This document shows positions 1 through 64,000 of a stretch of 64,000 bases of DNA, in pieces. Where the stretch lies: positions 496,001 through 560,000 of the forward strand of contig DASZBM010000010.1 of the NCBI GenBank assembly GCA_035944135.1, given 5' to 3'. The DNA is from Acidobacteriaceae bacterium. GTDB taxonomy: Bacteria > Acidobacteriota > Terriglobia > Terriglobales > Acidobacteriaceae. The notes below the pieces were generated by a model. That model saw only the letters and a list, made by a program, of their open reading frames with translations. It did not search any database and had not been told where the DNA came from. How positions within the stretch are numbered: the stretch's first letter is position 1; every line of letters starts with the position of its first letter. A program made the translations under genes and the position numbers.

Positions 1-227
1 TGGGCGCCAGCCTCGTACACCTGCTCATTGCCGGAGAACGGAGGCTGCTCCATGTTGTGAGCGATGCGGGCGTTGAGCGGCAGCCGGACGATCTGTGCCT
101 CGAGCGGAAAAGGCTTGTCGGACGTGGCGACCGGAAGCGAGCCGTACTTCAGATATCCCCAGACGCCGCCTACAAGGATCACCAGCGTTACGATTACCCC
201 GAGCAAAAAGCCGCCTGCAGCCCGCAT
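1..227 (-). CDS. Membrane-anchored protein, probably c-type cytochrome (partial, C-terminus off the edge)
   Basis: Only the first 75 codons are inside the window. The start ATG at 227 has AGGAG nine bases upstream. The protein opens with MRAAGGFLLG and one hydrophobic segment (about residues 5-25), so it is an N-terminal membrane anchor or uncleaved signal, followed by a periplasmic stretch including PLNARIAHNMEQPP and ending at NEQVYEAGA. This stretch resembles the region just before the CxxCH haem motif in acidobacterial mono-haem cytochromes (typically 'YxxGA..Y...C..CH'), but the motif itself lies outside the window, so cytochrome c is an inference from the N-terminal half only. Confidence 0.6.
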   Translation of the reverse strand, partial: MRAAGGFLLGVIVTLVILVGGVWGYLKYGSLPVATSDKPFPLEAQIVRLPLNARIAHNMEQPPFSGNEQVYEAGA

Positions 228-376
228 GCCGAATATCTCCTGTGATTGCAACAGCAAAATGCTGCAAGGTTACCAATGAATCTCACTTTACATGGTTTCC
301 ACCACAACTTCGGGGGTGGTTCCGGCGTCTGAGCCAATAATAGAGAGGGCAACGGCCCACTGGAAGGAGTAACTTC

Positions 377-679
377 ATGAGAAAGCAACTGCTTGCTGCC
401 GCGTTCGCGACCGTATTTGGGCTCGCAACGGCTGCGGGAGCGCAGATTTACGTCCGTGTCGGTCCGCCAGAGCATCCTCGGGAGATTGTTCCGCCGCCGC
501 CGCATGAGCACCCTGATTGGGCATGGCACGAGGGCTATCAACGCTGGGACGGCCACGCGTATGTCTGGGTCCCCGGAGCCTACGTTGCGCCTCCGTATCC
601 GCACGCGCGTTGGGTACCGGGCCACTGGCGGAATACGCCGCGCGGATACGTGTGGGTTGAAGGCCACTGGAGACGGTAG
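377..679 (+). CDS. Secreted WXXGXW-repeat protein
   Basis: A 100-residue protein with a Sec signal peptide (MRKQLLAAAF..., probable cleavage after AGA near residue 22) and a mature part rich in Tyr, Trp, Pro and His. Short motifs YVWVPGAY, WVPGHW and YVWVEGHW repeat towards the C-terminus; this is the pattern of the small WXXGXW/YXWXPGXW-repeat families often found in Gram-negative periplasm or outer membrane. AAGGAG lies about nine bases before the ATG. Function is unknown for the family; the aromatic-His repeats suggest a surface or binding role, but that is inference. It is a single gene on the plus strand with the divergent partial gene upstream. Confidence 0.8.
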   Translation: MRKQLLAAAFATVFGLATAAGAQIYVRVGPPEHPREIVPPPPHEHPDWAWHEGYQRWDGHAYVWVPGAYVAPPYPHARWVPGHWRNTPRGYVWVEGHWRR

Positions 680-742
680 AGGCCTCTTGGTCAGATCAAC
701 GGCGAGCGGAGCAGCGCTCGCCGTTGCTGTTTTTGGCGCTTG

Positions 743-748
743 TATCAT
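743..748 (+). promoter_or_regulatory. Candidate -10 element of kdsC (possible leaderless start)
   Basis: TATCAT ends six bases before the ATG at 755 and no Shine-Dalgarno is present. A transcript starting 6-8 bases after the hexamer would begin at the start codon. No convincing -35 is visible. Confidence 0.35.
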
Positions 749-754
749 CGACGA

Positions 755-1354
755 ATGATTGAACCTGCACTCGCCGAGCGGGCGCGCCGCATCAAGGTAT
801 TGCTTTTCGACGTCGACGGTGTTCTGACCGACGGCAGCATCACGATTATTCCTAACGCCAACAGCACGGATCTGTCGGGAGTCGAAGTCAAGAGCTTCTC
901 CGCACACGACGGGATGGGAATTGCCCTGGCGCATGTTGCGGGGTTGAAGGTGGGTTGGATTACGAAGCGCGTCTCGCAGGTGGTGGCGATTCGTGCGCGC
1001 GATCTGCGGATCGAGCATGTGTATCAAGGGCAGCACTACAAGGTGCAGGCGCTGGACCAGGTGATTGCCGACGAGGGGTGCACGCTGGAGGAGATTGCGT
1101 ATGTGGGCGACGACATCATCGATCTGCCGGTGCTGCGCAAGGTGGGGCTGGCGGTGGCGTCGGCGAATGCTCGGCCGCAGGTGAAGGTGATGGCACATTA
1201 CGTGACGCCGCATCCTGGCGGGCAGGGAGCCGCACGGGACACGATCGACCTGTTGCTGGAGGCGCGCGGAATGCTGGAGCAGACGATTGAGGAGTATCTC
1301 GATCCGCAGAATAAGGAAGCGAAGAAGGCGGACATCGGCGTGGGCAATATGTAA
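755..1354 (+). CDS. kdsC: KdsC-type HAD phosphatase (3-deoxy-D-manno-octulosonate 8-phosphate phosphatase)
   Basis: A 199-residue HAD hydrolase of KdsC type. The catalytic motif DVDGVLTDG sits at residues 19-27, GDDIIDLP near 118 supplies the acidic Mg site, and the C-terminal GGQGAARDTIDLLL matches the tail that closes the neighbouring active site in KdsC tetramers. It would remove phosphate from Kdo-8-P in the cytoplasm, feeding the Kdo that WaaA (25827-27173) transfers to lipid A. I prefer the ATG at 755 over the in-frame TTG at 740: homologues start a few residues before the first strand, and a TATCAT hexamer lies six bases upstream with no ribosome-binding site. kdsA, kdsB and kdsD are not nearby, so the gene is isolated from its pathway. 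Confidence 0.88.
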   Translation: MIEPALAERARRIKVLLFDVDGVLTDGSITIIPNANSTDLSGVEVKSFSAHDGMGIALAHVAGLKVGWITKRVSQVVAIRARDLRIEHVYQGQHYKVQALDQVIADEGCTLEEIAYVGDDIIDLPVLRKVGLAVASANARPQVKVMAHYVTPHPGGQGAARDTIDLLLEARGMLEQTIEEYLDPQNKEAKKADIGVGNM

Positions 1355-1357
1355 CCG

Positions 1358-1708
1358 CTAGCGGGTTAGACACTGCTTCTGCTCTACCGCGATCACGCGG
1401 AGTTCATTGCCGCCGACGTTTTCCAGTGTGTGGAGCGGCACGGGGCCGGACCAGAGCGCCGCACCGGCTATCAGAGGCATGGATCCGCGGGTGTCCATTG
1501 TGATCTTTCCGTCCGCATCCCTACGGACGAAATCGCTCCAACTGACGATGTAGAGCACGCTGGGCCAGCGGTGCGTATGCAGAGGCACGGTCTCGCCCGT
1601 CGGCACCGTGGTATCGAGCACGCGAACGTACTCGTTCTCGAGCAGCAAGCGATGAAAACGCGGGGCTGCAAACAGTGCGTCCAGTGGATCAATCTCTGGC
1701 TGGGGCAT
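1358..1708 (-). CDS. Small single-domain cupin protein
   Basis: A 116-residue protein beginning MPQPEIDPLDAL. The upstream open frame has no sensible N-terminus, and TAGAAT lies seven bases before this ATG. A single cupin fold is visible: PLHTHRWPSVLYIVS carries the first cupin motif with two histidines, and PLHTLENVGGNELRVIAVE the second. There are too few ligands to name a substrate. It lies 20 bases downstream of the hydroxynitrile-lyase-like cupin on the same strand, so the two are probably co-transcribed, and it converges on kdsC with only three bases between the stop codons. Confidence 0.75.
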   Translation of the reverse strand: MPQPEIDPLDALFAAPRFHRLLLENEYVRVLDTTVPTGETVPLHTHRWPSVLYIVSWSDFVRRDADGKITMDTRGSMPLIAGAALWSGPVPLHTLENVGGNELRVIAVEQKQCLTR

Positions 1709-1728
1709 GTGTGGGATTCTATGCGGCC

Positions 1729-2112
1729 CTAGATGCTGACTTTCTCCATCCAGGTGACGACTTCGCCGCGTTCGTCGGCCTCCTGCACGGCGAGGTGGAC
1801 CATGGGATGGCCGGGTGCGGCGCCGTGCCAATGCTTTTCGCCGGGACCGAACCAGGCGGCGTCACCGGCGGTGAGGCGTTCGACCTCCGTGCCTTCTCGT
1901 TGCGCATGACATACGCCGCTGATGATGAAGATCATCTGGCCGCGTGGGTGCGTGTGCCAGGCTGTGCGTGCACCGGCGGCGAACGAGACGACCGCGCTGC
2001 GCTGGGAGGGTGAGTCCTCTGCACCGAGCACAGGCTGGATCCAGACCTCGCCGTCGAACCAGTTGGCCGGCCCGCATTGCGGTGTTGTTTCGGCGCCACG
2101 AATCGTCTTCAT
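1729..2112 (-). CDS. Cupin of the bacterial hydroxynitrile lyase type (GtHNL-like)
   Basis: A 127-residue cupin starting MKTIRGAETT, with GGA six bases before the ATG. The metal motif WHTHPRGQ places H53, H55 and Q59, and GEKHWHGA places H94. These are the same numbers I recall for the Mn-binding residues of the (R)-selective hydroxynitrile lyase of Granulicella tundricola; A40, V42 and Q110, which tune its activity, also fall at the same positions. That enzyme splits or forms cyanohydrins. Related proteins are also annotated as quercetinase-like cupins, so the natural substrate is not settled. The gene runs divergently from lhr, with only 63 bases between the start codons. Confidence 0.85.
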   Translation of the reverse strand: MKTIRGAETTPQCGPANWFDGEVWIQPVLGAEDSPSQRSAVVSFAAGARTAWHTHPRGQMIFIISGVCHAQREGTEVERLTAGDAAWFGPGEKHWHGAAPGHPMVHLAVQEADERGEVVTWMEKVSI

Positions 2113-2164
2113 GACTTCCAAGCTACACCTGTGCAGAAAGGCGAAGAAACCGCGAACCCGGCGA

Positions 2165-2170
2165 TACAAT
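2165..2170 (+). promoter_or_regulatory. Candidate -10 element of lhr (possible leaderless start)
   Basis: TACAAT ends five bases before the lhr ATG at 2176. The intervening CAGGT is too close to act as a ribosome-binding site. No good -35 is visible in the short divergent spacer. Confidence 0.4.
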
Positions 2171-2175
2171 CAGGT

Positions 2176-5100
2176 ATGAGCTCTGCCCCTGCGACTGAGA
2201 GGCCGGAATTTGTGTCCCATCCGGACCTCGAGTGGGCGCATCCGCTGGTGCAGGAGTGGTTCATCAGCCGCTTCGGCACGCCGACAGAGCCGCAGATTGC
2301 GGGATGGCCTGCGATCCTGCGAGGTGAGCCGACGCTGATCTCCGCGCCGACGGGCTCGGGCAAAACGCTGGCGGCGTTTTTGGTGTGCATCGACAAGCTG
2401 CTGCGCGCTGCGCTCGAAGGCAGATTGTCGCCGCACACGCATGTTGTTTACGTTTCGCCGCTGAAGGCGCTTTCGAACGACGTGCAGAAGAATCTCGAAG
2501 GACCTCTGCGCGAGATTCAGGAGCTGGCGCTGACGCGCGGGTATCTGTGCCCCGAGATTCGCGCCGGCGTGCGTACGGGCGACACGCTGGCGAAGGAGCG
2601 CGCGTCGATGCTGAAGCATCCGCCGCACATTCTGGTGACGACGCCGGAGTCGCTGTACATTCTGCTGACGGCGAATAAGCCGCGCAGGAACCTGGAGCGC
2701 GTGTCGACAGTGATCGTCGACGAGATTCACGCGCTGGCGGACGATAAGCGTGGGTCGCACCTGGCGTTGTCGCTGGAGAGACTGGACGCGCTGGTGTGCG
2801 GCGAGAATCGACTGTCGCCGGGCGCGATGCTGACGGGAATGAGTGCGCCGCCGCAGCGCATTGGGCTTTCGGCAACACAGAATCCGATTGAGCTGGTTGC
2901 GGATTTTCTTGTGGGCTCCGCCTCGCGGCGCGCGCGCGCGACGATTGTGCAGGTGGGGCAGCGACGAAAGCTGGATCTCGCGATCGAGGTCCCGTCGAGC
3001 GAGCTGGGATCGTTGACGACGATCCCGATGTGGGAGGAGATCTACGACAAACTGGCGCGAATGGCGCTCGAGCACCGGTCGACGCTGGTGTTTGTGAATA
3101 CGCGGAAGTTTGTCGAGAAGATCAGCTTTGAGCTGGCGGCACGGCTTGGGCCGGAGGCCGTTGCGGCGCATCATGGATCACTCTCGCGCGCGCTGAGGCT
3201 GGATGCGGAACAGCGCCTCAAGAATGGCGAGATTCGGATCCTGGTTGCGACGGCTTCGCTGGAACTGGGCATTGATATTGGGAACGTCGATCTGGTTTGT
3301 CAGATTGCGACGACGCGGTCGGTGTCGGTTGCGATGCAGCGCGTGGGCAGGGCAGGGCATTGGCGTGGCGCGGTGCCGAAGGGCCGGCTGTTTGCGCTGA
3401 CGCGGGACGACCTGATGGAGCACTGTGCGCTGGTGCGCGGGATGCGAGAGGGCGAGCTTGATCGCCTGGAGATTCCGGAACAGCCGATTGATGTGTTGAT
3501 GCAGCAGATTGTGGCAGCGTGCGGCGCGGAGTCATGGCAGGAGGATGCGCTCTACGAGGTTGTCCGTCGTGCATGGCCGTATCGGAACCTCACGCGCGCG
3601 GAGTTCGACGAGATCGTCACGCTGCTGCACGAGGGCATTGAGAACTCGCGCGGACGGTACGGCGCGTACCTGCTGCGGGATCGCGTGAACGGGCAGCTTC
3701 ATGCGCGGCGCGGCGCGCGGATGATCGCGATCTCAAATGGCGGAGCGATTCCGGATACGTCGTCGTTTGCGGTGATGTTGCAGCCGGAGAACGTGCAGAT
3801 TGCGACGCTGGACGAACACTTCGCGGTGGATTCGTCTCCCGGCGATGTTGTGTTGCTGGGCAATACGAGCTGGCGGATTCAGCGGATCGATCCGCAGGGC
3901 AAGGTGCTGGTGGAAGATGCGCATGGCGCACCGCCGAGCATTCCGTTCTGGGAGGGTGAAGCTCCGCAGCGGACCGCGGTCTTGTCGAGCGGTGTGGCGA
4001 ATCTGCGTGATGAGATCGACCGGCGAACGAATCTATTGACGCCAAACGATCTAGTTCGTGGATGTGAATCGGAGGACGCTGAGGCGCAGTTTGCAGACGT
4101 GCTGGCGTGGCTTGGGGCTGAATGTGGCGTGAATGAGTCCGCGGCGCGACAGATTGTGAGCTACATCGTGAATGGCCGCGCGGTGCTTGGCGTCGTTCCG
4201 ACGAAGACGACGATTATTGCGGAGCGATTCTTCGATGACGGCGGCGGGCAACAGTTGATTCTGCATGCGCCATTTGGTGGCCGGCTGAACAAGGCTTGGG
4301 GCCTGGCACTGCGCAAGCGTTTCTGCCGCGGGTTCAATTTTGAGTTGCAGGCTGCGGCGACGGACAACGGCATCAATATCTCACTGGCGGAGCAGCACAG
4401 CTTTCCGCTGGCGGATGTGTTTCAGTTCCTGACGGAGCAGACGGCGCGCGAACTGCTGGAGCAGGCCTCGATTCCGTCGCCGCTGTTCAAGAACCGCTGG
4501 CGCTGGGCGGCAGGACGTTCACTGCAGTTGCTGCGGATGCAGAAAGGCAAGCGTGTCGCCCCTCAGATTCAGCGCACGCGGTCGGACGATCTGCTGGCGA
4601 GCGTGTTTCCGCATGCCTCGGCGTGTCCCGAGACCATGGTTGGCGACATCGAGATTCCGGATCATCCTCTGGTGCGCGAGGTGATGCGGGACACATTGTC
4701 GGAGGCGATGGATATTGACGGATTGAACGACGTGTTGCGCGGCATTTCTTCGGGTGAGATCCGGTGCGTCGCGGTTGATACGGTCGTACCGTCACAGTTC
4801 GCGCATGAGCTGATCAACGCCATGCCGTACAGCTTCCTCGATCCTGAGGACGCGGCGGCGCGGCGCACGCGTGCCGTTTCGTTGAGCAGGACGGTGCCGG
4901 ATTCAATCAGCGACGGCGCGATGAGGATTGATCCGCAGGCGATTGCGACTGTGCGCGAGCAGCTTTGGCCGGATGTGCGCGATGAGCACGAGTTGCATGA
5001 TCTGCTGCTGTCGCTGGGAGCATTGCCGGTTGGCTGGCTGGAGAGTCAGGCTGAGGTTCGGCGCGAGAAGACGAAGCATTGGCATGTGTTCTTCGATCGG

Positions 5101-6747
5101 CTGCAGCAGAATGGACGCGCACAGCTTTTGCAGCTTGGCGAATCTGTTGCGTGGATCGCAGCAGAGCGGATGGATGATGCGGCGCTGCTTTGGCCGGAGT
5201 CGTTTGTGGGTGTAAGAACGGGCGATGGTGCGGTTTCGGGAGAGGAGAGCAGTACGCGACTTGTGCAGGGCTGGCTGCAGCTTTTGGGGCCAGCGACTGC
5301 GTCACGTTTGGCGGAGATCCTCGGACTGCGTCCGCAGCCGATTCACCAGGCGCTGTTGAAGATGGAGATGCAGGGGCTGGCGATGCGCGGTGTATTTGAG
5401 TGCCCTCAGCCTGCGGACGATCAGCCGTTTGAAGTTGAGTGGTGCGAGCGGCGCATTCTGCATCGCATTCATCGGCTTGCGGTGCGGTCGATGCGGCAGC
5501 GCGTTGAGCCGGTGTCCGCGACGACGTTCATGCGCTGGCTGCTGGAGTGGCATAGGCTGACGCCTGTCCAGGACGAGCGCCAGCTTGAGGGCGAGGAGGC
5601 AGTGCTTGCCGCGATCGAACAGCTCGAGGGGTTTGAGGCTCCCGCAGCGGAGTGGGAGCGGTCGCTGCTGCCGGCGCGTGTGCCGAACTATGATCCGCGA
5701 TGGTTGGACAATTTATGCCTCGCGGGGATCGTTGGCTGGGGAAGGATTTCGCCGCATCCGGCCTGGCAGAAAACGGATGGATCAGCATCCGCACCGCGCC
5801 GCGTGATTCCGACGTCTGCCGCGCCGATTACGTTCTATCTGCGCGAGTCTGCGGAGTGGCTGCACTCGACGCTTTCAGCAAAGCGCATCGACGAATTTAC
5901 GCTGGCGCAGTCGCTCTCTCCTGAGGCGCAGCGGATTCGTGCGCTGCTGGCGGAGCGTGGAGCGGTGTTTACGGCAGATTTGCAACGGCTCTCCGGACTG
6001 AGCAAATTGCAGACGACGACTGCGCTGTGGGAGCTCGCTACGGCAGGGCTGGCGTCGGCGGATGGCTTCGATCAATTGCGCGCGATGATGGATCCGCGGC
6101 GCAAATCTGCGGCTTTGGCACAGACGCCGGCGGTGACGCTGCGCAAGCGCGCGGCTGCGCGGACGACCGCGGGCAGGTGGTCGCTGTTGTGGGATCCGGC
6201 GGCTCCGCCGGAGCAGGATGCGCATGTCTCCGGGAAGCGGCTGGCGAATGCGACGGAGGATGAGCGCGCGCGAATCATTCAGGCGGCGAAGGACGCGGAT
6301 GCGGCGCTCGAGGCGCACGCGCGAATTCTGCTGGCGCGGTATGGTGTGCTCTTCCGCGAGTTGCTGGCGCGCGAGGCGAATGCTCCTGCGTGGCGTGATC
6401 TTGCGCCAATGCTGCGGCGTCTGGAGGCTCGCGGTGAGATTCGTGGAGGGCGGTTCGTAAGTGGGGCGTTCGGGGAGCAGTTCGCGCTGGAAGAGGCTGC
6501 GGAGGGATTGCGGGCGGCGCGCAGAGGATCGAGCGACGGCGTTGTCGCGTTGTCTGCAGCCGATCCGCTGAATCTGGTGGGCATTCTTCTGCCGGGTGAA
6601 CGCGTCGCTGCGGTTCCCGGGCGGCAGATTCAAGTTCGCAATGGAAGTGTCGAAGGCGCACAACCAACTTCGGACACGGTTGCTGATGCGGTTCCGGTGG
6701 CCATTCCGGTTGCGGCTTCTCTGTGGGCAGAGGCTGCCGTCCAATGA
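2176..6747 (+). CDS. lhr: Lhr-type ATP-dependent helicase (long form)
   Basis: A 1523-residue superfamily-2 helicase, close to the about 1540 residues of E. coli Lhr. Order: Q-motif region, Walker A SAPTGSGKT at 57-64, DEIH box near 180 within VDEIHALADDKRGSHL, motif III GLSATQ, second RecA domain with VATASLELGIDIG and QRVGRAGHWRG, then the winged-helix and Lhr-core region to about 900 and a long Lhr C-terminal part. Lhr is a 3'-5' DNA/RNA helicase linked to DNA repair. I start at ATG 2176; an in-frame start at 2077 would overlap the divergent cupin and adds unlike sequence. The stop overlaps the next start (ATGA at 6744), implying translational coupling. Confidence 0.93.
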   Translation: MSSAPATERPEFVSHPDLEWAHPLVQEWFISRFGTPTEPQIAGWPAILRGEPTLISAPTGSGKTLAAFLVCIDKLLRAALEGRLSPHTHVVYVSPLKALSNDVQKNLEGPLREIQELALTRGYLCPEIRAGVRTGDTLAKERASMLKHPPHILVTTPESLYILLTANKPRRNLERVSTVIVDEIHALADDKRGSHLALSLERLDALVCGENRLSPGAMLTGMSAPPQRIGLSATQNPIELVADFLVGSASRRARATIVQVGQRRKLDLAIEVPSSELGSLTTIPMWEEIYDKLARMALEHRSTLVFVNTRKFVEKISFELAARLGPEAVAAHHGSLSRALRLDAEQRLKNGEIRILVATASLELGIDIGNVDLVCQIATTRSVSVAMQRVGRAGHWRGAVPKGRLFALTRDDLMEHCALVRGMREGELDRLEIPEQPIDVLMQQIVAACGAESWQEDALYEVVRRAWPYRNLTRAEFDEIVTLLHEGIENSRGRYGAYLLRDRVNGQLHARRGARMIAISNGGAIPDTSSFAVMLQPENVQIATLDEHFAVDSSPGDVVLLGNTSWRIQRIDPQGKVLVEDAHGAPPSIPFWEGEAPQRTAVLSSGVANLRDEIDRRTNLLTPNDLVRGCESEDAEAQFADVLAWLGAECGVNESAARQIVSYIVNGRAVLGVVPTKTTIIAERFFDDGGGQQLILHAPFGGRLNKAWGLALRKRFCRGFNFELQAAATDNGINISLAEQHSFPLADVFQFLTEQTARELLEQASIPSPLFKNRWRWAAGRSLQLLRMQKGKRVAPQIQRTRSDDLLASVFPHASACPETMVGDIEIPDHPLVREVMRDTLSEAMDIDGLNDVLRGISSGEIRCVAVDTVVPSQFAHELINAMPYSFLDPEDAAARRTRAVSLSRTVPDSISDGAMRIDPQAIATVREQLWPDVRDEHELHDLLLSLGALPVGWLESQAEVRREKTKHWHVFFDRLQQNGRAQLLQLGESVAWIAAERMDDAALLWPESFVGVRTGDGAVSGEESSTRLVQGWLQLLGPATASRLAEILGLRPQPIHQALLKMEMQGLAMRGVFECPQPADDQPFEVEWCERRILHRIHRLAVRSMRQRVEPVSATTFMRWLLEWHRLTPVQDERQLEGEEAVLAAIEQLEGFEAPAAEWERSLLPARVPNYDPRWLDNLCLAGIVGWGRISPHPAWQKTDGSASAPRRVIPTSAAPITFYLRESAEWLHSTLSAKRIDEFTLAQSLSPEAQRIRALLAERGAVFTADLQRLSGLSKLQTTTALWELATAGLASADGFDQLRAMMDPRRKSAALAQTPAVTLRKRAAARTTAGRWSLLWDPAAPPEQDAHVSGKRLANATEDERARIIQAAKDADAALEAHARILLARYGVLFRELLAREANAPAWRDLAPMLRRLEARGEIRGGRFVSGAFGEQFALEEAAEGLRAARRGSSDGVVALSAADPLNLVGILLPGERVAAVPGRQIQVRNGSVEGAQPTSDTVADAVPVAIPVAASLWAEAAVQ

Positions 6748-6950
6748 GCGAAGCGAGTAGTAAGTGCTCTGCGCCTGAGCAGAACAGTAGACAACAACCG
6801 ATGGCGAGCTCCGCGGTTCCATCTGCGCCGCTCGAACCGGGTGACTTCTACTACGAAAATGGGTTTGTGGTGTTTACCGCGGCGTATCACCTGAAGCGAG
6901 GATATTGCTGCAATTCAGGTTGCAGGCACTGCCCGTTTCGTGAGGCTTAG
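6744..6950 (+). CDS. Small cysteine-rich DUF5522 protein
   Basis: A 68-residue protein whose ATG overlaps the lhr stop as ATGA. The first 30 residues are Ser/Gln-rich and unconserved; the rest carries the DUF5522 signature: YYENGFVVFTAAYHLKRGYC followed by CNSGCRHCPF, with four cysteines in a CCxxxCxxC arrangement that could bind a metal or Fe-S cluster. A shorter start at ATG 6801 is possible. Coupling to lhr suggests a joint role or shared expression, but the family is uncharacterised. Its 3' end overlaps the convergent TPR gene by four bases. Confidence 0.75.
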   Translation: MSEASSKCSAPEQNSRQQPMASSAVPSAPLEPGDFYYENGFVVFTAAYHLKRGYCCNSGCRHCPFREA

Positions 6951-7846
6951 TGCGATGCGGAATTGCCGAGGCTCGGCGGCCTGGCCGAAGCTACGGAACG
7001 TGCGTGCAACTGCGCCGCATTTGCGATGAGCAGTGTGATGCGCGGATCTTTGGCGTAGGCATTGAGTGCAGAGTCTTCGTGGACGGCCGTGCGCACATCG
7101 AGTCCGGCATCGCTGCCCTTGCCGAGCCAGAAGAGCATGCGGTCGACGTCATGCTCGCGCGCGAACAGCTTGGCCATCTCGAGGCACATGCCTGGATAGT
7201 TGTGTGCACCGAGAATATGCGCGGTGGTGCCGCCGCTGTCGGTGCCGCTCATGATCGCGGGATCGATTTGTAGAGCGCGAGCGAACTCGGTGCGCGCGTC
7301 CTCGGCATCACCCTTCTCGAAATATGCAAGGCCGAGGTTGGAGTGGAACACCGCGGAATTGCGATTGAGCTTGACTGCGCGTTTATAGGCGTCGATCGCG
7401 GCGCGGTAGTCCTGCATGGCGTAGTAGGTTACGCCGAGATTGTTCCAGGCGGTGGAGTCCTTCTTTCGTGCGCGCACGGTGCGAAGGAACATTGCGCGAG
7501 CGAGATCGACCTGGCGAAGCTCGAGTCGCACGATACCCATTTTGTTCATCAGTGTGCTGACGTCGCCGCCACGCTGCAGGGCGTAACCGTAGTAGTCCAG
7601 CGCGTCTTCGGGGAATCGGCGGGCGCGCAGAACGTCGCCGGCGGTTTCCAATTGGGCCGCGGTGGCTGTTCCTGGGTTGGGAAGATGTGGTTGAATCAGC
7701 GCCCAGTCAGGACTGTTGTGCAGATCCGCGCGCTCCTCCGCCGAGGTAAGCGGGGCCGACTGCTGTGGCGGAACTGCAGAGGATTCAGCGGCATACGCCG
7801 CTAAAGGCGCGAGAACGAAGGCTAGCAACAGTACGCGGGAACGCAT
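6947..7846 (-). CDS. Secreted tetratricopeptide-repeat protein
   Basis: A 299-residue protein with a signal peptide (MRSRVLLLAFVLAPLAAYA, cleavage near residue 20). TPR units follow from about residue 75 to 205, visible as repeated 'NLGVTYYAMQDYRAAIDAYKRA' and 'NLGLAYFEKGDAEDARTEFA' type helices. It probably acts as a periplasmic protein-protein adaptor. It is the last gene of the minus-strand block that starts with the DUF5666 protein at 15935 and includes the receptor and two VWFA proteins; the gap to the VWFA gene upstream is 70 bases, so co-transcription is likely but not certain. Confidence 0.8.
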   Translation of the reverse strand: MRSRVLLLAFVLAPLAAYAAESSAVPPQQSAPLTSAEERADLHNSPDWALIQPHLPNPGTATAAQLETAGDVLRARRFPEDALDYYGYALQRGGDVSTLMNKMGIVRLELRQVDLARAMFLRTVRARKKDSTAWNNLGVTYYAMQDYRAAIDAYKRAVKLNRNSAVFHSNLGLAYFEKGDAEDARTEFARALQIDPAIMSGTDSGGTTAHILGAHNYPGMCLEMAKLFAREHDVDRMLFWLGKGSDAGLDVRTAVHEDSALNAYAKDPRITLLIANAAQLHARSVASARPPSLGNSASH

Positions 7847-7916
7847 ACGTCACCTCCCGGAGTCCGACAATATTTTCTGCCTCCGAAGGACCATCGTCAA
7901 GGAAGAAACCGGTCGG

Positions 7917-8990
7917 TCAGCGCGGGGCGGGCACGGGTACCGACAGCTGACCACCCGGAAAAGCCGGTCTCGCGTAGTAGCCGGCGGTGGTGTGTACCGC
8001 CGCTCCCGGCCGCCGCACCTTCACCTGCAGCTCATGATATTCGTTGTCGCGCTCGCCGGGCGCTGGAGCGAAGGTGAGCTCGTAGCCGCCGTTACTGTCG
8101 GCAAAGGAGTGTTGAATCAGCGCGGAAATGTCATTGCTTCCATTCAGCACCAGACCACCGCTTTGCTCTGCGATGACCTGAAGCCCCAGATCACCCAAGT
8201 CGACGTCTTTTTGGCTCCTTGGCGCATGCAGAAAGCTCTGATAGAAGTTCGTCCGGCCTACGTCCTCGACGGTGCCGACTGGATTGACGGCATCTACGAC
8301 TGTGTTCGTGCGGTATAGCTCGGTGGTGATTGCCACGACGTCGTTGAAAGCTCGAGTACGTTGAGCGGGACTCAGCTCTACGCCGGGCCCGCTGAGCAGC
8401 GGCCATCCAGCAGAGATCCAGATGATTTGCTTTCGGCCATCCTCGGGTAATTTGCCGATGAGCATCTTGAAGTTTGTCAGAGAAATCTCGAGTCGTTCCG
8501 TTGCACCGTAGAATCCGGCGGCTCGTGTGAGATCCCGCAGACCAATCGAGAACTGGTCGAGCGAGGCGCGCAGTGCATTGCCATCAGTTGTGAAACCAGG
8601 CTGAATCTGCATGCCGCGGTCCTGTAAGACGGCGAGTGTTGTCGGCTGAGCGAGATGACCGCCATTGGAGGAGAGGAACTGCTCCAGTTGCTGGCGGGCG
8701 TACGAAACCTCGCTATAGGGAAGATTCACCGCATCGAGCACGATGACGATACTGGTCGGAGTTGCGCTGAGCGCCTGGAACCCGGTGATGGGCTCCTCGT
8801 GCTTGTTGTCCAAGAGTAGGAAGTCATTCTTCGTAAGGCCTTCGACTGGCGTGCCGTTACGTGCGGACACGGTTACGTGGATGGCCATGTGTTCGGCGTC
8901 TGAGGAAGGCGGCGCCTGGGCGGACAAAGATGCGAGCGGAAGGATTGCGATTGCAAACAGAAGCGAGCCGAGACTACGGGTGAAGCGCAT
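7917..8990 (-). CDS. VWFA-related acidobacterial domain protein (shorter paralogue)
   Basis: A 357-residue secreted protein (signal peptide MRFTRSLGSLLFAIAILPLA..., cleaved after LSA near residue 24). The first domain, IHVTVSARNGTPVEGLTKND, is the Ig-like lead-in of TIGR03436 proteins and is followed by a von Willebrand A-like fold (SIVIVLDAVNLPYSEV). The MIDAS DxSxS triad is not intact here (LDAVN), so metal-dependent ligand binding may be lost. The C-terminal half ends in the usual beta-rich region (YELTFAPAPGERDNEYHELQ). It is 54 bases downstream of the larger paralogue and has no clear ribosome-binding site. Confidence 0.83.
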   Translation of the reverse strand: MRFTRSLGSLLFAIAILPLASLSAQAPPSSDAEHMAIHVTVSARNGTPVEGLTKNDFLLLDNKHEEPITGFQALSATPTSIVIVLDAVNLPYSEVSYARQQLEQFLSSNGGHLAQPTTLAVLQDRGMQIQPGFTTDGNALRASLDQFSIGLRDLTRAAGFYGATERLEISLTNFKMLIGKLPEDGRKQIIWISAGWPLLSGPGVELSPAQRTRAFNDVVAITTELYRTNTVVDAVNPVGTVEDVGRTNFYQSFLHAPRSQKDVDLGDLGLQVIAEQSGGLVLNGSNDISALIQHSFADSNGGYELTFAPAPGERDNEYHELQVKVRRPGAAVHTTAGYYARPAFPGGQLSVPVPAPR

Positions 8991-9044
8991 AGATTTTGAC
9001 GGTCCCTTTACCGTTGATGCCGAAACGGAAACAGTCTCTCACGG

Positions 9045-11294
9045 TTAGCGCGCTGCGGACGCAGGCGCGGTGACCGATGCGGTTGTGGTTGTGGTGGTGG
9101 CGGGCGGAGGTAGAACTCGCACGGCAAGACGCGGGAAGCTAAAGCTGCCGGCAGCATCGTCGATGACGTTGATCTGACAGACATAGGTGCCGGGCTTGAG
9201 GTCGGCGAGCGGAACGTCGAACTGGAAGGCGACGGCGCCGCGCTGCGGCTCGTTGAGATTGGTCGCGGTGACAACGGGAGTCTCGTAAACCTTCACGCCG
9301 CCGGAGAGCAGTTCCATGCTGGTGAGAACACGGACGGGCCCCTCCTCCCGGCGCGCGAGGCCCGGCGACGCGGCCTGTGTTGGCGCGCCTTTGTCGCGCG
9401 TCGGATCGTAGACCTCATAGAGCAGATAGAGATGCTGGTCCTGCCGGAAGACGTGCGCGACGTTGGGTACCCACTGCACGCCGTCGCGGTCGAGCGGATT
9501 GATGGAGCTCTTGTCCTTCACAGGCGTGCGCTGATTGGAAAGCACGACCGAGCTGAGCTTCACCGGCGCTTTCTTGAGATCGGGAACATTGATCAGCGTC
9601 TCGAAGCTGCCCATCGCTCCAGTCTGATTTTCGCGCACGACGAACTTCAACTCGTAGCAACCGGGTGCGAGTGTGAAGCCGGTTGAGTACTGAATGTTCT
9701 TGCGCTCGACCTGCTGTGATTGATCGACCGCAAGCTTGACAGTGTCGCGTATGTTGCCCACGCTGACGAAGTTGTGCTCGTCCTCCGCGGTGTTGATGGA
9801 GCACACCTCTGTGCCTTTACCCACTGGACGGCGAACCTGGCCCATGATGTCGAGGCTCGCTTTGTCGAGGTCCTTCACCTTGGCGAAGGGAATCTGCGAG
9901 CCGGGAACGATCAGGCTGACCGGAACGAAAAGTTCGCCGTTGTGCGCATCGTTCGCGCGGAAGTAGAGCGCCTGGAGATACATGGCAACGTCCGTTGCGG
10001 GAAGGTCGCTGCGCAGCTGTTCCTGCAACGCGAGTTCGCGATCTTCGGTCTTCTGGTGTCTGAAGTCGGCGGGCGCGTAGTAGCCGGGACGATACTCCAG
10101 CTTCACGTCAGGACGGTTCAGCTTTACGGTCAGGTGACGATAGCTACCGTCCTGTCGTTGATCGGTCGATTTGAAGCCGAGGATGTAGTAGGCCGCGGTA
10201 TCGTTCTGCACCTGTTGGAAAGCGGGAGAGAAGTCGTTGGAGTCGAAGAATGCTTTTCCACCCGTGTCGCTGCTCAGTGTGGCGAGCGTCTCCTGCGACG
10301 AGAAATTGGCATTAAACTGTGCCGTGATGGCCGAGCCGTTGTAAGGAGAATTGCCGCGCAGGCTGCCCTTGCTCGCATCGCCACCCGGGGGCATCGCCTG
10401 CAGGCCGCGCGAATCGACGCTATAGATGGCGAGATTCGCCTTCGCCGCCTCGTTCGTCGCTGCGCGAAGGCTCGCCTGGTTTTCGATACCGTTGCGCGTG
10501 AGGCCACCGGAGAAATAAAGCATCGACTTACGCTGGTCTACATGCTCGAGGCTTTTGGCGATGGAGCGGATGGCGAGCAGCTCGCGGTCGGTGTTCAGGC
10601 TGTTGTATTCGGTGTCATCGGCGGCAAATGCGGTTGTGTCGTCGGAGGTGCCGTCGGTTGTGCCGGTGCCGCCGTTCGCGAAGCCGGTAGTGTCGTCGCC
10701 GTTGTATCCGGCGAGCACGTGCAGCAAGGCTGTTTTGTCGGAGGTGAAGTCCTGGTCGAGACTCAGACCAGTGGACATGCTCACCATCGCGACGAGGTCG
10801 GCGGGCTGCATCTTGCCGTTCACGTAGTCCTTCGCGGCATCGACGGCGCGATCGATGTCCTCGTCCTGCATCGAGCTGAGGTCGAAGAACATGACGATGA
10901 GGCGATGATCTTTCAGTTTCTCGGGATCGGAACCGAAGCTGCGCTCGAGAAGATCGGCGATGGTGGCCTTTCCGCTCACGGTTTTTTCGGCGAGCGCCGC
11001 CGCCTCATCGACGTTTTCGTAGTCGAAGCTGGCGATCTTCTGCGGCTTGCCGTTCTCGAAGATCTGGAAGTCGCTGGCCTTGAGGCCCTTCACCACTGCG
11101 CCGGTCTTGCGGTCGCGCACGACAACGTTCGTGAGGACAATATTGGCATTCACGCTCAGCGTATAGCCGCCTGGAGTTTGCTGCGCTGCGGTTCCCTGGG
11201 TGTCGGGAATTGGCGGTGCTGGCGTGGGTGTCTGTTGCGGCGAGCCTCCCAGCATCATTGCGAACCCTGTTGCTGCCGCCAGTAAGTGCTTCAT
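9045..11294 (-). CDS. VWFA-related acidobacterial domain protein (large paralogue)
   Basis: A 749-residue secreted protein with signal peptide MKHLLAAATGFAMMLGGSPQ and a Pro/Thr-rich spacer. Residues about 45-110 form the TIGR03436 lead-in (VVVRDRKTGAVVKGLKASDF), then a VWFA domain begins at LIVMFFDLSSMQDEDIDRAV; the DLSSM is a partial MIDAS. A low-complexity Gly/Thr/Asp insertion (residues about 198-220) interrupts the domain. The beta-rich C-terminal part ends in a Pro/Thr/Ala tail. GAGGA precedes the ATG by nine bases. Only 20 bases separate it from the TonB-dependent receptor upstream, so it is almost surely in the same transcript and may act with that receptor at the cell surface. Confidence 0.88.
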   Translation of the reverse strand: MKHLLAAATGFAMMLGGSPQQTPTPAPPIPDTQGTAAQQTPGGYTLSVNANIVLTNVVVRDRKTGAVVKGLKASDFQIFENGKPQKIASFDYENVDEAAALAEKTVSGKATIADLLERSFGSDPEKLKDHRLIVMFFDLSSMQDEDIDRAVDAAKDYVNGKMQPADLVAMVSMSTGLSLDQDFTSDKTALLHVLAGYNGDDTTGFANGGTGTTDGTSDDTTAFAADDTEYNSLNTDRELLAIRSIAKSLEHVDQRKSMLYFSGGLTRNGIENQASLRAATNEAAKANLAIYSVDSRGLQAMPPGGDASKGSLRGNSPYNGSAITAQFNANFSSQETLATLSSDTGGKAFFDSNDFSPAFQQVQNDTAAYYILGFKSTDQRQDGSYRHLTVKLNRPDVKLEYRPGYYAPADFRHQKTEDRELALQEQLRSDLPATDVAMYLQALYFRANDAHNGELFVPVSLIVPGSQIPFAKVKDLDKASLDIMGQVRRPVGKGTEVCSINTAEDEHNFVSVGNIRDTVKLAVDQSQQVERKNIQYSTGFTLAPGCYELKFVVRENQTGAMGSFETLINVPDLKKAPVKLSSVVLSNQRTPVKDKSSINPLDRDGVQWVPNVAHVFRQDQHLYLLYEVYDPTRDKGAPTQAASPGLARREEGPVRVLTSMELLSGGVKVYETPVVTATNLNEPQRGAVAFQFDVPLADLKPGTYVCQINVIDDAAGSFSFPRLAVRVLPPPATTTTTTASVTAPASAAR

Positions 11295-11314
11295 ATGCTC
11301 TTCCTCTGCGTTGA

Positions 11315-14300
11315 CTAGAACCTGTAGCGTGCTTGCACCTGCAGCGTGCGCATCGCCGCTGCGCTGCGCACTGTGCCGAAGTACGGGTCCCCTAGATTGG
11401 TATCGATCCTGCTGTACTGAACCGTGTTGAACGGGTTCGTTGCGGAGACGCGCGTTTCGAGCGAGCGCGTTTCGCCCAACGTGAACGTCCGCGAAAGTGC
11501 TGCATTCACGGAAAGGGTTCCGGGCCCTTCGATCGATCCCTGCGAGGAGGTGCCGTATCCATTTGCGGGCACAGCGAACGCGTTAGGGTTGAACCAATTA
11601 TTCCTGCTGCCTGCACCTTTGATGGGCTGAGAAAAAACCCGGTCGGGCCGGAGCGTGAAGGTGTTTGCGCCGGCCGCCTCTTCCTGGCTGTTGGTATAAG
11701 TCGGCGTGAAATATGTGCCGCTCGCGACGGTGATGCTGCCGCTCACGGAGAAGCCATCAAGAATGTACGCCCACGTGCCGCCCTTATTCAGGAACGCGCG
11801 GTTTGGTCCAAACGGAAGCTCGACGACCCAGTTGCCAGAGAGGCTGTGGCGCTGATCGAAGCTGGCATTGCCCTCTTCGAGATCGAGGCGATAGAGATTC
11901 TGAACTGGTTGTCCCACGGCTCCGCCGACGCCGGAGGCGTTATCAATGGAGTGCGAATAGGTGTAGACAAGGCCCAGCGCGACTCCGCGCGACTGGCGCT
12001 TCTGCCCGCTGACGACGAGCGCATTTGCATGCGAGCCAGCGCGTGATTCCTCAAGATCGAACGGAGCAATGCCCGGCGTGGTTACGCCAGTCGGAGTTGC
12101 GTTCGGAGAGCCCACTACATCGAGATTGCTGCCCTTCGATCCGTTGTAGCCAAGATTGAAGACGATGCCCAGCGGAAGCGTGCGCTGCAGGTTCAGGTTG
12201 TAAAGCTGCACCGAACCTAGGCGGTAGTTCGGGTCCACTGCCCAGTTGTTCTGGATGGTGTACGCGCTGGCCGCGCAACCGAAGCCGTTCGCGAGAGTGA
12301 GGTTGGCCGTAGTTGCCGGGCGTGAGACCGTTCCGTTGCTGTACGCACTCTGCGTCGTGGTGCATCCGGTTGGCGCTGGATTCGCATTTTGCTTCGTGGG
12401 GGCATATGCTGCGTTGTTCTGCGTTACGGCGAAGGGCGGCTGGTGCGACAGATCGCGCGCGAAGGTTGCGTACTGACCCGTGTTGTACATAACGCTGTAG
12501 CCGCCGCGCAGCACCGTGTCTTTCGTCAGTCCTGAATTCTTGAGCCTGTAAGCAAATCCAAGACGAGGCGCATACATCGCGTGGTCTGGATCCACGAGGC
12601 CTGCGGGATTTCCGTTGCCGGGCATTACGACCTGATATGGCAGCGGACCGTTGCTCGGATACAGGTTCACCAGACGGCCATTCTTTTCGCTGTATGGGCC
12701 GAAGTACTCGTAACGCACGCTGTAGTTCAGCGTGAGGTTTGACTTGATCCGGAAGTCGTCGAGTGCGTACCAGTCGAAAACGTTTTCGCGCAGATACGTC
12801 TTGAAGAGGCCAGCCTGAATGGAGGTACTGTTTGGCAAGCCCAGCAGGAAGTCGGCTAGGGCATCGCCACTGGAAGTGGAATTACCACTTGCGTCGGTGA
12901 CGATCTGCCCGGACTGGCCCGCGAGTTGAGCTGCCGGACTCGCCGTCGCATAGCCGGTAAAGGTGAAACTGCCGAAGGGATTGTTTCCGCCGATGGAATC
13001 CGCATGAACACGCCGCACGTCAAAGCCGAAGCGCAAGTTGTGCTTCTTGTGGCGCCAGGAGACGAAATCGGAAAAGCTGATTGTTTGATTGATCAACCCG
13101 CTCGGCGTCTGATTCGAAAACGACTGGTACCCATTGATGCCAAGCGTTGGCAGGCCGTTATAGAAGCGTGGATCCGCAAAGGCCCCGCTGTTGTTCGGAA
13201 TACTCAGTCCCACAACGGCAGACGGATTGTCGTTCGTATCCGTGAAGTAGTTCCGGACCTCCGTATTCAGCCGATTCCAATTGACGGTTGCATTGTTGGA
13301 GAGCCGCCCGTATCCGATCGTGTAACCAGCGTTTAAGCCATTGCCGCCACTTTCCTGCGCGCCGCCTAGCGCAAGAAAGATGTTCCGGATGTCCGATGCT
13401 GCGTGGGAAAAGTTATAGCCGAGATTGATGTTCTGGCGCAGTGCAGGAGGCGCGTTGGAGTTGCCGCCATTCCGCCGGCCGCCACCTCCACCTCCACCTC
13501 CGAAGCGGCCAAACGGCGTATTGGCTGCCTGTCCCAATGTCCGTACATAACGAGCGTTCAGATTGAAGTTATTGGTTCCACCGTTGGCAACCGTCTGGTA
13601 GTTGTCTCCGGACGCTTGATTCAACGGCATGTTCGGCAGCGGAAAATAGTTGAGCAAGGCGAGTGCCTGTGGCGAGATGGGCACGCTCGCATTCTTCAGG
13701 TTCTCTCCCGCAATCGGTTGTCCTGTAACGGGATCAAAAAGCTGCACGGGACTTTGTTTTCCCGCACTCTGAAGAAATGATTGCGAGAAGTCGCCTTGGC
13801 GCTCCAAGGCCGTCGGAACGCGCCCGGATTCCAGAAACGCGCTCAAATTGCGCTGCCCGCTGATGTTCAGAAATGCAAATTGCTTTGTGTTCGGCCTCGT
13901 CAGGCCGGGGATATAAGGACTGCCGCCGATGCTTGCGCCAAAGCGATTCTGATATCCAGCGGGTTGCACAACCGGACCGTCCGGCGACCACGATGCGGAG
14001 TCCAGCGCGTTGTTGCTGCCCTGGTAGAAGATGTTGCCGTGCGGTTGTGCGGGGTTGAAGTTTCGGAACGCGCCGAAGCCGCCTCCCCCTCCGCGCATGC
14101 CTCCGCCACCACCGCGGCCGCCGCCTCCTCCACCGCCAAATCCTCCGCCGCCCATCATCCCGCCGATGACCGTGACGATGCGGTTGGTTGGATCGGCGCC
14201 CTCCGGCAACTGCCCGCTGGCGCGAGCCTGGTCCACGGCATCTTGCACGCGCTGCCGAATCTCGTCCTCGCTGAAGTTCGCGAGCCCGTTCGTCTGGCCG

Positions 14301-15019
14301 GTCTGCCCGCTCACCGCAATGGATTGGCTGCCTTGGCTGGCTTCATCGGTGCCCGCCTGCGACAGGTTGCCGAGCGTCGGCATCGCAACGTCGCTGTTGC
14401 CGTTGGCGGCACTCGCGTCCGTGACATCGGTTTCGCCGGCGTTCAGGTTGAGGTTCTGCGTTCCGCGGCCGGCTGAAGTTGAGTTGGCTGCTGCCTCCTG
14501 CTTCGCTTCGGCGGCTGCGACGCGGCTGGCCAACTGCATGCCGAAGTCCGAGGTCTTTACCAGCGCGGCGCCCGCCGTCGCGTCGCTCGCATTCAGCACA
14601 ACCTCCTGCGTGACCGGAGCGAAGCCAGCCAGTTCGGCCCGCACCACATAACGGCCGTTGTGCGGAATGGTCATGGCATAGGTGCCGTCAATGCTGGTGG
14701 CTGCCGCATATTTCTTGCCGGTCAGCGTGTTCGTCGCGGTCACCGCCACGCCGGGCAGCGGGACGCCGCCGGGTTTACCCGGTGTTCCGGCGATGACGGC
14801 GCCGCGGATTGTTCCACCTTGAGGCGCCTGAGCTTGAGGGACGGTCTGAGGTGCCGAAGTCGAGGGAGCAGGGGACTGAGCGGCATGCGCCGCCGGCTGC
14901 GTCGCCGTCGTAGACGGCGCGCCAGCCTGGGCCGGCGCGGGCGCGGCTGTCTGCGCGCTCAACGGCACAAGCCCTGCCATGCATAAGAACACACCCCACC
15001 CGCTCGCCCTCAGCCTCAC
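11315..15019 (-). CDS. Oar-like TonB-dependent outer-membrane receptor with carboxypeptidase-regulatory-like domain
   Basis: A 1234-residue outer-membrane protein. Start is GTG 15019, five bases after AGGAGG; the signal peptide ends near residue 23 (PLSAQT). A Pro/Ala/Thr-rich linker (25-70) leads to a carboxypeptidase-regulatory-like domain (GTIRGAVIAGTPGKPGGVPL to about residue 165), a coiled segment, a polyglycine run (about 290-323), and a large barrel ending in LQVQARYRF, whose terminal Phe is the outer-membrane insertion signal. A second polyglycine loop lies near residue 505. Substrate is unknown: acidobacterial members of this family are many and uncharacterised. It is followed closely by two VWFA-related proteins and preceded by a DUF5666 protein. 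Confidence 0.88.
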   Translation of the reverse strand: MRLRASGWGVFLCMAGLVPLSAQTAAPAPAQAGAPSTTATQPAAHAAQSPAPSTSAPQTVPQAQAPQGGTIRGAVIAGTPGKPGGVPLPGVAVTATNTLTGKKYAAATSIDGTYAMTIPHNGRYVVRAELAGFAPVTQEVVLNASDATAGAALVKTSDFGMQLASRVAAAEAKQEAAANSTSAGRGTQNLNLNAGETDVTDASAANGNSDVAMPTLGNLSQAGTDEASQGSQSIAVSGQTGQTNGLANFSEDEIRQRVQDAVDQARASGQLPEGADPTNRIVTVIGGMMGGGGFGGGGGGGRGGGGGMRGGGGGFGAFRNFNPAQPHGNIFYQGSNNALDSASWSPDGPVVQPAGYQNRFGASIGGSPYIPGLTRPNTKQFAFLNISGQRNLSAFLESGRVPTALERQGDFSQSFLQSAGKQSPVQLFDPVTGQPIAGENLKNASVPISPQALALLNYFPLPNMPLNQASGDNYQTVANGGTNNFNLNARYVRTLGQAANTPFGRFGGGGGGGGRRNGGNSNAPPALRQNINLGYNFSHAASDIRNIFLALGGAQESGGNGLNAGYTIGYGRLSNNATVNWNRLNTEVRNYFTDTNDNPSAVVGLSIPNNSGAFADPRFYNGLPTLGINGYQSFSNQTPSGLINQTISFSDFVSWRHKKHNLRFGFDVRRVHADSIGGNNPFGSFTFTGYATASPAAQLAGQSGQIVTDASGNSTSSGDALADFLLGLPNSTSIQAGLFKTYLRENVFDWYALDDFRIKSNLTLNYSVRYEYFGPYSEKNGRLVNLYPSNGPLPYQVVMPGNGNPAGLVDPDHAMYAPRLGFAYRLKNSGLTKDTVLRGGYSVMYNTGQYATFARDLSHQPPFAVTQNNAAYAPTKQNANPAPTGCTTTQSAYSNGTVSRPATTANLTLANGFGCAASAYTIQNNWAVDPNYRLGSVQLYNLNLQRTLPLGIVFNLGYNGSKGSNLDVVGSPNATPTGVTTPGIAPFDLEESRAGSHANALVVSGQKRQSRGVALGLVYTYSHSIDNASGVGGAVGQPVQNLYRLDLEEGNASFDQRHSLSGNWVVELPFGPNRAFLNKGGTWAYILDGFSVSGSITVASGTYFTPTYTNSQEEAAGANTFTLRPDRVFSQPIKGAGSRNNWFNPNAFAVPANGYGTSSQGSIEGPGTLSVNAALSRTFTLGETRSLETRVSATNPFNTVQYSRIDTNLGDPYFGTVRSAAAMRTLQVQARYRF

Positions 15020-15095
15020 CTACTCCTCCTTCCAACTCTTCGGAAAAAACTCGGGGCAGCCGCGCCGAACGCACCGTACAGCCACCTCACTATGC

Positions 15096-15935
15096 TTACT
15101 TGGGCGATGGCGGCGGCGTCGAAGAAGGCTTGCCATTCTCCGGCGTTCCGGTCTCCGAGGTGCCGGTCTCCGAACCTTCCTTGTTGTCCGTCGAGCGACG
15201 GCGGCCATTTCCCGGCGTCATCACCGTCAGCTCCTTGGCCACGAAGCGTCCGCTCTTAACCTCGCCTGGTCCGCCGACCCGGTCCCCAACCTTGATGTCC
15301 GCCAGCGTGATGCTTTCACCACTCTGCGCTGTGGTGGTTGCATTCGATCCGGACCCTGTACCTCTTCCGGCACCGAACCCCGTCCCGTTGCCCATCAGGC
15401 GTCCGCGGTGGAACGACGTGCCCTCGTCAAATCCGATTGTCTGAGACACGCCGTCCGGTCGCTCCACGGTCATCGTCGCGTTGTCCATGTCGATTGCGGT
15501 TACTGTGCCGGCGATCAGCGTCTTGCCGAGGTTAGCGAGCTCTTGCTTTCGAGCATCGTCGATCCGCTTCATCTGCTCGGCATCCATCGAGATCACCATC
15601 GCAGCGTGCATGGTCTTGTTCGGCGCGTCCATGTTGCCCATGGCCATCAGCCCGTCGCCGGCCTTCAGGTCGGTCAACTTGATCGCCTCACCGCGGCCGC
15701 GCATCACACGCGTGTTGTCGGTCGTAACTACCTGGTACACAGCGCCATCCACGGTCTTGATGGTCACCTGCGGACCGGAGATTGCAGTGATCACGCCGCC
15801 GATGCGCTGCATCCCGGCATACTGGCCGCGTCCGGCACCTGGCCGTTCGGCCTCCTGTGCCCTGCTGTTCACGGCACACAGCGGCATCAGCAAAGCCACG
15901 ACGACTGCTGCTGCCCACCTCCCCTGCCGGCTCAT
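15096..15935 (-). CDS. Secreted DUF5666-type protein
   Basis: A 279-residue protein with signal peptide MSRQGRWAAAVVVALLMPLC (cleavage near residue 26). Two repeats of the DUF5666 OB-like fold are visible: GGVITAISGPQVTIKTVDGA with LTDLKAGD (residues about 46-95), and GTVTAIDMDNATMTVERPDG with LADIKVGDRV (about 145-225). A Gly/Ser/Asn-rich loop lies between them and the last 30 residues are a Thr/Pro/Glu-rich tail. The family is found in exported proteins with unknown ligands. The gene is 76 bases upstream of the receptor on the same strand and probably heads the operon. Confidence 0.78.
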   Translation of the reverse strand: MSRQGRWAAAVVVALLMPLCAVNSRAQEAERPGAGRGQYAGMQRIGGVITAISGPQVTIKTVDGAVYQVVTTDNTRVMRGRGEAIKLTDLKAGDGLMAMGNMDAPNKTMHAAMVISMDAEQMKRIDDARKQELANLGKTLIAGTVTAIDMDNATMTVERPDGVSQTIGFDEGTSFHRGRLMGNGTGFGAGRGTGSGSNATTTAQSGESITLADIKVGDRVGGPGEVKSGRFVAKELTVMTPGNGRRRSTDNKEGSETGTSETGTPENGKPSSTPPPSPK

Positions 15936-16258
15936 GGCTGCTCCTTTTCTGATTGAATCGCTACGAATTAAGACGGCGAAAAAGAAGGGAAGACGCGTTG
16001 GGAGTCACAAATTCTGTTCTGATGGCGCGTCCTCGTGGACCGGCTCTCGTCCGAGCCGGCACGGATACTTCGCTTTCCGAGGCAATGCTTCCCTTTGATA
16101 AATCCCGAGGGACTATGAGGAGCTAGAACTGAAATTGAAACTGCTGACAATTTCCTGCATCTCTCAGGCGTACACTCTGCGTTGTCTCGCGCGAATTTGC
16201 AGCCTGAGAGCAACGACGCCATAAGACGCAAGCATCGGATAGCAGGAGCCAGCCTGTC
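15936..16258. other. Intergenic region between the DUF5666 gene and egtB
   Basis: About 320 bases without a supported gene; the short open frames here lack coding character. It holds two divergent 5' regions, a hairpin CCGGCTC/GAGCCGG (16040-16059, six-base loop, no T-run), and a longer perfect inverted repeat at 16161-16210. The egtB ribosome-binding site AGGAG lies at 16243-16247. No recognised riboswitch could be matched. Confidence 0.6.
16161..16210. repeat. Perfect 9-bp inverted repeat in the egtB leader
   Basis: CTCTCAGGC (16161-16169) and GCCTGAGAG (16202-16210) are exact complements with 32 bases between. They end about 48 bases before the egtB start. It could be an RNA stem in the leader or a regulator site; there is no T-run, so it is not a simple terminator. 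Confidence 0.5.
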
Positions 16259-17572
16259 ATGTTGATTCAACAATCCTCAGCCCCTACGCTGCTCGCCCGC
16301 TTTCGCGCCGTTCGATCCGCGACCATGCAGTTCTGCGCTCCGCTTACACCCGAGGACATGATGGTTCAGTCCTGTCCTGAGGCCTCGCCCATCAAATGGC
16401 ACCTGGCGCATACCTCCTGGTTCTTTGAAACGTTTGTTCTCAGCGAGTTCGTGGCCGCTTACCAGCCGTTTCATCCGGACTTCCGCTGGCTTTTCAACAG
16501 CTACTACAAGGCGCTGGGCGATATGCCGGAGAAGAAACTTCGGGCCAGCTTCTCGCGGCCGCCGCTCGAACAGATCCTCGGCTACCGCGAGCACGTCGAT
16601 GCCGCCATCACACGCCTTCTGGAGCAGGGCACCGAAGACGAGGCATTGCGCCGGATCACACTCGGGCTCGAGCACGAGCAGCAGCACCTGGAACTCGCGG
16701 CGACGGACATCAAGAACGCCTTCTTCACCAACCCGCTGCGGCCCGGCTACCGGGATCGTGTGGTCGAGCATGGTCTGGAAACCATCGCGCCACCGCTCGA
16801 ATGGCTCAGCTTCACGCCGCCTGCACCAGGGCTGGTCAGCATTGGCGTCACGCCCGATCCGAACGCCCTCGACAGCTTTGCCTTCGATAACGAGACACCG
16901 CGGCACCCGGTATATCTCACGCCCTTCCGCCTTGGCGCGCGTCTCATCACCTGCGCGGAGTACCTGGCCTTCATGGACGAGGATGGCTACACGCGCCCGG
17001 AGCTTTGGCTCTCTGAGGGCTGGGATACCATGCGTGCGCAGGGATGGCACGCGCCGCTGTACTGGCAGCGCGATCCGGCTACCAGGTCGGGGTGGAGCAT
17101 CTTCACACTGGACGGCGCACAACCTCTGGAGCAGCTCTCTGAAACACCCGTCTGCCACCTCAGCTTCTTCGAGGCCGATGCCTTTGCCCGCTGGAGCGGC
17201 GCCCGGCTTCCGACGGAGTTCGAATGGGAGTACGTCGCGGCGCAGCATCCGGTGACGGGCAATCTCCTCGAATCCGGCGCGCTGCATCCGCTGCCTCCGG
17301 TTGCGCTCGAAGACCGTCATCAACCGCAGCAACTATACGGCGATGTGTGGGAGTGGACAGCGTCCCCCTACACCGGTTACGCGGGCTATAAACCGCTGCC
17401 CGGCGCGCTTGGCGAGTACAACGGCAAATTCATGAGTTCGCAGATGGTCTTGCGTGGCGGCTCGTGCGTCACTCCGGCGTCGCACATACGCGCCACGTAC
17501 CGCAACTTCTTCCAGCCGGGGACCCGCTGGCAGTTCAGCGGCATTCGTCTCGCGCGTGACGGCGCCAGCTAG
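16259..17572 (+). CDS. egtB: Ergothioneine biosynthesis sulfoxide synthase EgtB
   Basis: A 437-residue non-haem iron enzyme that joins trimethylhistidine (hercynine) to a cysteine thiol using O2. The N-terminal DinB-like domain carries HLAHTSWFFE (first iron histidine, near residue 46) and EHEQQHLEL (near 140), which supplies the other two iron ligands; the C-terminal half is a formylglycine-generating-enzyme-like domain ending in GGSCVTPASHIRATYRNFF and FSGIRLAR. It is followed after 73 bases by egtD. No egtA or egtC is present, so this may be an EgtB that uses free cysteine instead of gamma-glutamylcysteine; that is inferred from gene content only. Confidence 0.93.
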   Translation: MLIQQSSAPTLLARFRAVRSATMQFCAPLTPEDMMVQSCPEASPIKWHLAHTSWFFETFVLSEFVAAYQPFHPDFRWLFNSYYKALGDMPEKKLRASFSRPPLEQILGYREHVDAAITRLLEQGTEDEALRRITLGLEHEQQHLELAATDIKNAFFTNPLRPGYRDRVVEHGLETIAPPLEWLSFTPPAPGLVSIGVTPDPNALDSFAFDNETPRHPVYLTPFRLGARLITCAEYLAFMDEDGYTRPELWLSEGWDTMRAQGWHAPLYWQRDPATRSGWSIFTLDGAQPLEQLSETPVCHLSFFEADAFARWSGARLPTEFEWEYVAAQHPVTGNLLESGALHPLPPVALEDRHQPQQLYGDVWEWTASPYTGYAGYKPLPGALGEYNGKFMSSQMVLRGGSCVTPASHIRATYRNFFQPGTRWQFSGIRLARDGAS

Positions 17573-17645
17573 AGTAACGGACTCCCCAACGGCAAATTCG
17601 TAGGCCAAAGCTGTAACGAGACCATCCGCGAGGCATCAAACTCCC

Positions 17646-18653
17646 ATGCTCGAAGCCACTGAAGCCGCGCGTGAGGCGCTGCAGCCCGACACCGATCTTC
17701 GTAATGCCATGCTGGCCGAGGCGCTCGAAGGTCTCGCGGTTCCGGCCGGCAAGCAAAAGACGCTTCCGCCCTGGCTCTTCTACGATGAAGCCGGCTCCGC
17801 GCTGTTCGAGAAAATCACCGAGTTGCCGGAGTACTATCTCACGCGCGCCGAGCGCTCGATCTTCGCCGAGCGCGGCGACGAGGTAGTTACCAGCGTGGGA
17901 TGCCCTCTCACGGTCGCCGAGCTAGGTTCCGGCACGGCGTCGAAGACCGGTCTGCTGCTCGGCGCCGCGGCAAAGCGTCAGCCCGAGCTCCTCTATCAGC
18001 CGATCGACATCAGTAACGCTGCACTCGAGCAAGCCGCGAGCGCAATACCGGCTGCGGTTTCCGGTGTGCAGGTGCGCCCCCAGCTCTCCAACTACATCAC
18101 GAACGGCTACACAATTGAGCGTCCTGGCGACTGCTGTGTTCTCGCGCTCTACATCGGCTCCAGCATTGGTAACTTTGGGCCCGACGAAGCACGCTCTATT
18201 CTCCGCAAACTGCGCAAACATGTGAAAAAGATCGGCGATGCCGTCCTGCTCGGCGTTGACCTCGCGCCCAACCGCGACAAATCTGTGGAGCAACTGATCG
18301 CCGCGTATGACGATGCCGCCGGTGTCACGGCGGAGTTCAACAAGAACATCCTCGCGCGTTTGAACCGCGAGCTCGGCTCTGACTTCAATCTCGACAATTT
18401 CCGCCATCGCGCAGTCTGGAATCCGCAGGAGAGCCGCATGGAGATGCACCTCGAGAGCACGGTGCCGCAGACAGTCCACATCGGCGATCAAGAGATTATC
18501 TTTGCGCCCGGCGAGAGCATCCACACCGAGAACAGCTACAAGTTCACGGAACGCGGATTGCGTGAGCTCTTGCACGACTGCGGTTTCGGCTCGCCGCAGT
18601 GGTTTGAAGACGCCGATCATCACTTCGCTGTTGCGCTCGCCTATCCCGTCTAG
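17646..18653 (+). CDS. egtD: L-histidine N-alpha-methyltransferase EgtD
   Basis: A 335-residue SAM-dependent enzyme that trimethylates histidine to hercynine, the first step of ergothioneine synthesis. Visible features are LFYDEAGSALFEKITELPEY and YYLTR (residues 44-67), the SAM loop ELGSGTASKT (92-101), LYIGSSIGNFG near 170, and the C-terminal ENSYKFTE that contributes to histidine binding in characterised EgtD. Length matches the family (about 320). It lies downstream of egtB on the same strand, so the two steps are probably one operon. The stop overlaps the convergent moaC by four bases. Confidence 0.94.
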   Translation: MLEATEAAREALQPDTDLRNAMLAEALEGLAVPAGKQKTLPPWLFYDEAGSALFEKITELPEYYLTRAERSIFAERGDEVVTSVGCPLTVAELGSGTASKTGLLLGAAAKRQPELLYQPIDISNAALEQAASAIPAAVSGVQVRPQLSNYITNGYTIERPGDCCVLALYIGSSIGNFGPDEARSILRKLRKHVKKIGDAVLLGVDLAPNRDKSVEQLIAAYDDAAGVTAEFNKNILARLNRELGSDFNLDNFRHRAVWNPQESRMEMHLESTVPQTVHIGDQEIIFAPGESIHTENSYKFTERGLRELLHDCGFGSPQWFEDADHHFAVALAYPV

Positions 18654-19120
18654 CTCGGGCGCCGGTAGTCGCCGCTCTTGCCGCCGCTCTTGGACTCGAG
18701 CACGACTTGAAGAATGCGGATGCCTTTATCGAGCGCCTTCGTCATGTCATAGACAGTCAGCGCGGCAACCGCTGCCGCGGTCATCGCCTCCATCTCAACG
18801 CCCGTACCGGCAACCGTGGCCGCGGTCGCGCGGATCATCACACCACCTGCAACGACCTCCGCTATCACATCGACGAAGGTCAACGGTAGCGGATGACACA
18901 TCGGAATCAGCTCGCTCGTTTTTTTCGCCGCCTGAATACCGGCAAATCGCGCCACCTCCAGCGGATTGCCCTTCGGATTCTTCGGCAGCGCAGCCAGCAC
19001 TTCATCATTCAACTCGACGAACGCACTCGCCACGGCCTCACGCCGCGTTTCGGACTTCGCGCTCACATCCACCATTCGCGCCTGGCCTGCTTCGTCGAAA
19101 TGTGAAAGCTTGTCGCTCAT
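18650..19120 (-). CDS. moaC: Cyclic pyranopterin monophosphate synthase MoaC
   Basis: A 156-residue protein matching MoaC along its whole length: SHFDEAGQARMVDVSAK at the N-terminus, MCHPLPLT near residue 74, GTGVEMEAMTA near 109 and YDMTKALDKG near 122, the last containing the catalytic Asp and Lys. With MoaA it makes cyclic pyranopterin monophosphate, the first intermediate of molybdenum cofactor. It begins 10 bases after moeA on the same strand, so the pair is an operon. moaA, moaD and moaE are not in the window. Confidence 0.95.
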   Translation of the reverse strand: MSDKLSHFDEAGQARMVDVSAKSETRREAVASAFVELNDEVLAALPKNPKGNPLEVARFAGIQAAKKTSELIPMCHPLPLTFVDVIAEVVAGGVMIRATAATVAGTGVEMEAMTAAAVAALTVYDMTKALDKGIRILQVVLESKSGGKSGDYRRPS

Positions 19121-19130
19121 TTCAACGATC

Positions 19131-20402
19131 CTACCGCAGCAACACTCTCACACTCTCGCCTGCCGCAAACCGCTCCACACCATTCGGCAGCACCACAAAC
19201 CCATTCGCGAGCGCATTCGCCGCAAGATCGCCCGACCCCTGCCAGGGAACGACGCGCACGCTCACGTGTTTCCAGTCGCTCTCGATAACAGCTGGCAGAA
19301 ATCGCGTAACGCGCGCGCCACCCTTCACTTCCTCAGCGAGCTTTGCCTCGATGAATCGCGGCGCAATCTGCGTCTGTCCCGCGAGCGCCCGCAGCATCGG
19401 CGCAACGAACAGCCGGAAGCAGACCTCCGTCGAAACGGGATTTCCCGGGAGCCCGAAGAAGTAGTTCCGCTCGCGCTGATCTCTAATCCTCGATCCCTGA
19501 TCTCTCCTCATTCGCCCGAATACCATGGGTTTACCCGGCTGAATCATCGCTCCCGTAAAGAAAAACTCCGCGCCACACTCTGCAAGCACCTGCTCCACCA
19601 GGTCGTACTTGCCCATTGAAACGCCACCCGAGAGCAGCAAGAGGTCCCACGCCCCGGCCTGTGCGATTCGTTCGCGCAGATCGCCCAGCGTGTCCTTTGC
19701 AATCTCCAGCTTCCCGCCAAAACCCCCTTCGTCGCAGACCATCGCTGCCAACGCATAGCTATTAGAGTTGTAAATCTGCCACGCTTCTGGTTTCGTGTTG
19801 AGCTTCACCAACTCATCGCCCGTCGCGACAATCGCCACCTTGGGCTGTTCGAACAGATTTAACCGCGTATACCCACAGCTTGCAGCAAGCGCGATCTCCG
19901 CCGCTCCAATGCGGCGCCCCGCCGGAATCAGCTCAGCCCCGGCGCGTGCCTCCGCACCCCGGGGCACAACATTCTCGCCGGCGACCAAGGTTCGTCCAGC
20001 CGCTACGCGCAGCCGGCCGTCGGCTCCAATCTCCGCATGCTCGACCATCAACACAGCGTCCGCTCCATCCGGCAGCGGTGCGCCGGTCATGATTTCGACG
20101 GCCTCGCAATTACCGACTGGAGCGCCGCGCCAGATCTCGCCCGCGCGCACTGAGCCCACGATCCGCAACGGCTCCGTGCTGGAAGTGGACGACACATCGA
20201 CGCTCCGCACTGCATATCCATCCCGCGTCGAACGCCCAAACGGCGGCTGGTCCCGGTCCGCGCGTACCGGCTCGGCGATTACCCGGCCAACCGCATCTTC
20301 CAAAGCCACCGGTTCAGGATTCCGCGCCGGTTTCGCCAGCGCGGCCGCATGCCGCAGAACCTCCGCCAGCGCCTCCTCGAACTCCAGCACTCGCTCGCTC
20401 AC
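19131..20402 (-). CDS. moeA: Molybdopterin molybdenumtransferase MoeA
   Basis: A 423-residue enzyme that inserts molybdate into adenylylated molybdopterin. Domain marks: PFGRSTRDGYAV (about 55), EIMTGAPLPDGADAVLMVEH (about 105), VAIVATGDEL (about 190), LSGGVSMGKYD (about 255) and FFGLPGNPVSTE (about 315). I choose GTG 20402 because AGAGG lies six bases upstream and the longer frame to 20465 would run through the terminator of the upstream TPR gene. A seven-residue iterated segment (DQGSRIR, DQRERN) is inserted before FFGLPGNP where other MoeA have a short loop. It is co-oriented with moaC, 10 bases apart. Confidence 0.93.
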   Translation of the reverse strand: MSERVLEFEEALAEVLRHAAALAKPARNPEPVALEDAVGRVIAEPVRADRDQPPFGRSTRDGYAVRSVDVSSTSSTEPLRIVGSVRAGEIWRGAPVGNCEAVEIMTGAPLPDGADAVLMVEHAEIGADGRLRVAAGRTLVAGENVVPRGAEARAGAELIPAGRRIGAAEIALAASCGYTRLNLFEQPKVAIVATGDELVKLNTKPEAWQIYNSNSYALAAMVCDEGGFGGKLEIAKDTLGDLRERIAQAGAWDLLLLSGGVSMGKYDLVEQVLAECGAEFFFTGAMIQPGKPMVFGRMRRDQGSRIRDQRERNYFFGLPGNPVSTEVCFRLFVAPMLRALAGQTQIAPRFIEAKLAEEVKGGARVTRFLPAVIESDWKHVSVRVVPWQGSGDLAANALANGFVVLPNGVERFAAGESVRVLLR

Positions 20403-20423
20403 ACTCACCTCTCGACAAGCAAA

Positions 20424-20452
20424 AGCCCCGGCCGAGGCACTCGACCGGGGCT
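20424..20452 (-). terminator. Rho-independent terminator of the TPR gene at 20468
   Basis: On the minus strand AGCCCCGG pairs with CCGGGGCT across a 13-base loop, followed by TTTTG. It sits 16 bases after the TPR stop and directly before moeA, so it separates the two transcription units. Confidence 0.75.
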
Positions 20453-20467
20453 CGCGCTGTCGCAAGC

Positions 20468-21652
20468 TTACTTCTTCTTGCCTGCCCTGTAGCTCGTGTC
20501 AATCTTCTCGCCCAGGCTGGTAAGGACCTCCTCCACCGCCTGCGCGTGCGGCCCATTCGGTGCAAGCTGCAGGTACTTCTGGTAGGCCTCGACGCATCCC
20601 GGTGGCGGAACGATTTTCTGGGTCTTCTGATCGAAGGTTGATTTCGCGATCAACGCCTGGCCTTTGATGAAGTATGGGTCCGGACGGGTCGGGTCCGCAG
20701 CAATCGCCTTGTCCGCCGCAGCCGCAGCCGCGTCGGTCTGTTGTGCGTTGAACAGCACCGCAGCCTCATTGCCGTAGAACATGCCCGCGCTGGTTGGCTC
20801 CGCCTTAACCGCGTTCTCGAAGGCAGAAGCAGCATCGGCAGGCTTGCCCTCCTTCGCATATACGTTGCCCGCGCCGTTCCATGCCGCCGCCTGATCCTGC
20901 GGCACCGGCTTCTTCGACGCCGCATTCAATTCCGCGCCCTTTTTATAGGCCTCGATCGCGTCGTCGTACATCTTCATCGCGTCGGCATCCCCGCTGACTG
21001 GCTTGTGCGCATCCTTGTCAGCCTTGGCAAGATGATCTCCCTGCGCTTCCAGCGCGTTGCCGTAACTGATCCACAGGATGCTCTCATCCGGCTTCGCGTC
21101 GACGGCCGCTTTCATGTCGGCGACGTCCTTGCTCACATCGCCGGAGGTTGGCCGTGCGGCTGCCAGATCTGTGCGCACTGTGGCCAGCGTCGCGTTCAGG
21201 TTGGCGATCTTCTTATTCGCCTCCATCGCCGCGGACGCGTTCTTCTTGAACTCCTCGAGCTGTTTCTTCTCCTCGGGGCTAAGCTTGTTCACGTAGTCCG
21301 CGCGACTCATGTCGAAGTCGAGCGTCTTATCATCGCCTGCCTTGAGTGTCACCTGCTGGAAGTCGATACTCTTATCGTTGGCCACGACTGCTACCAGGTA
21401 GTCTCCAGGCTTCACGCCAGAACCCTTGTAGTTGCCGCTCGAGTCGATGGGGAAAGAATTTTCGATCTTCTTGCCCTTCCACTCGCCGCCGGTCATATCG
21501 TGGCTGAACTGCACCGTTCCCGTGGTGAGGGGCTGTCCCGCCGGGTTCTGCACGTGTCCATGTACGGTTGCGTCCTGCGCAATTGCAGGAGCTGCTGCAC
21601 CCATTGCAACCACCACGGTTGCCGTCAGCAAAATCTCTCTCCAGGTTCTCAT
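20468..21652 (-). CDS. Secreted carboxypeptidase-regulatory-like plus TPR protein
   Basis: A 394-residue exported protein (signal peptide MRTWREILLTATVVVAMGAA, cleaved after AIA near 25). Residues about 28-115 form a beta-sandwich of carboxypeptidase-regulatory type (VHGHVQNPAGQPLTTGTVQF; GVKPGDYLVAVVANDK). A charged helical segment (about 122-170) precedes TPR-like repeats to residue 385, and the tail is GKKK. AAGGAAGG precedes the ATG. Function unknown; the domain pair suggests a periplasmic scaffold. It has its own terminator, so it is probably a single-gene unit. Confidence 0.78.
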   Translation of the reverse strand: MRTWREILLTATVVVAMGAAAPAIAQDATVHGHVQNPAGQPLTTGTVQFSHDMTGGEWKGKKIENSFPIDSSGNYKGSGVKPGDYLVAVVANDKSIDFQQVTLKAGDDKTLDFDMSRADYVNKLSPEEKKQLEEFKKNASAAMEANKKIANLNATLATVRTDLAAARPTSGDVSKDVADMKAAVDAKPDESILWISYGNALEAQGDHLAKADKDAHKPVSGDADAMKMYDDAIEAYKKGAELNAASKKPVPQDQAAAWNGAGNVYAKEGKPADAASAFENAVKAEPTSAGMFYGNEAAVLFNAQQTDAAAAAADKAIAADPTRPDPYFIKGQALIAKSTFDQKTQKIVPPPGCVEAYQKYLQLAPNGPHAQAVEEVLTSLGEKIDTSYRAGKKK

Positions 21653-21834
21653 CCGTTTCCTTCCTTGGTGCGAATCATCGCGGTTCTCGTCCGCTGTCCA
21701 CTCTCATTTTGGACGCGCAAAACCGGCCCGTGCCACCATCTCCCCGGGCGGGATCGGATTGCGGGCAGCACGACCAACTTACATGCATTCCGGCCCCCGG
21801 TTCAACTCCGCGCAGATGGTGGGTCCGCTAGGGG

Positions 21835-22158
21835 TTAGCGTCGTTCCGGTTCGTTGGCAATCTCCGCCGCGGTCACATCCTCCATGGTTTCGGGCGCCTC
21901 GATCGGTCCAGCCAGCACCTCCCGAGCCGCCGCCTCGTCCTCCGGGCGCACCTGCAGCCGCGATGCAAATGCCGGGGGAATCAGGGTATTCGCATTCTCT
22001 CCCTGCAGGAAGGATGTGATCCCGGCGGAGTCCAGCGCCATTCGTGCCATGTTCGCAGTCACCGGCTCCATAAACTCCGCCACCGTCACCAACCCCTCAG
22101 GCGGGTATGCCGCGGACTCCTCGGTCAGCCGTTCCAGCTCTTCGCTTTGCTCGCTCAT
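21835..22158 (-). CDS. DUF2007-type putative signal-transducing protein
   Basis: A 107-residue cytoplasmic protein. The core VTVAEFMEPVTANMARMALD followed by SAGITSFLQGEN and RLQVRPEDEAAAREVL matches the DUF2007 ferredoxin-like fold, flanked by acidic tails. The family has no established function. GAGAAGG lies just before the ATG. A GC-rich hairpin (22174-22194) separates it from the DUF3108 gene upstream on the same strand. Confidence 0.72.
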   Translation of the reverse strand: MSEQSEELERLTEESAAYPPEGLVTVAEFMEPVTANMARMALDSAGITSFLQGENANTLIPPAFASRLQVRPEDEAAAREVLAGPIEAPETMEDVTAAEIANEPERR

Positions 22159-22173
22159 GCCCTTCTCGTCTCC

Positions 22174-22194
22174 GGCGCCGGACCAACCGGCGCC
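22174..22194 (-). terminator. GC-rich inter-cistronic hairpin
   Basis: GGCGCCGG and CCGGCGCC form an eight-pair stem with a five-base loop directly after the DUF3108 stop. No T-run follows, so it may be a weak terminator, an attenuator or an mRNA-stabilising stem. Confidence 0.4.
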
Positions 22195-23010
22195 TTACTT
22201 CTGTTCAATTGACTGCAGGTGAAACGTAATCGTTCCCCAGAACAGCCGCGCCTGCATCTGCACCGGTAAATGGCGCGTGTCGTCCGTGTACCAGATCCAT
22301 ATCTGGCCGCGGTTTTTCACCACGCCCTCATCGGCAGTCGCTTGCACTTTGACGGTCTGAAAGGTGCCCGCGGGTGTCTTAATCTCTTCTTTCGACTCAA
22401 CTTTCATCCCGACCGTCACCGTCCGCATGCTGTCCGCCAGAGGAAAATACATTGTCTGCCCCACATTCAGCGGCTGCGATTGCGCATAGAAGATGGCCGA
22501 AAGCGAATCTGCCACACAGGCAGGGATATTCGCCTCTTTGTGCGTTGCCGTTCCCTTGACCAGGTTGCGCTCGTTCTGCGTCTGCCGGCCGCGCGTGTAG
22601 TCGAACATCAACTCGCTCGCCATCTTCCGCCGGCCCTCCTGAATCTGTTTGTTGAATCCGCCCGAGCATCCGGTCTGCAGATTGAAGCCTGACTGGAAGC
22701 GATCGACCACGGGAAACAGCATGTTGATGGCGCCAATCGTATCGGCGGTCGCGGAGAGTTTCATCGTCTCGCCAACCTGATCAAGGTGAAAGACTGCAAT
22801 TCCTGCCGTAAATACGCGCCAGTCAACTGAAAAGGTCAGGGTCTGGTGCTGGGGATACTCGAATCCGGGAACGGGCGGCTGCAACGGAGGGATCGGCCTC
22901 TGCGGCGCGGGCGTTCGCGACAGAATCTGTGCGCTCAGCCCAACTGCCACGGCCATGGTCGCGCCAAGCGCGGAGACGGTTCGTAGAGCCGAGCACATCC
23001 AGGCCTTCAA
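22195..23010 (-). CDS. Secreted DUF3108-type protein
   Basis: A 271-residue exported protein. I choose the TTG at 23010: AAGGAGA lies nine bases upstream, and the signal peptide (KAWMCSALRTVSALGATMAV, cleaved near 27) follows directly; ATG 22998 is the alternative. After a Pro-rich linker the DUF3108 beta-barrel runs from LTFSVDWRVFTAGIAVFHLD to the end, including ETMKLSATADTIGAINMLFP and RGQIWIWYTDDTRHLPVQMQ. The family is periplasmic and of unknown function. It is 20 bases downstream of the methyltransferase-like membrane gene and may belong to the waaA-lpxK-waaC transcript. Confidence 0.8.
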   Translation of the reverse strand: MKAWMCSALRTVSALGATMAVAVGLSAQILSRTPAPQRPIPPLQPPVPGFEYPQHQTLTFSVDWRVFTAGIAVFHLDQVGETMKLSATADTIGAINMLFPVVDRFQSGFNLQTGCSGGFNKQIQEGRRKMASELMFDYTRGRQTQNERNLVKGTATHKEANIPACVADSLSAIFYAQSQPLNVGQTMYFPLADSMRTVTVGMKVESKEEIKTPAGTFQTVKVQATADEGVVKNRGQIWIWYTDDTRHLPVQMQARLFWGTITFHLQSIEQK

Positions 23011-23030
23011 AATGCCGTCTCTCCTTGCCT

Positions 23031-23609
23031 CTAGAAATGCCCGCGGTACAGCCACATGCGAAGAATAAGGGCTACATACAATGCAGCCGCACCGATGCTG
23101 GCATTGTACTCGCGGTGATGACGGTACCGCTCGTGCGAGAACCTGCCCATCCCCCGTTCCGTGTCTGCAAATCGCGCCGGTGTCAGCCGTGGGAGCAGGC
23201 GGGGCACGCGTTGCGCATATTCCTCGAATTGTGGAAAGGTGCCCCGCAGAAATTCCTCTTCGGACAGGATCGTCGGCACATAAATCGCAAGGAACATCGC
23301 AATCAGCAGCACGACCAACCACCATCGGCCGGCAGCGACCGCAAACCCCGCTGCAATCGACATCGACCCCAGGTACAACGGATTGCGTGTGTATGCGTAT
23401 GGGCCCGTGCGCGTCAGTTCAGCATTCTTCTTCACATACCCAGCCGCATAGCCACGCAGCCACAATCCCGGAAGCACAAGCACCAGCCCAACTACCAGCG
23501 TCGTCCACGTCGGGCGCGCAAAGATGAGGAACACGGCTGCGACGACAAAGCCCAGCGGCACGCGTGCCCTGCGCGCAATCTTCTGCCATCCCCTCCGCTC
23601 TGTTGCCAT
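23031..23609 (-). CDS. Isoprenylcysteine/phospholipid methyltransferase-like membrane protein
   Basis: A 192-residue inner-membrane protein with about four to five hydrophobic segments. The signature RTGPYAYTRNPLYLGSMSIA (near residue 75) and the C-terminal EEEFLRGTFPQFEEYAQRVP place it in the ICMT/PEMT-like methyltransferase superfamily, whose C-terminal part binds SAM. The substrate is unknown; lipid or isoprenoid acceptors are typical. I start at ATG 23609, preceded by GGAG; the longer frame adds a polyglutamine tract coded by a CTGTTG-type repeat and is unlikely. It sits downstream of waaC in the same orientation. Confidence 0.78.
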   Translation of the reverse strand: MATERRGWQKIARRARVPLGFVVAAVFLIFARPTWTTLVVGLVLVLPGLWLRGYAAGYVKKNAELTRTGPYAYTRNPLYLGSMSIAAGFAVAAGRWWLVVLLIAMFLAIYVPTILSEEEFLRGTFPQFEEYAQRVPRLLPRLTPARFADTERGMGRFSHERYRHHREYNASIGAAALYVALILRMWLYRGHF

Positions 23610-23663
23610 CACTCCATCTTCGCAGATGTGTTGTTGTTGCTGTTGCGGCTGCTTTTCCTGTTT

Positions 23664-23692
23664 GTCATTCCGAACCACAGGCGAGGAACCTG
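23664..23692. repeat. Interspersed repeat of the GTCATTCC...GAGGAACCTG type
   Basis: GTCATTCCGAACCACAGGCG followed by AGGAACCTG resembles the short interspersed repeat (GTCATTCCGAGCGAAGCGAGGAA) common between genes in Acidobacteriota and other phyla. It lies between waaC and the methyltransferase gene. A related copy is at 45127-45178. Confidence 0.5.
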
Positions 23693-23702
23693 TTTTTGCA
23701 GC

Positions 23703-24713
23703 TCAGCCCACAAGGGTAGTCACCTCACGCAGTACCTCATCCACCGTGATCCTGGCTAGCCCCGCATCGATCTCCGCCACACGCTTGTGACTCGTCACCG
23801 ACCCGACGCTGCGGATCACGCGCATCGGTCCTGATCCCCATGGTCCGTTCCTTGCCGGATCCGTCGGCCCGTACAGCGCGACCAATGGAATCCCCAGCGC
23901 CGCTGCCAGATGCGTCGGTCCCGAATCTCCTCCCACCAGCAGCGACGTTCTCCGCATCAGCGCAATCAGTCCGGCGACATTGCACACCACAGCCTCCGCC
24001 GCGCCATCACCGGCCGCGACAACACTCGCCGCCACTGCATCATCCTTTTTCGGCGCATTCACTAGCGGAACGTATCCCATCGCGCGGATCTCGCGCGCCA
24101 ACTCTCCATAGCGCTCTGCCGGCCACTGCTTCGCTCCCCATCCGGCCGAGGCCGCCAGCAGACACACCTTGCGATCTTCCACGAACTCCGCGGCCCAATC
24201 CTCCGCCCAGCGCTCGTGCGGCAGCTTCACGGCAGCGGGCTGCAAAGCAATGTTGCATGCCGCACCCAGCAGCCCCGCTCCCTGCTCCACTATGTGCTTG
24301 CCGATCCGTCGCTGCGTACTCCGGTACAGATGAGCTGCCGCGGCCTCGCGCGGATTGTCGTAGCCAACAAACTCTCGCGCTCGCGCAAAACGTCCAATCA
24401 CCGCCGACCGCATAGTCCCTTGCATGTCGACCACAACCTCGTACCGCTCATTACGCAGCTCTCTGCGCAGCTTCGCAATGGAGCGCAGCGTCTTCCAAGA
24501 GAGCGGCGCCGCGCTCCACATCTTTGTCTCGGCGAGATGAATGCGGTTCACAATCTCTCCGTGCCCTTCGCTGTTCACCAGCAGCGGCGCCCATCTCGGA
24601 TCCACGACCCAGTCGATCGTCCAATCAGGTTGCGCATTGCGCAGCGCGGCCGCCGCCGGTAGCGCGTGCAACACGTCACCGAGCGCCCCAACCCGGACAA
24701 TTAGTAACCTCAC
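23703..24713 (-). CDS. waaC: Lipopolysaccharide heptosyltransferase I-like (GT9)
   Basis: A 336-residue GT-B glycosyltransferase of family 9. N-terminal VRLLIVRVGALGDVLHALPA and IDWVVDPRWAPLL match heptosyltransferase I; the C-terminal GGDSGPTHLAAALGIPLVAL and YGPTDPARNGP form the ADP-heptose site. It would add the first heptose to Kdo on the inner-membrane face. I use GTG 24713 with GGAG five bases upstream; the ATG at 24773 would extend into lpxK. It follows lpxK by 22 bases, fitting an LPS-core operon waaA-lpxK-waaC. Confidence 0.85.
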   Translation of the reverse strand: MRLLIVRVGALGDVLHALPAAAALRNAQPDWTIDWVVDPRWAPLLVNSEGHGEIVNRIHLAETKMWSAAPLSWKTLRSIAKLRRELRNERYEVVVDMQGTMRSAVIGRFARAREFVGYDNPREAAAAHLYRSTQRRIGKHIVEQGAGLLGAACNIALQPAAVKLPHERWAEDWAAEFVEDRKVCLLAASAGWGAKQWPAERYGELAREIRAMGYVPLVNAPKKDDAVAASVVAAGDGAAEAVVCNVAGLIALMRRTSLLVGGDSGPTHLAAALGIPLVALYGPTDPARNGPWGSGPMRVIRSVGSVTSHKRVAEIDAGLARITVDEVLREVTTLVG

Positions 24714-24735
24714 GCCTGCTCCGCCCTTGATAACT

Positions 24736-25830
24736 TCACGCGCGCTGTTCTCCCAGCCGCGCTTCCAACGCACCCACCACCGCGTTCGCGTCCGCGAACT
24801 CCGCCTCGAGCCCCACCGTCATCAACGGCCCAAGCGTCTCCAGCCGCTCACACATCGCCTTCGTCAGCTTCACGTTGTCTTTCTCTGTTGTCACGAAGCC
24901 CGTCGCATTCAACTGGCGTCCCAGCTCGAGGATTCTCTCCATGTCATGCATCCCGTAGGCATGGTGATCTGGAAATACGATCGTGTCCACAACGCCGCAG
25001 CCGGCCGCAATCAGCATCGCCTGAAATCCCTCCGGCCGCGCGATCGCGCAGAACGCCACCGGCCGCAGCCCTGCAGTAAAGACGAGCAGCGGTGCAGGGA
25101 AGACGAGCTTCCTTCGCACAACCCACATCTGTGCGCCTTCGCGCATCAGCTTCCACGCGCGCTCCTTGACGTCTTCCAGTTCGTCTTCACGAATCACAAT
25201 CGCATCCGCGCGCCGCAGGGCGCCAAAACGCTCGCGCAGATTACCCGCAGGCATCAGCGTGTCGTCGAGGTCCTCTGCCGTCACCAGTACTACATCAAAA
25301 TTGCGCGCCAACTGCCTGTGCTGAAACCCGTCGTCTAGCAGGTGGACAGCCTTCACACTCCGCGATGGCTGACTCGTCGCCTCGCCATCCACGTGGTTAT
25401 GGTTATGATTTGCATCGGCCCCGCGCACTTCACTCGCAACGCCGCTCTCTGCCGCCCGTCCCGCGGCGAACCTGTTTCCGCCTACCCAAACCGGAACACC
25501 CGTCGCCCGTGCAATCACCACAGGCTCATCGCCATATCGTTCTGCTGTGCGATCTCCCATCGCAGCGACCCACTCCACTCCGTGCCCAATTCGCCCGTAC
25601 CCGCGCGAGAGCACATCCACGTCCCACCCGCGCGCCCGCAGCATCTTCGCCAGCGAAATCACTACCGGAGTCTTGCCCGCGCCGCCAGCCGAGATCGAGC
25701 CCACACTCACCACCGGCCGTTCCAGTCGTCGAACTTTCAGCAGACCGGCCCTTCGCAGCCCATCCTTCAGCGCGATCACCGCGCGATACAGCGGAACCAG
25801 CGGCCACGCCCACGGCCTGCGTGCACTCAC
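24736..25830 (-). CDS. lpxK: Tetraacyldisaccharide 4'-kinase LpxK
   Basis: A 364-residue membrane-associated kinase that phosphorylates the 4' position of the lipid A precursor. Family marks are RPVVSVGSISAGGAGKTPVV (P-loop near residues 44-53), the LSRGYGR motif near 75 and HLLDDGFQHRQLARNFDVVL near 165. The GTG start at 25830 overlaps the waaA stop (GTGA), so the genes are translationally coupled. This order puts lipid A phosphorylation, Kdo addition and heptose addition in one transcript. Confidence 0.94.
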   Translation of the reverse strand: MSARRPWAWPLVPLYRAVIALKDGLRRAGLLKVRRLERPVVSVGSISAGGAGKTPVVISLAKMLRARGWDVDVLSRGYGRIGHGVEWVAAMGDRTAERYGDEPVVIARATGVPVWVGGNRFAAGRAAESGVASEVRGADANHNHNHVDGEATSQPSRSVKAVHLLDDGFQHRQLARNFDVVLVTAEDLDDTLMPAGNLRERFGALRRADAIVIREDELEDVKERAWKLMREGAQMWVVRRKLVFPAPLLVFTAGLRPVAFCAIARPEGFQAMLIAAGCGVVDTIVFPDHHAYGMHDMERILELGRQLNATGFVTTEKDNVKLTKAMCERLETLGPLMTVGLEAEFADANAVVGALEARLGEQRA

Positions 25831-27173
25831 GGCGTGCCTCCCCGCAACACCTCCACAATAACGCGCACTGCATGGCGGGTGGCGCCCTGCTGCTTCTCAA
25901 ATACGACGCGTCCTCTCTCGCCCATAGCTTGCGCAACCTTGCGGTTCGAAAGCAGTTCGACAAGTGTCTCCCGCAACTCGTCGCGGTTCTCCACGACCCG
26001 AATCGCGTTCGCCTTCTGCATCGTGGAAACGATGTCCCGAAAATTTTCGTACGACGGTCCAATCACCACCGGCACGCCGAACTGCGCAGGCTCCAGCGGA
26101 TTGTGGCCGCCGCGCTTCACAAGGCTTCCTCCCACAAAGGCAACGTCCGCCACTCCATACACCGCGGCAAGATCACCGATCGTATCCAGGATCACGACCT
26201 CGCGCGGCTTATCGCTTTTGACTCCGATCGTCTCGCGTGCCAGCCACTTACTCACCAGCGCATAGCGAAATTCAAACGCGGCAGCTTCCGCCGCCGCAAA
26301 CCGCTCGGGGTGCCTGGGTGCGAGCACCAGCAAAGCCCCTATCGGTGCGTGAGTTGCCCCCTTTCGCCATCCATGAAGCACCGCGAACTCTTCCCACGAA
26401 GCTCGCTTTCCGCTCGGATCGTCCGTCGTACTCCCTGCCACGACGATCTGTCTTCCCGCAGCAGCCTCTTTGATCAACGCCGCAACCTTGCTTTCCTTGC
26501 GTGCACGGACGTCATACTTCAGGTTCCCAATCGCCCGCACGACCTCTGCATTCGCTCCCATTTCGACCAGCCGGCGCGCATCCTCCTCGCTCTGCGTCAA
26601 CCATAGGTCTACCTGCGCCAGCACGCGTCCCCACACCCTGCGCACCGTCATCCCACGCGCAAATGACCGGTCGCTCACTCGCGCATTCACCACCATCACC
26701 ACGACCTCTGCACGGCGGCACTCGCGCAGCACGCGCGGCCAGATTTCGCTCTCCATCAGCACCAGCGCAGCGGGATTCAACAGCCGCAGATACGGCCGCA
26801 CGGCAAAGGCGAAGTCCAGCGGAAAATAAAAAACCCGATCCGCCCCGAAACGTTCCCTGGCCAGCGCCTGACCCGTTCGAGTTGTGGTCGACACCACCAC
26901 GCGCCAGCGCTCGTCCTGCTCGCCTAAGGCCGTTTCCAACTCGCGCACCATCCGCGATGCCGCTAGCACCTCGCCCACGCTGACCGCGTGCACCCAAACC
27001 ACGCGGCGCTGCTCGGCAAACCCCGCGACAGCCTCCCGCAACCGCTGTGGAACATTCCCCAGGCGCTCAGAGATGCCCTCCCGATAGCGTTCGGTCGTGA
27101 GGATCCGTGCAATCCACCACGGAGAGCTCACCACCAGGGCCGTCATCAGCAGCGCGCTATAGAGCCACATCAT
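25827..27173 (-). CDS. waaA: 3-deoxy-D-manno-octulosonic acid transferase WaaA (KdtA)
   Basis: A 448-residue GT-B enzyme that attaches Kdo to lipid A. An N-terminal membrane anchor (MMWLYSALLMTALVV) is followed by VWVHAVSVGEVLAA with its catalytic Glu, LMESEIWPRVLRECR, VNARVSDRSF and, in the second domain, FVGGSLVKRGGHNPLEPAQF, all typical of WaaA. It is the first gene of the minus-strand group waaA-lpxK-waaC and diverges from the periplasmic protein gene at 27253. Confidence 0.94.
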   Translation of the reverse strand: MMWLYSALLMTALVVSSPWWIARILTTERYREGISERLGNVPQRLREAVAGFAEQRRVVWVHAVSVGEVLAASRMVRELETALGEQDERWRVVVSTTTRTGQALARERFGADRVFYFPLDFAFAVRPYLRLLNPAALVLMESEIWPRVLRECRRAEVVVMVVNARVSDRSFARGMTVRRVWGRVLAQVDLWLTQSEEDARRLVEMGANAEVVRAIGNLKYDVRARKESKVAALIKEAAAGRQIVVAGSTTDDPSGKRASWEEFAVLHGWRKGATHAPIGALLVLAPRHPERFAAAEAAAFEFRYALVSKWLARETIGVKSDKPREVVILDTIGDLAAVYGVADVAFVGGSLVKRGGHNPLEPAQFGVPVVIGPSYENFRDIVSTMQKANAIRVVENRDELRETLVELLSNRKVAQAMGERGRVVFEKQQGATRHAVRVIVEVLRGGTP

Positions 27174-27238
27174 GGCGCACGCTCACCGGCGCTCACGCCG
27201 CATACCATCTCACTTTGCTCGCGTCGCATTCCCCAGAG

Positions 27239-27244
27239 GATAAT
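27239..27244 (+). promoter_or_regulatory. Candidate -10 element of the gene at 27253
   Basis: GATAAT ends eight bases before the ATG. TTGCTC lies 18 bases further upstream as a possible -35. The predicted transcript would have at most one or two untranslated bases. Confidence 0.35.
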
Positions 27245-27252
27245 TCAACGGT

Positions 27253-27900
27253 ATGTCTTTCCAGTTGCGGCTCCTCATCACTCTCATCTTGGCGGCACCG
27301 CTCGCCGCTCACGCCGACAAGCCCCGCAAGGCCCCCCCGCCGCTTCCAGCCGCGCAGTACCCGGCGCACGACACGCACGAGCAGATCACCATCGCTGCCG
27401 ACCCCGGCGACACCAAGGAAACCGCGCCGCATACCCGCCTCGACTACCTCGGCCATGGCTTTATGCCCATCCGCATCATCGTCACCAACGACTCTTCGCA
27501 GCCCCTTTCGCTCGACGACGCGCGCATTCTCTTCGTGGCTGCTAACGATACCGAGGAAAACGCTGCGACACCGGAAGAACTCGATCGCGGCATCTGGCCG
27601 GCTCGCAAGCAAGAGATTCCAACGACGCCTATTCCAATCATCATTCACAAGAAGCCAAAGCCTGTTGACAACCAGATTCGTCTCGACGATGCGGACTTCG
27701 GCTTCAAAACATCCACCATTGCGCCGCACGCTACTGAAGCTGGGTGGCTCTACTACGACGTTCGCGACCTCGGCCAGGATGAACTCAAAGGCGCGACCAT
27801 TGAGCTGCGCAAGGTTCGCTGGGCCGCCACAAACAAATCTCTCGACACCTTCGAGATCCGGCTCGCTCCTATTGCTGCCCCAATCCAAACCAGCCACTAA
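27253..27900 (+). CDS. Periplasmic protein of unknown function
   Basis: A 215-residue protein with signal peptide MSFQLRLLITLILAAPLAAH (cleavage near 21) and a Pro-rich start of the mature chain. The rest is a beta-rich domain (MPIRIIVTNDSSQPLSLDDA; GWLYYDVRDLGQDELKGATI) resembling an immunoglobulin-like fold in which an exported protein displays a ligand-binding sandwich. I do not recognise the family. It is followed 18 bases later by an acetyltransferase gene on the same strand and then trmFO, probably as one unit. Confidence 0.72.
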   Translation: MSFQLRLLITLILAAPLAAHADKPRKAPPPLPAAQYPAHDTHEQITIAADPGDTKETAPHTRLDYLGHGFMPIRIIVTNDSSQPLSLDDARILFVAANDTEENAATPEELDRGIWPARKQEIPTTPIPIIIHKKPKPVDNQIRLDDADFGFKTSTIAPHATEAGWLYYDVRDLGQDELKGATIELRKVRWAATNKSLDTFEIRLAPIAAPIQTSH

Positions 27901-27918
27901 CGCAGACGATCTCGTTTC

Positions 27919-28446
27919 ATGATCAATATCCGTCCCGCCACGCCCGCTGACGTCCCCACGATGCTCCGCTTCATCCACGAGCTTGCCATCTACGAGCGCG
28001 AGCCCGAGGCCGTCATTGCGACCGAAGCCGATCTCCTCCGCGACGGCTTCTCCCTCGCGCCCGACGGCACCGCGCTCAACTTACCCATCCGTTTCCGCAC
28101 CCTCATCGCCGAGCTCATCGAAGACACCGCCACCACCCCCGCCGGCTTCGCACTCTTCTTCAACAGCTACTCCACCTGGCTCGGCCACCACGGCATCCGC
28201 CTCGAGGACCTCTACGTCACACCCGCGCTGCGCGGAAAGGGAATTGGCCGCGCCTTGCTCACAAACCTCGCGCGCATCGCCATCGACGAAGACTGCCCGC
28301 GCCTCGAGTGGGACGTCCTCGACTGGAACGAACCCGCCATCGCCGTCTACCATCGCCTCGGCGCCCGCATGCAAACCGAATGGCGCATCATGCGCCTCTC
28401 GGGCGACGCGTTAACTGCCCTCGCCGCTCAGAACGACCTATCCTAG
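27919..28446 (+). CDS. GNAT-family N-acetyltransferase (SSAT-like)
   Basis: A 175-residue GNAT enzyme. The acetyl-CoA site is RLEDLYVTPALRGKGIGRAL (residues about 95-114) and the C-terminal LEWDVLDWNEPAIAVYHRLG completes the fold. The N-terminal IRPATPADVPTMLRFIHELA and the Y-E-R-E-P segment resemble the diamine/thialysine acetyltransferases (SSAT family), but the substrate cannot be fixed from sequence. It sits six bases upstream of trmFO on the same strand. Confidence 0.85.
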   Translation: MINIRPATPADVPTMLRFIHELAIYEREPEAVIATEADLLRDGFSLAPDGTALNLPIRFRTLIAELIEDTATTPAGFALFFNSYSTWLGHHGIRLEDLYVTPALRGKGIGRALLTNLARIAIDEDCPRLEWDVLDWNEPAIAVYHRLGARMQTEWRIMRLSGDALTALAAQNDLS

Positions 28447-28452
28447 AGGAGC

Positions 28453-29832
28453 ATGAAGCATATCCACATCATCGGGGGCGGACTCGCCGGCCCCGAAGCC
28501 GCTCTCCAGGCCGCCGCACTCGGCTGCAACGTCACACTCTCGGAGATGCGCCCGCTGCGCTCCACCGAAGCCCACCAGACCGCCGACTTCGCGGAGCTCG
28601 TCTGCTCCAACTCCCTCAAGTCCGAGTCCGAGAACACCGCGCCCTGGCTTCTGAAACAGGAGATGCGCCGGGCAAACTCGTTCCTCCTCGCTGCAGCCGA
28701 CGCCTCCGCCGTCCCCGCCGGCCACGCGCTCGCGGTCGACCGCATCGAGTTCTCACGCCGCGTCGCCGAGCAACTCGAGCGCAACCCGCGCATCACCATC
28801 CAGCGCGAAGAGATCATGCAACTCCACGAGGACGATCCGGATACCATCACCATTCTCGCGACCGGCCCGCTCACCTCCTCGCCGCTCGCCGCCGAACTCC
28901 AGCGCCTCACCGGCGCCAACCACCTCGCCTTTTACGACTCCATCTCGCCCATCGTCGACGCCTCCACCATCGACATGGACAAGGTCTACTTCGCCGCGCG
29001 CTGGGACAAAGGCACCGCCGACTACATCAACTGTCCCTTCACCAAAGAGGAGTACGACCGCTTCCTCGACGCCCTCACCTCCGCCGAAGAAGTCCAATCC
29101 AAAGAATGGGAACAGATCCCCACAGGGACTTCCGCCAAGCTGCAGTACTTCGAGGGCTGCCTGCCCATCGAAGAAACCGCCCGCCGCGGCCGCGACACCC
29201 TCCGCTTCGGCCCAATGAAGCCCGCCGGCCTCACCAACCCGCGCACCGGCAAGTGGCCCTACGCTGTCGTGCAGCTCCGCCAGGAAAATCTCCGCGCCGA
29301 CAGCTACAACCTCGTCGGCTTCCAGAACCACCTGAAGTTCGGCGAGCAAGCCCGCGTCCTCCGCCTCATCCCCGGCCTCGAGAACGCCACCTTCCTGCGC
29401 TACGGCCAGATCCACCGCAATACCTACATCCACGCACCGTCGCTGCTCACTGAAACACTGCAACTCAAGCAGCACCCCAACATCCTCATCGCCGGCCAGC
29501 TCTCCGGCGTCGAAGGCTACACCGAATCCATCGCCTCCGGCCTCCTCGCCGGACGCTTCGCCGCCGCTCTCGCGCGTGGCGAACGGCCCACACCTCCGCC
29601 ACGGCTAACCGCCAACGGCTCACTCACGCACTACATCACGCACGCTGAAAGCAAGCACTTCCAGCCCGCCAACATCACCTTCGACCTCCTGCCGCCACTC
29701 GAAGACGATCTCCGCAAGAAGATCCGCGACAAAAAAGAGCGTCATCGCATCCAGTGCGAACGCGCCCTCAACGCATGGAACGAGTGGCTGGCTGCATCCT
29801 CAGCCCCAGCCGTCACCGCTCAAGCCATCTAG
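28453..29832 (+). CDS. trmFO: Methylenetetrahydrofolate-tRNA-(uracil-5-)-methyltransferase TrmFO
   Basis: A 459-residue FAD enzyme that makes m5U54 in tRNA with methylenetetrahydrofolate as the carbon donor. FAD-binding GGGLAGPEAALQAAALG is at residues 7-23; MRPLRSTEAHQT, FAELVCSNSLKSE, RTGKWPYAVVQLRQENLRAD, NLVGFQNHLKFGEQ and AGQLSGVEGYTESIASGLLA are all family signatures. AGAGGAG lies just before the ATG. No classic m5U54 enzyme TrmA is in the window. Confidence 0.95.
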   Translation: MKHIHIIGGGLAGPEAALQAAALGCNVTLSEMRPLRSTEAHQTADFAELVCSNSLKSESENTAPWLLKQEMRRANSFLLAAADASAVPAGHALAVDRIEFSRRVAEQLERNPRITIQREEIMQLHEDDPDTITILATGPLTSSPLAAELQRLTGANHLAFYDSISPIVDASTIDMDKVYFAARWDKGTADYINCPFTKEEYDRFLDALTSAEEVQSKEWEQIPTGTSAKLQYFEGCLPIEETARRGRDTLRFGPMKPAGLTNPRTGKWPYAVVQLRQENLRADSYNLVGFQNHLKFGEQARVLRLIPGLENATFLRYGQIHRNTYIHAPSLLTETLQLKQHPNILIAGQLSGVEGYTESIASGLLAGRFAAALARGERPTPPPRLTANGSLTHYITHAESKHFQPANITFDLLPPLEDDLRKKIRDKKERHRIQCERALNAWNEWLAASSAPAVTAQAI

Positions 29833-29837
29833 GCTTT

Positions 29838-31655
29838 TTAGCGTCCTGACGCCACCTGCACGTTCAATGCCTTGCGTGCTTCCGCCAATTGCGGCAGCGC
29901 CGGATCTGCGGCTTTCCACGCCTTCAGGAAGGCCTCATAATCCCGCTTCGCCGCCACTTTGTCTCCACCAAGGTCCTCAGCTCGAGCCAGCCCATACAGC
30001 CCAAACCCCGAGTTCGGCCGCTCAACAAGCGCTGCTTGGAATGCTGCCTTCGCGCCTGCGTAGTCACCGGCTTTCAACAGCGCGTCGCCGTCGGTCTCCG
30101 CCACAGGGCGAACATATCCCGGCGGTTCGTGGTACCCCAACGCCTTTTCCTGCCGCGCAGCCTCCGAAAAAAGGCCCTTGCCCTCCGACAGATTCTTATC
30201 CTTGATCAAGATCGCCGCCCGCAGTTCCAGCGACGCGATACGCATCGCCTTCAACATCGGCTCCGAATCGGCATCCGGCATTATGGGCATCGTTGCGGGC
30301 TTGCTGGCATCATCATGCTTCGTCGCCGAGTCTCCCATCTTCATCTTGTCGCCCTGCGTGCTCTCCGCGCGCCACAATCCCGCATCCATCGCGTCGGAAG
30401 CTGCCTTCGCCGCAGCGAGATCGTTCCCGTCCACCGCCGCCATGCCAGCCGCATACTCGCGCAGTGCTGCGCTAAGAGCCCGCAGATTCTTCGAGCTCTC
30501 CTGCGCCGGAATTTTCTCGGCATCGAGCAGCTTCACGACGCCCTCCCAGTCTCCCATCCGCAGCGCCACCGGCAGCCGATTGTTGATGCGCGCCATGTCG
30601 TCTCGTGAAGACCAGATGTACAGCGTCGTCGAAAGCTGTCCGCGCGCATTGCCCAGCCGGTCCGAAAGCGCATTCGCCTGCGCCAGCTTGCCTTGCTCCA
30701 TCAGGTTGGCGATCGCGTACATCATGTTGTGCACGTAATTCCAGTCATCATCAGGACTCACGTGCTGCTCGCGCATGTAACGCTCGTCCACCTCCATCGA
30801 CGCCGCAAACCAGTGCTCTGCCGTCGCGTAGTCTCCCACGCGGTAGTAGATATGTCCCGGCATGTGCACCATGTGTCCCGAGTTTGGCGCCAGGCTCGCC
30901 AGCTTCTCGGCGCTCTCAATCGCGCGCTCCGGATAATTGCCCGGCTCCATCGCATGAATCCAGTAGTGGTTCGCCGCCGAATCGTTCGGCGCGTCGCGCA
31001 GCACGCCTTGCAGAATGAAAATTCCTTCGCGCGTTCCGGCCTTCGGCTCATTCTTGTCGTCGAAGCCATCCATCAACGCACCGGCCAAAAAGATCCGCGC
31101 CTCTACATCCTGCGGATCCAGCGCCACCAGCTTCCGCAGGATCGCCACCTCGGGATGTTGCCCCTCCTTGGCCGGCGACTCCGCCTCAGCTGCCTCGATG
31201 TACAGCTGTTCCGCCGGGCTCACCTGCGCCTTCAACCGGCTCGCCTGCTTAAGCGCTGCCAAGCCGTAGTTGCGCGTCGGCATCCGGTCTCGAAACCCTT
31301 CAATCTGAAACAAACCCCAGTAGCACATCGCACAGTTCGGATCCACTCGGATGCCTTGCTCGTACGCCTTTGCCGATTCGTAGTCCCAGAAATCATGCTC
31401 CAGGCTCAAACCTTGGTCGAACCACGCCTGTGCCTCCGGTGTCGCCGTGATTTTGATGTGGCTGTTCCCAATTCCCGTCATACGCTGCGGAACGGGGAGC
31501 TGATCCGGCGCCGGGATCGGCTTCATCTCCGGCATATTCATACCCGCCATGCCGCTCGCGCCTTGCTGCGCAAAACTTGTATTCGAACTACAGTTCAGAA
31601 CTGTTCCCAATACACAGCAGAAAAACGCCTTACGCGCGCTCAAAGGGAAATACAT
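29838..31655 (-). CDS. Secreted TPR protein with Met-rich segments
   Basis: A 605-residue exported protein (signal peptide MYFPLSARKAFFCCVLGTVL..., cleavage near 29). The mature N-terminus is methionine-rich (GMAGMNMPEMKPIP) and a second Met/His/Asp-rich stretch (DKMKMGDSATKHDD, TMPIMPD) lies near residue 440. Between and after these are TPR helices (ALKQASRLKAQVSPAEQLYI; DPNCAMCYWGLFQIEG with a CxxC). Similar tetratricopeptide proteins occur in Acidobacteriota without known function. Met-rich segments suggest copper handling, but that is inference. It stands alone and converges on trmFO. Confidence 0.78.
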   Translation of the reverse strand: MYFPLSARKAFFCCVLGTVLNCSSNTSFAQQGASGMAGMNMPEMKPIPAPDQLPVPQRMTGIGNSHIKITATPEAQAWFDQGLSLEHDFWDYESAKAYEQGIRVDPNCAMCYWGLFQIEGFRDRMPTRNYGLAALKQASRLKAQVSPAEQLYIEAAEAESPAKEGQHPEVAILRKLVALDPQDVEARIFLAGALMDGFDDKNEPKAGTREGIFILQGVLRDAPNDSAANHYWIHAMEPGNYPERAIESAEKLASLAPNSGHMVHMPGHIYYRVGDYATAEHWFAASMEVDERYMREQHVSPDDDWNYVHNMMYAIANLMEQGKLAQANALSDRLGNARGQLSTTLYIWSSRDDMARINNRLPVALRMGDWEGVVKLLDAEKIPAQESSKNLRALSAALREYAAGMAAVDGNDLAAAKAASDAMDAGLWRAESTQGDKMKMGDSATKHDDASKPATMPIMPDADSEPMLKAMRIASLELRAAILIKDKNLSEGKGLFSEAARQEKALGYHEPPGYVRPVAETDGDALLKAGDYAGAKAAFQAALVERPNSGFGLYGLARAEDLGGDKVAAKRDYEAFLKAWKAADPALPQLAEARKALNVQVASGR

Positions 31656-31798
31656 ATGACAGCACTATAGCTCTCGGCATCTCCAATGACGTGCACTCTC
31701 GCCCGCCCGATTCGCCGCCACATCCGGATGCAGGCAATTTGCCGGGAAAAACCTGTAGCTCCCGGATGAGCTGCGTGCTACGCTGCGCGTAACCAACC

Positions 31799-32872
31799 AT
31801 GTCTCCACTCAGCGCAGCCGACTGCATCTCGCCATCGTTCTCGCGCACCAGGCTCATCCTCTTTTCTCCTTTTATGAGAGGCCGCACCTGGAAGCTCTGT
31901 GCAACGGGCTATCTTGCCACCGCCGGCAATCTCTTTCTGCCTTTCCCACTTGTCTACCTGATGTTTCTGCCTGCCGCACATCGTGCTGGCGAGCCATTCG
32001 CCGTCGCGCTCATCACGGCTTGTACCGTATTCACCGCAGTTTTTCTTTTCCTCTTCGTTCTCTTCTCACGTCTGCAGTTTGCCTTTTTCGAGGTCGTCCT
32101 TAATCGCGAGCAATTCATCGCTCCGCTCTGGCGCAAGCACCGCAGCGTCTATGCCTCATGGACATGGCTCAAAGTGGTTGCAGGGTTTGCAATCACCGCC
32201 GCCTTCGCTCTCCCCATCGCGGCCTACGGCCGTAGCCTCCTCGAGCTCATGCGCTCCATGTCCGCGCTCAAGCCCGGCCAGATGCCGCCGCCAGAGTTCT
32301 TCGTTACCTTCTACGGCGGATTCCTCGGCGTCTACGCCATCTTCATCCTTCTCTACTTCCTCGGCTCACTCGGCTACGACTTCATCGTCCCGTCGCTGGC
32401 GCTCGAGTCCATCCCGCTCGGTGAAGCCTTTCGCCGCTTCGGCAGGCTCGTCCGCGCCGAACCCGGCCAGTTCGCCCTCTACTGCCTGCTCAAGATTGTG
32501 CTCGGTTTCGTTGGCTACATGGCGCTCAACTTCGCACTCCAGATCGTCATGTTCCTGGTGTTCGTGGTCGTTGGCCTTGTCGCTCTGCTGATCGGCTTCC
32601 TTCTGCATCTCGTGGGCGTTCCCACTGCAGTGCTCATTGGCCTCGCCATCGCTCTTGGAATCGTTCTCTTCCTCGTACTCCTTGTTTACGTCATGGTCAT
32701 CGGCCTTGGATCGCTGCTCACTTTCTTCGAGTCCTACTCGATTTATTTCCTCTCCGGCCGCTATCCACTGCTTGGGGAACTGCTCGCGCGCTCCACGCCG
32801 CCTCCACAGCCGGCCGTCCCGCAGCCATGGAATCCTTCCTATTACCCTCCTTACCCGCCGCCATCGGCCTGA
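31799..32872 (+). CDS. Polytopic membrane protein, first of two paralogues
   Basis: A 357-residue integral membrane protein with about six hydrophobic segments and a proline-rich tail (PPPQPAVPQPWNPSYYPPYP). The N-terminal SFSRTRLILFSPFMRGRTWK, the central FSRLQFAFFEVVLNREQFIA and the C-terminal ESYSIYFLSGRYPLLGELL recur in the next gene at about the same positions, so the two are paralogues. The family (long membrane proteins with repeated LQF..F..VL and YPLLG motifs) is uncharacterised; a membrane scaffold or transporter role cannot be chosen. It starts 143 bases from the divergent TPR gene. Confidence 0.8.
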   Translation: MSPLSAADCISPSFSRTRLILFSPFMRGRTWKLCATGYLATAGNLFLPFPLVYLMFLPAAHRAGEPFAVALITACTVFTAVFLFLFVLFSRLQFAFFEVVLNREQFIAPLWRKHRSVYASWTWLKVVAGFAITAAFALPIAAYGRSLLELMRSMSALKPGQMPPPEFFVTFYGGFLGVYAIFILLYFLGSLGYDFIVPSLALESIPLGEAFRRFGRLVRAEPGQFALYCLLKIVLGFVGYMALNFALQIVMFLVFVVVGLVALLIGFLLHLVGVPTAVLIGLAIALGIVLFLVLLVYVMVIGLGSLLTFFESYSIYFLSGRYPLLGELLARSTPPPQPAVPQPWNPSYYPPYPPPSA

Positions 32873-32967
32873 GCTAAGCCCCGGTACAGCATACGTTTAG
32901 CGCGCGGGGAACCCATCAGAGCTCTTCGCCGTATATCAGTCTGGGCTATTCGACAAAGAGGTGCAGC

Positions 32968-34042
32968 ATGACACCGCTCTCTGGCCACCGACGCCATCAC
33001 TCCCGCCTGGCAACACACCCGCCGTCTCCTGCTCGGTCCGCGCGACCCGCGTCTCTTCTTCAAGATCGCCGCCGTCGCCTTCTTCGCCGAGATGATGAGC
33101 GGCAGCTTCTCCTTCTCGCCGCCGTTCCACAACTCGCACGCCGGTGGCGGAAGCCCCTCGATGCCCGTTACCGCGGCGATCATCATGATCATCGTCATCG
33201 CCGCCATCGTCGGTCTTCTCATCGGTCTCGTCTTCTTCTATCTCTCCTCACGGCTGCAGTTCACCATCTTCCATGTCGTCCTGCGCAGCGAGACTACAGT
33301 CGCTCCCATATGGCGCCGCTACGGGGCTGCCACCTGGCGCTGGATGGGCCTGAAGATCCTGCTCTTCGTCGGTGCCTTCGCCTGTATCGCGCCCATCCTC
33401 GTTCCGGGCGTCTTCTACGTCATCCACGCCGTCACGCAGCAGTCCCACGGCGACAACTCGCACATCGTCGGCTTCGTCCTCATCGGTTTCACGCTCGCCG
33501 TCCTCTTTGCACTCGTCGTGCTCGCACTCAGCATCGCGACAGTCCTTCTGCGGGACTTCGCTCTGCCCTCCATGGCTCTCGAAGGCACACCCCTCCGCGA
33601 AACCGTGCGTCGCGTCCTCGCACTCGTTCGCACTGAACCCGGCCCGGTCGCGCTCTATCTTCTGCTCCGGTTCTGCCTCACGATGGCCGGCGTGCTTGTC
33701 TCAGAGATCCTGATCGTCGTTCTGGGCCTCATCACCGGCGGCCCGCTTGCCGGCGTTGGGTACGGCCTCTGGGCCGCTCTTCACACCGCCGGCGCCGGCG
33801 CTCGCGCAGGAATGATTGGCGGCTGGGTCATCCTCGCCCTCGCACTTTTCGTCGTGATAGCCGTCGGCATCATATGCCTCTTCGGCTTCCTCTTTACGTT
33901 CCTGCAGGCCTACGCCATCTTCTTCCTCGGTGGCCGCTATCCGCTTCTCGGTCAGCTCCTTGTGGAGCCACCCGCCCCTGTCCTGCCCACCCGTTCGCCG
34001 CAGGCCTGGTCGCCCGCTTTGTACACTTCACCACCCGTATAG
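32968..34042 (+). CDS. Polytopic membrane protein, second paralogue, with an apparent 5' frameshift
   Basis: The intact frame runs 33092-34042 (316 residues) and shares with the first paralogue SSRLQFTIFHVVLRSETTVA, PSMALEGTPLRETVRRVLAL and QAYAIFFLGGRYPLLGQLL. Its conserved N-terminus is also encoded upstream in this frame (LATDAITPAWQHTRRLLLGP from 32981) but has no ATG, GTG or TTG before the stop at 32969. One base out of phase, an ATG at 32968 with AGAGG upstream begins MTPLS. Skipping one base near 32977-32981 would join them as MTPL-LATDAITP. A sequencing error, a real mutation, a CTG start or a +1 shift are all possible. Confidence 0.72.
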
Positions 34043-34050
34043 ACACGCGT

Positions 34051-34056
34051 TAAAAT
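34051..34056 (+). promoter_or_regulatory. Candidate -10 element of the zinc-ribbon gene
   Basis: TAAAAT ends six bases before ATG 34063, with TTCACC 18 bases upstream as a weak -35. There is no Shine-Dalgarno between them. Confidence 0.4.
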
Positions 34057-34062
34057 CGACCT

Positions 34063-34281
34063 ATGCCGTTCCCGATCAAAACCTGTGTCCTCTGCGGAGA
34101 GGAGTTCGAACTGCGCCCCAACAAGCCCGGCTACGCCAACCGCTGCCCCGAGTGCAGCACACCGGAAGCTGAAGCTGCCTCACGCGCCTCGGCCAGCGGC
34201 TTCCAGGGCAAAGCCCTCGCCGAAGCCAACGCCGAGCGCCGCAAAGTCATGCGCGACATGCTCTACCGCAAGGACAGCTAG
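34063..34281 (+). CDS. Small zinc-ribbon protein
   Basis: A 72-residue protein. Two CxxC pairs (CVLCGEEFEL and RCPECSTPEA) at residues 8-11 and 28-31 form a probable zinc ribbon; the rest is a charged, alanine-rich helix ending MRDMLYRKDS. The ribbon resembles those in transcription or translation accessory proteins, but the partner is unknown. It follows the membrane paralogues by 20 bases yet has its own candidate promoter. Confidence 0.75.
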   Translation: MPFPIKTCVLCGEEFELRPNKPGYANRCPECSTPEAEAASRASASGFQGKALAEANAERRKVMRDMLYRKDS

Positions 34282-34327
34282 ACCCGGCAACACCGCCGTG
34301 GCGCACCTTCGCGCGCTTTACCTTTGC

Positions 34328-34350
34328 GCCCTTTGCGTCAAGGGCATTTT
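34328..34350 (+). terminator. Weak candidate terminator after the zinc-ribbon gene
   Basis: GCCCTT and AAGGGC form a six-pair stem with a six-base loop followed by ATTTT. It lies between two convergent genes (zinc ribbon and der). Confidence 0.4.
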
Positions 34351-34381
34351 GCGGCGGATCGCCAAGGAACCCTCGAAACCA

Positions 34382-36316
34382 TTACTCCGCCCGCTTCTTA
34401 TTCCGCGCCCTTACCTTGAACCAGATCGGGCTTCCAATAAACCGGAACGCCGCCCGAATCTCGTTCGCGAGAAAGCGCTCATAGCTGAAGTGCAGCTTCA
34501 CATCGCGGTCCGTGAACAGCACAAACGTCGGCGGAGCCACCGCCGCTTGCGTCATGTAATAAATCTTCACGCGCCGGTTCATCGGCACGCTCGCGCGCTG
34601 GAAATCAATCTGGTCCAGGAACCGGTTCATCGCCCCTGTTGAGATCCGTTTCCGCCGCTCCCTCGCGACCAGTTCCACCTTCTTGAAGATCTCCTCGACG
34701 CCCTTCGACTCCGCCGCTGACACAAACAACACCGGCGCATAATCCAGGTACTTCAGCGCATCCCTCACCTGCTGCTCATAGACTTTCTTATCCGCCGGCG
34801 CCTTTCCATCGAACAAGCGTTTCCCGTCTGCGCCAACCTCCGTCATCAAATCCCACTTGTTGATCACGATGATCACGCTGCGCCCGCTCTCATGTGCGTA
34901 GCCGCCAATCGTCGCATCGCTCCCTGTCACGCCCTCCGTCGCGTCGATCATCAGCAGAGCGACATCCGCAGCCTCGAGATGTTTGCGGCTCATCACGACG
35001 CTCAGCTTCTCCGCCATCAACTTCGTCTTACCCTTGCGCCGAATCCCGGCCGTATCGATAAACCGGAAATCATGCCCGCCGCGATGCACCACCTCATCCA
35101 CCGCATCGCGCGTCGTCCCCGCAATCGGGCTCACAATCGCTCGATCGGTTCCCGTCAGCGCATTCAGCAGCGTGCTCTTGCCCACATTCGGTCGCCCAAT
35201 AATGGCAACCTTCGTCTCGCGCTGCACGTGCTCGCCGTGCGTCCTCAACTTCCGCTCGCGCGGCTTCTCGCCATTTCCACTCAGCGAAGCCTCCGCGATC
35301 GCATCACCCTCGTCTTCCTCGGCGTGCTCCTCGAACCCCTCCATGTTCTCTGTCGGTTCTTCGCTCACCGTCTCCGGAGGCAGCGCGGCCCAAACATCAT
35401 CCAGCAGATCCGCCACGCCAATCCCATGCTCCGCCGAGATCGGCAACACATGTCGGAAACCCAGCGTGCGAAAGTTCTCTGCGCCCGCTTCCAACTCCGC
35501 CGAATCCATCTTGTTCACCGCCAGAAATAGCGGCCTCGCGCCCCCATTGCGAATCAGCAGCCGTGCCAGCTCCCTATCCGGCGCCGCCAGCTCCGTCCGC
35601 CCGTCCACCACCATCACAATCGCGTCCGCCTCATCCAGCGCCACGCGCGCCTGGCGGAAGATCTCCGCCGGGATCAGCGCTTCATCATCCGGCACCACGC
35701 CGCCCGTGTCGACAATGCGCACCACGCGCCCGGCCCACTCCGTCTCGCCATAGATGCGGTCGCGCGTAATGCCCGGCTCGTCGCCCACAATCGACCGTCG
35801 CGTCCCGGTAATCCTGTTGAACAGCGTCGACTTGCCCACATTCGGTCTTCCGCAGATCGCCACCAGTGGCATCTCCGCCGCGTCGTGCGAAGCCCCCTCG
35901 GTCGCTTCGAGAAGCTCGTTCGCCAGGTTCTCCAACTCACGGTCTTCGCGCTCTCCGTGACGGCTTCCTGCACCGCCGAGCCGCAGTGTCGCCTTAGCCT
36001 TCCGTGCCTCCACATAGCCGCTCTCGCGCTCATCCTGCTCCGCCCGCAGTTCCGATCCGTGGCCGCGGCTCGCCGATGCCCCGCGCTCCGTCCGCGCACC
36101 ATCCAGCCGAACCGTCCGCTCGCGCTCCGGGCTGCGCTTCGGCGTCCTCGCCGCCTTCGCCTCCGCTGCCTTCTTCGTACTCAACGCCTTGCGCTTCTTC
36201 GGCGCAACATTCGCCATCTGCGCGCCCGTCCGCGGAGCCTTCCCCTTGCGCGGCCGCGTGCTCGCCTGCCGATGCTTCTTGCCCATCCTCTTTTTCTGAT
36301 CGCGCTTCGGTGCCAT
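34382..36316 (-). CDS. der: Ribosome-assembly GTPase Der with a long basic N-terminal extension
   Basis: A 644-residue protein with tandem GTPase domains and a KH-like end. G1 motifs GRPNVGKST are at about 156-164 and 374-382; G3 DTGG and DTAG, and G4 NKMD and NKWD are intact. Der acts in 50S assembly. Canonical Der is about 440-490 residues; here about 148 extra residues precede the first GTPase, the first 70 very rich in Lys/Arg, and the linker between the GTPases (315-368) is acidic. GAGG before the ATG supports the long start. Confidence 0.93.
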   Translation of the reverse strand: MAPKRDQKKRMGKKHRQASTRPRKGKAPRTGAQMANVAPKKRKALSTKKAAEAKAARTPKRSPERERTVRLDGARTERGASASRGHGSELRAEQDERESGYVEARKAKATLRLGGAGSRHGEREDRELENLANELLEATEGASHDAAEMPLVAICGRPNVGKSTLFNRITGTRRSIVGDEPGITRDRIYGETEWAGRVVRIVDTGGVVPDDEALIPAEIFRQARVALDEADAIVMVVDGRTELAAPDRELARLLIRNGGARPLFLAVNKMDSAELEAGAENFRTLGFRHVLPISAEHGIGVADLLDDVWAALPPETVSEEPTENMEGFEEHAEEDEGDAIAEASLSGNGEKPRERKLRTHGEHVQRETKVAIIGRPNVGKSTLLNALTGTDRAIVSPIAGTTRDAVDEVVHRGGHDFRFIDTAGIRRKGKTKLMAEKLSVVMSRKHLEAADVALLMIDATEGVTGSDATIGGYAHESGRSVIIVINKWDLMTEVGADGKRLFDGKAPADKKVYEQQVRDALKYLDYAPVLFVSAAESKGVEEIFKKVELVARERRKRISTGAMNRFLDQIDFQRASVPMNRRVKIYYMTQAAVAPPTFVLFTDRDVKLHFSYERFLANEIRAAFRFIGSPIWFKVRARNKKRAE

Positions 36317-36390
36317 AAAATCCTCAATCCCGTTCGCTTACCATGGTCGCACGCGGCGCACTCGCACACTCACCGCGCGACAGGACCCCC

Positions 36391-37395
36391 ATGCAACCCA
36401 TTCGCTTCGGCATTCTCGGCTTTGGCTACCACGCCGCCTTCCGCCTTGTCCCTTCGTTCCGCAACTGCCAGCACGCCACGCTAGTCGGCTTCCATCGCCG
36501 CGACCCCGCCAAAGCGGCCCGCGATGCCGCCGCCCACGGCCTCCTCGCCTTCCCATCTCCTGAAGCCCTCTGCTCTTCGCCCGACATCGACGCCATCTTC
36601 ATCACCAGCCCCGACGCCCTTCATCTCGCCGACGCGCAGCTCGCCTTCGCCCACAAAAAGCCCGTCCTCTGCGAAAAGCCGCTCACCTCCAACGCCGCCG
36701 ATGCCGACACCATGCTCGCCGGTGCCAACGCCGCAGGCGTCCTCTTCGGAGTCGCGCACCACTACCGCTGGGCCCACGCCATCCAGCAGATCCGCTCCCG
36801 CGTCGCCGCCGGCGAGATCGGCGATCCCCGCACCGCGCACGCCGAGTTCAACTACGCCGCGCAATTTTCCCGTCGCCCCTGGATCACAGATCCCACCCTC
36901 GCCGCCGGCGGTCCCATCGGCGATGTCGGCGTCCACTGCATCGACACCCTCCGCTTCATCCTGGACAACACTCGCGCAAAGAGCGTCTCCACTATCGCCA
37001 CACAGGACGCCCACTCCGGCGCCGTCGAAGCCTCGGCCTCCATGCAGTTGGAGTTCGCCAACAACGTCCTCGCCAGCGTCAACGTCTCCGCCCGCGCCCA
37101 GTACCGGACGCAGATCGAAATCGTCGGCGCCGAAGGCGTCCTCATCGCCGAAAACGGCATGACCGTCGACCACCCCGTCGATGTCGTCCTCCGCCGCAAA
37201 GGCGCCCACGTCAACACCAACACCGTCTCGAACGCAGACGCCTACACCCGCATGATCGACAACTTCGCCCAGGCCCTACGCGGCGAAGAACAATTCCTCG
37301 GCCCCGGCACCGAAGGTGTCCACAACCAGCACATCCTCGACGCCGCCTTCAAGAGCTGGCACTCCGGCCAACGCGAGCGCGTCGGAGAGGCATGA
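36391..37395 (+). CDS. Gfo/Idh/MocA-family oxidoreductase
   Basis: A 334-residue NAD(P)-dependent sugar-type dehydrogenase. The Rossmann motif FGILGFGYHAAF lies at residues 6-17, the family motif KPVLCEKPLTSNAADAD near 92, and HHYRWAHAIQQIRSRV with GGPIGDVGVHCIDTLRF in the C-terminal domain. The catalytic Lys is the EKP lysine; the usual His of the second domain may be H in DVGVHCID. I start at ATG 36391, nine bases after AGGA. The stop overlaps the next ATG as ATGA, coupling it to an acetyltransferase. Substrate not determined. Confidence 0.88.
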   Translation: MQPIRFGILGFGYHAAFRLVPSFRNCQHATLVGFHRRDPAKAARDAAAHGLLAFPSPEALCSSPDIDAIFITSPDALHLADAQLAFAHKKPVLCEKPLTSNAADADTMLAGANAAGVLFGVAHHYRWAHAIQQIRSRVAAGEIGDPRTAHAEFNYAAQFSRRPWITDPTLAAGGPIGDVGVHCIDTLRFILDNTRAKSVSTIATQDAHSGAVEASASMQLEFANNVLASVNVSARAQYRTQIEIVGAEGVLIAENGMTVDHPVDVVLRRKGAHVNTNTVSNADAYTRMIDNFAQALRGEEQFLGPGTEGVHNQHILDAAFKSWHSGQRERVGEA

Positions 37396-37961
37396 CGCCC
37401 ACCCTCCAAACCACCCGTCTCCTGCTCACACCCATTCGCCTCGAAGACGCCGAGCAGGTCCAGCGCATCTTCCCGCAATGGGAGATCGTGCAGTTCCTCA
37501 ACGCCGGCGTCCCCTGGCCCTTCCCACCCGACGGCGTCCTCAACCACTGGCGCGACCGCATGCTCCCCGCCATGCAGCGCGGCGACGAATGGAACTGGAC
37601 CCTCCGCCTAAAATCCGCACCAGACCAGATCATCGGCTCCATCACTCTCTCCCGCGGCGACGACCTCAACCGCGGTTTCTGGCTCGCCCCCGAATTTCAC
37701 AACCGCGGCATCATGACTGAAGCCGTCATCGCCACCAACGACTTCTGGTTCGACACCCTCGGCTTCACCCGCCTCCGCGTCCCCAAAGCCGTCGGCAACC
37801 TCGCCTCGCGCCGCATTTCTGAGAAGACCGGCATGCGCCTCGTCGCCATCGAGCCCGACCACGCCTTCGTCTGCGGCCACCTCCCTGCAGAAATCTGGGA
37901 GCTCACCGCCGACGAATGGCATGCTTTCCGCGGTCGGTTCGTACACACAAAAGATGAATGA
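37392..37961 (+). CDS. GNAT-family acetyltransferase (RimJ/RimL-like)
   Basis: A 189-residue protein with the N-terminal TTRLLLTPIRLEDAEQVQRI and GSITLSRGDDLNRGFWLAPE core of RimJ/RimL-type acetyltransferases; FHNRGIMTEAVIATNDFWFD replaces the usual R-G-x-G-x-A acetyl-CoA loop (HNRGIMTEA). It starts on the last bases of the oxidoreductase gene, so the two are translated together. A target (protein N-terminus, amine or sugar) is not evident. Confidence 0.83.
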   Translation: MTPTLQTTRLLLTPIRLEDAEQVQRIFPQWEIVQFLNAGVPWPFPPDGVLNHWRDRMLPAMQRGDEWNWTLRLKSAPDQIIGSITLSRGDDLNRGFWLAPEFHNRGIMTEAVIATNDFWFDTLGFTRLRVPKAVGNLASRRISEKTGMRLVAIEPDHAFVCGHLPAEIWELTADEWHAFRGRFVHTKDE

Positions 37962-37995
37962 CACACTCCGAAATTCCAATGCATACTTCTGAGCG

Positions 37996-38589
37996 ATGGG
38001 ATTCAGATGGTTTTGGAGCCGGATTAGCGATGAATGGATCACCAGCAACTCTGCGGCTGTGCTCTTCGGAGTGTCCGCAGCTTTTACGTGTCTCTTGACA
38101 GTCTTTCTCTTCTCACCGCTTCTACTCCACGACACCGGAATCTTGTCGCAAATAGAAGGGGGAGCAATCGGCGTTCTCGGTCCCCTGAGTGCCGTCTTCC
38201 TGTGGGGAGGAATGCGCCGCTACCAGAAGACACGCGGACACTCTCGTTTCGGAGATACCCCCACTGTTCGATTTCTGATGTTGATTGGAGTCTGCTGGAC
38301 CGCAGTTTTGTACTACTTGGGTGTCTACTTACCGAAACGGCGGGAGAGTCCGGCACGTTCAGTCGATGATGCTCTACGCAATCCACGTCCATCACACTTC
38401 AAACAAGTACTCATTAGCGCTTGGGTTATCTATCTCACTCTGATCGCAGCACTTTTCCTCGCCCCAAAGACCATAGTGCGATTGCTTCATGGAGCCGGAT
38501 GGCTTCTGCTGCTCGTTCAGATCCTCCTGATGTTCGCGACCGCCGTCTATTTCGTCGCTCGATTCGTCCGCGGTCCCAGTCGTGGTTGA
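37996..38589 (+). CDS. Inner-membrane protein of unknown function
   Basis: A 197-residue protein with four to five hydrophobic segments (about residues 20-42, 52-70, 92-110, 138-158 and 165-187) and a basic loop near residue 110. No known domain is recognised. Its base composition is less GC-rich than the neighbours on either side, which could mean recent acquisition, but the gene is short. It lies 34 bases after the acetyltransferase on the same strand, without clear coupling. Confidence 0.65.
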   Translation: MGFRWFWSRISDEWITSNSAAVLFGVSAAFTCLLTVFLFSPLLLHDTGILSQIEGGAIGVLGPLSAVFLWGGMRRYQKTRGHSRFGDTPTVRFLMLIGVCWTAVLYYLGVYLPKRRESPARSVDDALRNPRPSHFKQVLISAWVIYLTLIAALFLAPKTIVRLLHGAGWLLLLVQILLMFATAVYFVARFVRGPSRG

Positions 38590-38638
38590 GGGCCTAGACC
38601 CGCGGGCGAATAAACGGCGATTATCATAGACCTACCGC

Positions 38639-40777
38639 GTGCCGCCCCTCACCAACATCGAAGTCGACCGCAAGACCCCCGTCAGCGAAGCGGCCGCGGA
38701 GGCGAAGCTCCCATCCCTTCACGACTTCTTCTCCCCCGGCGGCATCCTCGCCCGGTCCTCCCTCGCCTTCGAGCACCGCCCCGGCCAATACGCCATGGCC
38801 AAGGCCATCGAGCAAGCCTTCGCCGACCGCCGCCATCTCATCATCGAAGCCGGCACAGGCACCGGCAAAACCCTCGCCTATCTTCTGCCCGCACTCCGCC
38901 GCGCCCGCAACGAGAAGCAGCGCATCATCATCTCCACCGGCACAAAAAATCTGCAGGAGCAGCTTTACTTCAAGGACATCCCGTTCCTCGAATCCGTCCT
39001 TGCCGACTCCGGCCCGCTCCGCGTCTGTTACATGAAGGGCCGCGCCAACTACCTCTGCAAGCAGAAGCTCTACGCCCTCCGCGACAACCCCATCCTCTCC
39101 GGCCTCGACGACATCTCGCAGTTCCACACCATCCTCCAGTGGGAGCACACCACCGAAACCGGCGACCGCGCCGAGATCGATGACCTCCCCGAATCCTCCG
39201 CGCTCTGGCACAAGCTCGACGCGCGCTCCGAGGTCTGTCTCGGCCAGACCTGCCCCAACTGGGAGCCCTGCTTCATCACCCAGATGCGCCGCAAGGCGCT
39301 CGAGTCCGACCTCGTCATCGTCAACCACCATCTCTTCTTCGCCGACCTCTCCATCAAGCAGCAGGCCGCCGGCGCCCCCGATGCCGGAATCCTCCCCGAA
39401 GCCGCCGCGGTCATCTTCGACGAAGCCCACGAACTCGAAGACGTCGCCTCACAGTACTTCGGCATCGCGCTCACCAACCACCGCTTCGATGAGCTCGCCC
39501 GCGACACCGAGTCCATGCTCCGCGCCAAAGGCGCCAGCTCCGCCGCCATCGAAAGCTCCACCGCCACCCTCCGCGAGCGCTCGCGCCTCTTCTTCTCTTC
39601 ACTCCCCGAGACCACCACCACCGCCCAGCCCGGCCGCATGGAGTTCACCGACCGCGCCGACTTCCTGGAATCTCATGGCGACTCCTACCTCGGCGCCGTC
39701 AATGCACTCACACGCCTCGAAGGCGAACTCGACCGCCTCCGCGACGTCGAAGAAGCCGCGGGCCTCCGCAAGCGCGCCGCCGACATCCGCGCGCACCTCA
39801 AATTCCTCCTCGAAGCCACCGATCCGAACACCGTCTTCTGGATCGAGCGCCGCGCCGCCTCCAACCTCCGCAACACCGCCCGCAATTCTCGCGAGCCAGC
39901 CACAAATCCGGGTGCCCCATTCATGACGACGGCTTCTTCGTCGTCATGGGTTGGGTCTTTGAACACCCACCTCCAGGCCACACCCATCGACGTCTCCCAG
40001 CTCCTCGCCGAGACCCTCTTCGCCAACTACAGCTCCGTCATCCTCACCTCGGCCACCCTCACCGTCGCCGACTCCGAACACAAACCCTCCTTCGAGCACC
40101 TCAAGAAACGCCTCGGCATCCCATTCCCCAAAGAGCTCATCGTCCCCTCGCACTTCGACTACGCCAAACAAGCGCTCCTCTATCTCCCGCAATACCTCCC
40201 GCCGCCGCGCCACCCCGACTTCCTTCCGCACGCCGCGGAAAAAATCCGCCGCGTCCTCGAAATCACCCGCGGCCGCGCCTTCTGCCTCTTCACCAGCTAC
40301 TCGCAGATGCGCGAGCTCCACGACCGCCTCCTCTGCGAGCTCCCTTACCCACTCCTGCTTCAAGGCACCGCCCCACGCCACGTCCTCATCCAGCAGTTCC
40401 GCGAAACCCCGAACGCCGTCCTCTTCGGCACGTCGTCGTTCTGGCAGGGAATTGATGTCCAGGGCGAGCAGCTCTCCTGCGTCATCGTCGACAAGCTTCC
40501 CTTCGCCGTCCCTTCCGACCCCATCATGAAGGCCCGCACCGACGCCATCACCGCCGCCGGCGGCAACGCCTTCAACGACCTCCAAATCCCTCAAGCCGTC
40601 ATTGCACTCAAGCAGGGCTTCGGCCGCCTCATCCGCTCGCTCACCGACCGCGGCGTCCTCATGCTCCTCGACTCCCGCATCCGCACCACCCGCTACGGCG
40701 CCACCTTCCTCGGCTCGCTCCCACCCTACCGCCGCACCGACGACATCACAGACGTTGAACGCTTCTTCGCAAGCTGA
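38639..40777 (+). CDS. dinG: DinG/XPD-family ATP-dependent DNA helicase
   Basis: A 712-residue iron-sulphur superfamily-2 helicase. Walker A AGTGTGKT is at residues 71-78; Cys140, Cys200, Cys205 and Cys211 fit the XPD-type [4Fe-4S] set; DEAH is near 261; the C-terminal motifs include LFTSYSQMRELHDR and QGFGRLIRS. It unwinds DNA 5'-3' in repair or R-loop removal. Start is GTG 38639. An in-frame insert near residues 421-443 (GAPFMTTASSSSWVG) is encoded by a palindromic element. Confidence 0.92.
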   Translation: MPPLTNIEVDRKTPVSEAAAEAKLPSLHDFFSPGGILARSSLAFEHRPGQYAMAKAIEQAFADRRHLIIEAGTGTGKTLAYLLPALRRARNEKQRIIISTGTKNLQEQLYFKDIPFLESVLADSGPLRVCYMKGRANYLCKQKLYALRDNPILSGLDDISQFHTILQWEHTTETGDRAEIDDLPESSALWHKLDARSEVCLGQTCPNWEPCFITQMRRKALESDLVIVNHHLFFADLSIKQQAAGAPDAGILPEAAAVIFDEAHELEDVASQYFGIALTNHRFDELARDTESMLRAKGASSAAIESSTATLRERSRLFFSSLPETTTTAQPGRMEFTDRADFLESHGDSYLGAVNALTRLEGELDRLRDVEEAAGLRKRAADIRAHLKFLLEATDPNTVFWIERRAASNLRNTARNSREPATNPGAPFMTTASSSSWVGSLNTHLQATPIDVSQLLAETLFANYSSVILTSATLTVADSEHKPSFEHLKKRLGIPFPKELIVPSHFDYAKQALLYLPQYLPPPRHPDFLPHAAEKIRRVLEITRGRAFCLFTSYSQMRELHDRLLCELPYPLLLQGTAPRHVLIQQFRETPNAVLFGTSSFWQGIDVQGEQLSCVIVDKLPFAVPSDPIMKARTDAITAAGGNAFNDLQIPQAVIALKQGFGRLIRSLTDRGVLMLLDSRIRTTRYGATFLGSLPPYRRTDDITDVERFFAS
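39922..39948 (+). repeat. Palindromic element inside dinG
   Basis: CATGACGACG (39922-39931) and CGTCGTCATG (39939-39948) are perfect complements around a seven-base loop. Flanks GGTGCCCCATT and GGTTGGGTC extend the symmetry with mismatches. The whole is read in frame as part of DinG; no stop is introduced. Confidence 0.7.
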
Positions 40778-40866
40778 GCAGACTTCATCCGATGGAGTCG
40801 TTACCAGACAAATTGCAGGTTGCACAACCAGGGATTATGCTTTCGTGCCTCACCCCGGAGGCATTT

Positions 40867-41070
40867 ATGGCGAGAAAGTACATCGACTGTGGGGCCATTC
40901 CGAATGACGTCAATTGCACACTGCAAATCTCGGGCACTGAAGACGAAGTGCTCGACGCCGCAGTACTGCACGCTGTAAGCGTTCAAGGACACAAAAGCTC
41001 TCCGGAGCTCCGCGAGACGCTCCGCGGCATGCTGAAGGATGTTCCCGCGGGCAGGCCGGCAGCAGCCTGA
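40867..41070 (+). CDS. Small DUF1059-type protein
   Basis: A 67-residue protein beginning MARKYIDCGAIPNDVNCTLQ with GGAGG seven bases before the ATG at 40867; the longer frame from 40792 lacks a ribosome-binding site. The IDCxxxPxxxNC pattern and VLDAAVLHAVSVQGHKSSPE match DUF1059, small proteins suspected to bind metal through the two cysteines and a histidine. Function unknown. It is a single gene between dinG and the NTF2-like gene. Confidence 0.83.
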   Translation: MARKYIDCGAIPNDVNCTLQISGTEDEVLDAAVLHAVSVQGHKSSPELRETLRGMLKDVPAGRPAAA

Positions 41071-41182
41071 GTTCCGGCCTTGTCACGCATCGACTGAGCG
41101 CAACGTACGCAGCAGCACAAGTGCGTTCACCTGATTTCTCTCTCGTGCTTCGCCATCGCAATCATCCTGCGGAGGCAATCTC

Positions 41183-41659
41183 ATGCGAATCGCACCAGCT
41201 GAATACGCACTCTTTCTCGTAGCAGCGCTCGTCTTCTTCTCTCAGCACTCCGTACGACACACGATCACCCCTTCGACCGCGCCTATGACCTCACAGCAGA
41301 CTTCGCAGAACACTCGCATCGTCATCGACCGCTTCAACGATGCCTTCAACCGCCACGACGCCGACGCCCTCGAGCCCTTGCTCACCGATGACACCGTTTT
41401 TGAGGACACCTCTCCCGCTCCTGACGGCCAACGCATCGCAGGCAAAGCTGCCGTCGTCGCTTTCTGGCGGGGCTGGTTCGCGCGCAATCCTGACGCCCAC
41501 TTCGACGCCGAAGACGTGATTGTCTCCGGAGACCGCGCCGTCGTGCTCTGGGTCTATCGCAAAATCCGCAACGGGCAACCGTGGCACCTGCGCGGCGTAG
41601 ATGTCTTCACCGTTCGAGATGGCAAAGTCGCCGCTAAGCTCGCATACGTGAAAGGCTGA
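41183..41659 (+). CDS. NTF2-like (SnoaL-type) protein with N-terminal membrane anchor
   Basis: A 158-residue protein. A hydrophobic segment (residues 7-21) with GGAGG before the ATG suggests export or anchoring; a start at ATG 41285 would remove it. The rest is a cone-shaped NTF2 fold: VIDRFNDAFNRHDADALEPL, DDTVFEDTSPAPDG, AFWRGWFARNPDAHFDAEDV and GDRAVVLWVYRK. The family ranges from polyketide cyclases to non-enzymatic ligand binders, so no reaction is proposed. Confidence 0.82.
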   Translation: MRIAPAEYALFLVAALVFFSQHSVRHTITPSTAPMTSQQTSQNTRIVIDRFNDAFNRHDADALEPLLTDDTVFEDTSPAPDGQRIAGKAAVVAFWRGWFARNPDAHFDAEDVIVSGDRAVVLWVYRKIRNGQPWHLRGVDVFTVRDGKVAAKLAYVKG

Positions 41660-41677
41660 GATCACTCCGCCGTAGTG

Positions 41678-41947
41678 TCAGATAACTTTTCTGAGAGCGC
41701 TCGCCACGGTGCCGCCTGCGTTCCTGATTGCGCCAACCGCCGTTTCCCCAGCCTCGCGCGTGTGCGCCAGCGCCGATCTCCGGCGTTCCCCGCTGTGCTG
41801 AACAGCGGCCGTCTCAATCTCTCCACCGAAGATCGTATGCTCCTCTTCCATCCGGTCGATGGCAGAGCTCAACTCGGCGACAACTGCATCCGCATCCTCT
41901 GCGAAGACGACGAGTTCCACACTGATCTTTTTGTAGGCCGTTTTCAT
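41678..41947 (-). CDS. Small conserved-looking protein of unknown function
   Basis: An 89-residue protein starting MKTAYKKISVELVVFAEDAD with a basic N-terminus, one predicted amphipathic helix pair and an Ala/Gly-rich C-terminal helix (AGETAVGAIRNAGGTVASAL). The regular strand-helix beginning (KISVELVVFAEDADAVVAEL) looks like a ferredoxin-type alpha/beta fold. GAGG lies about nine bases before the ATG. No family is recognised. It converges on the NTF2-like gene. Confidence 0.62.
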   Translation of the reverse strand: MKTAYKKISVELVVFAEDADAVVAELSSAIDRMEEEHTIFGGEIETAAVQHSGERRRSALAHTREAGETAVGAIRNAGGTVASALRKVI

Positions 41948-41991
41948 CTTCTTCGCCCTCACGCAAATTCTACGCTCGGGACGCGGACCTT

Positions 41992-42420
41992 CTAGCGCTT
42001 TACAGCCCGCGGCGTCTTCGCCTTGCTCTGCAGATTCAGCGCCACCGCCGCGCGAATCAGCTCCTTCAGCGCTTTCTCATTCACCTTCTCGCCTTCGTGA
42101 ATATCAATCGCACGCCGCACATTTCCCTCGAGGCTCGAGTTGAACAGCCCCGCAGGATCCGGCAACGAAGCGCCTTTGGCAAACGTCAGCTTCACTGCGC
42201 TCTTGTAGGTCTCTCCCGTGCACACAATCCCGCCGTGCGAGAACACAGGCGTCCCAGGCGAGCTCGCCTTCGCCCACTTCCACTCTTCTACGATCTCCGG
42301 ATCTGCCGCGTGAATCATTTCACGCACCTTCGCCAGCGTCTTGCCGCGCCAATCCCCAAGTTCGTTGATCTTCGCATCGATTTGTGCAGACGCAGGATCT
42401 ACCGCAACAGTCTTTTTCAT
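41992..42420 (-). CDS. DUF1801 (YdhG/YjbR-type) protein
   Basis: A 142-residue protein starting MKKTVAVDPASAQID with GGAG seven bases before the ATG at 42420. The core DPEIVEEWKWAKASSPGTPV, FSHGGIVCTGETYKSAVKL and NSSLEGNVRRAIDIHEGEKV match DUF1801, a family of small cytoplasmic proteins sometimes found with SRPBCC and DoxX genes. Such genes lie 2 kb away here. Function is not established. Confidence 0.85.
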   Translation of the reverse strand: MKKTVAVDPASAQIDAKINELGDWRGKTLAKVREMIHAADPEIVEEWKWAKASSPGTPVFSHGGIVCTGETYKSAVKLTFAKGASLPDPAGLFNSSLEGNVRRAIDIHEGEKVNEKALKELIRAAVALNLQSKAKTPRAVKR

Positions 42421-42587
42421 AGACAGCTCCAAGTCACATACTCGACGAATAGTTTTGCCCCGTCTCTCCCAGCCTCCGAACTGCTTGAGCCTCCAACGCT
42501 AACAACAGCCGGCGAGCCGATCAACAGGATTCAATCTCCAGATCTGACCTCCGCTCCTTCGAATTGCGAAGCCTTGCGCCTTGGCAT

Positions 42588-43502
42588 CTATTTGCGTAAG
42601 TTAAGTCGCCTCGATTTTGCGATCACAAGCATGCCCAGCCCAGTCGCCAGCAGAAGGGCCGCGTCCGGCTCGGGCGTCAGCACCGGCTGGTTGGTGGAGT
42701 AGAACAGCTGGCCCAGGTTCACCGCGTCGCTCAGGCTTCCGTCCGGACTGTACTCGACGTCGAAGAGCACGACAACATAGCTGCCGTCATCCATGTAGCC
42801 CGGGAGATTGATGTCCGGGAACTCGAGCTCGCCGGGCGTCAGCTCCAGGCTGGACTGCATGAAGTTCGGCGAAGAGGGCAGACCTGACGTAATGAAGTTC
42901 CCATTCGCGTCGAAGCTGTCTCCCTGCGTGGCCGTCAGCTCGGTGAATACCTTGATGTTGGTCAGAAAGAGATAGTCGTCGCCCTCGTTCCCAAAGTTAA
43001 TCGCCGCAGTCCCGGCCAGGGGATTCTGAATCAGATCCACATCCGGGGAAAGCAGCGCGACGCTATTCGCAATGTTCACGCCGGCGCCCATCGAATAGGA
43101 ACTGGGACCCTTCTGCCAGTTGAATCCCTTCATCGTGGCGCCCGTGCCCTTGGACTGTACCGTCAGCGTTGTCGTGTAGTTCTGAAATACGCTGATCGCA
43201 TTTCCCATGTTGTCGACCGGGTTTGTGTAGACGATCGTCGAGCTCCCTGCCGGCGATACCTTCGCCATATTGAACTTGCCGATTGCGTTTCCCATGTTGT
43301 CCTTGATGATGGCGGACATAGGCACAAGCCCAACATTGTTGAAAGCAACGGTCAGATCGTTCGCCGCGTTGGCGGTTTTTTGTGTGATTACAAAATCCTT
43401 GGTTGTGTCTGCCTGGGCCCACGATGCAAACAGAAGAGTGCCCGAGATGAGCGAACACATCGCCCAGTTACGCGCTTGCAACTTCGTGATCGTTGTGAAC
43501 AT
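42588..43502 (-). CDS. Secreted PEP-CTERM-like protein
   Basis: A 304-residue protein with a signal peptide (ends about residue 32, WAQA) and a beta-rich mature domain with repeated N-x-x-G turns. The C-terminus is VLTPEPDAALLLATGLGMLV followed by a basic tail RRLNLRK. This is the PEP-CTERM pattern: Pro-Glu-Pro, a hydrophobic helix and arginines, recognised by exosortase for surface sorting. I start at ATG 43502; the frame to 43535 adds no signal-like residues. No exosortase is in the window. The surface role is unknown. Confidence 0.82.
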   Translation of the reverse strand: MFTTITKLQARNWAMCSLISGTLLFASWAQADTTKDFVITQKTANAANDLTVAFNNVGLVPMSAIIKDNMGNAIGKFNMAKVSPAGSSTIVYTNPVDNMGNAISVFQNYTTTLTVQSKGTGATMKGFNWQKGPSSYSMGAGVNIANSVALLSPDVDLIQNPLAGTAAINFGNEGDDYLFLTNIKVFTELTATQGDSFDANGNFITSGLPSSPNFMQSSLELTPGELEFPDINLPGYMDDGSYVVVLFDVEYSPDGSLSDAVNLGQLFYSTNQPVLTPEPDAALLLATGLGMLVIAKSRRLNLRK

Positions 43503-43828
43503 TGTCCATCTTCTCCCTTCGTCGTGAATCCTCACGGATACTCCGATTGGGAGAAGGGGCGCGCAAGCCTGAATGTAGGGGGAACTCCACGCCCCAGCGT
43601 GGAAGTGGCGACACTACGCCCAATTGGTTTCCGTCTCGTTAGGTCTTAGAAAGCGCCTGCAGAACAGCGCTTGCCAGTCGAGAGTACGGAGCCCGGAGCC
43701 GGGACGAGGCGCTCTCTCAGAATTTGGCCGTTGAGCATAGCACACCGGCGGCGACAAAACATCCATCGGCTGTAACGGGACATTTTGAATCTAAAGAACG
43801 TCCCGTCACAGCCGCTACGCAGCAAACT
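43503..43828. other. Intergenic region between the PEP-CTERM-like gene and the DoxX gene
   Basis: About 325 bases with no supported gene. It contains a small stem TCCACGC/GCGTGGA (43591-43608) and a long inverted repeat (43768-43813) close to the 3' end of the doxX-like gene. The short open frames here are unsupported by codon character. Confidence 0.6.
43768..43813 (-). repeat. Long imperfect hairpin downstream of the DoxX-like gene
   Basis: GGCTGTAACGGGAC pairs with GTCCCGTCACAGCC with one A/C mismatch (13 of 14 pairs) across an 18-base AT-rich loop. Located 15 bases after the stop of the DoxX-like gene. It may act as a terminator, or be a solo palindromic mobile element. Confidence 0.6.
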
Positions 43829-44278
43829 TCACGCCCGTGCGCCCGACGCCGAAACGCTGCTCTCACGCTGGACGGGACCGCTCTTCGTCGCAGGAAAGAG
43901 TGTGCCGACGACACGACTGGGAGGCCGCAGCGCCCACGACGCGACAGTAATACCGGCAAGGACGAGCGGCACGATGACGTGAAACGCGCTTCCTCTGACT
44001 GCGGCGTTCGATGCCGCCGCCCCGGTCAGGTCAAAGAAAATACCCGCATACGCCCATTCCTTCAGTCGCGGGAATCGCGGCACGAGTATCGCGATCGGCC
44101 CCAGCACCTTCCAGACGCCCAATATGGTCACGAAGTACGCCGGGTAGCCCAGGAGGTGCACAAAGCCGTAGACCGTGCCCCGCACATGGGCCACTTGGGC
44201 GATGCCGCCGCCGCCGATAAAAAACGCTACGAGTATGGTCGTAATCCAATACGCAACATTTCTTCCCTTGGTAGTCAT
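43829..44278 (-). CDS. DoxX-like membrane protein
   Basis: A 149-residue inner-membrane protein with four hydrophobic segments: YWITTILVAFFIGGGGIAQV, FVTILGVWKVLGPIAILVPR, the segment near WAYAGIFFDLTGAAASNAA and IVPLVLAGITVASWAL. This order is typical of DoxX-like proteins. The ATG at 44278 has GGGAGG upstream and overlaps the SRPBCC stop by four bases. It is the last gene of the regulator-SRPBCC-DoxX operon, a frequent combination in soil bacteria whose function is unknown. Confidence 0.88.
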   Translation of the reverse strand: MTTKGRNVAYWITTILVAFFIGGGGIAQVAHVRGTVYGFVHLLGYPAYFVTILGVWKVLGPIAILVPRFPRLKEWAYAGIFFDLTGAAASNAAVRGSAFHVIVPLVLAGITVASWALRPPSRVVGTLFPATKSGPVQRESSVSASGARA

Positions 44279-44712
44279 TCCATCCTCCCAACCACCTTCT
44301 CCAACTCGCCCAGGAATCTCTGCCAACCGTACTGCGCACCCTTGTACGCCGTCTGCTGATCCGCGCTGAACCCCGAGTGCTCCATGCGAACCTGAGTCCC
44401 GCCATCCGCCGGCGTCAACGTGAACAGCACTACCGACTCCATCCCCAGAGTCCCCCAGCTGTACGAGAGCCGTTTCATCGGCTCAACCACCAGCACTTCG
44501 CATTCGATAATGCCATTCCAGTTCGGCACTGCCGGCGCGCGGAATTGAAACCTCCGTCCTACCTCCGGCTGGAAGTCGTTGTCCATCAGCCACTGTGCCA
44601 CCAGTGGGCTCTCGGTGAGCGCACGCCACAGCTTCTCAGGCGCATGCGGAAACACTCTCTCAATCACAACGCTTCGGGTCTGTTCTGCTGCATCGCTCCG
44701 CTCTACTGTCAT
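44275..44712 (-). CDS. SRPBCC/AHSA1-type ligand-binding protein
   Basis: A 145-residue START-like protein. The hallmarks are VVIERVFPHAPEKLWRALTE, AQWLMDNDFQPEVGRRFQFR, LSYSWGTLGMESVVLFTLTP and the C-terminal helix KGAQYGWQRFLGELEKVV. Such AHSA1-domain proteins bind hydrophobic small molecules. The start overlaps the stop of the HTH regulator by four bases, so the three genes are translationally coupled. Confidence 0.9.
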   Translation of the reverse strand: MTVERSDAAEQTRSVVIERVFPHAPEKLWRALTESPLVAQWLMDNDFQPEVGRRFQFRAPAVPNWNGIIECEVLVVEPMKRLSYSWGTLGMESVVLFTLTPADGGTQVRMEHSGFSADQQTAYKGAQYGWQRFLGELEKVVGRME

Positions 44713-45035
44713 CGCTCCATCCTTTCCAAAACGTCTTCAAGTCGATCAAACCGCTCGCGCCAGAACGCGCCATACATTTTCAACCACTCCACGACAGGCC
44801 CCAGCGACTCCGGCTCCGCTCGATAGTGTGTCTCGCGTCCCGCCCGCCGGTGACGAACCAGCTTCGCGCGCTTCAGCACCGTCAGGTGCTTCGACACGGC
44901 CGGCTGCGAAACACCCGCATACCGCGTCAGAGCATGCACCGTCTGCTCGCCCTGCCGCGTCAGCTCCTCAAAGATGGCCCTGCGGGTCGGATCGGCAAGT
45001 GCGCGGAACACGTAATTCGTATTCGTCAGTGTCAC
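44709..45035 (-). CDS. ArsR-family transcriptional regulator
   Basis: A 108-residue winged-helix regulator. VFRALADPTRRAIFEELTRQ, the recognition helix region VSQPAVSKHLTVLKRAKLVR and the wing RHRRAGRETHYRAEP are typical of ArsR/SmtB proteins that lack metal-binding cysteines; the C-terminal helix (WLKMYGAFWRERFDRLEDVL) is the dimer arm of the subgroup linked to SRPBCC genes. The start is GTG 45035 without a ribosome-binding site; a consensus promoter and an 11-bp palindrome lie immediately upstream. It probably represses its own operon. Confidence 0.92.
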   Translation of the reverse strand: MTLTNTNYVFRALADPTRRAIFEELTRQGEQTVHALTRYAGVSQPAVSKHLTVLKRAKLVRHRRAGRETHYRAEPESLGPVVEWLKMYGAFWRERFDRLEDVLERMER

Positions 45036-45040
45036 GCCCC

Positions 45041-45064
45041 AACCATAACCAAATGGTTATGGTT
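45041..45064. promoter_or_regulatory. Perfect palindromic operator of the ArsR-type regulator
   Basis: AACCATAACCA and TGGTTATGGTT are exact inverted repeats with two bases between. The palindrome fills the spacer and -10 of the promoter below, so a dimer bound here would block RNA polymerase. This is the expected layout for autorepression by an ArsR protein. Confidence 0.75.
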
Positions 45065-45070
45065 TGTCAA
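45042..45070 (-). promoter_or_regulatory. Sigma-70 promoter of the regulator operon
   Basis: Read on the minus strand: TTGACA (45065-45070), a 17-base spacer, TATGGT (45042-45047), then six bases and the GTG start. A transcript starting seven bases after the -10 would begin on the start codon, so the message is probably leaderless. Confidence 0.75.
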
Positions 45071-45095
45071 GGCCCGATCCTTCTCAAATTCGTTA

Positions 45096-45180
45096 CCACC
45101 CAAATCCGTCTTCCCACCCAAATCCGTCATCCTGAGCGGAGCCGGTTCACACCGTGAACCGGCGAAGTCGAAGGACCCCT
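45096..45180. repeat. Composite intergenic repeat with a 10-bp palindrome
   Basis: CCACCCAAATCCGTC occurs twice (45096-45110 and 45114-45128). The second copy runs into GTCATCCTGAGCGGA, then a perfect stem GCCGGTTCAC/GTGAACCGGC with a three-base loop (45141-45163), then GAAGTCGAAGGACCCC. This matches the GTCATCCTGAGCG...GAAGGACCC interspersed repeat seen in many acidobacterial genomes, here with an inserted palindrome. Confidence 0.7.
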
Positions 45181-45266
45181 AGAATTGCCCCGACCATCAA
45201 TTGCAGCCCGAACCTTTCAGCCACGGATCTCCCTCCGACCCGCCGCGATATCCTTGCTTCAGCCCC

Positions 45267-45515
45267 ATGGGACGCAATCTCTACATCCTCGCCGCCACCA
45301 TCGGCATCTTCGCCCTGATCTCCTTCGCGCTCTCCTTCACCAACATCGCGCAGGTTCCCGGCTCCCCCGGCGACGTCCGCCTCTGGCGCACCACCTCCAT
45401 CGCGCTGGTCTTCCTCGGCCTGGTCATCGCCCTCGGCGGCATCCTCTCCCAGCTCTTCGAGCAGGCCGAGCGCCGCTCCACCGAACAGCGCCGCCAGCGC
45501 CGTCGCCGCCGCTAG
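45267..45515 (+). CDS. Small membrane protein of unknown function
   Basis: An 82-residue protein starting MGRNLYILAATIGIFALISF. Two hydrophobic helices (about 5-24 and 43-65) flank a short periplasmic-type loop, and the C-terminus is very rich in Arg (RRSTEQRRQRRRRR), so it lies on the cytoplasmic side. I prefer ATG 45267 to the longer frame from 45201, whose first 22 residues are proline-rich and lie in the repeat-flanked leader. No ribosome-binding site is clear. Function unknown. Confidence 0.6.
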   Translation: MGRNLYILAATIGIFALISFALSFTNIAQVPGSPGDVRLWRTTSIALVFLGLVIALGGILSQLFEQAERRSTEQRRQRRRRR

Positions 45516-45709
45516 TCCAAAGCACCGCCTGACGGGCCGGATGCACTGAACTTGACAAAAGGCTCCTCCCGCGACCCCCGTCCGGTCCCTTCGCTTAAGG
45601 CTTGGATCACTTGAGGTCCGGGCCTAAAATACCTGCTTTGAAGATTTTGCGCAAAAACAGGGGGGAGGGGAGGGGTGCCGAATAGAATAAAACGATTGGA
45701 GCAGAAACG

Positions 45710-46087
45710 ATGTTTGAGGTGACAGTTCAGGATACGTTTTCCTCAGGTCACTACCTGCGCGACTACTACGGAAAGTGCGAGAACCCGCACGGGCACAATT
45801 ACCGCGTCGTCGTCACCCTCATCGGCGAGCAGCTCGAGCCCAACGGCCTCCTCCTGGACTTCAAGCTCCTTAAGCGCATCCTCCAGCCCACCATCCATTA
45901 CCTCGACCACAACATGATCAACGACCTCGAGCCGTTCACCTCGGTTAACCCGTCGGCCGAGAACCTCGCAAAATATTTCTTCGATCGCACCTCGGCGGAA
46001 CTCCTCGAGATGACCGCTGGCCGAGTCCGCGTGAAGGACTGCGTGATCTGGGAGACGGATACCAGCTTCGCCCGCTATTACGAGTAA
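45710..46087 (+). CDS. queD: 6-carboxytetrahydropterin synthase QueD
   Basis: A 125-residue enzyme of the PTPS family. Zinc ligands are His14 (SSGHYLRD) and His28 and His30 (NPHGHNYRV), and Cys23 (GKCENPHG) is the catalytic thiol of the QueD type. It converts dihydroneopterin triphosphate to 6-carboxytetrahydropterin in the pathway to queuosine and 7-deazaguanine bases. GGAG lies nine bases before the ATG. queC, queE and queF are not in the window. Confidence 0.9.
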   Translation: MFEVTVQDTFSSGHYLRDYYGKCENPHGHNYRVVVTLIGEQLEPNGLLLDFKLLKRILQPTIHYLDHNMINDLEPFTSVNPSAENLAKYFFDRTSAELLEMTAGRVRVKDCVIWETDTSFARYYE

Positions 46088-46145
46088 CCGCTACAATCGT
46101 CGGAAGGGCTCGAGCCCGAGACCCCATTCACCAGAAGGCCCGCTC

Positions 46146-46691
46146 ATGATTGCCTACATCGTTCTCATCCTCGCCGCGCTCAGCCGCTTCGTTCCGCACG
46201 CGCTGCACGGCACCGGCATGAACTTCACCGCCGTCGGCGCCGGCCTGTTGTTCTTCGGCTCCCGCCGCCCGCGCTGGCAGGCCGTCAGCGCCGTCGCCAT
46301 CCTTGCGGTGGCGGACTTCTGCCTCACCCGGTTCGTATATGGCTATCCGTTCCAGATGCGTGAGTATCTCGTGACGTGGGTCTGGTACGCCGCTGTCTGC
46401 CTGCTTGCTTACGGCCTGCTGCGCAAGGTCACGGCTCTGCGTGTTGTGGCCAGTGTTCTGGCTTCGGCAACCAGCTTCTTCCTGCTCAGCAACCTTGTGG
46501 TGTGGTTTGGCAGCGGGATGTATCCGCACAGCGCCTCAGGGATTGCCGCGTGCTACGCTGCCGCGCTGCCCTTCTATGCCAATGACCTGGTTTCGACCGG
46601 AGTGCTGTCCGCGGCGCTATTTGGCCTGCCGGTGCTTGCCGCGAAGCTGACCTACGCCGCACACGCGCACCACAACCAACCGCTCGCCTAG
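46146..46691 (+). CDS. DUF6580-type membrane protein
   Basis: A 181-residue protein with about five hydrophobic helices. NFTAVGAGLLFFGSRRPRWQ, VADFCLTRFVYGYPF and FLLSNLVVWFGSGMYPHSAS match DUF6580; the overall shape resembles the substrate-binding S components of ECF vitamin transporters. It lies 58 bases downstream of queD and could carry a queuosine precursor, but this rests on position alone. A TACAAT hexamer at 46091-46096 may provide its own promoter. Confidence 0.78.
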   Translation: MIAYIVLILAALSRFVPHALHGTGMNFTAVGAGLLFFGSRRPRWQAVSAVAILAVADFCLTRFVYGYPFQMREYLVTWVWYAAVCLLAYGLLRKVTALRVVASVLASATSFFLLSNLVVWFGSGMYPHSASGIAACYAAALPFYANDLVSTGVLSAALFGLPVLAAKLTYAAHAHHNQPLA

Positions 46692-46700
46692 ATCAAAGCT

Positions 46701-47357
46701 TTACGCCTCCTCTTCGACCGGCAGCCGAACTCCACGGCGCCGGTCGAATACTTTGCGGATCATGTAGAACGCAATCAGGAAGAGCGCTCCGGAGATGAGT
46801 CCGATGGCCATGGCGAGGTGCTCGTGGAAGAAGCGTCGAGTCGAGTGGAAGAGCTTCGGTCCGAAGTAGATGTAGAGAATCGACGCGACCACAAACTGGA
46901 CCATCTTGCCGCAGAAAATAGCGAGCACGAAGGCGAGGGGTTTCATCTCGAACACGCCAGCGGCGAACTCAAAAAGCTTGAGGGGAAACGGCGGCGGGCA
47001 CATTGCGGGGATCATCATCGCCAGGAACTCCTGGTTTTCGAAGCGGTCCCGCATGCGCTCGTAGCGCTCTCGGTTGATGCGTTTGAGCAGGAAGAGCTCG
47101 CCGCCTGCGCGGCCGATGTAGAACGGCACGAGTGACCCGATGGCCGACGCCGCGGCTGCGATCAGGCAGTAGATGAGGAACTTGCGGTGGTCGGTAGCGA
47201 CGTAGCCGATGACGACGCCGTCCATGGAGACGGGGATGGGAATCAGGGCGGAGTCGATGAAGGCCAGGCCGCCGACACCCCAGACGCCAAGCGGCTTCAT
47301 CACCGCAAAGAGCATCCCTGAAAACTTATGCAGCAGCGCTATCGGTCCAAGTTTCAC
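46701..47357 (-). CDS. VTT/DedA-like membrane protein
   Basis: A 218-residue inner-membrane protein of the VTT (SNARE-associated) family. LAFIDSALIPIPVSMDGVVI carries the conserved acidic and proline residues of the re-entrant loop, SAIGSLVPFYIGRAGGEL the glycine-rich helix, and PPFPLKLFEFAAGVFEM the second loop. Related DedA/YqaA proteins act in lipid flipping and membrane-potential maintenance. Start is GTG 47357; a TAAAAT lies eight bases upstream and no ribosome-binding site is visible. Confidence 0.85.
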   Translation of the reverse strand: MKLGPIALLHKFSGMLFAVMKPLGVWGVGGLAFIDSALIPIPVSMDGVVIGYVATDHRKFLIYCLIAAAASAIGSLVPFYIGRAGGELFLLKRINRERYERMRDRFENQEFLAMMIPAMCPPPFPLKLFEFAAGVFEMKPLAFVLAIFCGKMVQFVVASILYIYFGPKLFHSTRRFFHEHLAMAIGLISGALFLIAFYMIRKVFDRRRGVRLPVEEEA

Positions 47358-47414
47358 AAATACCCATTTTACGTTCGAGCAGCTCCGCTTCGAGCCGCTA
47401 TGTCCGGCGTTTGT

Positions 47415-47921
47415 CTAGTTTCGATGCTCAGTGTGTCCGGCCAGCAGTTCGAGGGCGTGGGGCAGCAGGTGCAGAATCGCGTTAAGGCCGTTCTCTGCGC
47501 CGGAGGGACTTCCGGGGAGGTTGATGATCAGCGCGCGGCCGGCGATGCCACAGACCCCGCGGCTAAGCGCTGCAAAGGGCGTCTGCTCGATGCCGTGAAG
47601 GCGGATCTGTTCGGCGATCCCGGGGACGAGGCGCTCACAGACGTCGAGTGTAGCCTCCGGGGTGACGTCGCGCTCTGCGAGGCCAGTGCCTCCAGTGGTT
47701 AGAACGAGGTCGGCGCGTTGTGCCGCGTCGCGCAGTGCGCTCGCGAGTTGTTTGCGGTTGTCCGGGAGAACCTTTGAATCAATGACTTGCACCCCCGTCA
47801 GCGTTAGCAGATCGACAAGCAGAGGGCCGGAGATGTCCTCCTGTGTTCCGGCAGCGCAACGGTCGCTGGCGGTAATCACGATAGAGGTTCTTCCCGTCAA
47901 AGAAGGTGCTGTTTGTTGCAT
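47415..47921 (-). CDS. mogA: Molybdopterin adenylyltransferase MogA/MoaB-type
   Basis: A 168-residue protein of the MoeA/MogA GTP-binding-like fold. The signature TTGGTGLAERDVTPEAT lies at about 76-92 and INLPGSPSGAENGLNAIL at about 136; SDRCAAGTQEDISGPLLVDL is the usual N-terminal strand and helix. It adenylylates molybdopterin before MoeA (19131) inserts molybdate, but is 27 kb away from moeA-moaC. TATCCT lies six bases before the ATG, with no ribosome-binding site. Confidence 0.9.
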   Translation of the reverse strand: MQQTAPSLTGRTSIVITASDRCAAGTQEDISGPLLVDLLTLTGVQVIDSKVLPDNRKQLASALRDAAQRADLVLTTGGTGLAERDVTPEATLDVCERLVPGIAEQIRLHGIEQTPFAALSRGVCGIAGRALIINLPGSPSGAENGLNAILHLLPHALELLAGHTEHRN

Positions 47922-47927
47922 TTACCG

Positions 47928-47933
47928 AGGATA
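47928..47933 (-). promoter_or_regulatory. Candidate -10 element of mogA
   Basis: TATCCT (minus strand) ends six bases before the ATG. It matches four of six consensus positions, so the call is weak on its own; it fits the wider pattern of -10-like boxes next to starts. Confidence 0.25.
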
Positions 47934-48094
47934 GCCGAGGTGCGTCTCGCGCTGCGGGCTGCTCAGCCTTAACTGAACGAAAGATGAGAGAATAAAGAAG
48001 CCAGCATCGGCTCGGTCTGGCGACGGTACCGGCGGTGTTCGATCGACCCGCAACATTCCTTGATGGCCGTCCGTCACAGACGAAGTAGCTCACG

Positions 48095-49228
48095 ATGCGT
48101 TTGATTACCCCCACCGACCCGGAACAGCCACGCCCTGAGACAGAGGGGAACGAATCCGCGCCCAGACGCGCAGGCGATGGTCCGGTAAGCTTCGTTCCGC
48201 ACGATGAAAACGGCGCGACGGGACGGCCGCCGGTGCGCATTCGTACCGGGCGCTATGGCGAGATCGACGAGCACGAGCTGATCCATCTGCTGGACTCGAT
48301 CGAGGACGAGCGGGCGCGCAGCCGATTCCGCGAATCGATCTATATCTCACTGTTCATCTGGATCGCGATTGCGTGGCTGGTGCTGTACGGGCCGAGGTAC
48401 CTTTGGCATGCGCCGAAGCTGGTGACGCCGTTCGAGGTGCTGAAAGAGCGCGAGCTGACGCAGTTGAATCTGCCGCAGCTTCATGCGCCGCCGCCCTCTG
48501 TGCCGAGAGCGCAGCCGAAGATTGATAACCACACTCTCGAACACTTGAGATCGATGGAGCCGCCCGCGAAGGCCGCGCCTCCGCCACCAGCCGTGGCGGC
48601 GAATCCGAAGATTGCGCCGACGCCGGCGCCGTCGATCACGAATGCGGCCCCCCCTGTGCCCTCGCCGGCGTTGCCGCTGCCGAATGCACCGCAGCCCACA
48701 CCGCGGTCTGCGCCACCGGTGGTCGGTGAGGCGCCGACGCCGCAGCCGAGCACGAGGCCGAACTTCAACGCGCCCAATAACCCGGAGAGCTCGATGAATG
48801 TGGGGCGTGGCCGAGGTGAGGACTATGGTGCGCCCCGTGGTGGTGGATCGTCCCCGCTGAGTTTTGGCAAAGACGTGGAGATTCTCTCTGACCAGCAGGG
48901 GGTGGATTTCAACCCCTACATCCGCCGAATCCTCGCTGACATCCGCCGCAACTGGATCCCGCTTATCCCGGAGGAGTGCAGGCCCCCTCTGTCGAAACAG
49001 GGAGAGGTGTTGATTCGATTTAGCATCCTTCCAGATGGGCGGATTGGGCTGCCAAATGGACAACAGGGTGGGATGTGGCTTGATGGATCGACGCATGACG
49101 ACGCGATCAATCGCTCGGCGTGGGGATCGATCACGAGCGAAGGCCAGTTTCCGCCATTGCCGAAGGAATTCCACGGTCCGAACCTGGAGCTGCGGATTCA
49201 CTACTACGTCAACAAACCGGTGGAGTAA
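48095..49228 (+). CDS. TonB-like energy-transducer protein
   Basis: A 377-residue protein. An unusually long cytoplasmic N-terminus (about 82 residues, with ELIHLLDSIEDERARSRFRE) precedes one membrane helix (IYISLFIWIAIAWLVLYG), then a proline-rich periplasmic linker of about 130 residues and a C-terminal domain with the TonB/TolA-like pattern (NPYIRRILADIRRNWIPLIP, LIRFSILPDGRIGLP, PLPKEFHGPNLELRIHYYVN). It could energise outer-membrane receptors such as the one at 11315. It is closely followed by a small membrane protein gene and miaA. Confidence 0.8.
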   Translation: MRLITPTDPEQPRPETEGNESAPRRAGDGPVSFVPHDENGATGRPPVRIRTGRYGEIDEHELIHLLDSIEDERARSRFRESIYISLFIWIAIAWLVLYGPRYLWHAPKLVTPFEVLKERELTQLNLPQLHAPPPSVPRAQPKIDNHTLEHLRSMEPPAKAAPPPPAVAANPKIAPTPAPSITNAAPPVPSPALPLPNAPQPTPRSAPPVVGEAPTPQPSTRPNFNAPNNPESSMNVGRGRGEDYGAPRGGGSSPLSFGKDVEILSDQQGVDFNPYIRRILADIRRNWIPLIPEECRPPLSKQGEVLIRFSILPDGRIGLPNGQQGGMWLDGSTHDDAINRSAWGSITSEGQFPPLPKEFHGPNLELRIHYYVNKPVE

Positions 49229-49231
49229 CGC

Positions 49232-49462
49232 GTGACGCGGAGTGCAGGGCATCGTGCAGAGCCGCCGCGTCCGCCGTCTCTGAGCGAGCGCGATCACCGC
49301 GATGAGCGGGCGCGCAAGGTGAGACTGAACGCGCGTGTCGGGCGGGAGCAACTGAGTCTGTTGCGCGGGCTTATTCTGCTGGCTGTGCTGATCCTGATTG
49401 CGAGTCTGGTAAGAGCGGGATTCGGCCGGTTGTTTGTGCCAGGCTGGTGGCGGCAGTGGTGA
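49232..49462 (+). CDS. Small single-span membrane protein between TonB-like and miaA
   Basis: A 76-residue frame beginning GTG three bases after the TonB-like stop. A charged N-terminal half rich in Arg and Glu is followed by one hydrophobic helix (LLRGLILLAVLILIASLV) and the short end GRLFVPGWWRQW. The tight spacing, the 16-base overlap with miaA and the well-formed membrane helix support a real gene, but no family is recognised and the start is not ATG, so this is a moderate call. Confidence 0.55.
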   Translation: MTRSAGHRAEPPRPPSLSERDHRDERARKVRLNARVGREQLSLLRGLILLAVLILIASLVRAGFGRLFVPGWWRQW

Positions 49463-50418
49463 AGCCTGCCGAGCCGAAGATCGCGGAAGAGCTCTATCCA
49501 CTGGTGGTCATTGTGGGACCGACAGCGAGCGGAAAGACTGCGCTTGCGCTGCATCTGGCGGAGCACTTCGAAGGTGAGATTGTGAGCTGCGATGCAGTTG
49601 CGGTTTATCGCGGGCTGGATGTGGGGTCAGCGAAGCCGACAGCCGACGAGCGGGCGCGTGTGCCGCACCATGCGATCGACATTCTGGATGCAGATGAGCC
49701 CTCGACAGCGGGAGACTATGCGCGAGCGGCGCGAGCGGTGTTGGCGGAGATCAAAAGGCGTGGAAAGCTGCCGATTGTGACTGGAGGGACGGGCTTGTAT
49801 CTGCGTGCGTTGCTGGAGGGGTTGGCGCCGGCACCTGCGCGGGACGAGGAGTTGCGGGAGCGATTGCGCGAGCGGGCCGCGCGGCGTGGTCCGGAGTATC
49901 TGCACCGACTGCTGCGGCGGCTGGATCCGGCGGCAGCGGCGGCGATTCATCCGAACGATGTGCCGAAGATAATTCGCAGTATTGAGGTGACGCTGGCGGC
50001 GCGGCAGCCGCAGAGTGAACAGTGGCGCGCGGGGCGCGATCGGCTGCAGGGATTTCGCGTGCTGCAGATTGGGTTAAATCCTGCGCGAGCAGAGCTGTAT
50101 GCGCGGATTAACGAACGCGCGGCGCGAATGTTTGATGCGGGATTGATGGAGGAAACGCGTGCGGCGCAGGAGCGGTTTGGTGATGCGTGCAGGGCGTTGG
50201 CGTCGCTGGGGTATGCGCAAGCTGCGGCACTATTACGCGGGGAGATGACGCGCGCGGAGGCGATTGCGGCCGCGCAGCAGGGCCATCGCAACTATGCGAA
50301 GCGGCAGATGACGTGGTTCCGGCGAGACAAGCAGATTGAGTGGCTGGACGGATTTGGCGATGACCCAGAGGTTCAGGCGCGTGCGATGGAGTTGGTTAGC
50401 AAGCATCTCCCTGCCTGA
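49447..50418 (+). CDS. miaA: tRNA dimethylallyltransferase MiaA
   Basis: A 323-residue enzyme that adds the dimethylallyl group to A37 of tRNAs reading codons that begin with U. Walker A GPTASGKT is at residues 24-31, SCDAVAVYRGLDVGSAKPTA holds the substrate Asp, and VTGGTGLYLRALLEG and RRDKQIEWLDGF-type ends are also present. The GTG at 49447 overlaps the small membrane gene, with in-frame GTGs at 49456 and 49459 as alternatives. It converges on the DUF302 gene, with five bases between stops. Confidence 0.94.
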   Translation: MAAVVKPAEPKIAEELYPLVVIVGPTASGKTALALHLAEHFEGEIVSCDAVAVYRGLDVGSAKPTADERARVPHHAIDILDADEPSTAGDYARAARAVLAEIKRRGKLPIVTGGTGLYLRALLEGLAPAPARDEELRERLRERAARRGPEYLHRLLRRLDPAAAAAIHPNDVPKIIRSIEVTLAARQPQSEQWRAGRDRLQGFRVLQIGLNPARAELYARINERAARMFDAGLMEETRAAQERFGDACRALASLGYAQAAALLRGEMTRAEAIAAAQQGHRNYAKRQMTWFRRDKQIEWLDGFGDDPEVQARAMELVSKHLPA

Positions 50419-50423
50419 TCGCG

Positions 50424-50810
50424 CTACTGGGCCGCGGCTTTGTGAGCGAGCGTTTCAACGGCCGCGAGGTTAGCGACTAGATCAGGTGAGAAGTTATGGC
50501 GCTGCTGCAGCCATGTGGGGTCGTTCCAGAAGAGGATGGCTGTGCCGTCGGGCTCCTGGGAGACGAGGATTTTGAGTGGGAGATCGAGCGCGGCGCTGGG
50601 CGCGGAGAGCATGATGGGCGTGCCGGATTTCGGATTGCCGAAGATGAGCAGCTTGGTATTGGGCATCAGCAGACCGGCGGTTGCGGCTTCGCCGGAGTGA
50701 TCTATCAGTGCGAAGAGTTTGATGTTCTTTTCGGCGAGGAGAGCTGTGAGGCGGTTGACGATTTCGTCGACCGGTTGATGCGTGGTGATGCTGCGGATGC
50801 CACAGTCCAT
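50424..50810 (-). CDS. DUF302-domain protein
   Basis: A 128-residue protein starting MDCGIRSITTHQPVDEIVNR with AGGAG six bases before the ATG at 50810. The longer frame upstream runs into the antisense of the VWFA gene and is not coding. The pattern VDEIVNRLTALLAEKNIKLF, ALIDHSGEAATAGLLMPNTK and LLIFGNPKSGTPIML is DUF302, a small alpha/beta fold of unknown function; some relatives bind small ligands or metals. Confidence 0.88.
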   Translation of the reverse strand: MDCGIRSITTHQPVDEIVNRLTALLAEKNIKLFALIDHSGEAATAGLLMPNTKLLIFGNPKSGTPIMLSAPSAALDLPLKILVSQEPDGTAILFWNDPTWLQQRHNFSPDLVANLAAVETLAHKAAAQ

Positions 50811-50862
50811 GGAGTGCTCCTGGAGAAGTCCTGGCTCAACGGAGCCGCCTGCACAGAACAGC

Positions 50863-51984
50863 TTACTTCGAAGTTGTGGTTGGCGCCTCGTCGACCCAGT
50901 ATTCCGTCCGGGCGTCGAGCCGGAGGTTTGGGCGATTGTTGAGCTGGACTGTGAGGGCGTGCAGGCCGGGGTGCGGCGATTCAGGATGGAAGGTGAGGAC
51001 GTAGCGGTTGGGGACGTCGTTCGAGATAGTGAAGAGATCGCGACGGAGGGATTTGGGGTCTTTGAAGCTGAAGTACTCGCCGCCGCTGAGGCGCGCGCAG
51101 GTTTCGGGCACATTGGTGCGAAGGCTGTTGCGGGTGGCTATCTCGACCATGCGAGCGAGGCGCAGTGGGGGAAGCAGCATGGCGAGGCAGTCAAAGTCCT
51201 GCTGTGCCCTGCTGTCAGTGGTGTGCGGCGGGGCATTAGGATCGCGGCTGAAGCAGCCGTGCGCGGGTCCGGGTTCGTTGGGGCGGTTGAACTTGTGGGC
51301 TTCGTCTTTGATTTCGGTCTTGGTGCTATGGAAGCCGAGTGCGTAGATGGATGTGTTGGTGTCGCTGAGCTCGTGGAGAGCTTCGGTTAGGTCGATATGG
51401 CTGCCCTGGTCAAGGGTTTCGCTGAGGAGGAGGATGGCGCGGCGGTACTGCGGCGGCTGCTTGCGGAGGAGGTTCGTGGCGAAGGACATGGCGTCGAGGA
51501 TCGAGGCGCCGTTGTCGCCGGATTCGATGCGGTTGAGCTCGGTGATGATTTTGGAGAGGTCGGAGGTGAAGCCGTAGAGGAGCTCGGGTTCGCTGTCGAA
51601 GTCGACGATGGCGACGTGGTGGGGGACGTTGCCGACGATTGCATCGAGGAGTGGGCCGAGGTCGCAGTACTCGGGGAGATGGCTGATGCCGTCGCCGCCA
51701 ACCTCGACGACGACTACGAGAGCGATGGGCTGCGAGTCGGTGTCGGGTTCGAGCTGAAGTTTTTGCGGGACGCCGTCGTCTTTGACGGTGAAGTCGTCGG
51801 CCTTGAGGGTGAAGACGAGCTGGCCGGATTTGGTTTTGACGAGCGCGGGAACGATGACGAGAGAGGAGCGGACGCTGATGGTAGCGCTTGGGGTGGTGTC
51901 GGCAGGAGTCTGAACGGGCGCGGCCGACTGGGCGAGGAGCGGCGGGGTCATCAACAGAGCGAGATTGGCGAGGGGCCGCAGCAT
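50863..51984 (-). CDS. VWFA-related acidobacterial domain protein (third paralogue)
   Basis: A 373-residue secreted protein starting MLRPLANLALLMTPPLLAQS (signal peptide to about residue 20). The TIGR03436-type lead-in VPALVKTKSGQLVFTLKADD and the VWFA core IALVVVVEVGGDGISHLPEY, HVAIVDFDSEPELLYGF and LLLSETLDQGSHIDLTEALH are present; the MIDAS motif is replaced by VEVGGDG. The C-terminal LTFHPESPHPGLHALTVQL is the usual ending. It is 52 bases upstream of the DUF302 gene and 40 kb from the other two VWFA genes, with no receptor next to it. Confidence 0.85.
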   Translation of the reverse strand: MLRPLANLALLMTPPLLAQSAAPVQTPADTTPSATISVRSSLVIVPALVKTKSGQLVFTLKADDFTVKDDGVPQKLQLEPDTDSQPIALVVVVEVGGDGISHLPEYCDLGPLLDAIVGNVPHHVAIVDFDSEPELLYGFTSDLSKIITELNRIESGDNGASILDAMSFATNLLRKQPPQYRRAILLLSETLDQGSHIDLTEALHELSDTNTSIYALGFHSTKTEIKDEAHKFNRPNEPGPAHGCFSRDPNAPPHTTDSRAQQDFDCLAMLLPPLRLARMVEIATRNSLRTNVPETCARLSGGEYFSFKDPKSLRRDLFTISNDVPNRYVLTFHPESPHPGLHALTVQLNNRPNLRLDARTEYWVDEAPTTTSK

Positions 51985-52041
51985 GAGCTTCAGTGTATCG
52001 AGACGTGACGGGAGCAGGTTTGGTCGCGAGAGAATAGAGGG

Positions 52042-52422
52042 ATGGACGGAGTTCGTCTGGATAAGTGGTTGTGGGCGGCGCGGTTTTTCAAGACGCGGGC
52101 GCTGGCGGCTCGCGCGTGCGAATTGGGGCGCGTGATGAGCAATGGCCAGCCGGTGAAGCCGGCGCAGATGATTCATGTGGGGAATCATCTGTCTGTGACG
52201 ACGGAGGGCGGGCAGTTCCAAGTGGAGGTGCTTGGGCTGAGCGAGACGCGTGGGCCCGCGGCGGTGGCGCAGGCGCTCTATCGGGAGTCTGAGGAGAGCA
52301 AGCAGGCGCGGTCGAAGGCGGCGGAGGAGCGCAAGGCGATGGCTGCGTGGGAGCGGCTGCCTGACAGCCGGCCGGACAAGCGAGACCGCAGGACACTGTC
52401 ACGTTTGCGTGGCCGATATTAG
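52042..52422 (+). CDS. S4-domain RNA-binding protein (Hsp15-like)
   Basis: A 126-residue protein. The S4 fold fills residues 3-65: VRLDKWLWAARFFKTRALAA, CELGRVMSNGQPVKPAQMIH and VGNHLSVTTEGGQFQVEVLG. Hsp15 (HslR) binds free 50S subunits carrying a nascent chain after heat shock; this protein has the same size and a basic C-terminal tail (DKRDRRTLSRLRGRY). GAGGG directly before the ATG may be a short ribosome-binding site. Divergent from the VWFA gene at 51984. Confidence 0.88.
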   Translation: MDGVRLDKWLWAARFFKTRALAARACELGRVMSNGQPVKPAQMIHVGNHLSVTTEGGQFQVEVLGLSETRGPAAVAQALYRESEESKQARSKAAEERKAMAAWERLPDSRPDKRDRRTLSRLRGRY

Positions 52423-52519
52423 CAACGGTGTGGAGCGTTTCGGCGTCTGAACGCGCTACGATAAATTGTTTGCGCCAAACGGGGCCAGGAGACACGCCAT
52501 CAATACGCTTCCTCGCACA

Positions 52520-53554
52520 ATGAAAGCTCTTGTAAAACCCACTGCCGCTCCGGGCATGGAGATGCGCGAGGTTCCGGTTCCGGCGATCGGGCCGACGGAT
52601 GTGCTGATTGCAGTGGACACAGCGTCCGTTTGCGGCACGGATTTGCATATCTACCACTGGGATGAGTGGGCACAGAACCGCATCAAGCCTCCGTACACGC
52701 CGGGGCATGAATTTTGCGGGACGATTGCGGCGGTTGGTGAGCTGGTACAGGGGCTTGCGGTAGGTGATTTTGTTTCGGCGGAAATGCACATCGCTTGCGG
52801 ACACTGCCTGCAGTGCCGCACCGGACAGGCGCATGTCTGCCAGTTCGTGAAAATCCTCGGCGTGGATGGCGATGGTGCGTTCGCGGATTATGTGCGAATT
52901 CCTGCGGGGAATGTTTGGAGGCTGTCGCCCGAGATTCCGCGCGAGTTCGGCTCGCTGTTTGATCCGTTTGGGAATGCCGTGCACACGGCGCTCTCAGGCC
53001 CGATTGCAGCGCAGACGGTTGCCGTGACCGGGTGCGGACCTATCGGGTTGTTCTCGATCGCGATTGCGAAGGCATGCGGCGCGTCGCGCGTGTTCGCGAT
53101 TGAGCCGAATGCGAATCGTCGAGAGCTGGCGCGGCGCATGGGAGCGGATGTGCTGCTGGATCCTTCGCAGGAGGATGTTGACGCCATGGTGAAGGCCGCG
53201 ACGGATGGAAACGGCGTGGATGTGCTGTTGGAGATGTCAGGGCATCCGGCGGCGATTCGTCAGGGATTCGGCCTGCTGCGCAATGGCGGACGAGCTTCGC
53301 TGCTGGGACTGCCGTCGAGTCCGTTTGAGCTGGACATTGCGAACGCGATTATTTTCAAAGGCGCGACTGTGCATGGGATCAACGGGCGCAAGATGTATGA
53401 GACGTGGTTCCAGGCTGAAGCCTTGATGAAAGATCCGAGGATGGATCTGAGCCCAGTGATTACGCATCGGCTGCCGCTGGGGAAGTTTGATGAGGCGATG
53501 AAACTGCTGGAATCGGGCGAGGCAAGTAAGATTTTGCTGACTGTTCGAGAGTGA
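52520..53554 (+). CDS. tdh: L-threonine 3-dehydrogenase
   Basis: A 344-residue zinc-dependent dehydrogenase that oxidises L-threonine to 2-amino-3-ketobutyrate. Catalytic zinc ligands Cys38, His63 and Glu64 (CGTDLH, PGHEFCG) and structural zinc Cys93, Cys96, Cys99 and Cys107 (ACGHCLQCRTGQAHVC) are intact; the NAD loop is GCGPIGLFSIA near 175. MKALVKPT is the usual Tdh start; the AGGAG lies about 28 bases upstream, which is odd. Product is cleaved by Kbl (54754-55992), but an oppositely oriented lipoprotein gene separates the two. Confidence 0.93.
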   Translation: MKALVKPTAAPGMEMREVPVPAIGPTDVLIAVDTASVCGTDLHIYHWDEWAQNRIKPPYTPGHEFCGTIAAVGELVQGLAVGDFVSAEMHIACGHCLQCRTGQAHVCQFVKILGVDGDGAFADYVRIPAGNVWRLSPEIPREFGSLFDPFGNAVHTALSGPIAAQTVAVTGCGPIGLFSIAIAKACGASRVFAIEPNANRRELARRMGADVLLDPSQEDVDAMVKAATDGNGVDVLLEMSGHPAAIRQGFGLLRNGGRASLLGLPSSPFELDIANAIIFKGATVHGINGRKMYETWFQAEALMKDPRMDLSPVITHRLPLGKFDEAMKLLESGEASKILLTVRE

Positions 53555-53598
53555 GTCCTCCGACTGCGATCGGAATCCACAAGCGATTAAAAAGCTAA

Positions 53599-53621
53599 AG
53601 GGCCTGCGCCAGGCAGGCCCT
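53599..53621 (-). terminator. Terminator of the lipoprotein gene
   Basis: On the minus strand AGGGCCTGC pairs with GCAGGCCCT (nine pairs, five-base loop), followed by TTTAGCTTTTT. It ends the lipoprotein transcript and lies just past the tdh stop. Confidence 0.75.
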
Positions 53622-53641
53622 CGCGTGAAACTTTCCAACGC

Positions 53642-54592
53642 TCAGGGATTTTGTAAGACGAGCTGATCGGCCAACCGGAAATGCACGATGCTTTCGGCAG
53701 GGATCACGATGTCGCGATTGCCGGTCGTGCCGGCGAGGAGGGTGCCGGCCCCAGCGCCTGAAGCTCCGCCGATGGCCAGGCCCGCACCGCCGGATGCGAT
53801 GCCGCCGATGAGCATGCCAGCTCCCGCTAACCCGCCAATGAAGCCGGCTGTCCGCTTGCCTTTGCCCTTTTTCGCGCGAACGGTGTCGTGGGTGTCGATA
53901 CCGTATTCATAGCCGTTGAGCGTCATAGAGACGAGGCGCAACTCGAGGACGGAGGCTCCTTTGAAGTGACCACGGCGATGCGCTTCGTCGATTCGTCCAC
54001 GAACAGGAGTTCCTCGGGGGATGAGGACTGTCCCCTCGCGCATAACAGGTTCGACGATCTCACCGCTGAAATGCTCGCCGGCGACAGCGTGCTTGACGTC
54101 GATGCGTTCGTTGACGCGAACTGCGAGCTCGGTGCCTGCCGGAACAGTGAGGTTATAAACGGGAGCGGTGCCAGGCTGCGCAGGGGCGCCGTTCGGCGGC
54201 GGAGCTACGCCATTTGCCGGCGGAGCCACACCCGGCTCGGGCTGCGGCGCGTTCGGACCGTATGCGTTCTGATAGGGCGCGGATGCTCCAGGCGCAGCGC
54301 CGAGCGGCATGACTACCGGAGATGTCGCGTGGGGCTTCGGTCCGGGAGGCGGCGACGTAACGGTGGTTGACACTTGCTCGGGCTGACCCGCAGCGGGTGG
54401 CGGCTGCACGGTCGTCGTTACCGTATTTCCGTTGTTGTCGACGTACTGCACCTGCTGAGGGGTCTGGGTAGCAGCGGCCTGGGCCTTGGCCTGATCGACC
54501 GCTTTTTGCTGATCGGTTTTGCAGCCGGCAGTAAAAACGAGTGCAGCGCATAAAGCGGCCGCGGAAAGTTGAGACCGGAATCTTTTGTTCAT
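53642..54592 (-). CDS. Predicted lipoprotein of unknown function
   Basis: A 316-residue protein starting MNKRFRSQLS with AAGGAG about nine bases before the ATG at 54592. The lipobox FTAGC places the lipid-attached cysteine at residue 24. A long linker rich in Pro, Gln, Ala and Asn (about 45-165) precedes a compact domain with TELAVRVNERIDVKHAVAGE and IPRGTPVRGRIDEAHRRGH, and the end is rich in Gly and Ala (GGLAGAGMLIGGIASGGAGL), possibly membrane-inserting. The beta domain is similar to those in acidobacterial exported proteins. It lies opposite to tdh and kbl. Confidence 0.82.
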   Translation of the reverse strand: MNKRFRSQLSAAALCAALVFTAGCKTDQQKAVDQAKAQAAATQTPQQVQYVDNNGNTVTTTVQPPPAAGQPEQVSTTVTSPPPGPKPHATSPVVMPLGAAPGASAPYQNAYGPNAPQPEPGVAPPANGVAPPPNGAPAQPGTAPVYNLTVPAGTELAVRVNERIDVKHAVAGEHFSGEIVEPVMREGTVLIPRGTPVRGRIDEAHRRGHFKGASVLELRLVSMTLNGYEYGIDTHDTVRAKKGKGKRTAGFIGGLAGAGMLIGGIASGGAGLAIGGASGAGAGTLLAGTTGNRDIVIPAESIVHFRLADQLVLQNP

Positions 54593-54753
54593 CGATGTTT
54601 CTCCTTTCGAACATCGCCAGGCGAGAGTGCAACGGCATTGATGGTGCAGCCGACGAACGTGTGAAAAAGTTATAGACTTCGTCAAAGTTGTGATGCGTGT
54701 CAGACGCAGCTACGCTGCCTTGGTGAGCAGAGAGGGTTTAGCATCAAGGAGTT

Positions 54754-55992
54754 ATGGCTACTCTTTCTTCGACCGCTGAATCGACGCACGCGAAGCGCCC
54801 GCAGCTCGCACATCTGACTGCTCAACTGGATGCGCTGCGTGCGCAGGGCACTTATTTCCGACTGCGAGTGCTCGATGACCAGCAGGCTGCGGTGTGTCAC
54901 TACGATGGGCGCGAGGTGATTAATCTGGCCTCGAATAACTACCTGGGGCTTTGTAATGATGCGCGACTGCGTGAGGCGGCAATCGCGGCGACGAAAAAGT
55001 ATGGAGTGGGCTCGGGCGCGGTGCGCACGATCGCCGGCACCATGAAGATCCACATGGAGTTGGAGGAGAAGATCGCGGCCTTCAAAGGCGTGGAGGCGTG
55101 CGTTGTCTTTCAGTCCGGCTTTACGGCGAACGCGGGCACTGTGTCGTCTATTCTCGGCAAAGAGGATTTCATCCTCTCGGATGAGCTGAACCACGCGAGC
55201 ATCATTGATGGTGCGCGGTTGTCCCGAGCGAAGATCAAGGTCTTCCGCCACAAGGACGTTGCGCATTGCGAGGAGTTGCTGAAGGAAGTGGCAAGCGAGC
55301 CGGGGCGCAAGCTGGTGATTACAGACGGCGTGTTCTCGATGGATGGGGACATTGGGCCAGTTGCAGCGTTGTGCGATCTCTGCGATAAGTACGGCGCGAT
55401 CATGATGGTGGATGATGCGCATGCTTCGGGCGTGCTGGGCAGAAATGGGCGTGGGAGTGTAGATCATTTTCACTGCACGCAACGGGTGGATGTGCAGGTG
55501 GGGACGCTGTCGAAGGCGATCGGTGCGCTGGGTGGATATGTGTGCGGATCGCGCGACCTGATTGATTATCTGTATCATCGCGCGCGGCCGTTTCTGTTTT
55601 CGACATCACATCCGCCGGCGGTTGCGGCAGCGTGCATTGCGGCCTTCGACATTCTTGAGCAGGAGCCGGAGCGCATCGAGCGGCTGTGGACGAATACGAA
55701 GTATTTCCAGGAGCAACTGCGCGCGGGGGGATTCGATATTGGAGGCAAGTCGACCCCGGCGAGCGAGACGCCGATTACGCCGATTATCATCGGTGACGGA
55801 CGCAAGACGATGCAATTCAGCCGCGCTCTGTTTGAAGCCGGCGTGATGGCGACGGGTATCGCGTTCCCGACGGTACCCGAGGGTAAGGCTCGTGTTCGCT
55901 GTATTATGACGAGCGAGCATACCCGCGGGCAGATCGACCGCGCGCTCGAGACGATGACGGCTGTGGCGAAGAAGGCGGGCGTGCTTCGCTAA
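54754..55992 (+). CDS. kbl: Glycine C-acetyltransferase (2-amino-3-ketobutyrate CoA ligase)
   Basis: A 412-residue PLP enzyme of the alpha-oxoamine synthase family. LASNNYLGLCNDARLREAAI, FQSGFTANAGTVSSILGKED, NHASIIDGARLSR, VDDAHASGVLGRNGRGSVDH and the PLP-lysine motif VGTLSKAIGALGGYVCGSRD (Lys near 250) are all typical of Kbl. It cleaves 2-amino-3-ketobutyrate with CoA to glycine and acetyl-CoA. A bidirectional terminator follows after 60 bases. Confidence 0.92.
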   Translation: MATLSSTAESTHAKRPQLAHLTAQLDALRAQGTYFRLRVLDDQQAAVCHYDGREVINLASNNYLGLCNDARLREAAIAATKKYGVGSGAVRTIAGTMKIHMELEEKIAAFKGVEACVVFQSGFTANAGTVSSILGKEDFILSDELNHASIIDGARLSRAKIKVFRHKDVAHCEELLKEVASEPGRKLVITDGVFSMDGDIGPVAALCDLCDKYGAIMMVDDAHASGVLGRNGRGSVDHFHCTQRVDVQVGTLSKAIGALGGYVCGSRDLIDYLYHRARPFLFSTSHPPAVAAACIAAFDILEQEPERIERLWTNTKYFQEQLRAGGFDIGGKSTPASETPITPIIIGDGRKTMQFSRALFEAGVMATGIAFPTVPEGKARVRCIMTSEHTRGQIDRALETMTAVAKKAGVLR

Positions 55993-56052
55993 TTTGCAGA
56001 AAACCTATTAGGAACAATGTTCCGCCGATCGGAAAGGCACGGTTAAGGCGAT

Positions 56053-56080
56053 AAAAAGGACCGCAGATGCGGTCCTTTTT
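56053..56080. terminator. Bidirectional terminator between kbl and the alpha-mannosidase gene
   Basis: AAAAAGGACCGCA and TGCGGTCCTTTTT are perfect complements around a two-base centre (an effective four-base loop). A T-run occurs on both strands, serving the convergent kbl and mannosidase genes. Confidence 0.9.
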
Positions 56081-56100
56081 ATTCTGTTGATGTTGAAGGG

Positions 56101-59100
56101 TCAGTAGTCGATGCGTACTGTTTGGATCTGGTAGGGGCTGATGGGGACCGTGACTTTGTCGTTGGTCACGGTGAGGGGAGAGCCCTCGGGCGTCTCCATG
56201 AGATTGACGAGAATGGCTGATCTCGCCCCCGGTGGTACGGCTAGGGTGACGTTATCAGACTCGCCGCCCCACTCGAAGAAGCGAGCGATGAGAGCGTCGG
56301 AATCCTCGGCTTTTTTGAGCGCGGTCAGAAGGACGTGAGTGCCGTCGATGCCGAAGAACGAGTGGGTTGGTGGCAGTGTGCCATCGTGATCCGGAACCTG
56401 CATCGCATGAAGCTTGTAGTTGAACTCCCAGCCGCGAGCCATGGTGTTTGCAGTTTGCCAAGTGCCCATGTGCGGGTAGATGGCGTAGTCGAAGATCTGC
56501 GTGCCCTGGTCGGCGACGGGATCGGGCCAGGTCGGAGCGCGAAGCAGTGACAGGCGCAGTTCATTGCCAACCGCGTCGTAGCCGTACTTGGAGTTATTGA
56601 GAAGGCTCAGGCCGTGGGCGCTGTCGCCCTCGTCGGCCCAACGGAGCGCGGGGACCTCGAAGCGTGCCTTTTCGAAGCTGTTATTGCGAGTGGTGGGGCG
56701 CTGGATGGATCCGTAAGGGATTTCGTAGGTAGCGGATTTGTTCGTGGCGGCAAGCGGGAATGCGGCCTTCAGGAGGATATGCTGCTCATGCCAATCGAAG
56801 TTATTGTGGACGATGAGTTCGTCGGAACCAGCGTACAGAATGAGGTCCTGAACGAATTTTGACTTGTTCCAGGTGCGCGTGACACGAAGAACAGACCGGA
56901 GCGGGCTGGTCTCAATCATCTTTACTTCGTCGGCTTCGTGCAGCAGGGTAGGAGCGGCGTCCAGCGTGCCCGGGTCAATGTTCCAGGCGTCGTAGCTCTT
57001 TGGCTTATCGACGAAGGCCTGGAGCTCGTTGCCGCAGGAGTTAGGTGCGAGGGCTTCGAAGTTGCCCCGCTTGTCAAAGAGCGACGTGATGCAGCCTGTC
57101 TTTGGATCGACCTTGATGCGGAGTGCGGAGTTCTCCAGGATGTAGCCTGCGCTGGTGAGATCGCTGCGGAACTCGTGCTGGCCTTCGACGGCGCGAATGA
57201 CGGTGTAGCCGATCGAGGGAACGCTGTCGAGCTTGAACAACAGATGGAAGGTGTGCGTGGGGAGATCGCTCGAAAGGACCTGCGACGGGATAACGTTGCC
57301 GCGCTCATCCTCGAGCGAGATCGTGTCGATGCCGTGGGGCATTTGTACGGTGACCTCGGCTACGCCGCCGCGCTCGAGTGCGAGCGGGTTGAAGACGAGA
57401 ATGGGCTCGCCTTTGCCGTCGGTGTTGATGCGTGATGCAAGTGTCTTGATGGAGTTCGCGGAGATCTCGTTCGTGGCCCAGCGGACCTGGTCGTAGTCCT
57501 TCTGGGCTTCCTTGTAGATGATGCCGATGCCGGAGCCGGCGGCGAGGTCATGGAACTGGTTGAAGAGGACGTGTTTCCAGGCGTCGTTGAGTTCGTTGGC
57601 GGGGTAGTGGTGCCCGTCGAGCCAAGCGAGCGAAGCTAGCTTCTCGGCGTTCAGCATCTCCTCTTCGGCATCACGCATGTTGCGCTTGTGCGCGGTCTGC
57701 GTGGTAAAGACGCCGCGGTGGTACTCGAGGTAGAGCTCGTCGTTCCAGGTGGGAACGGAGATCTGACCGGCCCCAGGTGTTGGCAGTGTGGCGTTGCCGG
57801 TGGCGAGGGTGCCGTAGTTCCAAGTTGGCGAGTTGGGCGCGAGCTCTTTTTCGACATGCTGGAAATAGGGAAGTGCTGTGCCGAACTCTTCCTTGGCGCC
57901 GACTTTGTCGGGTTGCATCCAGTGGAGACCCTGGTCGAGCATGGTTCGCGTCGGGCCGCCGCCGTGATCCCCGACGCCGAAGAGGTCCATGAGGTCGTGC
58001 AGGCCGGGCGCGCGTTCCGCTGCTATGGCGAGGTCCTTGGAGAGCCGGACGGGGTCGACGTTCTGGTTGGCGTAGTCGTGGGGGAAGTAGGCCAGGACCT
58101 TGCTGCCGTCAGGAGATTCCCACCAGAAGAGTTTTAGCGGAAGCTGATTGGTGTCGTTCCACGTCATCTTCTGGGTAACGAAGAAGTCGATCCCGGAGCG
58201 CTTGTAAATCTGCGGAAGCTGCCAGCTGTAGCCAAAGGAATCGGGGTTCCAGCCGATTTTTGCGGTGTGCCCGTAGATCTTCTGGAAGGCTGCCTGGCCG
58301 ACGAGAAGCTGGCGAACCAGAGATTCACCGTCCGGCATGTTCAGGTCGGGCTCGACCCACATGCCGCCTACGAGTTCCCAGCGACCTTCGTTGACGCGCT
58401 TCGCAATCTCGGCATTGAGGGCGGGGTATTTATCGGCGATCCACTGGCTATACGCAGAGGCTGACTGCGTGTAGGTGTAGGTGGGGTACTCATTCATGAG
58501 CTGCACGGCGCTGGAGAACGTGCGCTTCGCAGTGTCCACCGTCTCGGTCCAGGGCCAGAGCCATGCGGCATCGATGTGCGAGTTGCCGGTGAGGTGAAAG
58601 TTCGCCTGTTTGAGGACGGGGTTCAGCGTGAGGAGGGTCGACTGCGCTGCGCGGAGGGAGGCATCAAAGGGTGCCTGCTGAGCCGCTGCTAACGCGTGGA
58701 TATCGACTTGGGCGATGACCTTGCTTAGAGTCGCCTTGTCTGCTGCCGTATTCGGGGCCAAGACGGGAAGCAGATTCGCTGCGGAGACGATTTCGGTTGC
58801 GAGGTCCTGTGGATCAGGGCGGTTCGAAGCGAACGAAATGCGCATCTGCGCGCCGCGGAATGTTTTGTCGTCGACGGTGGGCAGCAGTTTTACGGCGACG
58901 AGAATCGATTGCCCCGGCTTGGCGTGATCGAAGAGGGGAATCTGTTCAAGGTCTTCGCCGAGGGCGACTCGGCGGCCGTCGAAGTAGATGATTTCGGGCA
59001 CGGGGCCGTTGGCGGTGGCGACAAACTCGAAGCTGATGTCAGTACCGGTGAGGTCGTAGCCGTTAAGGGTTTTGGGAATGGTGATGCGCTGGCGGTACCA

Positions 59101-59379
59101 GACGGCCTCCTTTCCGGAGTTCGAACCAACTTTGGCAGTAGGCCAGGAGCTGTCCGCGACTGTGGGCGATTCGCCGTGAGGGAGATCACCTTCGTGAATG
59201 CGCCAACCGGCATCAGGCAACGTGTTGAACTGCACGAGGCAGTTCACGGTGTTTTGCTGTTTTGCGTCGAGAAGAGGTGCGATCCAGTAATGATTGGTTG
59301 GCACCTTGCACTGGGCGAAGAGAGTTGACGCCGTAACTGCGAGTGCAGTCAGACAGAGGACACGACGGATTCGACGCAT
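56101..59379 (-). CDS. Exported GH38 alpha-mannosidase
   Basis: A 1092-residue protein with a signal peptide (MRRIRRVLCLTALAVTASTL, cleavage near residue 22). An N-terminal jelly-roll-like beta domain (about 40-190) comes before the GH38 catalytic domain: GNSHIDAAWLWPWTETV (zinc His and Asp near 265), WVEPDLNMPDGESL, GWNPDSFGYSWQLPQI and FGVGDHGGGPTRTMLDQG. The rest is the beta-sandwich C-terminus of the family. It would trim alpha-mannosides in the periplasm or outside. No other carbohydrate gene is adjacent. ATG 59379 is preceded by an in-frame TTG at 59382. Confidence 0.9.
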   Translation of the reverse strand: MRRIRRVLCLTALAVTASTLFAQCKVPTNHYWIAPLLDAKQQNTVNCLVQFNTLPDAGWRIHEGDLPHGESPTVADSSWPTAKVGSNSGKEAVWYRQRITIPKTLNGYDLTGTDISFEFVATANGPVPEIIYFDGRRVALGEDLEQIPLFDHAKPGQSILVAVKLLPTVDDKTFRGAQMRISFASNRPDPQDLATEIVSAANLLPVLAPNTAADKATLSKVIAQVDIHALAAAQQAPFDASLRAAQSTLLTLNPVLKQANFHLTGNSHIDAAWLWPWTETVDTAKRTFSSAVQLMNEYPTYTYTQSASAYSQWIADKYPALNAEIAKRVNEGRWELVGGMWVEPDLNMPDGESLVRQLLVGQAAFQKIYGHTAKIGWNPDSFGYSWQLPQIYKRSGIDFFVTQKMTWNDTNQLPLKLFWWESPDGSKVLAYFPHDYANQNVDPVRLSKDLAIAAERAPGLHDLMDLFGVGDHGGGPTRTMLDQGLHWMQPDKVGAKEEFGTALPYFQHVEKELAPNSPTWNYGTLATGNATLPTPGAGQISVPTWNDELYLEYHRGVFTTQTAHKRNMRDAEEEMLNAEKLASLAWLDGHHYPANELNDAWKHVLFNQFHDLAAGSGIGIIYKEAQKDYDQVRWATNEISANSIKTLASRINTDGKGEPILVFNPLALERGGVAEVTVQMPHGIDTISLEDERGNVIPSQVLSSDLPTHTFHLLFKLDSVPSIGYTVIRAVEGQHEFRSDLTSAGYILENSALRIKVDPKTGCITSLFDKRGNFEALAPNSCGNELQAFVDKPKSYDAWNIDPGTLDAAPTLLHEADEVKMIETSPLRSVLRVTRTWNKSKFVQDLILYAGSDELIVHNNFDWHEQHILLKAAFPLAATNKSATYEIPYGSIQRPTTRNNSFEKARFEVPALRWADEGDSAHGLSLLNNSKYGYDAVGNELRLSLLRAPTWPDPVADQGTQIFDYAIYPHMGTWQTANTMARGWEFNYKLHAMQVPDHDGTLPPTHSFFGIDGTHVLLTALKKAEDSDALIARFFEWGGESDNVTLAVPPGARSAILVNLMETPEGSPLTVTNDKVTVPISPYQIQTVRIDY

Positions 59380-59466
59380 CAAGGAAGTTTGCCTCGCTGA
59401 TAAGAGTGCCGTAGGGCGGCCACACCAGTATGCAATCTTCAGGCGCGAATGAGTAGCACTGACGTG

Positions 59467-61953
59467 CTAAATCTTCTGCACGCGGTGAACATCACGCACG
59501 CCGGGCACTTTGCGGAGGTTCTGCTGGAGCCGGGTGAGGTGGCGCAGGTCGACCGTCTCGATGACGAAATCGACGTGTACAGTGCCGTCGGAGGCGGGAC
59601 GGGTCTCGACGCTGCGGATATTCGTGCCGTCCTCGGAGATGATGGCGGCAAACTCCTTCAGGAGACCGGACCGGTCATCGACGGTGAGGGTGAGTTTGAC
59701 GGGGTAGGTCGTAGGCTTCGGAGCGGAGGCATCCTTGCCGTTGCCGTGAGCCTCGGACCATTCCACCTCGATTCGCCGGTCTGCCTCATAGAGAAGGTTT
59801 TGGACGTTGGGGCAGCTTCGCGCGTGCACCGCGACACCCTTGCCGCGGGTCACGTAGCCAACGATCTCTTCGCCTCGGATTGGATTGCAACACCGCGCTC
59901 GATAGACGAGGAGATCGTCCTGTCCTTCGACCTGGAGGGATTCGGACCCCTTGCCGAAGAAGACGCGCTTCACGGCTTCGCTCATGTGCGCGAGCGTGTC
60001 GGCCACCGGACCTTGCTCGGTTGGAGATTCCTTTGCATCGACCGCGCTGCCGGGCTCGAGCTTGTTCAGGACCTGGCGAGTTGAGTACTTGCCGAAGCCA
60101 ATGCCAGCAAGCAGGTCAAGTTCACCGTGAAGGCCATATTCATGCGCGATGCGGTCGAACTCGGGCGTACCGAACTTCTGCAGCGAGACTTTATACTTTC
60201 GAGCTTCGCGCTCGAGCAGCTTGCGGCCGATCTCAATGGCTCGCTCGCGCTGATGCTCGTTGAGCCAGTGCTTGATCTTGTTGCGGGCGCGTGAGCTCTT
60301 GGCGAAGCTGAGCCAGTCGCGCGAGGGTGTGTGGCCGGTCTGCGTGGTGATCTCGACGATGTCGCCATTGCGGAGCCGATAGCGGAGAGGGACGATGCGG
60401 CCGTTGACCTTGGCGCCGGTTGTGGCGTGGCCGACGTCCGTGTGGATGGCGTAGGCGAAGTCGATGGGGCTCGCGTCCTTGGGGAGCACAATGACCTTGC
60501 CCTTGGGCGTGAAGGTATAGACCTCCTCGGGATACAGATCGATGCGGAGCGTCGACATGAACTCGTTGGGGTCGGACATTTCGCGCTGCCACTCCATGAG
60601 CTGGCGGACCCAGGCGAGGCGCTGCTCATCTTTGGCGCTGACGTTGTCTGAGGCCTTGTACTTCCAGTGCGCGGCGATGCCTTCTTCCGCTACGCGGTGC
60701 ATGTCCTCGGTGCGGATCTGGACTTCAAACTGATGGCCGCCGTCAGCTATGAGCGTGGTGTGCAGGGATTGGTAGAGGTTCGGCCGGGGCATCGCGATGA
60801 AGTCTTTGAAGCGGCCGGGAACGGGACGCCAGGCGGAGTGGAGGAGCCCGAGGACAGCGTAGCAGTCCTGCTCGGTCTGGGTGATGACGCGGACAGCGAA
60901 GAGGTCATAGACCTGGTCGACAGGGACGCCATGGGCAGTTAGCTTCTGCTGGATGGAGTAAAGGCGCTTGATTCGGGACTCGACGCGGGCATGGATGTTT
61001 GCGTCGTGCAGCTTTGCTTCGATGGTCGTGACGATGCGGTCAAGGAAGGCTTCGCCTTCGCCGCGGATAGCATCGACTTCGCCGGAGAGTTTGGAATACG
61101 TGAGCGGGTCGACGAAGCGGAACGCAAGGTCCTCGAGTTCGCCGCGAAGTTTACCCATGCCAAGGCGGTGTGCCAGCGGAGCGTAGACGTCGAGGGTCTC
61201 TTTGGCAATACGCTGCTGTTTTTCTGGCTTGAGGTGCTCGAGTGTGCGCATGTTATGCAGGCGGTCAGCGAGCTTGATGATGACGACGCGCACATCGGTG
61301 ACCATGGCGAGTAGCATCTTGCGGATGTTCTCGGCTTGGTGGTCCTCGCGATTTGCGAACTTGATCTTGTCGAGCTTCGTGACGCCTTCGACAATGTGGG
61401 CTACCTGCTCGCCGAAGCGACGGCCGATCTCCTGAGTAGAGACGTCGGTGTCCTCGACGGCGTCGTGCAGGAGCCCAGCGGCGATGGCAGTGGCGTCCAT
61501 CTTGAGGTCGGCGAGTACCTGGGCGACTTCCAGCGGATGGATGACGTAGGGTTCGCCGGAGGCGCGGCGCTGGCCCTCGTGTTGCTCCTGGCAAAAGGCC
61601 CATGCCGCGCGAATGAGATCGAGATCGTCATGAGGACGATTGAGCCGGACGGTTGCAAGCACGCGCTCGAACCGGGCATTAAGTTCTTCATCGAGCTGCG
61701 TCGTTGCGGCGATCGAGGGCGTCGGCGGAGCGATGTTTGTGGGCAGGATGGCCGCGGGCGGCGGGGCAAAGGCGCCTGAAGGCTCGTCAAGGGAGGTCAG
61801 CGGCTCTGGGATTTGGGTCCGCGGCGGGACGGACGGCAATGTCGCCTCGAGACCCATTCCGCTGTCGCTGGGGGCTGTCTCAGGTGCGCCGATTTGTCCA
61901 CCTGCCCCTGGTTTTTGCGCAGAGTCAGGCCGTTGCGGCTGGACTATGGCCAT
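59467..61953 (-). CDS. rel: Bifunctional (p)ppGpp synthetase/hydrolase Rel (SpoT-type)
   Basis: An 828-residue stringent-response enzyme. After an 85-residue Pro/Ala-rich tail comes the HD hydrolase (YVIHPLEVAQVLADLKMD; LLHDAVEDTD; LADRLHNMRT), then the synthetase (RVESRIKRLYSIQQKL; RFKDFIAMPRPNLYQSLHTT; QIRTEDMHRVAEEGIAAHWK), TGS (IVLPKDASPIDFAYAIHTDV), a Cys-containing region (RARCCNPIRGEEIVGYVTRG) and an ACT domain. RxKD in the synthetase and an intact HD point to both activities. A TATAAT lies five bases before the ATG, suggesting a leaderless mRNA. Confidence 0.95.
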   Translation of the reverse strand: MAIVQPQRPDSAQKPGAGGQIGAPETAPSDSGMGLEATLPSVPPRTQIPEPLTSLDEPSGAFAPPPAAILPTNIAPPTPSIAATTQLDEELNARFERVLATVRLNRPHDDLDLIRAAWAFCQEQHEGQRRASGEPYVIHPLEVAQVLADLKMDATAIAAGLLHDAVEDTDVSTQEIGRRFGEQVAHIVEGVTKLDKIKFANREDHQAENIRKMLLAMVTDVRVVIIKLADRLHNMRTLEHLKPEKQQRIAKETLDVYAPLAHRLGMGKLRGELEDLAFRFVDPLTYSKLSGEVDAIRGEGEAFLDRIVTTIEAKLHDANIHARVESRIKRLYSIQQKLTAHGVPVDQVYDLFAVRVITQTEQDCYAVLGLLHSAWRPVPGRFKDFIAMPRPNLYQSLHTTLIADGGHQFEVQIRTEDMHRVAEEGIAAHWKYKASDNVSAKDEQRLAWVRQLMEWQREMSDPNEFMSTLRIDLYPEEVYTFTPKGKVIVLPKDASPIDFAYAIHTDVGHATTGAKVNGRIVPLRYRLRNGDIVEITTQTGHTPSRDWLSFAKSSRARNKIKHWLNEHQRERAIEIGRKLLEREARKYKVSLQKFGTPEFDRIAHEYGLHGELDLLAGIGFGKYSTRQVLNKLEPGSAVDAKESPTEQGPVADTLAHMSEAVKRVFFGKGSESLQVEGQDDLLVYRARCCNPIRGEEIVGYVTRGKGVAVHARSCPNVQNLLYEADRRIEVEWSEAHGNGKDASAPKPTTYPVKLTLTVDDRSGLLKEFAAIISEDGTNIRSVETRPASDGTVHVDFVIETVDLRHLTRLQQNLRKVPGVRDVHRVQKI

Positions 61954-61958
61954 AGGTC

Positions 61959-61964
61959 ATTATA
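61959..61964 (-). promoter_or_regulatory. Consensus -10 element abutting the rel start codon
   Basis: TATAAT on the minus strand ends five bases before the ATG of rel, with no ribosome-binding site. A start six bases downstream would place +1 on the A of ATG. The -35 region is weak. Confidence 0.6.
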
Positions 61965-62005
61965 CGGAGCGGGCTTGACAGCTCCATAGAGGAGACCGAA
62001 ATCGT

Positions 62006-63271
62006 CTACTGTTTTGGTCCGTTCTCAACCTCCGACGGACGGAGCGCCTGCTGTTCCCTGAGGGTGGGCGCAGGGTGCAGGTCCCTCATCAGACCGGCTG
62101 TCGGGCGAAGAACGCCGTGCGTCCAGGCAACTAGTTCATCGAAGGCTTCGCCGACTTCATCCTGACGGATTGTGCAGTGGCCCTCGCGGTGAACGTACTG
62201 CTGGACGAGGTTCCTGCTGAAACCAGCGGCTTCAACCTCGCGGCTGTAGAGCGCCAGTTGGTAGACGGGGACGACTGGATCGTAGACGGTATGGAGCGCG
62301 AGCATGGGTCGGCCGAGGCGGCCGGTTGGGGTGTAGTGGCGGAGCAGGTAGGCTCGGGCAGCAGGTTGAGCGTCGTAGCGACGGACTTTGTCGTTGAGCT
62401 CGTAATCGGACAGGCTGTTGGTGGCATTTGTACCGGAGTAGATGGTGTTTCGGTTGTCGAACGGATTGCCGCCTGCCCGGCGCTGCATGTCGCCGATAAC
62501 AAACGTGAAGTAGGCGATGTCGGCGGCGACCTCCGCATCGGTATGGAGTCCCATGAGCGAGCGCATGGCTGCGGTCCCCTCGGGATTCTCGCGTAGCGCC
62601 GCGGCGATACGTGCGCGCTCGGCCCGGTCGGCGAAAAAGTCGGACGGGACTCGATCGAGCGGCGGCATCAGACCGGGGAAGTAGTAATCGAACGCCGCCC
62701 GGATGGCGAAGCGGCGATCGAAAGATTCTGATGTGGGGCCAACAGCGCCGCAGAGGTCCAGGCCGCCCATGTAAGGCTTTGGGTTGAGCTCGAGCGTGAC
62801 CATGACCAACGCGCCGCCCATTGATGTGCCGACCACGTAGGTCTCATGAGGCGAACCGAACCGCCTAGCGAAGTACTGGCGGAGAGCCTCGGTCTCGGGG
62901 TAGGCCTGTGGAAGTGCCCAGCCGGTCTGCGAATAAGCGCTTTCGATGATGGCGAAATGGCGTTCGAACAGGGGCTGCTGGTTTCCGGTGAGGCGTTCGG
63001 CGATGTGGAATGTGACAGGCCGTTGAGCGTAGCCGTGGTAGTAAACGACCAGATTGTGGTTCCAGTCGTTGGGAATGTCTATCCGGTAGGCCGCGCCGTC
63101 GAGCATGCCGACCTCGGTGAGCCCCAGTGGGGAGCGCAACTGCTGCGGCGGCTCGGATGGCTTGTGCTTTGAGGAAGCGGCCGGATCCGCGGCGCGGGCG
63201 GCGGCGCCTGCTATGAAAAGCAGAAGAGCCGCGGCCGCTGTCCGGGGTCGTGGTCGAGGAGACAAGCTCAT
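62006..63271 (-). CDS. Exported alpha/beta-hydrolase
   Basis: A 421-residue protein with signal peptide MSLSPRPRPRTAAAALLLFI and predicted cleavage near 28. The hydrolase fold shows NLVVYYHGYAQRPV, the nucleophile elbow GTSMGGALV near residue 150, DPVVPVYQLALYS and a late His (REGHCTI). The lid between them is long. Acidobacteria have several such secreted enzymes (esterase or peptidase type); no substrate is named. No ribosome-binding site is seen before the ATG, but TACAAT lies 14 bases upstream. Confidence 0.8.
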   Translation of the reverse strand: MSLSPRPRPRTAAAALLLFIAGAAARAADPAASSKHKPSEPPQQLRSPLGLTEVGMLDGAAYRIDIPNDWNHNLVVYYHGYAQRPVTFHIAERLTGNQQPLFERHFAIIESAYSQTGWALPQAYPETEALRQYFARRFGSPHETYVVGTSMGGALVMVTLELNPKPYMGGLDLCGAVGPTSESFDRRFAIRAAFDYYFPGLMPPLDRVPSDFFADRAERARIAAALRENPEGTAAMRSLMGLHTDAEVAADIAYFTFVIGDMQRRAGGNPFDNRNTIYSGTNATNSLSDYELNDKVRRYDAQPAARAYLLRHYTPTGRLGRPMLALHTVYDPVVPVYQLALYSREVEAAGFSRNLVQQYVHREGHCTIRQDEVGEAFDELVAWTHGVLRPTAGLMRDLHPAPTLREQQALRPSEVENGPKQ

Positions 63272-63321
63272 CGGAGGTTGCCACGATTGTACAGCGATGC
63301 CACGGCTATCGGTCTCGTGCG

Positions 63322-64000
63322 TCAGGCGTTGTAGGTGGAGGACGAGACGCGACCCCCACGTCCGGTCCAGTTGGTGTGGAAGAACTCGCCGCGTGGCTTG
63401 TCTACGCGTTCGTAGGTGTGGGCACCGAAGAAATCGCGCTGGGCCTGCAGAAGATTGGCTGGAAGGCGACCGGTTCTGTAGCCGTCGAAGAAGGAAAGCG
63501 CAGTTGTGAAGGCAGGCATTGGAACACCGAATTGCACGCCTTGGACGACGGCACGCCGCCATGAGCTCTGGTACTGATTCAGGACGGACGAGAAGAAGTC
63601 GTCGAGGAGGAGATTCTCAAGCTTCGGGTTCTTGTCGTAGGCTTCCTTGATCTTGCCGAGGAACTGGCTGCGGATGATGCAGCCGCCACGCCACATGAGC
63701 GCCACGCCACCCATGTTCAAGTTCCACCCCTGCTCCCTGGCAGCTTCCCGCAGAAGCATGTATCCCTGCGCGTAGCTGATCATCTTTGAGCAGTAGAGAG
63801 CCCGGCGGACGTCTTCGATGAAGCTTCTGCGATCGGCCACGGACGGTTTTGACTCGGGTCCGCGCAGGATCTTGGAGGCGCGAACGCGCTCGTCCTTGAG
63901 CGCGCTAAGGCAGCGGGCGAAGACGCTCTCACCGATGAGCGTGACGGGTTGGCCGAGGTCGAGCGCCGAGATGGCGGTCCACTTGCCGGTGCCCTTCTGG
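63322..64000 (-). CDS. gnd: 6-phosphogluconate dehydrogenase, C-terminal part (partial, 5' end off the edge)
   Basis: Only the C-terminal 225 residues are in the window. QKGTGKWTAISALDLGQPVT is the family motif of the helical domain, followed by the helical region to NLNMGGVALMWRGGCIIRSQ and FLGKIKEAYDKNPKLENLLL, and the C-terminal tail FFGAHTYERVDKPRGEFFHT. The enzyme makes ribulose-5-phosphate, NADPH and CO2 in the oxidative pentose phosphate pathway. The stop at 63322 ends a full C-terminus; the N-terminal NADP domain lies beyond 64000. Confidence 0.95.
   Translation of the reverse strand, partial: QKGTGKWTAISALDLGQPVTLIGESVFARCLSALKDERVRASKILRGPESKPSVADRRSFIEDVRRALYCSKMISYAQGYMLLREAAREQGWNLNMGGVALMWRGGCIIRSQFLGKIKEAYDKNPKLENLLLDDFFSSVLNQYQSSWRRAVVQGVQFGVPMPAFTTALSFFDGYRTGRLPANLLQAQRDFFGAHTYERVDKPRGEFFHTNWTGRGGRVSSSTYNA

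Follow-up and report, generated by a model that had tools for sequence, protein, structure and literature searches.

A palindromic repeat read in frame within a loop of a YoaA-like helicase gene of an acidobacterium, and its orientation relative to GC skew

The Rickettsia palindromic elements (RPEs) were reportedly described by Ogata in 2000 and 2002. As presented in PMC10969869, RPEs are palindromes that lie in frame in unrelated genes, where they add a peptide to the encoded proteins. In the account of Di Nocera et al. 2013 (PMC3733652), REPs are small palindromes which are mostly intergenic, some being located in frame within ORFs, and many of the intragenic REPs occur in DNA synthesis and repair genes; in two Xanthomonas species, different REPs were reported at about the same site of recB. 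The in-frame residence of REPs, often in DNA-repair genes, is already published (PMC3733652), as is that of the RPEs (PMC10969869). Where Granulicella mallensis is named in PMC3733652, it is in connection with a TIR-type tyrosine transposase and not with the repeat described here, and no palindromic or repeat elements of Granulicella were among the matches listed in the open-access literature. With regard to orientation, Bertels and Rainey 2011 (PMC3116915) describe tandem REP arrays of Pseudomonas with opposite orientations, forward or reverse, on the two sides of the genome, a Bordetella repeat is described as not co-oriented with the replication fork (PMC3110155), and a review states that the orientation of IS200/IS605 elements follows the direction of replication (PMC5371812). 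A REP orientation that is locked to GC skew was not found in the open-access literature searched.

In the window (i.e. the whole stretch of 64,000 nucleotides that was analysed), the sequence CCGGGTGCCCCATTCATGACGACGGCTTCTTCGTCGTCATGGGTTGGGT occupies positions 39908–39956 within an ORF of 712 aa (38639–40777, + strand). The sequence-only reading had placed at 39906–39965, inside this gene, which it named dinG, a palindrome of a kind usually found between genes, and had claimed that it leaves the reading frame unbroken. Such an element is indeed present at 39908–39961 (+), where a covariance model of the repeat family matches with 59.1 bits (E 4.3e-10), and the ORF runs through it with the frame kept. 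The core of the element, GGTGCCCC...GGTTGGGT, lies at 39911–39956 (+) and is predicted to fold into an imperfect hairpin (39914–39956, +), the 5′ arm of which (GCCCCATTCATGACGACGG, 39914–39932) is separated by the loop CTTCT from the 3′ arm (TCGTCGTCATGGGTTGGGT, 39938–39956); the G-T pairs of this predicted hairpin would become C-A mismatches if the opposite strand were to fold. The 16 codons 425–440 (39911–39958, +), of which the last is only partly composed of element sequence, are read as GAPFMTTASSSSWVGS. Additionally, a possible target site, CCACAAAT (39900–39907, +), abuts the element on its 5′ side and equals a weak consensus present directly 5′ of the copies found elsewhere in the genome. 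No second copy of the element was among the model or pattern matches listed for the window.

The encoded protein carries the Pfam domains DEAD and Helicase_C_2. Its earlier assignment to the DinG/XPD family stands, while the name dinG does not: the NCBIfam YoaA model was passed (729.2 bits, cut-off 680), whereas the protein scored below the cut-offs of the NCBIfam DinG models, and the gene (38639–40777, +) is for this reason called YoaA-like. In a predicted model of the protein (mean pLDDT 78), codons 408–439 (39860–39955, +) have pLDDT values below 50 and form a loop between two strands (398–406 and 441–449); according to this model, the element adds 16 residues (425–440) to a loop that is predicted to be disordered. 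Alignment of homologues around residue 420 indicated that the insert is absent from the 16 relatives in which the loop was parsed by script (29 relative loci; 13 of the 30 loci of the genus comparison were unparsed by the filter and left out), and it is likewise missing from all of the 80 loops taken from named relatives. Within the genus, the loop differs in both length and sequence, and the insert is therefore tolerated, as had been proposed, within a coding sequence, at a site that is a permissive variable loop and not the helicase core. In two relatives (G007 and G015), a different repeat-like insert (RPERSG) was observed in the same loop of YoaA. The solved E. coli DinG structure (6fwr) was considered as a source of support for the insert and rejected, since the YoaA loop aligns to it without a gap. 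Separately, in six genus genomes (G003, G004, G008, G011, G023 and G026) the matches to YoaA were split near residue 479, and alignment of two such loci (L052 and L053) revealed another insert near that residue.

The element belongs to a repeat family. A strict pattern, GGTGCCCCATTCAT-stem-ATGGGTGGGGT, retrieved 23 copies from the 4.43 Mb genome, while the backward-read control of this pattern retrieved none. A covariance model built from 22 of the strict copies, the YoaA copy among them, returned 93 rows at E≤1 in the same genome; its E-values are to be regarded as rough. Of these rows, 10 were antisense shadows that duplicated copies already listed and 12 were weak (E between 0.055 and 0.73), and without them 71 distinct copies, all with E≤0.0275, were used. 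This number represents a lower bound, because 150 of 2051 first-look candidates were scored by the model. The core of the element ranges from 33 to 76 nt, with a conserved 5′ end C(C/T)GGGTG (C in 61, C or T in 63 and G in 69 of the 71 copies) and a conserved 3′ end GGGT; neither a GTAG/GTGG nor a CGTC tag was found at these two ends in the 71 copies. A weak CCACAAAT-like consensus directly precedes the copies on their 5′ side. Copies with the same core thus occur elsewhere in the genome, most of them outside called genes, and the sequence is neither unique in the genome nor common to all homologues of the helicase. At E≤1e-4, copies were detected in at least 18 of the 28 genus genomes (own genome included), and a search of the 90 family genomes at E≤1e-5 under tighter filtering gave copies in 11 (own genome included), with at most six per genome elsewhere. 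The genus appears to be Granulicella, since Granulicella accounts for most of the best named relatives, the rest being other Acidobacteriaceae.

The relationship of the copies to genes was assessed with a gene finder trained on the window together with 40 stretches of 10 kb, 81% of which were called coding. Only 15 of the 71 copies were located at least 60 nt within a called ORF whose coding score was positive to either side of the copy, against 58 expected at random; like a REP, the element is a short palindrome present in many copies mainly between genes. Family matches support about 13 proteins with an internal in-frame copy, the element being on either strand. These comprise a set of conserved enzymes and repair proteins (YoaA, RecO, RecR, MutL, ClpB, ThiE, ThiL and HemE), an FGE/BNR protein, a PMT_2-type transferase, a Trans_reg_C regulator, a zf-HC2 anti-sigma-like protein and, with a match below the curated cut-off, an arabinofuranosidase-like protein. 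Four of the 13 hosts (YoaA, RecO, RecR and MutL) are DNA-repair proteins, which matches the published trend, albeit in a small number. The remaining two of the 15 copies are those in MurI and at C10:393190, the latter having no family match; the MurI copies are situated in an N-terminal extension that is perhaps untranslated. The element is in sense orientation in seven of the 13 genes and antisense in six. All seven sense copies are read in the frame GAP(F/H), the ThiL copy being doubled with its first half in another frame, and the antisense copies are read in the frames MNGAP (two) or EWGT (four); that these frames are open follows from how the ORFs were called. The 16-residue peptide of YoaA recurs identically in an unrelated ORF at C8:71691. 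Two further copies were noted. At C1:260973 the flank coding score failed, and the ORF at this locus (L157, 1867–2757), which has no Pfam or NCBIfam match, seems by eye to hold three different repeat-derived peptides. At C2:1113151 (L082), provided that the start was called correctly, the copy falls within the opening codons of the gene for an outer-membrane efflux protein and precedes a signal-peptide-like stretch.

Comparison with solved homologues placed the element within extra sequence in RecR (query residues 132–160), HemE (residues 186–207), ThiE (a 13-residue gap) and ClpB (519–554), while the alignment of MutL stopped ahead of the linker that bears the element. The extra sequence in HemE and RecR exceeds the length of the palindrome. 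The HemE insert is absent in 16 of the 19 genus relatives whose loci were aligned. Furthermore, other repeats were identified in the same loops of relatives, namely in HemE of G007, in ThiE of G021 and G025, and in ClpB of G013 and G027; such sites shared between sister species may be either inherited or independent. Judged from sequence comparison, the element resides in frame in genes whose relatives lack it, as RPEs do.

Matches to Y1_Tnp were obtained in 26 of the 28 genus genomes. In one relative (G021, locus L362), the repeat at 1651 (+) is followed by an ORF (1722–2249) containing MPNHVHLLL, with the HVH motif, and then by repeats at 2259 (−, overlapping the end of the ORF) and 2290 (+); in this genome a Y1/HUH transposase gene is accordingly flanked by the same repeat, as in REP/RAYT systems. 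In another (G015, L363), a similar transposase ORF lies between sister repeats, with the repeat under study beginning at 2067, 138 nt downstream. The own genome has two Y1_Tnp matches, at neither of which was a transposase gene directly flanked by the exact repeat. One of them adjoins three sister repeats, which by eye match GGTGGCCCATCC exactly or nearly so; the other (L054) is situated about 13 kb before the start of the window and has one internal TGA. The numbers of transposase matches and of copies do not run in parallel in the genus (11 matches and at least 5 copies in G022, as against one match and at least 40 copies in G013). On these sequence features the repeat is best seen as a putative REP element, though one without GTAG/CGTC tags, because it flanks a Y1/HUH (RAYT-type) transposase gene in one relative.

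The copies follow a strand rule. When local skew was taken from flanks of 1.5 kb, leaving out the element itself, the C-rich strand proved to be the one that bears GGTGCCCC in 71 of 71 copies; these copies form 50 clusters at 10 kb, all 50 of which are single-strand and none mixed. In G007, the test covered the 22 of 38 listed copies for which there were loci, and all 22 obey the rule, which brings the total for the two clearly skewed genomes to 93 of 93 tested copies. In G002, seven of eight loci have near-zero skew and five of eight copies are in the expected orientation. The 30 best copies lie in DNA with a mean absolute skew of 0.257, versus 0.117 in a sample of 120 pieces, each of 3 kb. 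Large-scale flips occur on two contigs: on C2, the copies are minus up to 0.8 Mb (19 of 20) and plus beyond it (14 of 14), and on C10 they are plus up to 0.8 Mb (10 of 11) and minus beyond it (two of two). The exceptions (C2:98,933 and C10:157,471) sit in local blocks of reversed skew and obey the strand rule, copies and GC skew turning together in blocks of roughly 10–30 kb. Gene direction was ruled out as the cause of element orientation (seven sense versus six antisense of 13), and also as the source of the skew, which is regional, because opposite-strand neighbour genes within 10 kb have a common skew (r = 0.62). Within the window, skew is positive at about 0–13 kb, negative at about 14–46 kb and positive at about 48–64 kb, in blocks common to genes on both strands; a different palindromic repeat, starting CATCCTGAGCGGAG, is located at 45128 (+) in DNA of negative skew. 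Among other repeats in the sampled stretches, the rule is obeyed by GGTGGCCCATCC (5/5), GGTGCCCCACAT (3/3) and GGGTGCCCCATCC (2/2), and partly by CATCCTGAG (17/19) and CCGGGGTCCCC (7/9). dnaA (C4:30721) was rejected as an anchor for the origin, being on neither of the flip contigs, and leading and lagging strands are therefore only assumed from the fact that the leading strand is usually G-rich. On a chromosome with one origin, forks cannot alternate every 20 kb, and the skew blocks would therefore be the product of inversions. The strand fidelity fits single-strand transposition at forks, followed by such inversions.

We consider it likely, with a probability of roughly three in four, that the element is a non-autonomous repeat of the REP type that is moved by a Y1/HUH transposase of the RAYT kind, is strand-specific and was inserted in the YoaA loop. 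The transposase would move the element as single-stranded DNA, and one copy would have entered the loop of the helicase gene, where its stop-free frame would have given the protein about 16 residues in a disordered loop; selection would have let this presumably harmless insert stay. About a dozen other genes would have been hit likewise, at loops and linkers. As in IS200/IS605, insertion would be strand-specific, and copies would therefore keep a single orientation relative to replication strand asymmetry; this orientation may have been set by forks, and later inversions may have turned copy and skew together to give the local blocks. Palindrome, transposase link and strand rule would thus be jointly explained by single-strand transposition.

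It is also conceivable, though improbable, that the strand rule is due only to a C/A-rich target motif with a higher frequency on the C-rich strand. In the surroundings of the copies, the C-rich strand has about six times as many CACAA (264 vs 43) and about ten times as many CCACAA (105 vs 10) as the other strand, and a weak CCACAAAT-like flank is present. However, the copies' own flanks predict agreement in 49.2 of 71 cases, whereas 71 were observed (P about 7e-13 under independence); the value of 49.2 rests on the weak motif, and were the target stricter, for instance ten to one, considerably more agreement would be expected. An explanation to which we give somewhat less credence still is that the element is a structured RNA or a terminator-like regulatory hairpin under selection, its presence in genes being incidental. 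Consistent with this, most copies lie outside called genes, and RNA of the GGTGCCCC strand of the YoaA copy folds better than its complement (−26.3 vs −21.8 kcal/mol) because the G-T pairs are kept; at least one G-T pair is present beside ATTC in 52 of 54 pattern-parsed copies, and Di Nocera et al. interpret the G-T pairs of REPs as pointing to a function at the RNA level (PMC3733652). Against it, no T-run follows the hairpin in the flanks of the copies, and the occurrence of both orientations in genes (seven sense and six antisense of 13) is not predicted by an RNA role. A known RNA family was likewise rejected, as Rfam searches of five loci gave three matches, all below gathering scores and none over the repeat. 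Finally, a chance resemblance between the repeat and an old helicase loop is very hard to credit, since, although the loop is variable within the genus, in length as in sequence, and aligns with that of E. coli DinG without a gap, the DNA fits the family model at 59.1 bits (as one of the 22 copies from which the model was built), an identical peptide is found in the unrelated ORF at C8:71691, and the insert occurs in 0 of 80 loops of named relatives.

With this element, the range of protein-decorating palindromes would come to include an acidobacterium, and the dozen conserved enzymes carrying it represent natural insertion experiments, with the same loops reused in sister species. The strand rule additionally provides a clean test for a link between REP transposition and the replication fork and, should there be one, a means of mapping inversions. 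More tentatively, and with some doubt on our part, each copy could be regarded as a lasting arrow that marks the lagging-strand template at the time of landing, which would make this strand-locked element a marker of inversion history as well as a supplier of loops at recurrent sites.

Compared with known systems, the repeat resembles the REPs of Di Nocera et al. in being a small, mostly intergenic palindrome with in-frame genic copies and G-T pairs in its stem, while it differs from those described there in having no GTAG or CGTC tag and a single orientation relative to skew (PMC3733652). RPEs, by contrast, are given as about 150 bp long and belong to an obligate intracellular alphaproteobacterium (PMC10969869), whereas the present core is 33–76 nt and its host a soil-type acidobacterium. 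As in the REP/RAYT systems described by Nunvar 2010 (PMC2817692) and by Bertels and Rainey 2011 (PMC3116915), copies of the repeat stand on both sides of a Y1-type transposase gene, in this case in a relative, but the GT(A/G)G head reported for those systems is missing, and the three sister repeats that adjoin a transposase gene in the own genome (G000) are in the same direction and do not form the inverted pair of REP/RAYT. Like IS200/IS605, as reviewed in PMC5371812, it may have an orientation set by replication-linked strand polarity (judged from GC skew for the present repeat), and it would likewise depend on a Y1/HUH enzyme; IS200/IS605 elements carry their own transposase, however, whereas the present repeat does not.
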